NCBI GenBank assembly: GCA_028820795.1
Contig: JAPPHK010000246.1
Coordinates: 1-35,708 of the forward strand
Reading direction: 5' to 3'
Length of the DNA stretch: 35,708 nt
DNA from: Nitrospinota bacterium
GTDB taxonomy: Bacteria; UBA8248
Shown here: one piece after another, positions 1 through 35,708 of the stretch
Layout of the letters: each line of letters begins with the position of its first letter
How positions within the stretch are numbered: the stretch's first letter is position 1
The notes under the pieces: model-generated
The model's input: only the letters and a program-made list of their open reading frames with translations
What the model was told of the DNA's origin: nothing
Database searches by the model: none
Program-made: the position numbers and the translations under genes

Positions 1-102
1 ACAAACGCTCCTTTCTCAGTCGCGTTTTACCTCCGGCGGCTACTCAGGGTGAGGGCGATACGGCGGCGAAGTGGGGCGAGAAGAACGCCCCCACTCCCAA
101 AA

Positions 103-342
103 CAGGGTTTTTCAACAGCCCCATATGCGTCCCCTACACTCCCTACGGCAAGGTGATATCCCGTCGCCGTCATACAGGGTCTTTTTCAACAGCCCCCTCA
201 AAGGGGGAGTGAATTTCAAAAGCGTCCGTGCAACCAAATTCACTCCACAGGGGTTTTTCAACAGCCCCATATGCGACCCCTACACTCTCTCAGTCAAGGC
301 GGTATCCCGTCGCCGTCATACCGGGTCTTTTTCAACAGCCCC
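103..342. repeat. Direct repeat, two ~94-bp copies (103-196 and 249-342)
   Basis: Both copies read gggtttttcaacagccccatatgcg[t/a]cccctacactc...tatcccgtcgccgtcatac[a/c]gggtctttttcaacagcccc; offset 146 bp. Confidence 0.9.
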
Positions 343-357
343 GAAAAGGAAGGCTTT

Positions 358-501
358 GCGCCGCCTTCATTCGTCCTCCTCCAGCATATCGCGATATTGC
401 TCATAAGACGGCGGGAACCCGCCCGAGTAATTCAGCCAGTTCGTCACTGGTCGAACCCGACCAATGCGGGAGGGTTCGACGCCGCCCCCGCCTTGTGTGC
501 T
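358..501. pseudogene. Duplicated fragment of the 3' end of the adjacent DUF169 gene
   Basis: The minus-strand ORF 367-564 encodes PVTNWLNYSGGFPPSYEQYRDMLEE(DE), nearly identical to the C-terminus of the full gene (561-1337). The DNA is near-identical at an offset of 191 bp. Confidence 0.85.
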
Positions 502-560
502 GAACCCGACTGAGCAAGCAGGGTTCGCCGACCGATGCGAGAGGGTTCGCGGGGCCTTCA

Positions 561-1337
561 TCATTCCTCCTCCAGCATATCGCGATATTGTTCATAAGAA
601 GGCGGGAAGCCGCCCGAGTAATTCAGCCAGTTCGTCACCGGATAGCGCGCCGCCCCCGCCTTGTGCGTGGCCTCGAGACCCTCGAGAATCTCCTCGGTCG
701 CCGCGAAGGGAAACGAAAACGCCACCTCGTGGTCCTGCACCTGCCCGAAGATGCGGTCTCCCGTGCAGGGCACGACCATCTGGGGCTCTCCGCTCGTGTG
801 CGGGGCGATGGCGAGGTCCGCGCAGTCGATTCTGCCTCGGAACGCGCTCTCGAGCGTCCCCCCGCGCTTCCAGAGCCACGCCTGCCCCAGGCGCATGATC
901 TGCGCACCGTTGCCGTAGATGACGATCGAGTCGGGCGTGAACGCCGCGCGGTGGAGCGGCGCCACCAGCACGCCCACGTATTTCCCCTCGGGCAGCCGGG
1001 GCACGCTCTCCTCGCTCAGACGGCCCGCTTCGATATTCTCCGTATAGAGGTCGATGCACAGGTTGCCCTCGGTGTAATGCGGCAGGCGCTTTTCGAGGCC
1101 CAGCGCCATCGCGCCCAGCACGCAGCTGCTGTCCTCTCGCCCGAGCGCGAGCGCCCACCCGTAGCGCCGCGCCATGGAGATCGCCTGGCAGGTGGTGAAC
1201 CGGTTCCCCAGATGTTCTTTGGGCCGTTTCGTCCGGGGCGGAACCTCCTCCCAGGATTCCAGGAACTTCACCGCGACGGGAAACGAGGCGAGGCGCAGGT
1301 ATTGATTCAGCTTCTTTTCGAATTCGGAATTTTCCAT
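561..1337 (-). CDS. DUF169 domain-containing protein
   Basis: 258-aa ORF: FPVAVKFLESWEEVPP...CQAISMARRYGWALALGREDSSCVLGAMALGL, typical of the DUF169 family. Confidence 0.8.
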   Translation of the reverse strand: MENSEFEKKLNQYLRLASFPVAVKFLESWEEVPPRTKRPKEHLGNRFTTCQAISMARRYGWALALGREDSSCVLGAMALGLEKRLPHYTEGNLCIDLYTENIEAGRLSEESVPRLPEGKYVGVLVAPLHRAAFTPDSIVIYGNGAQIMRLGQAWLWKRGGTLESAFRGRIDCADLAIAPHTSGEPQMVVPCTGDRIFGQVQDHEVAFSFPFAATEEILEGLEATHKAGAARYPVTNWLNYSGGFPPSYEQYRDMLEEE

Positions 1338-1922
1338 CGGCTTCTCCTTTCGCGCCGTCTCGCCATCGGTTCATGTCGCGTATGGGGAATTATATCATTA
1401 TCACGCGGGGTGATCACGAAATAAAAAAAGCGCGCCCCGTGACGCGGAGTGCCCGGAAGGTGAATGGGGCGATATTCGCACTCCCGTGGCCGGACTGACC
1501 GAAAAAGAGGGTTGAACCCGTTGCGAAGATGCTGCAGTCCGGGCTTTACGCCCATTCGCGCCGAAACGGCAGCGCGCGTCTTCATGGCGGTGCGCAACGC
1601 GGACATAAAGGAGGCTCGGCGCAAACCATAAAGACGCCTTGCAGCGCCGCGAGTCGAGGAGGCGAACTTCCGGCCCTGTCGAGCCGCAAAGGGCTTGAAC
1701 GCGCGAGGCGGATGTGGTAAAGCAGAAGGGAATTCATGATTTTGTTGCGGCAGGAACTTTCGCATGAAACATTTGCGCGGGAGTGGTATCGGGCCACACG
1801 ATCATGAGGGTCGGAGAGCGCCGGGAGGCCGGTAACACTGAAGAAAGGAGGTTGGATATCGGAAAAGGCTGAGGCAGGCGCTGAATGACCCGTGTTTTCG
1901 CTTCATGCAGTCGCAGTTTTTT

Positions 1923-2125
1923 GGTCACGGGGTTCTGGATGGAATTTGACTCCGGGATCGGAATCATGGCAGTCTGATTTTCTGGTAGCAAGGGAGGCCT
2001 TCTCATGGAGGCCTTGTCACGACGATGTGGAGGACTCACTCGATGCTGTTCCGCACGAACCGTTGTTCCGTACGAAAACCCCCGACAATAAATCGCATGT
2101 TTTTGAACCGGCGTCTCGGTACGCC
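1923..2125 (+). pseudogene. Decayed duplicate of the leader/5' end of the downstream lipoprotein gene
   Basis: ggtcacggggttctggatggaatttgactcc...gattttctggtagcaagggaggccttctc...gaggactcactcgATGctgttccgcacgaa...catgttttt parallels 2127-2330 upstream of and into the lipoprotein gene (ggccacaggggcc...tttgactcc...gattttctagtatcacacgggaggcc...gaggactcactcaATGttgttctgcgcaaa...tatgtttt). Confidence 0.7.
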
Positions 2126-2276
2126 TGGCCACAGGGGCCGGGGCGGGCTTTGACTCCATGATCAGAAGGATGGGAATTTGATTTTCTAGTATCACACGGG
2201 AGGCCTTCTCTCAGGAGGCCTCATACGGGGGCCTTCTCAAGGAGGCCTTATCACGACGATGAGGAGGACTCACTCA

Positions 2277-4058
2277 ATGTTGTTCTGCGCAAAAACACCC
2301 ATCAACAAGTTGTATGTTTTCACAATGGCGCTCCTGCTCGCGGTAACGCTGGCCGGTTGCGGCAGCAGTAACGGCGGAAGCGCCGACACGTCCGAGCCGC
2401 CGGTCACGATGCCGGACCCGGCTCTGCAGGCGGCTGCGGACGCGGCGTCTGCTGCTGCGGATGCGGCCGAAGCGGCTGCGGATGCGGCGGAGAACGCGGC
2501 GGCCGATACATCCACGCATGCCGCCGCGGCTATGGACAAGGCGGCTGCGGATGCGGCCGCCATGGCGGCGCGCGCTGCGGCGACCGAGGCGCGCGCGGCT
2601 GCAGTAGCGGCGCAGGCGGCGGCGGAGGATGGCGACCTGGCGGCTGCGCAGGCTGCGCAGGGGAATGCCGAAGCCGCCCGGACGACTGCGGAGACGGAGA
2701 GGGGCAACGCCGAAACCGCGATGGCGGACGCAGCCACGGCGGAGGCTGAAGCAATCGCGGCGGAAATGGAGGCCGAAGCCGCCAGGATAGCGGCGGCGAC
2801 CGAAGCGGCGAAGACGAAATCCCAAGCCATCATCAATGAGGCCGCGGGGAGCACCACGGCGCCCTTCGACTCTTTGACCGCCGGTGAGAACTACACGGTA
2901 ACCGCGGAAATCGAGGACGGCGTCGTGGTCGCCAAGATCGCCATTCCCGGAGCGGCCATGGACGATCCGGAGTTCATGAGAACCGGCGCGCTGCCGGCCA
3001 TCGGGGACTGGGACGGAAGCATGTATACGCTCGGCCCCAACGATGACGGCGAGACGGAAGTCATAGGCGTCTATACCGACATCGCCGTGCCGACGGTCAC
3101 GGATTTCGGGGATGTGTATACACTGAACGTCGACCTCGATGCTGCAGTGGACGCCGATGACGACGGCACCGCCAACAACGACTACACCGCGCTCGCGATT
3201 GATCAAACCGATGCGGGTGTCCGCAGCCGCGTCGAGTCGGATGCGTTTACCGCCGTCACGTCGGCTACGCTGACATTTGCCAATGACGATACTTCGACCG
3301 GCGATATGAACGAGGGGTTTGAAGCCGCGGGCACCTACGCCGGACACATGGGCCGGTACAGGTGTTTTGGTTCCAGCCAATGTGAGGTCGTACTCGACGC
3401 GGACGGCGAAATAACCAGTATGACCAGTGGCTGGATATTCATTCCCGATGCGGGCGTCACCATCGACGTGCAGGACTCCGTTTACTTCTATTACGGCTTC
3501 TGGGTGAAGAGCACGGAGGAAGAAGGCGCCACCACCTACGATGCGGTGCAAACCTTCGCGGGCGGAAGCGGAATCGATCTGTTCCCCGGCACCGAAATGG
3601 CCAATGTCCTGGGCACGGCGAGTTACGAAGGCGGCGCCGCGGGCGTGTTCACGAAGGGGGTGTTCACCCCCGAGGGCACGATCGATACCTCCACTTCCGG
3701 CACCTTCACGGCGGACGTGAGCCTGACGGCGTATTTCGGCGGGGGCGACGTGGCGGTCAACAAGCAGTATTCCGTCGAAGGGAGCGTTTCGAACTTCGCC
3801 TTGTCCGGGGGCGAGGAGAACGCCTGGAGCGTCAACCTGAAAGCCGATTTCACTTCCTCCGATAACTTTTTCAGAGGCACGGCCAATGGCGGCGGAGCCG
3901 AAAAGTCGTGGCACGGCGCCTTCTACGGGGCCGCGGCGGATACTCCCGCCACCGACGACGGCAGCGCCAAGCAGCATCCAGAAGGCGTGCTCGGCGAGTT
4001 CAACGCCAATTTCTCGAACGGGCGCGTGGCCGGCGCGTTCGGCGCGCACAAGCAGTAG
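2277..4058 (+). CDS. Lipoprotein with Ala-rich helical stalk and TbpB-like C-terminal beta-barrel domain (putative Slam cargo)
   Basis: Start at 2277 is favoured over 2259 because of the GAGGAG Shine-Dalgarno. Signal peptide and lipobox MLFCAKTPINKLYVFTMALLLAVTLAGC; long Ala-rich segment; C-terminus GVLGEFNANFSNGRVAGAFGAHKQ resembles the terminal FGAKKQ strand of TbpB-type domains. Confidence 0.75.
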   Translation: MLFCAKTPINKLYVFTMALLLAVTLAGCGSSNGGSADTSEPPVTMPDPALQAAADAASAAADAAEAAADAAENAAADTSTHAAAAMDKAAADAAAMAARAAATEARAAAVAAQAAAEDGDLAAAQAAQGNAEAARTTAETERGNAETAMADAATAEAEAIAAEMEAEAARIAAATEAAKTKSQAIINEAAGSTTAPFDSLTAGENYTVTAEIEDGVVVAKIAIPGAAMDDPEFMRTGALPAIGDWDGSMYTLGPNDDGETEVIGVYTDIAVPTVTDFGDVYTLNVDLDAAVDADDDGTANNDYTALAIDQTDAGVRSRVESDAFTAVTSATLTFANDDTSTGDMNEGFEAAGTYAGHMGRYRCFGSSQCEVVLDADGEITSMTSGWIFIPDAGVTIDVQDSVYFYYGFWVKSTEEEGATTYDAVQTFAGGSGIDLFPGTEMANVLGTASYEGGAAGVFTKGVFTPEGTIDTSTSGTFTADVSLTAYFGGGDVAVNKQYSVEGSVSNFALSGGEENAWSVNLKADFTSSDNFFRGTANGGGAEKSWHGAFYGAAADTPATDDGSAKQHPEGVLGEFNANFSNGRVAGAFGAHKQ

Positions 4059-4210
4059 AATCGGCGGCGGAAAGAAGTTCGCAGAGGAACAATCCACAGT
4101 ATGCGGGAAGGCGGCCTCCCGGCCGCCTTCCCCTGGACTTGAAAGTGAGTTACACTTCGCGCGCTCCTGCTTTTGGTAAGCCACGGTAAAGACCGCCAAC
4201 CAGGGAGAGC

Positions 4211-5632
4211 ATGAGGGAGAGCGCAAGGGAGCGTGCTCGCCTCACGTCCAACGCCATGAAAAAAACCATTCTGCTCATCATCTGCATCACCATCTTTGCG
4301 CTTGCGCACCTGACGGCCGGGGAGGCTTTCGCTGCCCGGCCTCACCTCTCCAAGGACCCCAAGGTCCAGGCCGCGCGCGGGCTGCTCAAACAGCGCCGCT
4401 ACACAGAGGCGCTTGAACTTCTGCGCCCCATCGTCAGAGAGTCGAAGGGCCGCGCCGACAGGACGGACGTGCTGTTCCTCGCGGGTCTTTCGGCCATCGA
4501 GGCCTCGCGGCGCCTGCCGCCGGCGAATGTGGAGGAAATAACGGCGCTTCTCGATGAGGCCATCGCCGCGCTCCGGGACATCCTCATCACGCAGCCCGGC
4601 CTCGTGCGCGTGCGGCTCGAACTCGCGCGCGCGTTCTTCTACAAGCAAGAGGATAATCTCTCTCGCCAGCACTTCGATCGCGTTCTCGCCGGCAAACCGC
4701 CCAAGGCGATGGTCTCGAACATCAACCGCTTCCTGCGCATCATGCGCGCGCGCAGGCGCTGGAACGCGTATTTCGGGTTTTCCATCGCGCCGGACACGAA
4801 CATCGGCGCGGTGTCGGATTCCGAGGTCATCTACATCTTCGATCTGCCCTTCCGCCGCAACAATTTCGAGGGCGCGAGTTCGGGCCTTGGTTTCGTCTTC
4901 TGGGGCGGATTCGAGTATCAGCACCCCCTTGAAAAGCGCCTGCGCCTGCGCGTGGGGACGGATATCTCCCGCAGGGAATACGAGGGGAGCCGCTTCGATC
5001 AAATGACGGTCTCCCTCCATGCCGGGCCGCGCTGGTGGATGAGCCCCAACACCGAGATGAGCCTGCTCGCCAGCGCGCGGCAGCGCCGGAGCGGCGGCTT
5101 CGTCCACAGCCACGAGTTCGGCGTGCGCTACGAGCTCGAACACCGCCTCACGCGCCGCATCCGCCTGAGCGGGCGCGCATCCTGGCACGAGCGCAACTAC
5201 GAGCGCGACAAGCATTTCGACGGCCCGCTGCTGGATCTCGCGCTGGTGGGTTCGTGGGTGCTCACGCCGACGCTCCAGGTCCGGGGCGGAATCGGCTACG
5301 CGGCGGATAACCCCGAATTGCTCAGGAGCAGGAACCGCAGCCGGTGGGGACGTCTGGGCGCGTCGATCGCTCTTCCCTTGGGTTTCACCGTCGGGGCGAA
5401 CGCGGAGCTTCGCACGACGAATTATAAGGGATCGTGGCCTCCCTTCACCCCCAATGACGTGTTGCGCGAGGACGAAGTGCGCATATACAGCGCCTCCGTC
5501 TTCAACCGGGGCTTCACGGCTTTCGGCTTCAGCCCCCAGCTCATCGTGGTGAACGAGGAGCGCGAGTCCAACGCCCAGCTCCACGACTACAAGCGCACCC
5601 GCGCCGAGCTTCGCTTCGTGCGGCAGTTCTAG
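4211..5632 (+). CDS. TPR plus outer-membrane beta-barrel protein, Slam-like (DUF560, surface lipoprotein assembly modifier)
   Basis: Likely start at 4256 (MKKTILLIICITIFALAHLTAGEAFA signal peptide). N-terminal TPR region (LLKQRRYTEALELLRPI...RVRLELARAFFYKQEDNLSRQHFDRVL), then a barrel with alternating aromatic strands and a C-terminal ...NAQLHDYKRTRAELRFVRQF closing in aromatic F. Confidence 0.8.
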   Translation: MRESARERARLTSNAMKKTILLIICITIFALAHLTAGEAFAARPHLSKDPKVQAARGLLKQRRYTEALELLRPIVRESKGRADRTDVLFLAGLSAIEASRRLPPANVEEITALLDEAIAALRDILITQPGLVRVRLELARAFFYKQEDNLSRQHFDRVLAGKPPKAMVSNINRFLRIMRARRRWNAYFGFSIAPDTNIGAVSDSEVIYIFDLPFRRNNFEGASSGLGFVFWGGFEYQHPLEKRLRLRVGTDISRREYEGSRFDQMTVSLHAGPRWWMSPNTEMSLLASARQRRSGGFVHSHEFGVRYELEHRLTRRIRLSGRASWHERNYERDKHFDGPLLDLALVGSWVLTPTLQVRGGIGYAADNPELLRSRNRSRWGRLGASIALPLGFTVGANAELRTTNYKGSWPPFTPNDVLREDEVRIYSASVFNRGFTAFGFSPQLIVVNEERESNAQLHDYKRTRAELRFVRQF

Positions 5633-5689
5633 GCCAGGCTTTCCCGAGGAGGGGAAGGATCGGCGGTGCTCATCTTTCAAAATTGAGTC

Positions 5690-5779
5690 GTAGGGACAGG
5701 CCCCTGTGCCTGTCCTGTCGGAGGACGCTCAGCAGGGACAACCACAGGGGACAGGACAACCCGAAAGGGGTGTCTCTAC
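5690..5779. repeat. Small MITE-like intergenic repeat with inverted ends
   Basis: Ends GTAGGGACA...TGTCTCTAC; internal perfect hairpin GGACAGGC-CCCTGT-GCCTGTCC (5694-5715). Confidence 0.6.
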
Positions 5780-5806
5780 AACAAACACCATAAACCCTCC
5801 CGCGCC

Positions 5807-6049
5807 GGGGCTGTTGAAAACCCGGTTTCGGAAGAGGGCGTCTTTGACATTCCCTCATCGGTTTTGTTCGACTCTCGTCTCGCTTGGCAGCGGAGCTCCC
5901 CGATACCCCGTAACCCTGAGTAGCTGCGAAGCCGCGTATCGAAGGTCAATCCCGATTGAAGAATGAGGGATTGCGTCCGTCCCTCGATACCGCGCGCGAG
6001 CGCGCCTACTCGGGATGAGGGAGGGGTGGGGCTTTTTCAACAACCCCTC
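5807..6049. repeat. Intergenic repeat element with terminal inverted repeats GGGGCTGTTGAAAA / TTTTTCAACAACCCC
   Basis: Left end ggggctgttgaaaacccgg, right end gctttttcaacaacccctc; internal ccctgagtagctgcgaagccgcgtatcgaagg palindromic segments. Confidence 0.65.
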
Positions 6050-6065
6050 ACCGCTTAGATCAGAC

Positions 6066-6548
6066 TCAGGGCTTGTGCACGCCGCAGCCGAAGATGTAGC
6101 CCTTGTGGAGTACGACCCATGAGGACTTGGGCGCGACCTTGCCCGTGAGGGGGTCTTTCCAGCCGTAATCGACCCATACGCCCTCGGGTTTCACCTTATC
6201 GAGAATGGCGCGGCCGATGCTGAGGCCGCCCGGGTCGATGAGCGTCGAGGCGTTCGTGCCGATGAGCAAGCGGCTTTGGGCATGGGAGACGATGCGCGCG
6301 CCCTTCTCCGCCCTCAGAACGAAAATGTAGAGGTCCAGGTGATTGAATTCCGCGCCCGGCCGATTGGTGAAGCGATCGAAAGCCGCCTTCATGCCTTCCT
6401 TCTCGAACAGGGCGACGGCTTTCGCCACCATGGCCTGCGCCTGGGCGGGCGTGCCGCGCTTTTTCTTCTGTTCATCCGCGAAAGCGGGCGCTGCGAGGAG
6501 CAGTACAGAGACGATGAGCGCGATTTTTACGGTGATGTTGTTTTTCAT
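6066..6548 (-). CDS. Secreted single-Cache-domain protein
   Basis: Signal peptide MKNNITVKIALIVSVLLLAAPAFA; AVALFEKEGMKAAFDRFTN...LDLYIFVLRAEKGARIVSHAQSRLLIG...VWVDYGWKDPLTGKVAPKSSWVVLHKGYIFGCGVHK is typical of Cache_2-type proteins. Confidence 0.75.
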   Translation of the reverse strand: MKNNITVKIALIVSVLLLAAPAFADEQKKKRGTPAQAQAMVAKAVALFEKEGMKAAFDRFTNRPGAEFNHLDLYIFVLRAEKGARIVSHAQSRLLIGTNASTLIDPGGLSIGRAILDKVKPEGVWVDYGWKDPLTGKVAPKSSWVVLHKGYIFGCGVHKP

Positions 6549-6831
6549 GGATTGGAGTCCTCTGTTGGTTTTGCCTTTCAACTCCTGAGCGTGGAGGAAA
6601 ATAGAAAGGTTTTGGGAATCTGTCAATTCAGGGGTGATTTGTGGGCGTGTTCGTCATTTCGGCATGCGCCGGAGTGACGGGCGAAAACTACCCGCCCTTA
6701 CGAAGCTGCAGACGATCCCTCCCTCTTCGGTCGCAATTCCTCCTTCTTCAGGCGGAATTGACCTCCGTTTGTCTCGCCCATGCGGTTGTCTTATCATCAA
6801 GAAGAGAACGCATTGCGATGAGGATAAGAAA

Positions 6832-7146
6832 GTGAATTCGCAAGTTTCCATCCCCAAAGAGAGGCTCGCTGCATTTTGCCGCGCGCACGGCGTGAAGCGT
6901 TTCGCCGTCTTCGGCTCGGCGCTGCGTGAGGATTTCGGACCCGAGAGCGACGTCGACGTGCTCGTCGAGTTCGAACCGGGCCGCGCGCCGGGGCTGCTGG
7001 GCGTGGCCGGCATGGAGCGGGAGTTGTCGGACCTCTTCGGCGGGCGGAAGGTGGACCTGATCGAACGCAGCGCCGTCGAAGCAAGCCGGAACTACATTCG
7101 CCGTGAATCGATACTACATTCCGCCGAGACCATCTATGCGGCGTGA
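6832..7146 (+). CDS. MNT-type nucleotidyltransferase domain protein (MntA-like antitoxin)
   Basis: GTG start; motif FGSALREDFGPESDVDVLVEF (GSxxRxDxxxxSDxDxxV). Confidence 0.85.
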   Translation: MNSQVSIPKERLAAFCRAHGVKRFAVFGSALREDFGPESDVDVLVEFEPGRAPGLLGVAGMERELSDLFGGRKVDLIERSAVEASRNYIRRESILHSAETIYAA

Positions 7147-7477
7147 CGACGCCTGGCTGCTCGACATGTTGCTGGCTGCGCGCGACGTGGTGGATTTCGC
7201 TCGTGGTCGGACGCGGGACGATCTGAACACGGACCGCCAGTTGGTCTTGTCACTGGTCAAATCTATCGAAATCATCGGCGAGGCCGCCGCCCGCATCAGG
7301 CAGGAGACCAGAGAGGCTCACCCCGAGATTCCCTGGCCGAAGATCATCGCCATGCGGAATCGACTCGTGCATGCATATTTCGAGATCAATCTGAGGCGCG
7401 TGTGGGAAGTTGTGCAAAATGACCTTCCCGACCTGATCTCCCTCCTCGAACCGCTCGTCCCGCCGGAGAAGACGTAG
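7136..7477 (+). CDS. HEPN / DUF86 domain protein (HepT-like toxin)
   Basis: Overlaps the MNT gene; SLVKSIEIIGEAAARI...PWPKIIAMRNRLVHAYFEINLRRVW contains the Rx4H HEPN motif. Confidence 0.87.
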   Translation: MRRDDAWLLDMLLAARDVVDFARGRTRDDLNTDRQLVLSLVKSIEIIGEAAARIRQETREAHPEIPWPKIIAMRNRLVHAYFEINLRRVWEVVQNDLPDLISLLEPLVPPEKT

Positions 7478-7515
7478 CGGACAGGGAATCACCAAACACA
7501 GCCGGGAGGAAATGA

Positions 7516-8415
7516 ATGTCCAAGACGACAGTTGGTTTCGTGGGCCTGGGCCTGATGGGAAAGCCGATGGCGCGGCGGTTTCTGGCGGCGGGGTATCCGC
7601 TGGCGGTCTCGAGCCGCAGCCGTCCGCCGGTGGACGAGATTGCGGGGGAGGGCGCCAGGGCGTGCGGTTCGCCCGCCGAGGTGGCCGCGCACTCGGAAGT
7701 CGTCTTCACCATGCTGCCCGACGCGCCCAACCTGAGAGACGTGGTCTACGCGGAAAACGGCCTGTTGAATGCCATGAAGCCGGGGGGCGTTCTCGTGGAT
7801 TGCACCAGCAACGACCCGGCCTTCTCCGCCCAGGTCGCGGAGGCTCTCTCGGAGAAGGGCGTCGGGATGCTCGACGCGCCGGTATCGGGCGCGCCCGAAG
7901 GGGCGGCCGGCGGCACGCTCGCCATCATGGCCGGGGGTCCCAAAGACGTCTTCGCGCGCTGTAAGCCCCTGCTCGACGTACTGGGGGGGAAGGTGGTGCA
8001 CGTGGGAGAGGCGGCGGGCTCGGGGTGCATCGCCAAGCTCGCGAACCAGATTCTCGTGGCCGTCACTTTCCTCGGCGTGGGCGAGGCGCTCGTATTCGGG
8101 GCCAAGGCCGGTCTCGACCCCGCGGCGCTCGTGGACGTGATGGGCGCAGGCCTCGCGCGCTGCGGGGGGCTGGAGGTCAAGGCGCCGAAAATCCTCTCGG
8201 GCGATTTCTCCCCCGGCGGGAAGATAACGAGCCACGTGAAGGACTTGCGCTACGCGCTGGAGCAGGCGCGCGAGCGCGAGGTGGCGCTTCCGGGCGCATC
8301 GCTCGTCGCGCAGATATTCAACTCCCTGGTGGCGAACGGGGAGGGGGAACTCGACCACATCGCCATCGTCAAGGCGCTCGAGCGCATGGCGGGCGTGGAA
8401 GCGCGGGCGCTTTAA
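7516..8415 (+). CDS. NAD(P)-dependent beta-hydroxyacid dehydrogenase (3-hydroxyisobutyrate dehydrogenase family)
   Basis: TVGFVGLGLMGKPMARRFLAAGYPL Rossmann motif; LDAPVSGAPEGAAGGTLAIMAGG; GSGCIAKLANQ. Confidence 0.9.
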   Translation: MSKTTVGFVGLGLMGKPMARRFLAAGYPLAVSSRSRPPVDEIAGEGARACGSPAEVAAHSEVVFTMLPDAPNLRDVVYAENGLLNAMKPGGVLVDCTSNDPAFSAQVAEALSEKGVGMLDAPVSGAPEGAAGGTLAIMAGGPKDVFARCKPLLDVLGGKVVHVGEAAGSGCIAKLANQILVAVTFLGVGEALVFGAKAGLDPAALVDVMGAGLARCGGLEVKAPKILSGDFSPGGKITSHVKDLRYALEQAREREVALPGASLVAQIFNSLVANGEGELDHIAIVKALERMAGVEARAL

Positions 8416-8539
8416 TATGGCCTTCGGTACATGCCTTATGAAATCCTCGGGGGGAATCTGCGCAACGCGCCGGTATGATGATATTGCTCTGAGATGGCCT
8501 GCGCGGGTATCTGTGCGCTCGTGATGACGGGAAAGCGCC

Positions 8540-8986
8540 TTGCCAGAAACAGAAGGCTGCTTTAATAAGACCCTCGAAAGTTTTATCTGGGACACTTTCC
8601 AACGCCGCTTGAACGAGCAGGATGAACGAGACGAGGAGAAGCCGTTGAAGCACGAACCCGTTTTGGCGAAGCTGAACGAACTCAGAAAAGACGCGCAGGG
8701 CGAGGGCGGCGTCGAGGAGAAGGCGCTCTATCACGCGTTCTGCTTCATCTCCTACGAGGTGGGCGCATTCGCGGACTTCGTGGAGAAGGAGGCGGCTCCC
8801 TCGGAGAAAAAGGATACCGCCGCAGGCCCCGAGGCCGAGGAATATCTCGACGTCCTCACGGAGCTCAGGGACGAGGTCGCGGACGACCCCGAGGACATTG
8901 AGTTCATCGCGCTCGATCGCGCCGCGGCGTTCATCTCGCAGATCAGCGGAGATTTCCAGGCTTACCTCGACGAGGCGGGGGAGTAA
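8540..8986 (+). CDS. Hypothetical acidic protein
   Basis: 148-aa ORF with TTG start, strongly acidic; no family recognised. Confidence 0.55.
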   Translation: MPETEGCFNKTLESFIWDTFQRRLNEQDERDEEKPLKHEPVLAKLNELRKDAQGEGGVEEKALYHAFCFISYEVGAFADFVEKEAAPSEKKDTAAGPEAEEYLDVLTELRDEVADDPEDIEFIALDRAAAFISQISGDFQAYLDEAGE

Positions 8987-9028
8987 GCACGTTCGCCACC
9001 GTCGATTTGGCTTGCATGTCCCGATTGT

Positions 9029-9042
9029 AAATGATATCATTT
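9029..9042. promoter_or_regulatory. Perfect palindrome AAATGATATCATTT upstream of the FitAB-like operon (candidate operator)
   Basis: 14-bp perfect palindrome 43 bp upstream of the RHH antitoxin start. Confidence 0.6.
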
Positions 9043-9085
9043 TGATGGCATTTGATTTTGAGAAAAGCAGAACTTGGAGGCAATC

Positions 9086-9343
9086 ATGGCGACCGTCAAT
9101 GTGCGAAAACTCAAAGAGAATGTAGTGCGATGTCTTAAACAGCGCGCGGAGGCGAATAATCGTTCCTTGGAGAGCGAGGTGCGTCACATTCTCGCCGCCG
9201 CCGCTGAAGATGACATGATGGCGAAACGTAAATCCTTCCTGGAGTTGTCTCTGAAACTTCGCCAGAAGACGAAAGGCCGCGTGCGGGTACCCTCGGAAGT
9301 CCTCATCCGTGAAGATCGAGAGAGCGGGTATCGGAATATCTGA
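9086..9343 (+). CDS. FitA/VapB-like ribbon-helix-helix antitoxin
   Basis: MATVNVRKLKENVVRCLKQRAEANNRSLESEVRHIL is a FitA-type RHH; directly abuts the PIN gene. Confidence 0.85.
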   Translation: MATVNVRKLKENVVRCLKQRAEANNRSLESEVRHILAAAAEDDMMAKRKSFLELSLKLRQKTKGRVRVPSEVLIREDRESGYRNI

Positions 9344-9774
9344 TGCGTTTCGTGGTGGACGCCAGTGTCGCGGTCAAGTGGCTGATCGAGGAAGAGGGGT
9401 CTGAATCAGCGAAGTGGTTGCTCGAAGGCGAGCATGAATTACATGCGCCGCGTTTGATGGTGTCCGAAATCGCCAACGCACTGCGGCGCAGGACTCGGAT
9501 GGGCGATGTTCAGCTTGGCGAGGCGGGTGAACTGGTTTCCATTGTTCCTGAAATGCCTCTCCACTGGGCGGATGATGAAAAAGTCTGCGCGGACGCGGTT
9601 CGTATTGCGATCGCACTCGATGCGTCGGTTTATGATTGCATCTACCTCGCGCTTGCGCATCGCGTCGGCGCAAAACTGGTGACGGCGGACGATCGTTTTG
9701 TAAACGTCGTGGCGGCGACCGAGCATGGTGGCGCTGTGACGACACTCGCTGACTTGGCCGTGGAATCGGAGTGA
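9343..9774 (+). CDS. PIN-domain toxin (VapC/FitB family)
   Basis: FVVDASVAVKWL, SEIANALRRR, VYDCIYLALAHR, LVTADDRFV acidic PIN motifs. Confidence 0.92.
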   Translation: MRFVVDASVAVKWLIEEEGSESAKWLLEGEHELHAPRLMVSEIANALRRRTRMGDVQLGEAGELVSIVPEMPLHWADDEKVCADAVRIAIALDASVYDCIYLALAHRVGAKLVTADDRFVNVVAATEHGGAVTTLADLAVESE

Positions 9775-10030
9775 CCTCATCGGCCGAAACAAACCCTTTC
9801 TCCTTTGGTCGGCAGCCATCCCTCCCCCCTCGGCAATCGTAACCTCTTCCATCGCAACAGCGCTTTCGCCTTGTCATCCTCAAAATCGATGGTGTATTGT
9901 CATTTCTCCTTTCGTGGTTTCGCATGGACCCATTCGTCGAGAAACCGCTAGAGCCGCGAGGGCGTTGGGCTGACCTCCGTCATGCCTGTCGCCTCGTTTG
10001 ATAAGGCATGATTTTTTGGGGAGTCATAAA

Positions 10031-11209
10031 ATGGCGCTTCCGCTCGACGGCGTTCGAATCGTTTCGCTGGGGGTATCCATCAGCGGGCCGGTGGGGCTGC
10101 GCCATCTGGCCGATTTCGGCGCGGAGGTGCTCAAGGTCGAGGTCCCCGGCACGGGCGACATGGTGCGCCTCTGGGACGACGCGGTCTTCGGCGAGGGGGC
10201 GGTGCACTTCTGGGTGAACCCCAACAAGAAGAGCGTGACGCTCAACCTGAAAGACGAACGCGGCAAGAAGATTTTACGCGAGATGCTCGAGGGCGCGGAC
10301 GTCTTTCTCGAGAACTTCAGCCCCGGCGCAATCGACAGGCTCGGCTTCGGGTATGAGGAAGTGAAGAAGATAAAGCCCGACATCGTCTACATCCACACCT
10401 CGGGCTACGGGCAGGACGGCCCCTACCGCGACATGAAGGCGTTCGACGGCCTCATCCAGGCCGAAGCGGGCATCATGGAGATGACGGGCCCGCCCGAATC
10501 CCCCGCGAAGATGGCCCATTCCATCTGCGACGGGGTGACCGGGCTATTCGTGGCCCTGGGCGCGATGATGGCGCTCAGACACCGCGACAAGACGGGCGAG
10601 GGCCAGGAGCTCGACGTCTCGATGTTCGACTGCATGGTCAGCATGCAGGGCTATTTTCACTTTCACTACTATCTCCACGGCGCCAAGCCGAGCCGCGTGG
10701 GCGTGGGGCATCACTTTCTCGCCCCTTACGGGGCCTATCCCGCCAAGGGGGGGAAACTCATCGGCGTCGCGTGCGGCAACGAGAACACCTGGCGGCTGTT
10801 CGCAGAAGCCCTCGGACACCCCGAGTGGGTGGACGACCCGCGCTTCGCCACCAACGCCGAGAGACACGCGAACAAAGACGCCCTGCTCGAACAGGTGCTG
10901 CCGATCCTCGCCACCAGGGAGCGCGAGGAATGGCGGCGGATTTTCCTGGAGGCCGGCGTCCCCTGCGGGGCGGTGAACGATCTGGGCGAGGTGTGCGATC
11001 ATCCCCAGACGGCGCACCGCGAGATTTTCCCCGAGGTCGAAGGCGAATACGGAAACCTCAGAATGTGCCGCTTCCCGGTCAAGTTCAGCGATATGACGCC
11101 AAAACTCGAGCACCCGCCGGGGCTGAGCGCCCATACCGAAGAGGTGCTGGAGGCTCTCGGCTACTCCCCGGACGACGTGGCGGACCTGCGCCGCGACGGG
11201 GTGATTTGA
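10031..11209 (+). CDS. CaiB/BaiF family CoA-transferase (class III)
   Basis: MALPLDGVRIVSLG...GAEVLKVEVPGTGDMVR...NPNKKSVTLNLK...ENFSPGAIDRLGFGYE...HTSGYGQDGPYRD. Confidence 0.95.
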   Translation: MALPLDGVRIVSLGVSISGPVGLRHLADFGAEVLKVEVPGTGDMVRLWDDAVFGEGAVHFWVNPNKKSVTLNLKDERGKKILREMLEGADVFLENFSPGAIDRLGFGYEEVKKIKPDIVYIHTSGYGQDGPYRDMKAFDGLIQAEAGIMEMTGPPESPAKMAHSICDGVTGLFVALGAMMALRHRDKTGEGQELDVSMFDCMVSMQGYFHFHYYLHGAKPSRVGVGHHFLAPYGAYPAKGGKLIGVACGNENTWRLFAEALGHPEWVDDPRFATNAERHANKDALLEQVLPILATREREEWRRIFLEAGVPCGAVNDLGEVCDHPQTAHREIFPEVEGEYGNLRMCRFPVKFSDMTPKLEHPPGLSAHTEEVLEALGYSPDDVADLRRDGVI

Positions 11210-11254
11210 TTTGTAGATAAATTATATTCGTTCACTTTCAGGAAGGAGCGTCCA

Positions 11255-12406
11255 TTGCATTTCGAGTTCACCGAGCTACAGACGAGCGTTCAGCGGATGA
11301 TGAAGGAATTCGTGGACCGCGAGGTCATGCCCATCGCCATGGAATACGAGCTCGCCGACAGATACCCCACGCCCGTCGTGGAGAAGATGCAGGAGCTGGG
11401 TTATTTCGGTTTCACGATACCCGAGGAATACGGCGGGAGCGGCATGGACGAGGTGTGCTACGCCATCGCCATGGAGGAGTTATCCGTGGGCTGGATGAGC
11501 GTGGCGGGCATTCTCGGCACGCACATGATGACCGCCTGGATGATCCTGAACTACGGGACGGACGAGCAGAAAAAGACCTATCTGCCGAAAATGGCCACCG
11601 GCGAGTGGCACTCGGGCATGGCGCTCACCGAGCCGGGTTCGGGCTCCGACGCCGCCGCCCTCAAGACGCGCGCAGTGCGCGAAGACGACCAGTGGGTGTT
11701 GAACGGCTCCAAGATGTTCATCTCGAACGCCGAGCACGGCACCATGTTCAGCGTGTTCGCGCGCACGGATCCCGAAAAGCCCAAGGCGAAGGGCATCTCC
11801 TGCATCCTCGTCCACAAGGGAACGCCCGGTTTTCAGGTGAGCCGTCATTTGAAGAAGATGGGATACCGGGGCATCCGCACGAGCGAACTGGTGTTCGAAG
11901 ACGCGCGCGTGCCGCTCGAAAATCTCTTGGGGCAGGAGAACGAGGGCTTTCCGATGATCATGAGCGGGCTCGAAGGCGGGCGCGTCAACGTGGCGGCGCG
12001 CAGCGTGGGCCTCGCCCGCGCCGCGTTCGAGGATTCGATGCGTTACTCCCAGCAGCGCGAGACCTTCGGCAAGCCGCTCGCGGGGCATCAGCTGATCCAG
12101 GCGAAGCTCGCCGAGATGGGAACGCGCATCCACGCGGCGAAACTGATGACCTACCACGCGGCGAACCTGAAGGCCCGGGGCAAGCGGTGCGACCTCGAGG
12201 CCGGCATGGCCAAGCTCTTCGCCTCGGAGACGGCGGAGTTCTGCGCGAGCGAGGCCATTCAGGTGCACGGCGGCATGGGCTACATTCAGGAGTTGCCGGT
12301 GGAGCGCTATTTCAGGGACTCGAAGCTCCTGGTGGTGGGCGAGGGCTCGAACGAGATTCAGCGCCTCATCATCGCCAAGAGGCTTCTGGAGCAATACCCC
12401 GCCTAG
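11255..12406 (+). CDS. Acyl-CoA dehydrogenase
   Basis: GFTIPEEYGGSGMD, ALTEPGSGSDAAALKTRA, QVHGGMGYIQELPVERYFRDSKLLVVGEGSNEIQRLIIAKRLL. Confidence 0.97.
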   Translation: MHFEFTELQTSVQRMMKEFVDREVMPIAMEYELADRYPTPVVEKMQELGYFGFTIPEEYGGSGMDEVCYAIAMEELSVGWMSVAGILGTHMMTAWMILNYGTDEQKKTYLPKMATGEWHSGMALTEPGSGSDAAALKTRAVREDDQWVLNGSKMFISNAEHGTMFSVFARTDPEKPKAKGISCILVHKGTPGFQVSRHLKKMGYRGIRTSELVFEDARVPLENLLGQENEGFPMIMSGLEGGRVNVAARSVGLARAAFEDSMRYSQQRETFGKPLAGHQLIQAKLAEMGTRIHAAKLMTYHAANLKARGKRCDLEAGMAKLFASETAEFCASEAIQVHGGMGYIQELPVERYFRDSKLLVVGEGSNEIQRLIIAKRLLEQYPA

Positions 12407-12407
12407 A

Positions 12408-12736
12408 GGGGTTGTTGAAAAACCCGGCCTTGGGAGCGGGCGCCTTTGACACCCTCACCCCAGCGCCCCGAACCCTCATCCTGAGTAGGCGCGTAAGCGC
12501 CGTATCGAAGGATGGGAGGCGCGCAAACGCTCCTTCGTCAGTCACGTCAAACGCTCAATCATCAATCGCGTTTGACTCCGCAGGCGTGAACTTCGCCCTT
12601 CGATACGCGGCTTCGCCGCTACTCAGGGTGAAGCAGAGCGGTGCGTTGCTCAGGGGAACGAGATATTACGCGCCGGGGCGTCGAATACGCCACAGGCGGT
12701 TTTCTTTTGAGGAAGGACTATTTCAACAGCCCCCCA
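12408..12736. repeat. Intergenic repeat element with inverted ends GGGGTTGTTGAAAAACCC / ATTTCAACAGCCCC
   Basis: Same end sequences as 5807-6049; internal cctgagtaggcgcgtaagcgccgtatcgaagg and its inverted partner ccttcgatacgcggcttcgccgctactcaggg; internal segment gcaaacgctccttcgtcagtcacg is also found at window position 1-25. Confidence 0.65.
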
Positions 12737-12838
12737 AAAAAGGGGGGGGCGGGGAAAAAGAGGCGTCCGCAGCGCGGGAGGCGCATTGCCCGGCTGCGTG
12801 CCTTGATTGTGGACGGGAGCATAACGAGGAGAACGAAT

Positions 12839-13342
12839 ATGCCTGATTTTCAGATGGGACGCTGGTATGATGATTTCGTGGTGGGCGAGGTCATCAAGCA
12901 CAGGCCGGGACGCACCATACTCGAATCGGACAACACCTGGTTCACCCTGCTGACGAACAACACCCATCCGATTCATTTCGACGCCCACTATGCGTCCAAG
13001 ACCCAGTTCGGTAAGCCTCTCGTGAATTCGGCACTCACGCTGGCGGTCGTGGCCGGCATGACGGTCACCGACACGTCTTATCGCTCGGTGGCGAACCTCG
13101 AGTGGACCTACATCAAAATGCCCGCCCCCGTCTTCGCGGGCGATACCCTCTACTCGGAATCGGAAATTCTCGACAAGCGCGAGTCGAAGAGCAGGCCGGA
13201 TCGCGGGATCGTCACCATCAAGACACGCGCCTACAACCAGCGCGGGGAACTCGTGATGGAATACGAGCGCAAATCCATGGCCGCCAAGAAGGGCATGGGC
13301 GCCATTCCCGACTACGACAACATCGAGTTGGACGGGGAATAG
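12839..13342 (+). CDS. MaoC-family dehydratase
   Basis: GRTILESDNTWFTLLTNNTHPIHFDAHYASKTQFGKPLVNSALTLAVVAGM: MaoC hot-dog-fold hydratase motif. Confidence 0.9.
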   Translation: MPDFQMGRWYDDFVVGEVIKHRPGRTILESDNTWFTLLTNNTHPIHFDAHYASKTQFGKPLVNSALTLAVVAGMTVTDTSYRSVANLEWTYIKMPAPVFAGDTLYSESEILDKRESKSRPDRGIVTIKTRAYNQRGELVMEYERKSMAAKKGMGAIPDYDNIELDGE

Positions 13343-13387
13343 GACGAGGCGATCACCCGATTTTTCAGTTGGTCGATTCAGTCGCTT

Positions 13388-13573
13388 CTACTTGCTCGTT
13401 CGCTCGATGAGGGTTCGCAGCGCGAGGCCGTCGTCCTCCGCTCGCTTCATGAGCACATCCAGCGCCTTGTCGCGCGCGATCGCCGCGCGACGCATGAGCC
13501 AGAGCCCGATACCAATGAGCGCGCATTGCGCGAAGCCCACCACGCCAGCCACCCACACGGCGGCGTATTGCAC
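13388..13573 (-). CDS. Small membrane protein (hypothetical)
   Basis: 61-aa ORF with one hydrophobic helix (AAVWVAGVVGFAQCALIGIGLWLM) and a charged C-terminus. Confidence 0.4.
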   Translation of the reverse strand: MQYAAVWVAGVVGFAQCALIGIGLWLMRRAAIARDKALDVLMKRAEDDGLALRTLIERTSK

Positions 13574-13888
13574 CTCAAGCGAGGATTTTGTAATCCCAGA
13601 GTTGCTTTTTGAAATGCCAGGGTCGCTATTTCGAATTCGGTCATCGTTCTGTTTCTTAAAAAAGTTTTCTTCCAGATTGTATGCCGGTTACCCATCCCCA
13701 TATAGGGTTTTCGTAAGAATCCTTGTCAACTCTGCTCACCCGAAGTGCTTCTCGCACCTTTCTCCATGGTGCTCGCGTGATGGTGTACGTGCTTGAACAT
13801 TCCGGCCTGAAGTGGTTTTATGGACGAAGGAAGAGAGAATGCGTTCCATATTCGGTTCAAGTCGCGCCGTCTCGGAAGGGATATTGAA

Positions 13889-14356
13889 TTGAAGAGCGCA
13901 AACCAAGTCGCTCGAAACATAATCGGATCCTCACACGAGCACGGCGACCCCATATCGAATCTCAAGCTCCAAAAGCTGCTTTACTACGCGCAGGCGTGGC
14001 ATCTTGCGCTCTATGACGCGCCTTTGTTCGGGGATCCCATCGAAGCATGGGTCCACGGTCCTGTCGTGCCGTCGGTTTATGGGAAATACAAAGCGTGGTC
14101 GTGGCGGCCAATCGACGTTGAACCGGAGGAAGAAGAATTCGATTCGCGGACGCGGGACCACCTCGACGAAGTCATGGACGTGTACGGAGGGCTGAGCGCC
14201 TACGATCTGGAAAAACTTACCCATCAAGAGGACCCTTGGCGAAATGCGCGTGGGGGTCTGCCGCCGGATGCCCCGTCGAACAACGTGATCTCTCATGAAG
14301 ACATGAGGGACTACTACAGGGCGAGGGTTGATGGCGAAAAAGATCAAGAGAGGTAG
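13889..14356 (+). CDS. Panacea-domain (DUF4065, GepA/SocA-like) antitoxin
   Basis: (M)KSANQVARNIIGSSHEHGDPISNLKLQKLLYYAQAWHLALYDAPLFGDPIEAWVHGPVVPSVYGKYK. A TTG start at 13889 fits the family N-terminus better than the ATG at 13820. Confidence 0.85.
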   Translation: MKSANQVARNIIGSSHEHGDPISNLKLQKLLYYAQAWHLALYDAPLFGDPIEAWVHGPVVPSVYGKYKAWSWRPIDVEPEEEEFDSRTRDHLDEVMDVYGGLSAYDLEKLTHQEDPWRNARGGLPPDAPSNNVISHEDMRDYYRARVDGEKDQER

Positions 14357-14777
14357 TATTCCGCGTCTCGCCCGGAGCATTCCGCCTGCCTCCCCACCAC
14401 CTGACGCGGACTCGCTCCGGTTCTCTTTCAAGTATCTGGATCTTGTGGGCAACGCAAAGTTCAGTATCGAGCGTTGCCGGGACGGGTATCTGAAGACTTT
14501 TCTGGAGAGACTGAGAGATTTATCGCGCCTGACCGCAAAAGAATTTCGGACGAGCAGATCGAGAGCCCTGCGGTCCCATGCCATTGATTTTAGCGAAACC
14601 ACGGAACCCCAGGGGTTTCACGCCCTCAACGAGCAGCTTCGCGCCGAGCAGGCGTGGCAGTTTCAACTCACCGCGAACGAACATGGGCGCGTTCACGGGA
14701 TACTGTTGTTGGACACTTTCTACGTCGTGTGGATCGATCTCGATCACGAGCTTTATCCTGCCCGGAGGCAATGCTGA
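14331..14777 (+). CDS. Unassigned protein, putative toxin partner of the Panacea antitoxin
   Basis: Overlaps the antitoxin ORF by 26 nt; C-terminal AWQFQLTANEHGRVHGILLLDTFYVVWIDLDHELYP resembles compact RNase-toxin-like folds, but no firm family. Confidence 0.65.
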   Translation: MAKKIKRGSIPRLARSIPPASPPPDADSLRFSFKYLDLVGNAKFSIERCRDGYLKTFLERLRDLSRLTAKEFRTSRSRALRSHAIDFSETTEPQGFHALNEQLRAEQAWQFQLTANEHGRVHGILLLDTFYVVWIDLDHELYPARRQC

Positions 14778-14931
14778 CCTGACCCGTCCGCACAAACCGG
14801 GACATCACCAAGACGGATGAAATGCGCGGCTTGGATTTACGTTTCCTCCTTCTACTCATCCCCCGTCCCCCTTTGCGGGGGTTGGGGCGTGTGGTAGTAT
14901 CTCGCGGTCGTATTTCGGAACGAGGGGCCAA

Positions 14932-16173
14932 GTGCGAGGGTCAGAGGCTTCTCATCCATTCCAAACACCTGATTCGAGCGAGGGAAAAGTCTTGTCTGAA
15001 GAGCTGAATCCGCATCTGCGTTTGCTGCTGGGGCCCGGACCCAGCCCGGTTCACCCGAGAATCCTGAAAGCCATGAGCACCCACGTGGTGGGCCATCTGG
15101 ACCCCGATTTTCTCTCCGTCATGGACGATTGCCAGGTGATGCTGCGCGATCTGTTCAACACGGAGAACCAGGTGACCTTCCCCGTATCGGGCACGGGCAG
15201 CGCTGCGATGGAGGCTTCCGTCTGCAACATCGTCGAGCCGGGCGATAAGGCCATCATCTGCGTGAACGGCGTGTTCGGCGGAAGGATGAGCGACGTGGCG
15301 TCGCGCTACGGGGCGGATGTCGTCACGGTGGAGGCTCCCTGGGGGCAGCCCATCGACCCCGGGGACGTGAAGGCCGCGCTCGACGCGAATCCCGACGCCG
15401 TGATGGTGGGGCTCGTCCATGCGGAAACGAGCACGGGCGTGCTCCAGCCGATGGAGGAAATCGGCGCGATGTGCCGCGAACACGGCGCGCTCCTGCTGCT
15501 CGATTGCGTCACCTCCCTGGGCGGCGTGCCCGTGGAACTCGACAAATGGGGCGTGGAGGTCGCCTACAGCGGCACGCAGAAATGCCTGGCGTGCCCCCCG
15601 GGCGTCGCGCCCGTCACCTTCAGCGAACGAGCGCTCGGCAAGGTGCGCGAGCGAAAATCCAAGGTCACGAGCTGGTATTTCGACGTGAGCATGGTGGAGA
15701 AATACTGGGGCAACGAGCGCGTCTATCACCACACGGGTCCCATCTCCATGAACTACGCCATAAGAGAAGCGCTCCGGATCATCTTCGATGAAGGCCTCGA
15801 GGCGCGCTTTGCCAGGCACGCCCTGGCGAGCAAGGCCCTCCAGGCGGGCGTTGAGGCGCTCGGTCTTTCCATGTTCGCCCAGGAGGGCGCGCGCACGCCC
15901 ACGCTCAACACCGTCGCGCTCAAGGACGGTATGGACGACGGCGCCGTTCGCAAGAGTCTGCTCAACGATTTCAACATCGAGATCGGCGGCGGATTGGGTG
16001 CTGTGGCCGGCAAGATATGGCGGGTCGGGATGATGGGCCACGGGGCCACACAGGCGAACGTGGTCTACCTTCTTTCCGCGCTGGAAGTAATTTTCTCCAA
16101 ATTGGGGTATATTACACGGACTGGAGATGGTGTCGGGGCCGCGACGCAAGTTTACGCAGACGCGGCTTCCTGA
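14932..16173 (+). CDS. Class V aminotransferase (alanine/serine-glyoxylate aminotransferase family)
   Basis: LLLGPGPSPVHPRILKAMSTHVVGHLDPDF...TGSAAMEASVCNIVEPGDKAIICVNGVFGGR...AYSGTQKCLACPPGVAPVTFS; true start may be the TTG near 14993. Confidence 0.93.
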   Translation: MRGSEASHPFQTPDSSEGKVLSEELNPHLRLLLGPGPSPVHPRILKAMSTHVVGHLDPDFLSVMDDCQVMLRDLFNTENQVTFPVSGTGSAAMEASVCNIVEPGDKAIICVNGVFGGRMSDVASRYGADVVTVEAPWGQPIDPGDVKAALDANPDAVMVGLVHAETSTGVLQPMEEIGAMCREHGALLLLDCVTSLGGVPVELDKWGVEVAYSGTQKCLACPPGVAPVTFSERALGKVRERKSKVTSWYFDVSMVEKYWGNERVYHHTGPISMNYAIREALRIIFDEGLEARFARHALASKALQAGVEALGLSMFAQEGARTPTLNTVALKDGMDDGAVRKSLLNDFNIEIGGGLGAVAGKIWRVGMMGHGATQANVVYLLSALEVIFSKLGYITRTGDGVGAATQVYADAAS

Positions 16174-16196
16174 GCGTTCGCCATAGGAGTTTTTCG

Positions 16197-16397
16197 ATGT
16201 TTCCGATGAATATGGGCATTCCCGAGCTTCTGGTCATCCTCGCGATATGCGTGCTGGTCTTCGGCGCGAAGCGTCTGCCCGAGATCGGCTCGGGCCTCGC
16301 TCGCGGTATCAAGAGCTTCAAGAAGGGGATGAGCGACGAGCCGGAACTGCCCGAGAAGAAAGAGGCGTCCGCCGCCGGAGAGGGCGACAAGGGCTGA
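16197..16397 (+). CDS. tatA: Twin-arginine translocase subunit TatA/TatE
   Basis: MNMGIPELLVILAICVLVFGAKRLPEIGSGLARGIKSFKKGM. Confidence 0.93.
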   Translation: MFPMNMGIPELLVILAICVLVFGAKRLPEIGSGLARGIKSFKKGMSDEPELPEKKEASAAGEGDKG

Positions 16398-16659
16398 AGA
16401 GCCGGTTCGCCTTTAGGCCCGCGCGTGAATTCCGAGGCGTCGCGTTCCTCATCGGCGGGGCGTTTTCTCAGACAGGAGATGTCGGGTCCGCGTGCTTTGT
16501 AAACAGCAGCGGGTGATGGGTGGGTAGAGCCTCGCGGGATGCGGCGCTGTTCTCCGCCGTCAAGGGGCGCGCCGGTTGAAGCCTCCCGCGAACGCCCCTT
16601 ATGTTTTGCGACCAGCCCTGCGCGCGCAGCGGTTGGTTTTTCTTTTCCGGAGATGTTCG

Positions 16660-17901
16660 ATGGAATTCTTCAAGGTCGTATCGCCCGAAGAAGCAATAAG
16701 CGCACTTCAGGGCTTCCGTGCTTTGCGGATGGAGAGCGTCTCTTCTTTCGACGCCGTGGGCCGTGTCCTGGCCAGTGACGTTCACTCTCCCGTCGACCTG
16801 CCCGATTTCCCGCGCGCCACGATGGACGGCTATGCTTTGAGAGCCTCTGATTCCTTCGGCGCGGGCGATGCCATTCCCGCCTATCTCGATATCATCGGGC
16901 AGGTGCCCATGGGGGAGGCGCCCGGTTTTTCGGTAGGCCGGGGCGAGGCGGCGCGCATCCTGACGGGCGGCATGGTGCCGGAGGGCGCCGACGCCGTGGT
17001 GATGGAGGAGTTCACCTCGGCTCCCGACGCGGAGACTTTGGAGGTCCGGCGTCCCGCCGCCGTGGGCGAGAACGTACTTGGCATTGGCGATGATCTCGAA
17101 AAAGACGAGTTGATCCTGGGGGCGGGCGCGCGCTTGAGGAGCCAGGACGTGGGCGCGCTCGCGGGCGTTGGGGTCACGTCGGTGGAAGTCCACCGCCGTC
17201 CCAGGGTGGCGATACTGCCCACGGGCGATGAATTGGTCGACCCGCGCGAGGCGCCCCGCGCGGGCCAGGTGCGCGACATCAACCGCTTCTCCCTCGCGGC
17301 GGGGGTGGTCGAGGCGGGTGGCGAACCCGAGACCGAAGATATCCTCCCGGACGATCTCGAAGTCATCAAAGAGCGTCTCGACCGAGCGGTGAATCGCGCG
17401 GACGTCGTGCTCATCTCGGGCGGAAGCTCCATGGGGCTGCGCGACTACACGGTGGAGGCCATCGACTCTCTGGGCGAGCCGGGCGTTCTGGTGCACGGCA
17501 TATCTATCAAACCCGGCAAGCCGACCATCATCGGTCGCATCGTACGTGGCGGGGAGGACAAGGCCGTCATCGGCATTCCGGGGCATCCGGTTTCAGCGCT
17601 CATGATCTTTCACGCTTTCGTGCGGCCCGTCATCCGGCAGTTGAGCGGCGAAGTCGCCCGCACCGAAGCGGAAAGAGAAGGACTTGCAGCCACCCTGTCG
17701 AGGAACGTGTCCTCCGCTCCCGGTCGCGAGGATTTGGTTCGCGTCTCGCTCGAAGAGGGCGAGAACGGGCGTGTCGCCCATCCCCTGATGGGCAATTCCG
17801 CGATGATTTCGACCATGACGAAGGCGGACGGCTACATCACGATTCCCCTCGAAGCCGAGGGGCTGCGCGAGGGAGCGCAGGTGCGCGTGCATCTGTATTG
17901 A
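16660..17901 (+). CDS. moeA: Molybdopterin molybdenumtransferase MoeA
   Basis: DLPDFPRATMDGYALRASD, RILTGGMVPEGADAVVMEE, ILPTGDEL, SGGSSMGLRDY, IKPGKPTIIGR, GIPGHPVSALM. Confidence 0.95.
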   Translation: MEFFKVVSPEEAISALQGFRALRMESVSSFDAVGRVLASDVHSPVDLPDFPRATMDGYALRASDSFGAGDAIPAYLDIIGQVPMGEAPGFSVGRGEAARILTGGMVPEGADAVVMEEFTSAPDAETLEVRRPAAVGENVLGIGDDLEKDELILGAGARLRSQDVGALAGVGVTSVEVHRRPRVAILPTGDELVDPREAPRAGQVRDINRFSLAAGVVEAGGEPETEDILPDDLEVIKERLDRAVNRADVVLISGGSSMGLRDYTVEAIDSLGEPGVLVHGISIKPGKPTIIGRIVRGGEDKAVIGIPGHPVSALMIFHAFVRPVIRQLSGEVARTEAEREGLAATLSRNVSSAPGREDLVRVSLEEGENGRVAHPLMGNSAMISTMTKADGYITIPLEAEGLREGAQVRVHLY

Positions 17902-17943
17902 TTGCATCTTTAAGCGTTTTTCTCATCGAATCAGGTGTAGACA

Positions 17944-19893
17944 ATGATCGATTTGCCCCTGGCCCAGGGGGGCCGGAAAATTTATCTCGAAAACATCCCG
18001 CGCGAAGAGGCGCTCTCGCGTCTTCTGGAGAAAGTGGCTGATTTCCGCTTAGGTGAAGAGGAAATCCCGACTCCAGAAGCACTCGGGCGCGTGACCTCGC
18101 GCGCCGCCTACGCAAGCATTTCCAGCCCGCATTTTCACGCCGCCGCCATGGACGGCTACGCTCTCGCCTCGGCGGAAACTTCAGGCGCCACGCCCGTTGC
18201 GCCCAGGGAGTTTCTCCTGGACGAGCAAGCCTACCCCCTCGATACGGGCGACCCGATGCCCGAGGGAACGGACTGCGTCGTCATGATCGAGCACGTTCAC
18301 GAGGCGACACCCGGCGCAATCCGCATCGAGGCGGCGCTATCGCCCTGGCAGAACGTGCGCGTGGCGGGAGAAGACGTTGTCGAAGGCCAACTCATCCTCA
18401 CGGCGGGGCACGTTTTGAGGCCCTATGATCTGGGCGCGCTTTTGGCTGCCGGGATCACGCGGGTGTGGGTGCGGCGGCGTCCACGGGTGGCCATCATCCC
18501 CACCGGGGATGAACTCGTTGAAGCGGGGGCCGATCTCAAGCCCGGCGATCTGGTGGAGTTCAACTCGAGCGTTCTGGCGGCCTTCATCACGGAGTGGGGG
18601 GGAGAGGCGCTTCCCGCCCCGATTCTGGAAGACAGATTCGAGGCCATAGAGGGTGCGGTTCGAGACGCGCTGGAAAGCGCGGACATCGTCCTGGTGAACG
18701 CGGGATCATCCGCAGGGCGAGAGGACTACACCGCCGCCGTCGTGGAGAGGCTGGGCGAACTCCTCGTGCACGGCGTGGCGATCTTCCCCGGCAAGCCCAC
18801 CATCCTGGGCGTTTGCGCGTCGGAATCGGGCGCGCGCAAGCCCGTTCTCGGGATTCCGGGCTATCCGGTCTCGGCGGTGCTGGCGCTTCAGGAGTTCGTG
18901 CGTCCGCTGATGGCGCACATGGCGGGAGCGGCGCCGGGCGAGGAGGAGCGCATCGGGGCTTTCATGAGCCGCAAGAGCGCCTCGAGGCTCGGGATGGAGG
19001 AGTTCTTGCGCGTGAAACTCGGCCGGGTGGGCGAGCGGATGGTCTGCCTCCCCGCCAAGCGCGGGGCCAGCGTCATCAGCTCGCTCGTGGAGGCGGACGG
19101 GGTGGTGCGCGTGCCCGCCCATTCGGAGGGAATCGAGACGGGCGAGGAGGTGACGGTCGAGTTGTTGAGGCCGCTCGCCGATATCCGGGGCAACCTGCTC
19201 ATGGCGGGCAGCCACGACAACGCGCTGGACCTCCTGGCGGACGAATTGAGAGCGCGCCACCACGACGCGCGTCTATCCGCCTCTGCGGTGGGTTCGCTGG
19301 CGGGCCTCATCGCCGTGCGCGACGGAGAAGCGCATATCGCGGGCAGTCACCTGCTCGACCCCGAGACCGGGGAATACAACTGGTACTATATCGAGCGCTA
19401 CCTCAAGGGCCGAGAGGTCGTGGTGGTGAATTTCGTCCAACGGGAACAGGGCATCCTCACGCCGAAGGGAAATCCCAAGGGAATCACAGGGATAGCCGGC
19501 CTGGGCCGCGGGGATGTCTCCATCGTCAACCGCCAGAGCGGGGCGGGAACGCGGGTGCTTCTCGATCACCTGATGGCGCGCGAGGGACTCACGTCCGGCG
19601 ACGTCAGGGGCTACGAGCGGGTGGAGACCACGCACATGGCGGTAGCCATGGCGGTGTCGGCGGGACGTGCGGACTGCGGTCTGGGGATTTCCGCCGCCGC
19701 CAGGATGTTGAACCTCGATTTCATTCCGCTGGAGCGCGAGCGGTTCGATTTCATCGTCCCGAAAGAGCATTGGGAGTCGCCCGCGATACGAAAGGTGATG
19801 GATATTTTGAGCGATGCGGCTTTTCGGGATGCCGTGGTTGCGCTCGGCGGGTATAATGCTGAGTTGACGGGCCAGGTGATGGCACCACCCTAG
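17944..19893 (+). CDS. MoeA domain fused to PBP-like (substrate-binding) domain
   Basis: MoeA motifs (AAMDGYALAS, IIPTGDELVEAG, VNAGSSAGREDY, GIPGYPVSAVL), then DIRGNLLMAGSHDNALDLLADEL...IAGSHLLDPETGEYNWYYIERYL...INRQSGAGTRVLLDHL. Confidence 0.93.
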   Translation: MIDLPLAQGGRKIYLENIPREEALSRLLEKVADFRLGEEEIPTPEALGRVTSRAAYASISSPHFHAAAMDGYALASAETSGATPVAPREFLLDEQAYPLDTGDPMPEGTDCVVMIEHVHEATPGAIRIEAALSPWQNVRVAGEDVVEGQLILTAGHVLRPYDLGALLAAGITRVWVRRRPRVAIIPTGDELVEAGADLKPGDLVEFNSSVLAAFITEWGGEALPAPILEDRFEAIEGAVRDALESADIVLVNAGSSAGREDYTAAVVERLGELLVHGVAIFPGKPTILGVCASESGARKPVLGIPGYPVSAVLALQEFVRPLMAHMAGAAPGEEERIGAFMSRKSASRLGMEEFLRVKLGRVGERMVCLPAKRGASVISSLVEADGVVRVPAHSEGIETGEEVTVELLRPLADIRGNLLMAGSHDNALDLLADELRARHHDARLSASAVGSLAGLIAVRDGEAHIAGSHLLDPETGEYNWYYIERYLKGREVVVVNFVQREQGILTPKGNPKGITGIAGLGRGDVSIVNRQSGAGTRVLLDHLMAREGLTSGDVRGYERVETTHMAVAMAVSAGRADCGLGISAAARMLNLDFIPLERERFDFIVPKEHWESPAIRKVMDILSDAAFRDAVVALGGYNAELTGQVMAPP

Positions 19894-19910
19894 AGAAAAG
19901 GTTTTAGAAA

Positions 19911-20894
19911 ATGGCGTTATTCGATCGCTACGGGCGCGCGCACGATGACTTGAGAATCTCGGTGACGGACCGGTGCAACTTCCGGTGTTTCTACTGCATG
20001 CCCGAGGAGGGCATGACGTGGCTGCCCCACGATGAGGTTCTCAACTACGAAGAAATCACCCGTATCGTGCGCATCACCACCGAACTGGGTTTTACGAGCT
20101 ATCACCTGACCGGCGGCGAGCCGCTCCTGCGCAAGGACTTGCACCGCCTCGTCGAGCAGATGGTGGAAGTACAGCCCGAAATGGACCTGGCCCTGACGAC
20201 CAACGGCGTCTTTCTTCCGAAAATGGCGAAGGATCTCCACGCGGCGGGCCTGAGGCGCGTGAACATCAGCCTCGATTCCATGGACGCGGGCAAGTTCCTC
20301 TTCATGACGCGCCGCGACGTGTTCGGCCAGGTGATGGAGGGCATCGAGGCGGCGGCGGCGGCGGGATTCTCGCCCATCAAGATCAACGCGGTGGCGGTCA
20401 AGGGCCTGAGTGAGGAGGAGTTGCCGCGCTTCGCCAGGTGGTCGCGCGAGACGGGCCACATCGTGCGCTTCATCGAATACATGCCGCTCGATGCGGACCG
20501 CACCTGGGCGCACGAGAAGGTCTTGACTGCGGAGGAGATACTGGAAGGCCTCTCCGTCGAGGGTGAACTAGAACTCGTGAGCGGCCACCCCTCCGACCCC
20601 GCGACGCGCTACCGCTACAAGGACGGCAAGGGCGAGGTGGGCGTCATCGCCTCGGTCACGCGGCCTTTCTGCCAGGACTGCAACCGCATCCGTCTCACGG
20701 CCGACGGCATGGTGCGGACCTGCCTGTTCTCCACCACCGAGCACGACGCCAAGAAGCTGCTCAGGGGCGGCGCGACAGACGATGAGATAAAGGCCTGGCT
20801 CGCCGAGGTGGTGCTCACCAAGACGCCGGGCCACCTCATCGGCCAGAAGGAATTCGTCCAGCCCGAGCGCACCATGAGCGCCATCGGCGGCTAG
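19911..20894 (+). CDS. moaA: GTP 3',8-cyclase MoaA
   Basis: DRCNFRCFYCMPEEG radical-SAM motif; HLTGGEPLLRKDL; FCQDCNRIRLTADGMVRTCLFS; C-terminal GG. Confidence 0.97.
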   Translation: MALFDRYGRAHDDLRISVTDRCNFRCFYCMPEEGMTWLPHDEVLNYEEITRIVRITTELGFTSYHLTGGEPLLRKDLHRLVEQMVEVQPEMDLALTTNGVFLPKMAKDLHAAGLRRVNISLDSMDAGKFLFMTRRDVFGQVMEGIEAAAAAGFSPIKINAVAVKGLSEEELPRFARWSRETGHIVRFIEYMPLDADRTWAHEKVLTAEEILEGLSVEGELELVSGHPSDPATRYRYKDGKGEVGVIASVTRPFCQDCNRIRLTADGMVRTCLFSTTEHDAKKLLRGGATDDEIKAWLAEVVLTKTPGHLIGQKEFVQPERTMSAIGG

Positions 20895-20987
20895 GCTTCC
20901 CGCATATCGATCTGAATTCGAATACTCAGGCGATGAAACGGCGCCGGATTACGAGCGTCGGCGCCTGTGAAGTTCATAGCTTATAGC

Positions 20988-21362
20988 GAAATTAGTTATC
21001 TTATAATTAAACTATAAATCTCCTAATTTCCTTATAATTCCTGCGCAGCATCCGCTTCAGAACTGATACTCACCTGAAATGGATCGGAACGGGAGTATTT
21101 CCCGAAAACGCGCATCCTGGTAGCAGCATTTCTCGATTATTTTGAAATTATCTATATTATATAATAATTATAACTCTTATAAGATTGTTATAAATTTCTG
21201 CGCTGAATTCAATGGGCAATTCACATGAGCGGTTGGTCGAAACAGAGCACTCGACCGAAAACAACAGACATCCCGGCGAAGAGATTTATTGAATTATTCA
21301 GAAATTAGCTATCTTATGAAGAAATTGTAAAGTATCTAATTTTAATATAAACTCATCACAAC
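20988..21362. repeat. AT-rich degenerate tandem repeat, period ~156 bp
   Basis: gaaattagttatcttata (20988), gaaattatctatattata (21144), gaaattagctatcttatg (21301); further matched blocks ttataa[a]tt[t/c]ctgcgc at 21032/21188 and cgaaaac..c.catcc at 21103/21256. Confidence 0.7.
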
Positions 21363-22559
21363 ATGGATCCGATACGAAACCCATATGCGCCTGGAGCGGG
21401 CACTCTTCCGCCGGAGTTGGCTGGCCGGGACGAGGTTCGTGAATCCGCGCGAGTCGCCTTGGAGCGGACCAGAATCGGACGCTCGACCAGGAGCTTCATG
21501 TTGGTCGGGTTGCGTGGGGTCGGCAAGACCGTGCTGTTGAACCTCATTCGGGAGCAAGCCGAGGCGAGCGGTATCTACGTTCTATCGATAGAAGCGCCCG
21601 AAAACCAATCGTTGCCCTCTATTTTGGCGCCTCGATTGTATACGGCTTTGCTGAAACTCTCGCGCAGGCGTGCGGCGAAAGAACTGGCGCAAAGAGCCTT
21701 GAGAGGGCTCGCGGGATTCGTGAAAGCCCTGAAAGTCACCTATCGGGACATAGAAGTGGGTTTGGACGTCAGCCCCGAACCCGGTCTGGCGGACAATGGA
21801 AACCTCGAAAGCGACTTGCAGGAATTGTTCGAGGCCATTGGGGCCGCCGCCCGGGCGGATGCGACCTGCGTGGTGTTTTTCTTCGATGAGCTCCAGTACG
21901 TACCCGAAGACCAATTGGAGGCCTTGATCATGGCGTTGCACCGGGTATCCCAACGGCAGCTTCCCGTGACCATGCTGGGGGCGGGGCTGCCCCAGGTGAG
22001 AGGCCGCATGGGAAAGGCGAAATCCTACGCTGAACGACTTTTTGATTTTTCCGAAATCGGGCCATTGTCTCCTGAGGACGCCAGACTCGCGATTGAAAAG
22101 CCCGCCAGAGAAGAGGGTGTGGAGATAGAACCTTTCGCTCTTGATGAAATCGTCTCCAATACTCGATGCTATCCCTACTTTCTTCAGGAATGGGGCAAGA
22201 ACGTGTGGGATGTCGCCAAGGGCTCTCCCATCACAGTTTCCGATGTGGAAATCGCCACCAGACAGGTCATCGCCGCTCTGGATCAGAGTTTCTTTCGAGT
22301 CAGGTTCGACAGACTGTCCCCCACGGAAAAAAGATATCTGCGAGCGATGGCCGATCTCGGTGCGGGGCCACATCGTTCAGGAGACATCGCTCAACAACTG
22401 AACCGCTTGGTAACCTCTCTGGCGCCCATTCGCAGTCAACTGATCAACAAAGGCATGATTTGGAGTCCGAGCCACGGCGATACGGCTTTCACCGTGCCCA
22501 TGTTCGATGAATTCATGCGGCGCATCATGCCCGGGGATGAATGGTTGTCTTCTGCCTGA
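21363..22559 (+). CDS. AAA ATPase (Orc1/Cdc6-like STAND/archaeal-ATPase type, with C-terminal winged helix-like region)
   Basis: NPYAPGAGTLPPELAGRDEVRE; Walker A VGLRGVGKTVLL; Walker B VVFFFDELQ; sensor region MLGAGLPQ; C-terminal LSPTEKRYLRAMADLG...SGDIAQQL. Confidence 0.85.
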   Translation: MDPIRNPYAPGAGTLPPELAGRDEVRESARVALERTRIGRSTRSFMLVGLRGVGKTVLLNLIREQAEASGIYVLSIEAPENQSLPSILAPRLYTALLKLSRRRAAKELAQRALRGLAGFVKALKVTYRDIEVGLDVSPEPGLADNGNLESDLQELFEAIGAAARADATCVVFFFDELQYVPEDQLEALIMALHRVSQRQLPVTMLGAGLPQVRGRMGKAKSYAERLFDFSEIGPLSPEDARLAIEKPAREEGVEIEPFALDEIVSNTRCYPYFLQEWGKNVWDVAKGSPITVSDVEIATRQVIAALDQSFFRVRFDRLSPTEKRYLRAMADLGAGPHRSGDIAQQLNRLVTSLAPIRSQLINKGMIWSPSHGDTAFTVPMFDEFMRRIMPGDEWLSSA

Positions 22560-22737
22560 AATTAGACGTTTCCCATGTCGCATCACACCGTATTCACAGG
22601 TCATTTTTTCTGGAACTTGGTCGTGTCTAAAAGCTGATATCCGTGACTTTGTGCTAAAATCGCGGGCACCGCCGCACAGGATACATCGGGCGAAAGTTTC
22701 GTTTTCGGCTTTCTCTTTTTGGAGGCGCGCGGAAAGG

Positions 22738-24231
22738 ATGACCGGAAGAACATTCGCCGCGCTCGTTCTTGCTCTCCTGATTCTTATGGGCGAGGTCGCC
22801 ACCGCCGAGGCGGGACGTCCCAGGGGGCGGAGAAACCGCATCGTATCGGTTCAGGTGCAGATGGTCGCCGTGGGCCGCCTAGGCAGGAGCGTGGCGGCCA
22901 CGGGAACGCTCCTGGCCCGAAGCGAGGTCAAGCTCATGTCCCGCGCCGAGGGTCAGGCCCAGGAGGTCTTGGTGCGCGAGGGCGCGCGGGTCGTGAAGGG
23001 ACAAAACCTTGCGCGCCTCGATTCCACCATCAAACGAATCGATTTGGAACTCTCGAAGAGCGAACTCGCCGCCGCGCAGGCGAACCTTGCGAAACTGAAA
23101 TCCGGTAGCCGCCCCGAGGAAATCGCGGCCGCTGCGGCCGCCGTCACCCAGGCGGAGGCCACGCGCAAGCGCAGCGAGGCGGAAATCACCTCCGCCCTCG
23201 CCAGACGCGAGGAGGCCGAGGCCAACGCGCTCTCCCTGGGCGCTTTGCATAAAACTGGCGTCATCAGCGCACAGGAGTGGCGCAAGGTGACGACGGAGGC
23301 GAATCGCGCACGCGCGGACGTGGCGGAGCGAAGGGCGCGCCTCGCAGAAGACGCCGCCCGCGTTCGCGCAGCGCAGGAGAGGCTCAAACTCGTGAAAATC
23401 GGCGCGCGCGCCGAGGATCTGGCAATGGCGCGCGCGCAGGTGAGCCAGCGTCGCCAGCGCGTGAGACGGCTCAAGGTGGAACTGGAATACTTCACGGTCC
23501 GCTCGCCCATTTCGGGCGTCGTCACCGCGAGAAGAATCGAGCCCGGCGATCTGGCGGTGAACAGGGCGCATCTGTTCACCATCGCCCAGACGGACACGCT
23601 GCGCGCCCGGGTGCGGGTGAGCGAACTGGATCTGCCGCTGATCAAGATAGGCCAGGGGGCGCGGGTGGAGCTCGACGCCTACCGGGGCCGTACGTTCTCG
23701 GGGCAGTTGACACGGATTTTCCCGAGCGTGGACCCGAGTTCGCGCCAACTCATCGTGGAGGTGGACGTTCAAAATTCCGATTCCTCCTTGCGGCCGGGCC
23801 TTCTCGCCCGGGTGAAGTTCGAACCCCTTCTGGGTAGAGAGGCGATCAACCTGCCTGTTCACGCCGTGCTCTGGGACGGGGACTTGCGTACGAAGACGGG
23901 TGCGGTCTTCGTCGTGAGAAGGTTCCAGCGGGGAGCCGGGATGGGCGGCCCCGGGCGTGGCGGTTTCGGAAGAAGAAGCGAAGCGGGCGGAAGCGGGCAG
24001 GTTGGTTCCGGCAGGAGAGATGCGGCCCGCAGAGGAATGGCCGAGGCGAGCGGGCGCGGCGGCGGAGGGCGCGGCCCGCGCTTCATGGCGGTGCGACGAG
24101 AGGTGCGCCTGGGCGAGATGATTGACGGCCGCATCGAGATTCTCGAGGGCCTTCGCGTGGGCGAGCGGGTGGTGGTGAGCGCCATCAGCCAGTTGAGGGA
24201 CCGGCGGCCCATCCGGGTCGTTGGGCCTTAA
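22738..24231 (+). CDS. RND efflux periplasmic adaptor (membrane fusion protein)
   Basis: GRSVAATGTLLARSEVKLMSRAEGQAQEVLVREGARVVKGQNLARLD; YFTVRSPISGVVTARRIEPGDLA; coiled coil. Confidence 0.92.
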   Translation: MTGRTFAALVLALLILMGEVATAEAGRPRGRRNRIVSVQVQMVAVGRLGRSVAATGTLLARSEVKLMSRAEGQAQEVLVREGARVVKGQNLARLDSTIKRIDLELSKSELAAAQANLAKLKSGSRPEEIAAAAAAVTQAEATRKRSEAEITSALARREEAEANALSLGALHKTGVISAQEWRKVTTEANRARADVAERRARLAEDAARVRAAQERLKLVKIGARAEDLAMARAQVSQRRQRVRRLKVELEYFTVRSPISGVVTARRIEPGDLAVNRAHLFTIAQTDTLRARVRVSELDLPLIKIGQGARVELDAYRGRTFSGQLTRIFPSVDPSSRQLIVEVDVQNSDSSLRPGLLARVKFEPLLGREAINLPVHAVLWDGDLRTKTGAVFVVRRFQRGAGMGGPGRGGFGRRSEAGGSGQVGSGRRDAARRGMAEASGRGGGGRGPRFMAVRREVRLGEMIDGRIEILEGLRVGERVVVSAISQLRDRRPIRVVGP

Positions 24232-24249
24232 GGGAGAAGGGAAGGCCTA

Positions 24250-27200
24250 ATGCTGAGCCGAAGCTGCATCCGAAGGCCCGTGGGAACCATCATGGGCGTC
24301 GTGTGCGCGCTGGTGCTCGGCTTTTTCGCGCTCACGCGGCTGCCGGTCGATTTCCTGCCCAGGATCGTCTACCCGCGGATTTTCATCGGCATCGATTTCG
24401 AGGGGGCCGACCCCCAGGTGGTCGAAGAGCAGGTGACCAAGGTGGTGGAGCGTGAACTCGCGACCACGCAGGGGGTGGTGCGCATCTTCTCGATCAGCCG
24501 CGAGGGCGCCGCGCGCCTGTGGATGTTCTTCGATTTTAATCGCGACATCGACCTCGCGCTCCAGGACGCCATCACCAAATTCAACGTCGCCCGAAGAAAC
24601 CTGCCGCAGGAGATACAGGATCAACTCCAGAACACGCGAATCTTCAAGTCAGACCCGGCGCAGGTGCCCATCATCGAATACGCGCTGTCTTCCAAGACCC
24701 TCAAAGGGCCGCAGCTTCAGACCTGGGCGCGGAAGGTGCTCATCCCCCAGCTCATGACCGTTCCCGGCATCGCCTCGGTGGAGGCGTTCGGCGGCCAGGA
24801 CGAGGAAGTGCAGGTATTGGTCGATCTGCCGAGGATGCAGGGTCTGGGGCTCGACCTGCCCGCCGTCTTGAGAAGAATGCGCGCCGAGAACATGGATCTG
24901 GCCGCCGGACGGGTGAAGACGGCCCACCGCGAGTATTCGAGCCGAACGGCGGGCAAGCTCAAGAGCGCGGGTGAGCTTTCGCGCCTGATCTTTCCCACCA
25001 AAGACGGTCGCCGGGTCTATCTGCGCGATTTCGCCAAGGTTCAGGATACCGGTAAGGAACGGCGCATATTCGTCTGGCTGAACGGCGATGAGAGCGTCAA
25101 GGTGGTGGCCCTGAAACAGCCCGACGCGAACACGGTCTCGGTCGTGGACGGTCTGCGCGATAGACTCGCCTTCCTGACGCGCTACGGCATTGTGCCGCCG
25201 GACATCACCCTCGTCCCGATTTCGGACCAGAGTTTCTTCATCCGCGCCTCGATCAGGAACGTTCTCTCCTCCGCCCTGGTGGGCGGCACGCTGGCGATAC
25301 TGGTGGTGCTCTGCTTCCTGGGGAGCCTCAGGCGCACGCTGATCATCGGCCTGGCGATTCCGGTCGCTTCGGTCTTCACGTTTTTCCTGATGTGGGCGCT
25401 GGGTTTCACCTTCAACATTTTCAGTCTGGGTGGCGTGGCGCTCGGCGTGGGGATGCTCGTGGACAACGCGATCGTCATGCTCGAGAACATATCGCGCCAT
25501 CAGGCGGAAGGGGGCGACCCCGTGGAGGCGGCGGAACGCGGCTCCGCCGAGGTGGAAAGCGCGATGGTGGCCTCCACGCTCACGAACGTGGCCGCGGTGA
25601 TGCCGTTTCTGCTGGTATCGGGCTACGTGGCGCTCCTGTTCCGCGAGTTGATACTCACCATCACACTGGCGTTCATATGCAGCCTCGTGGTCGGCCTCAC
25701 GGTCGTGGCCATGCTATCGGCCAGGCTCCTGCAGATTCCGATGAGCAGCGGCTTCAGCCGCTTCCCGCTTTTCCGCCTTTTTATCTGGTTTGTCGGCCTC
25801 GCCAACCGGCTGTACCGTTTTCTCTTGAGGCCGGTCCTGACCCTCCGCTGGGTCGTCATCATCCTCGCCCTGGCCGTCTGCGCGAGCAGCTACACGCTCG
25901 TCGGCAAACTGGGCAACGAACTCCTGCCCCAGGTCGATGACGGGCGCATCTCGGTCGACATCCGCTTCTCACCGGGAGGAACGCTCGAATACACCAAACA
26001 GGTGACGCGCGAGATTCACGACATGCTCGTGCGCGACCCTTCCGTGGACAAGGTGTTCGCCACGGCGGGCGGGCGCCTTTTCGGGCGCAACTTCTCGCCC
26101 TCCGCCTCTCGGGGGAGAATCGACGTGACGCTCAAAGACGGCGTGAGCGTGTTCGACTATCTCGGGAAACTGAGGCCCCGCCTCGCGCGGATGACGTATC
26201 CCGATGCGCGGATTTACGCCTTCAAGAGCCGGGTGCGGGGCCTGCGCACCTCCAATACCCGGCACAACAAGAGCTTTTCCCTGGGCGTCCGGGGCGAGGA
26301 ACTGGCGACTCTGAACCGCATCGCAGAAGAAGTCGTGGAGAAGCTCCAGGGTGTGGAGGGGCTTCACAACGTGCAGATGACCGAGGACAGGCCCCGGCCC
26401 GAGTTTCGCATTCAGGTGAACAGGGAGCGCGCGGCGGAGCTCGGTCTCTCCGTCGAGGACGTGGGCGACACCGTGGCCACGGCGGTCGATGGCTCCATCG
26501 CCACGTTCATCAACAGGGTGGATACGCGCGTGCCGGTGCGGGTGAAGTTCTCGGACACCGAGATCAAGAGCGAACAGGATCTGGCGCATCTGCCCCTGTT
26601 TCCCCAGAACCAGAACGGGCGCTCCACGCGCTTGCACCACGTGGCGCAAATTCGCTATGGACAGGGCAGTTCGGTCATCCCCCGCACGGACCAGAACCGC
26701 CTCATCCAGATAACGGGCGACATCCAGGGCCGCTCGCTGGGTGACGTGAGCGCCAATGTTCGCGCGCGCCTGAAAGAGGTCAACGTGCCGAGGGGCTACT
26801 TCATCCTGCCTGGTGAGGATGAAGAGAATCTGAAGAAATCGAACCGCGAGCTCTTCATCCTGGCGCTTCTCGCCATGTTCCTGGTCTATACGGTGCTGGC
26901 CGTTCAGTACGACTCGCTCGTAAACCCTTTGGTCATCATATTCGCCGTTCCGCCTGCGCTCACCGGCGCGCTTTTGGGTCTCTATCTCACCGGTACTCCC
27001 TTCGGCTCGACGGTGCTCATCGGCGTCATCCTGCTGGTGGGCATCGTGGTAAACAACTCCATCGTGATGATCGACTACGTGGAACGCTTGAGAGAACGCG
27101 GGATGGATATCAGAGAGGCCATCATCGAGGGGGCGTCGACGAGGCTGCGCCCGATTCTCATGACAACGCTCACCACCATCATCGCGCTCACGCCCCTGGC

Positions 27201-27390
27201 GAGCGGTTGGGGGAAAGGATCGGAGATGCTCAAGCCCCTGGGGTTGGTCGTGTTGAGCGGGCTTTCGCTCTCCACACTGTTCACGCTCTTCCTCGTGCCG
27301 TGCATCTACCTCGCCGCCCAGAATTTCGTCCGCAGCTTGAGGCGGATGGTGGGCTTGCGCGAGACGAAATACACCGCCCCCGCCGCATAG
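24250..27390 (+). CDS. RND efflux transporter permease (AcrB/HAE1-like)
   Basis: 1046 aa; RRPVGTIMGVVCALVLGFFALTRLPVDFLP; GVALGVGMLVDNAIVMLENISRH; VGIVVNNSIVMIDYVERLRERG. Confidence 0.96.
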   Translation: MLSRSCIRRPVGTIMGVVCALVLGFFALTRLPVDFLPRIVYPRIFIGIDFEGADPQVVEEQVTKVVERELATTQGVVRIFSISREGAARLWMFFDFNRDIDLALQDAITKFNVARRNLPQEIQDQLQNTRIFKSDPAQVPIIEYALSSKTLKGPQLQTWARKVLIPQLMTVPGIASVEAFGGQDEEVQVLVDLPRMQGLGLDLPAVLRRMRAENMDLAAGRVKTAHREYSSRTAGKLKSAGELSRLIFPTKDGRRVYLRDFAKVQDTGKERRIFVWLNGDESVKVVALKQPDANTVSVVDGLRDRLAFLTRYGIVPPDITLVPISDQSFFIRASIRNVLSSALVGGTLAILVVLCFLGSLRRTLIIGLAIPVASVFTFFLMWALGFTFNIFSLGGVALGVGMLVDNAIVMLENISRHQAEGGDPVEAAERGSAEVESAMVASTLTNVAAVMPFLLVSGYVALLFRELILTITLAFICSLVVGLTVVAMLSARLLQIPMSSGFSRFPLFRLFIWFVGLANRLYRFLLRPVLTLRWVVIILALAVCASSYTLVGKLGNELLPQVDDGRISVDIRFSPGGTLEYTKQVTREIHDMLVRDPSVDKVFATAGGRLFGRNFSPSASRGRIDVTLKDGVSVFDYLGKLRPRLARMTYPDARIYAFKSRVRGLRTSNTRHNKSFSLGVRGEELATLNRIAEEVVEKLQGVEGLHNVQMTEDRPRPEFRIQVNRERAAELGLSVEDVGDTVATAVDGSIATFINRVDTRVPVRVKFSDTEIKSEQDLAHLPLFPQNQNGRSTRLHHVAQIRYGQGSSVIPRTDQNRLIQITGDIQGRSLGDVSANVRARLKEVNVPRGYFILPGEDEENLKKSNRELFILALLAMFLVYTVLAVQYDSLVNPLVIIFAVPPALTGALLGLYLTGTPFGSTVLIGVILLVGIVVNNSIVMIDYVERLRERGMDIREAIIEGASTRLRPILMTTLTTIIALTPLASGWGKGSEMLKPLGLVVLSGLSLSTLFTLFLVPCIYLAAQNFVRSLRRMVGLRETKYTAPAA

Positions 27391-27490
27391 GCGCGAGCCG
27401 CACATCGGTCTGCTCTGCACTCTGGATTTACGCATCGGATCCTCGTAGTATCCTCTGCGTCTGAAAGTTGATTCGTTTTGGAGGAGGAGT

Positions 27491-28224
<734 letters not shown>

Positions 28225-28228
<4 letters not shown>

Positions 28229-28827
28229 AGATTGTTCTCGCGAGCGGGAACCCCGGAAAAGCGCGCGAGGTGCGCGCTGCCCTCGAGGGAATGAACGTCG
28301 AGATGCTGCTCCCCGATGAGGCGGGGTTTGAATTCGAAGTCGAAGAGACCGGCTCCACCTATTCGGAAAACGCGCTCATCAAGGCGCGGGCCGCGTGCGA
28401 GGCGAGTGGCCTTCCCGCCCTCGCCGATGATTCGGGCGTGGAAGTGGATGCGCTGCCTGGCGAGTTGGGCGTACGCTCCGCGCGCTTCGGCGGCGAGGGA
28501 CTGGACGATTCGGGGCGCAACGCGCTCTTGCTCGAAAGGATGCGCAATGTGCCTGAAGATCGGCGAGGCGCGCGCTACGTTTGCGTGCTGGCCTACGTGA
28601 AGCCGGATGGGTGGTTCGGTTTTTTCGAGGGTGTGCTGCACGGGCGAATACTGCGCGCGCCGCAAGGGGAGGGCGGCTTCGGCTACGACCCGCTCATGTA
28701 TCTGCCAGAGCACGGCTGCGCCGTCTCGGAGCTCCCGCTTGGGGTCAAAAACCGCATCAGCCACCGGGGTCTCGCACTCGCGGAGTTCCGCGCGTGGCTG
28801 GCCCGAGAGGCGGCGGATGGGGCATAA
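28225..28827 (+). CDS. rdgB: XTP/dITP diphosphatase (RdgB/HAM1)
   Basis: IVLASGNPGKAREVRAAL; ALADDSGVEVDALPGELGVRSARFGGEG; GGFGYDPLMYLPE; overlaps rph by 4 nt. Confidence 0.95.
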
Positions 28828-28935
28828 TGCGAAAAATTGAATGGTATTCGGTTGTGGCCGCTGCAGGGTGAGAGTGGCCGATGATAAGAACGGCGCACAT
28901 GCTTTCATGGAGCGCGAAGACAGGAGATATCAGGA

Positions 28936-29613
28936 ATGTCCAGGATCGAGATGATACAGCCCGAAGAAGCGGACGCCGACGTGGCCCGCTTCTATGAGGC
29001 CACTACCGCCATGCTCGGCCGCGTGCCGCATTCGATGCGGGTGCTGGCCAAAACCCCCCACGTCGCCAAGGCCATGCTCCCCTTCGTGGCGACGCTCCAG
29101 CGCGAGGGCGGCGGCAGCGTGCTCAAGACCAAGATCAAGGAGATGGTGGTCATCAAGACGAGCCATCTCAACGGGTGCGCCTACTGATACGCGCACAACA
29201 CGTCGCTTGGTCAAGCGGCCGGCATCAGCGAAGAGCAGGTGGAAGTCATCGGCACCGACGGCTACATGGAATCGGATCTGTTCACCCCGCGCGAGAAGGC
29301 GGCCATCCTGTGGGCGGAGCACGTGACGCTCAACACCGCGCGCTCGAGAGACGACGTGTTCGAGGAGGTGAAGAAACATTTCTCCGAAGCCGAGATCGTC
29401 GAACTCACGATGGTGAGCGGGCTGTTCAACCTCTTCAACCGCTACATGGATTCGCTCGGCATCCCGCTCGAAGAACAACGAGAGGTCGACAAGATCAAGA
29501 AATCCCTTCACCTCGACGGCGGGAAGGTCAAGACCTACTACAAGACGATGGTGGAGCACTGGCCGGATGAATACCCCGAACCCGATGCCCAGGACCCGAA
29601 CAAGAGCGCTTAA
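28936..29613 (+). CDS. Carboxymuconolactone decarboxylase/AhpD-like protein, putative selenoprotein (Sec84 encoded by TGA at 29185-29187)
   Basis: ORFs 28936-29187 and 29239-29613 are in the same frame with a single TGA: EMVVIKTSHLNGCAY-[TGA]-YAHNTSLGQAAGIS. The TGA occupies the second Cys of the C-x-x-C active site. Upstream Shine-Dalgarno present; nothing else is disrupted. Confidence 0.85.
29202..29219 (+). promoter_or_regulatory. Candidate bacterial SECIS hairpin
   Basis: GUCGCUU-GGUC-AAGCGGC: 7-bp stem (one G-U) with GGUC loop starting 21 nt after the UGA. Confidence 0.65.
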
Positions 29614-29632
29614 ACTTTTCTAAACAATGAAT

Positions 29633-29658
29633 CGCCCCGGGGCCTCGGCTACGGGGCG
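29633..29658 (+). terminator. Possible intrinsic terminator
   Basis: CGCCCC-ggggcctcggctac-GGGGCG followed by gttcgtttgtt. Confidence 0.4.
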
Positions 29659-29807
29659 GTTCGTTTGTTGAAGACTTTTGTATTTCGAAGAAGGGGTTTC
29701 AACCTCGCTCCTTCTGGCGCCCCGCTGGAAATCATACGCTCGAATCATTCATAATATGACTTGATCGCTGCCGCAGGATGCGGCCTCTCCATTCCCGAGG
29801 TTTCCGC

Positions 29808-30272
29808 ATGAAGCGCATCGTCTGTGTCGTCGCATTGCTCGCCTCTTTCGCTTCCGCAAGTGCGGAGACGAACGTGGAAAGTGTGTTCAACTGCCGGGTG
29901 AGCTACACCATCTTGAACGGCTACAAGATAGAGCAGAACGTGCGCATCACGTTGCCTACCAAGGAACGAGATCTGGCTGTCTGGCTGGTGGAGCGCAAAA
30001 AGGGCGAGTTCAAGAAGCTGGCCTATCCCATCGGCGGCGAGGGGGAATTTCTCATCACGAGGCCCTTCAATAAGGACAAATCCGTCACCTATCCCTTCAT
30101 CCTCACCTGGCAGCCCTTCGGCCGCTTCCGCCTCACGGGGTTTTTCCTGTCGAGAAGGTATTCCCATACCGTCGTCGTGCGCGACGAGAAGGCGAAGAGG
30201 GTCATCGAGATATTCCCCGCCTTTCCGGCCCACATCGCCACCAAGATCGCGCGTGGTGAGTGTGAGAAGTAG
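29808..30272 (+). CDS. Hypothetical secreted protein
   Basis: Signal peptide MKRIVCVVALLASFASASA; no family recognised. Confidence 0.65.
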   Translation: MKRIVCVVALLASFASASAETNVESVFNCRVSYTILNGYKIEQNVRITLPTKERDLAVWLVERKKGEFKKLAYPIGGEGEFLITRPFNKDKSVTYPFILTWQPFGRFRLTGFFLSRRYSHTVVVRDEKAKRVIEIFPAFPAHIATKIARGECEK

Positions 30273-30409
30273 GAGGGAGAGCGCGGCATTTTGTAATGGT
30301 GGACAAGTTTCGAGGGACCAGAAAGATGATGAAAGCTAAGTGATGTCAAATAGTAAATTACCGAGCATAAGATAAGAGACGGAGTCCTAAGCTAAGGGGG
30401 AGAACGAAA

Positions 30410-31432
30410 ATGGCTGAGAGATTCGAACTTCGGCATTTCAAGGATTCGCTAGGAAACGGCACATTACCTATTGATATTTTAGATAATTTTGTTCAGTTCG
30501 ATTCTAAGTCTCCAATTCCTAAATTGATATTCAGACCTGATGCCCCGCTAGATGAAATTGATCCTGAGTACGATGTTGATCGGGCTATCTGGAAGTATTT
30601 GCGAAAAAGACATGACGAAAAACGCATCAAAGTTGCAAAGCTTCAGTCAACAAATTTGAAATCCGTCGTTGCGGAAGGTGATTCCTGGTTTAATCTGCCC
30701 CCATTTATAGGGATTCCACCTGCAATCGCTACTTGCATCAAGAACAATGGCCGATTCGAGATGTATAACATCGCCTATTGGGGCCACACACTGGTCGAGA
30801 TTCTTAAAGATAAGGAATATTTCAAAGTGATGGAGAAGAATACTCCAGATTTTTTTATATTTTCCGCTGGCGGCAACGATATTCGGGTGGGCCTCAAGAA
30901 TTATGTAAAAAATTATAGTAAATATTGGGATTATTCTGATAAGGACCGAAGAATAGAAGAACTAACTTGTATCGAACATCTCAACAGAGCAATGAGTAAT
31001 ATAATCGGTAAAATTAAGGAGGGATACGAGGATATTCTCGATGAGGTCACTAAAGAGTTTTTTGAAATGAAAGTGTTTTGTCATGGGTATGATTACCCTC
31101 GTATTTGCCCCAAAAAAGATGAAAATGAGACTATTGAAGATGAGATAGAAGACGAAGATAAAGTCGAATATATAGGAAATCACTTAAGTGATTTGGAAAT
31201 ACCTTATGACGAAATGGATGCGATACTTAGGCCGATCGTTGATGAATTGAATAAAGCTATTGAAGATGCCGTCGCAGAATACAAGCCTCGAGCCAAATTC
31301 ATCAATTTGAGAGGAGTGGCTTCAATAGCAGAATTTGACTGGATAGACGATATGCATCCGGGAGAGGAAGGATTTAAGGCTCTCGCTGTGAAATTTGAGA
31401 AAGCGATGTCTGAACCCGAACTGCTTGTTTGA
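30410..31432 (+). CDS. SGNH/GDSL-type hydrolase
   Basis: VVAEGDSWFNLP (block I), FSAGGNDIRVG (block III), DDMHPGEEGFKALA (block V); AT-rich composition; RBS aaggggga. Confidence 0.8.
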   Translation: MAERFELRHFKDSLGNGTLPIDILDNFVQFDSKSPIPKLIFRPDAPLDEIDPEYDVDRAIWKYLRKRHDEKRIKVAKLQSTNLKSVVAEGDSWFNLPPFIGIPPAIATCIKNNGRFEMYNIAYWGHTLVEILKDKEYFKVMEKNTPDFFIFSAGGNDIRVGLKNYVKNYSKYWDYSDKDRRIEELTCIEHLNRAMSNIIGKIKEGYEDILDEVTKEFFEMKVFCHGYDYPRICPKKDENETIEDEIEDEDKVEYIGNHLSDLEIPYDEMDAILRPIVDELNKAIEDAVAEYKPRAKFINLRGVASIAEFDWIDDMHPGEEGFKALAVKFEKAMSEPELLV

Positions 31433-31520
31433 TTCATGAGCGTGGGGCCATTGTGCTCCGCACATCAGCGAACTTAAAGATGAGGGTTATCCGTCCGTCA
31501 TAAGTGTCGACTCTTGGATC

Positions 31521-32378
31521 TCACAAATAACACCGCAGCAGCCGGATGCTCCGTTCCGCCGCGACCCGGAAGGCGGGTTTCTGGTCGATCTGCACCGATA
31601 GCACGCCCTCGTAGCCGATTTCCCGGAGCGCGCGGATGAAGTCGCCGAAGTGGATGTGGCCCGAACCCGGATAGCCGCGCGTGGAATCGGCCACGTGCAC
31701 GTATTCTATCCACTCGCGCGCGGCGAAGATGGCCCCGGGGATGGAGGCGTCTTCCGAGTTCATCCAGCAGCTGTCGATCATCAGCGCGAGGCCTGCGTGG
31801 TTCTCCTCTTTAACGTATTCCATGCCCTGGCGCACGGTGTTGATGAAGTTCGTCTCGTAGCGGTTGTAGGGTTCGATGTAGATTTTCATGCCGCGCGCGG
31901 CGGCGTAGTCAGCTCCTGCGGTCATCGCGTCGCGCATCCAGCCGTTCGAGGTCTCCCACATCTCGCCGGGGATGCACGTGCCGCGGAACCGGCCGATGTT
32001 CACGCCCATGGCGCCGAGCTTCTCGCCCGCGTCGAGCAGCGAGCGCAGCCGGGCTGCGCCGGCCTCGCGGACCTCGGCGTCGGGGTGGCACATCATCACC
32101 CCGTCCTGGAGCTCGCTGGGGGCCGAGCCTATCATGGTGACCGAAAAGCCCGAGCGGGCGATTTCCGCTTCCACCCCCTGGGCGTCGGGGTCTTCGGGGT
32201 CGCGCATGGCGACTTCGAGCGTGTCGTAGCCCAAATCCTTGAGCACGGCCAGGTTCTCGCCGAAATCACCGCGCACGCCCGGCATCAGGGGCGAGCGCAC
32301 CTCGGGCGTGGTGATGACGTAGCCCACGCTCATGCGGCTGGGTTCTGAGTATTCGGCGGCGTGAAGGGATATCGGCAT
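31521..32378 (-). CDS. Sugar phosphate isomerase/epimerase (xylose isomerase-like TIM barrel)
   Basis: LKDLGYDTLEVAMRDPEDPD...GMKIYIEPYNRYETNFINTVRQGMEYVKEENHAGLALMIDSCWMNSED...HVADSTRGYPGSGHIHFGDFIRALREIGYEGVLSVQI. Confidence 0.9.
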   Translation of the reverse strand: MPISLHAAEYSEPSRMSVGYVITTPEVRSPLMPGVRGDFGENLAVLKDLGYDTLEVAMRDPEDPDAQGVEAEIARSGFSVTMIGSAPSELQDGVMMCHPDAEVREAGAARLRSLLDAGEKLGAMGVNIGRFRGTCIPGEMWETSNGWMRDAMTAGADYAAARGMKIYIEPYNRYETNFINTVRQGMEYVKEENHAGLALMIDSCWMNSEDASIPGAIFAAREWIEYVHVADSTRGYPGSGHIHFGDFIRALREIGYEGVLSVQIDQKPAFRVAAERSIRLLRCYL

Positions 32379-32484
32379 TTTCGTATGTCTCCCGGGTGAA
32401 AATATATCGTGAATTTTTTGGGAGATTACGTCTACGAACGCATCTTGTCGAGCGGAGTATGTTTATCGCTCAGGAGAAACGGAA

Positions 32485-32506
32485 CGGCCCCCCGAAGCCG
32501 GGGGGC
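32485..32506 (-). terminator. Rho-independent terminator of the permease operon
   Basis: Perfect inverted repeat GGCCCCCC-gaagcc-GGGGGGCC just downstream of the permease stop; T-rich on the minus strand (gttccgtttctcc). Confidence 0.7.
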
Positions 32507-32515
32507 CATCGAGCC

Positions 32516-33613
32516 TTAAGATTGGACCAGCAGCTGAAATGCGTATCCCGCGACCAGCGAACCCAGTATGCCGCCCGCCAGGTAGATGGCAAGAACTTTT
32601 CGTTTCACCAGCGCCCATACGCCGGCCATGGCGGGGACGCACGTGACGGGACCCGCGATGAGGAAGGCCATGGCCGCGCCCCCGCCCATTCCTGCGGCAA
32701 GAAGCCCCTTGGTGATGGGGATGGCGGCGACGCCCGAGGTGTAAAGCGGAATTCCCACCGCGCTCGCCAGGGGGATCGACCAGGGATTCTCGCGTCCGAG
32801 AATCGCGCCTATCCACGCAGGGTCGATGTAGTGGACGATCAGCGCTTCTAAGAGAAACGCCACGGCCAGCCACTTGGCGAGATAAAGGCCAACGCTCCTC
32901 GCCTGAAGGGCGAATCCGCTCAGAGAAGGCCTGTTCATTCGGGTATCGTCCCGGGCATCTTGCGCCCTCGGCGCGACGATGTTCCTCAACTCGCCATCGA
33001 GCCTCCCGCCCCGCCCGATGAGGTAGGTGGCGTAGCCCGCGGCCGCTCCAAGAACGATGGCGCTGACTAAGCGCGCTATTGCGTAGTCCGTGCCCAGAAC
33101 GCCCGCTGTCAGCACGAATTTCTCGGGACTCATCAGGGGAGAACTGATCCAGAAGGCCATCACGGGTCCCAGCGGCACGCCGCTTGCAAACATGGCGGCG
33201 ATCAGGGGGATGACGCCGCAGGAGCAGAACGGAACCACCGCGCCAACTGCAGACGCGCCGGCGATGGCCATGCCCTGTCGTTTGTCGAACACCGCTTTTA
33301 TCTTGTCCGCGTATCCGGCGACGGTGACCCACGCCGATACCCCCACGCTCAACAGGAAAAAGGGCGCGATGCCCCAGAAGCTGTTCAGCATGAAGAGGAG
33401 ATTTCGTTTGATCTCGGCGGTAATGTGGCCGGCGGAAACCTCGCGAACCGATCCTGTCCACAACATGAGCGCCAGCAACACAACCATCGAAATGAAGCCC
33501 CACAAATAAGGAGAAGTCCATCTGGCTTTCGGTTTGGGCGCGCAGCAGGAGGCCTCATCAGCAGGCGAAGCAGTAGTATCAGCCGCAGGGGCTGTTTTGA
33601 TTTCGGTTATCAT
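32516..33613 (-). CDS. Permease (DUF318/ArsP-like)
   Basis: Multiple TM helices; VVPFCSCGVIPLIAAMFASGVPLGPVMAFWISSPLMSPEKFVLTAGVLG signature; start MITEIKTAPAADTT at 33613. Confidence 0.88.
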   Translation of the reverse strand: MITEIKTAPAADTTASPADEASCCAPKPKARWTSPYLWGFISMVVLLALMLWTGSVREVSAGHITAEIKRNLLFMLNSFWGIAPFFLLSVGVSAWVTVAGYADKIKAVFDKRQGMAIAGASAVGAVVPFCSCGVIPLIAAMFASGVPLGPVMAFWISSPLMSPEKFVLTAGVLGTDYAIARLVSAIVLGAAAGYATYLIGRGGRLDGELRNIVAPRAQDARDDTRMNRPSLSGFALQARSVGLYLAKWLAVAFLLEALIVHYIDPAWIGAILGRENPWSIPLASAVGIPLYTSGVAAIPITKGLLAAGMGGGAAMAFLIAGPVTCVPAMAGVWALVKRKVLAIYLAGGILGSLVAGYAFQLLVQS

Positions 33614-34095
33614 GAAGAAAACTCCTTGGCGGCGCGCGCGAGTTTTTCTATCGCGCTGACGATTTCTATTTGCTCTTCGGGAGAGAACCTCTCGAGGAGC
33701 GCGCCGTCCTCGAGCGCACAGCCTTCCGATATGGTCGTGTGAAGCGCCTCGCCCGCTTCGCTCAGACTCAAGCAGCACACGCGGCGGTCTCCTTCCTTCA
33801 TACAGCGTTCAATCAGTCCGCGTTCGACAAGCGGGTCCGCGCAACGCGTTACCCCGCTCGGAGTAAGGCGCATTCGCCGGGCGATCACTCCCATGGAGAT
33901 AGGGCCCGCATCCGCGTCCGCGAGCATGTGGAGAAGCGTCCACTGGTTGTGGGTGATATCGTGGCGGCACACAGCTTCTCTATCTGCGGGTTTTTTCTGA
34001 TGGAATAGAAGGTTGAGCGCCACGTGAAGACGCGCGCCGAGGTCGTGGGTTTCAAGCGCTGTCCCCTCGCAACAGGCTTGCGGCGTGATGTCCAT
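33610..34095 (-). CDS. MarR-family transcriptional regulator, Cys-rich
   Basis: THNQWTLLHMLADADAGPISMGVIARRMRLTPSGVTRCADPLVERGLIERCMKEGDRRVCCLSLSEAGEAL; 4-nt stop/start overlap with the permease. Confidence 0.9.
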   Translation of the reverse strand: MDITPQACCEGTALETHDLGARLHVALNLLFHQKKPADREAVCRHDITHNQWTLLHMLADADAGPISMGVIARRMRLTPSGVTRCADPLVERGLIERCMKEGDRRVCCLSLSEAGEALHTTISEGCALEDGALLERFSPEEQIEIVSAIEKLARAAKEFSS

Positions 34096-34178
34096 TCTTT
34101 TCGAAACTCCCCTATGAATACGCTCTCGGATAATCGTATACGAATCCTTGCCCGGGTGCTGACTTTTATTAATAATTA

Positions 34179-34218
34179 TCAAATATGAAATAAATCAATA
34201 TTTGACTAACTCAAATAT
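34179..34218. promoter_or_regulatory. Candidate MarR operator
   Basis: TCAAATAT (34179-34186) ... ATATTTGA (34198-34205) perfect inverted repeat, plus a third half-site TCAAATAT (34211-34218). Confidence 0.6.
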
Positions 34219-34396
34219 ATATTCGTTCAACTTTCCAGTCAAGTGGTTTTTTCATTTTTTCTGAAAGCAGGTGGGTTTCGGGAACAAGACCGGCTTGTTC
34301 CATCACATCACCGCCCCTATACTCTGGGCGAATCTTGCAGCGCCTCACCAAGTTGATGTTGCGCTTTTTGTATTTTTGGCCCAGCAGAGGGAGATT

Positions 34397-35287
34397 ATGA
34401 AACCCATCGCTATCGAGGAAATCACAGAAGATTGCGCCACGGGACGGGTCGCGTCGATTTATGAAGATATGCGTCAGGTGCTCCGCAGCACACAGGTGAA
34501 TCTCATCTATCGCACCCTCGCGGTGCATGAGGACTACTTTTGCGCAGCCTGGGAAGCGCTCAGGCCCAACGCCTCCATCGCTTATTTCGAACGCTGCGCG
34601 GACAACCTGAGGATGCGGATGGCCCCGCCCATGCCGCCCGACGTGCCCGACGTCGGGGAGGAGCTGGAAGACGAATTCGACTATTCGCCAGAGGATATCG
34701 ACGTAGTCGACGGCGTGTTGGACATATACAACGACGCCAATCCCAAGAATCTCATCCTCGTTGCGGCGCTCAAAGGCGCCCTCAACGGCATGAAGATAGG
34801 CGGCATTCGCCCCGGTTCCGAGGCGGATACCGATGAGCTTCCCAAGGGGCCACCCGCCTCGATGCGTGCTGAAAGCCTCGTGGACCCGACCAAGGTCGAT
34901 GATTCTTTGGGTGCTCTGTATGAAGAGATTCGCGATGCGACCGGAGGGTTGGGCAGCGTCTGGCGCGCGCTCGGGCATCATCCCGCCTTCCTGGCGCGCG
35001 TGTGGCCGTTTCTCAAAGAAGAGATGGCGAAAGCGGGCTACCGGATCACCGTCACGCAGGCGCAGGGCGCTGCGGCGGCCGCGGCGCAGGAGTTTCCCTT
35101 CGCCGTCGATCTGGGCAGGGAGCGGGTGGCGGCGCTGGGGCTTTCCGAAGGCGAGATCGATGCGATTGATCAGAAGCTCGATCGCTTCATCCACCTCATC
35201 CCCAGAACGAACACCCTGGTTCTCCTCATGAAGGCGGCCCTGGTGGGCGAGGGCAGAGTGCGCAGAAAACCCTTCGAGGGGGAGTAG
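34397..35287 (+). CDS. DehI-like haloacid dehalogenase family protein
   Basis: Two pseudo-repeated halves, EITEDCATGRVASIYEDMRQVLRSTQVNLIYRTLAVHEDYFCAAWEALRP and VDPTKVDDSLGALYEEIRDATGGLGSVWRALGHHPAFLARVWPFLK; start at 34397 preceded by agagggaga RBS. Confidence 0.75.
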   Translation: MKPIAIEEITEDCATGRVASIYEDMRQVLRSTQVNLIYRTLAVHEDYFCAAWEALRPNASIAYFERCADNLRMRMAPPMPPDVPDVGEELEDEFDYSPEDIDVVDGVLDIYNDANPKNLILVAALKGALNGMKIGGIRPGSEADTDELPKGPPASMRAESLVDPTKVDDSLGALYEEIRDATGGLGSVWRALGHHPAFLARVWPFLKEEMAKAGYRITVTQAQGAAAAAAQEFPFAVDLGRERVAALGLSEGEIDAIDQKLDRFIHLIPRTNTLVLLMKAALVGEGRVRRKPFEGE

Positions 35288-35667
35288 GTTGCCAATACAT
35301 CCGTAACGCTCTCGGCGCGCGCTTCTGAAAAACAGCAAATTCCCCAGCGCCTCTGGACATTTCCGATGTTTTCCTTATACTGAAACGCTCAATATTAAAT
35401 TTGGGGAGAAGGGGGGCGCTCGCGGGGCGGGGCCGTAAGGCCCCTGCGCATGCATTTGCGAGTCTTCTGGTCAGTGCGGTCGTCACTGGCCGTCTTCTCA
35501 TATCCGCCAGAGCGCCGATTGCGCGCTTTTTTCTTTCAGACTGCTTGCGTGAGACGGGAGTCCTCAACGAGCGTTGTTGACGACCTGGATTTGTGATATT
35601 TTCTCAGGCCTTTCGGGCGGAAAGCGGCGCCTGCGAATGGGTCGCCACGGAAGAGTCGCCGAGTCGG

Positions 35668-35708
35668 GCGCCCGTAGCTCAGCCGGATAGAGCAACGGAC
35701 TTCTAATC
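35668..35708 (+). tRNA. tRNA-Arg (anticodon TCT), truncated by the window end
   Basis: GCGCCCGTAGCTCAGCCGGATAGAGCAACGGACTTCTAATC: acceptor 5' strand, D arm, anticodon loop CTTCTAA. Confidence 0.9.

Follow-up and report, generated by a model that had tools for sequence, protein, structure and literature searches.

A predicted selenoprotein gene of the AhpD family

Positions 28936-29613 (forward strand) of the window, by which we mean the whole 35,708-nucleotide stretch of Nitrospinota DNA analysed here, almost certainly hold a single functional selenoprotein gene, in which the decoding of an in-frame TGA as selenocysteine (Sec) is supported by comparative genomics. The gene comprises 225 codons, with an ATG at 28936, the in-frame TGA at 29185-29187 and a TAA at 29611-29613, and a Shine-Dalgarno-like AGGAG (28922-28926, forward strand) is found 9 nt before the start codon. 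When TGA is translated as Sec the product has 225 residues, with U at position 84 in the motif NGCAYUYAHN and a C-terminus of ...DPNKSA; the sequence is exactly as given in the preliminary description, which had proposed one gene running across the TGA. The same description placed the stop at the second Cys of the CxxC motif of the AhpD/carboxymuconolactone decarboxylase (CMD) family, and the codon does occupy precisely that position: residue 84 aligns with Cys in the PDB relatives PA0269 and Atu0492, and Cys is also found there in a set of Cys homologues, the closest of these being proteobacterial (54-62% identity), with TGC at the Sec codon. The active-site stretch spans codons 69-88 (29140-29199, forward strand) and includes E69, C81, Y83, U84, H87 and N88. 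C81, U84, H87, N88 and G92 are invariant across the 108 distinct Sec proteins compared; residue 69 is Glu in 78 of the 108 and is not universal among the paralogues.

The window contains 265 TGA codons flanked on each side by 22 open codons, and only the one at 29185 is conserved in all nine syntenic stretches, which represent six genera with peptide identities of 70-93%; such a pattern is hardly a matter of chance. Across seven same-genus orthologues dN/dS is 0.085 before the TGA and 0.121 after it; purifying selection acts on both flanks.

Standard gene calling would see two ORFs at this locus, as had been foreseen, and this would agree with a pseudogene or a sequencing error, in which the TGA is a real stop between two dead fragments. 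Against this, the same TGA is present in 107 retrieved copies from 18 genomes, the selection is two-sided and the SECIS hairpin described below is conserved. Sequencing error could be excluded without read pileups, since seven genomes of the same genus, each assembled separately, have the same TGA, and given the conservation this explanation was rejected as having practically no chance of being correct. A genome-wide reassignment of TGA, or its suppression to Trp, Cys or another amino acid, would also account for the open frame, which is the one point in its favour. However, TGA still stops other genes in the window, as seen in rph which terminates in ATGA (28225-28228), and a genome-wide code change is thus discounted; within the AhpD-like family TGA is confined to one catalytic Cys site, and both a SECIS and Sec machinery are present. 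This possibility was likewise rejected, and we consider it scarcely credible.

The SECIS hairpin

A bacterial SECIS hairpin was identified within the coding region at 29204-29217 (forward strand), with the stem CGCUU/AAGCG and the apical loop GGUC (29209-29212); in the window copy the pairing reaches 29202-29219. The assignment was based on covariation, a synonymous-codon null and a position control, and the hairpin fits the published bSECIS model in loop size, position of the G and distance from the UGA, 21 nt (PMC13188914). In 108 copies the apical (closing) pair is U-A (T-A) in 56, C-G in 49 and T-G in two, and is therefore a standard pair in 107, and standard pairing at the next two stem positions is seen in 104 and 103 copies. 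For the Gly in the loop, GGT is the codon used in 88 of 108 copies, as against 115 of 1148 at other Gly codons (Fisher 4e-58, although Fisher values overstate the evidence because the sequences used for covariation are related). The mean hairpin energy of -8.65 compares with -5.26 in synonymous shuffles, that is, the hairpins are stronger by 3.4 kcal/mol on average, and the signal is strongest at the TGA, with none at the other offsets. There is little hairpin signal in ten Cys homologues and none in two Ser/Cys copies. When placed on the tree, the apical pair has switched independently about six to eight times with no discordant change (sign test p about 0.03-0.13).

The hairpin also leaves its mark on the protein. 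The residue following Leu-Gly is Gln (CAA) where Leu has a codon with a final T, but Arg where that codon ends in C, an alternation for which the SECIS accounts. The aligned SECIS set is a clean case in which RNA structure limits the choice of both codon and amino acid (Leu CTT with Gln CAA, Leu CTC with Arg CGN).

Selenocysteine machinery

The preliminary description had predicted that the host would carry the Sec machinery, and each of the checks it proposed that was run gave a favourable result. A tRNA-Sec with anticodon TCA was found in the window's own genome (75.9 bits), but selA, selB and an over-cut-off selD were not found in its assembly (79% complete); all three are present in relatives. 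Across the 18 genomes, matches over cut-off were obtained for selA in 15, selB in 14 and a selD with one in-frame TGA in 15, and selA adjoins selB where relatives carry them. In the window's own genome one contig (C318, length 9124) breaks about 1.4 kb before selA, its very end (9009-9124) matching the initial 116 bases of a congener's selA locus, so that the missing selA probably lies in an assembly gap. Matches resembling selB in the same genome (at most 87.8 bits) were not counted, as the cut-off is 242 and control genomes without Sec score alike.

The selD genes of the lineage (L195-L204) themselves contain an in-frame TGA, in the motif AGGUGSK, and SelD is predicted from sequence to be a selenoprotein in its own right. 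When the retrieved flanks were scanned across genomes for other Sec genes, the AhpD type and the Sec site of selD came up again; we make no claim for the remaining candidates, which resemble noise from overlapping frames. The largest selenoproteomes in the literature number 57 and 63 genes (PMC13188914). Two tRNA-Sec matches (L074 and L079) were found on separate contigs of one genome, G012, and may reflect either a duplication or mixed strains.

Distribution and evolution of the family

In a search of 78 genomes, the 18 that belong to the same taxonomic family as the window all carried members of this gene family, mostly as several paralogues with one in-frame TGA, and a phylum-level search returned the same 18 genomes, the family and phylum samples coinciding. 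The alignment holds 131 places, 118 with C..U, ten with C..C and three with S..C; most but not all copies were retrieved, and several loci were retrieved twice among these places. Where Sec is lacking, the rows are those of Cys homologues found beyond the lineage, of distant paralogues that have Cys, and of two Ser/Cys copies. The retrieved Sec copies number 107, with 1-13 per genome (five in the window's own genome and 13 in G012), and a Pfam CMD search yielded a few further TGA copies beyond this set. The preliminary description therefore understated the case, as this gene is one among the many paralogues of a large Sec family. Named records among the relatives are MAGs called Nitrospinota or Nitrospinae, one SAR324 and some that are proteobacterial, and one named relative was binned from the sponge Aplysina aerophoba; the carrier lineage is mostly marine and sponge-associated, with several Sec-AhpD copies per genome.

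In the best trees the proteobacterial Cys homologues (L105, L106, L107, L109 and L110) and the two Ser/Cys copies are nested inside the Sec clade, and these topologies suggest a change from Sec to Cys, possibly after a transfer to Proteobacteria. However, this suggestion should be treated as a lead, because a single clade of Sec rows was not rejected (AU p 0.137). Tandem paralogues in G012 (L119 and L034/L150) have Ser-x-x-Cys in place of Cys-x-x-Sec, have also lost His87 and lie beside Sec copies; they look like decayed or repurposed versions.

The gene is preceded by rph (RNase PH, 27491-28228) and, directly upstream, rdgB/HAM1, encoding an NTP pyrophosphatase (28225-28827), both on the forward strand and both conserved. 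A DehI-like gene (PF10778; 34271-35287, forward strand) also accompanies the selenoprotein gene in other genera; in one of them (G009) it follows on the same strand with 39 bp between the two. The order moaA, HlyD-RND (in most), rph, rdgB, ahpD(Sec), DehI-like is conserved across several genera; as rph and rdgB are housekeeping genes, this synteny indicates the age of the locus and not its role. Elsewhere in the window, an ArsP-type permease and a MarR regulator (32516-34182, reverse strand) are conserved in the same-genus stretches and in one further genome (G011). To the eye, two gene pairs at 6634-7477 and 9074-9774 resemble toxin-antitoxin pairs (nucleotidyltransferase/HEPN and VapBC-like), and short peptides repeated in overlapping ORFs at 1-900 (FFNSP, MRPLHSL) suggest a repeat array at the start of the contig.

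Structural relatives and putative function

The product belongs to the CMD family (Pfam PF02627, 1e-8; 35.5 bits against a gathering cut-off of 23), but falls below the cut-offs of more specific models: TIGR01926 (70.8 against 81.8 bits, with nearly the entire model aligned), NF053654 (71.6 against 310) and NF041238 (50.6 against 175). The latter two, GroundWater_YciW (seleno)protein and AhpD_rel_CFYUT, are AhpD-fold kin matched over much of their length, of which the window protein is not a member. The statement in the preliminary description that AhpD-like selenoproteins have been reported from marine metagenomes agrees with the literature, in which AhpD-like (TIGR01926) and AhpD-like 2 (pfam02627) proteins with a CxxU motif are already known, with Sec at the second Cys as here (PMC13188914, PMC2398784); what differs is that the present genes are multiple paralogues within a single lineage and share an aligned SECIS.

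AlphaFold modelled the read-through product (30-row alignment) with a mean pLDDT of 93.1 and a helix at 82-94 that spans residue 84. Among solved structures, Foldseek placed the debrominase Bmp8 and peroxidase-related proteins of AhpD type nearest. In PA0269 of Pseudomonas aeruginosa (2o4d, 2ijc; TM-score to target 0.86) the motif is CAYC where the window protein has CAYU, and the first Cys is preceded at a distance of 12 residues by a Glu, as here. E69, C81, Y83 and U84 are in register with the corresponding residues of the AhpD proton-relay peroxidases; PA0269 differs in having Cys in place of Sec, in being shorter and in the position of the relay His, which is at Cys+4 and not, as here, at Sec+3.

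Comparative genomics thus supports a reading of the in-frame UGA as Sec through tRNA-Sec(UCA) and SelB, directed by the SECIS hairpin starting 16 nt downstream of the UGA. Sec84, in place of the second Cys of CxxC, would pair with C81 as a selenenylsulfide couple, C81-x-x-U84, the AhpD fold around it being all-helical. Sec84 may then act as the nucleophile, reducing a hydroperoxide or other electrophile, with C81 resolving the Sec84 intermediate and E69, Y83 and H87 relaying protons, after the relay proposed for PA0269 and Mycobacterium tuberculosis AhpD (PMC3141380). Selenol-based peroxidase or oxidoreductase chemistry of the AhpD type is, on balance, the probable function; the peroxidase part is by analogy, because E69 is found in only 78 of 108 proteins and the relay His is at +3 and not +4.

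Two other functions have to be weighed. The couple could instead exchange selenenylsulfide and disulfide with a partner, as AhpD does as adaptor for AhpC, without reducing peroxide itself. The AhpD of M. tuberculosis is such an adaptor and PA0269 by itself is weakly peroxidatic (PMC3141380), but no AhpC-like gene adjoins the window gene, the conserved neighbours being rph, rdgB and the DehI-like gene, and we regard an adaptor role as possible but the less likely outcome. A reductive dehalogenase of the Bmp8 type, using selenium as thyroid deiodinases do on organobromines of a sponge host, would fit other observations: Bmp8 (6ohi, 6ohj) matches over its full-length fold and is the best Foldseek match by E-value (6ohi, 1.3e-6; profile match 1e-14), its CMYC motif and His at +3 share CxYC/U and the His spacing with the window protein, a DehI-like neighbour is conserved, and a relative comes from A. 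aerophoba. However, Bmp8 is a Cys enzyme of 20% identity with Trp at the place of Glu69, the query TM-score is higher to Deinococcus radiodurans AhpD (0.70 against 0.64), PA0269-type peroxidases outscore it by sequence, and DehI-like domains do not necessarily dehalogenate; a debrominase-like role is accordingly unlikely. The DehI-like neighbour and the likeness to Bmp8 may be recorded as a hint of halogen chemistry. The broadest scenario, that a marine lineage of phylum rank, many of its members sponge-derived, has a selenium-dependent AhpD-fold family which detoxifies or remodels host organohalogens in a deiodinase-like manner, with paralogues diverged by substrate and a transfer to Proteobacteria followed by Sec-to-Cys change, is speculative and very unlikely as a whole.

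Implications

In a sponge metagenome SelA and SelB have been reported to co-occur in most symbiont bins (PMC5649159). The literature searched contained no paper on the expanded Sec-AhpD family of this lineage, nor any naming selenoproteins together with Nitrospin*. What is new here is a subfamily that lies under every NCBI model cut-off and is amplified to as many as 13 retrieved copies per genome. Annotation pipelines would fragment this gene and its sister copies, and so obscure an enzyme family that seems to be prominent in a symbiont lineage, and the up to 13 Sec-AhpD genes retrieved from a single genome offer a natural series in which to ask how selenium benefits an enzyme of the AhpD fold.
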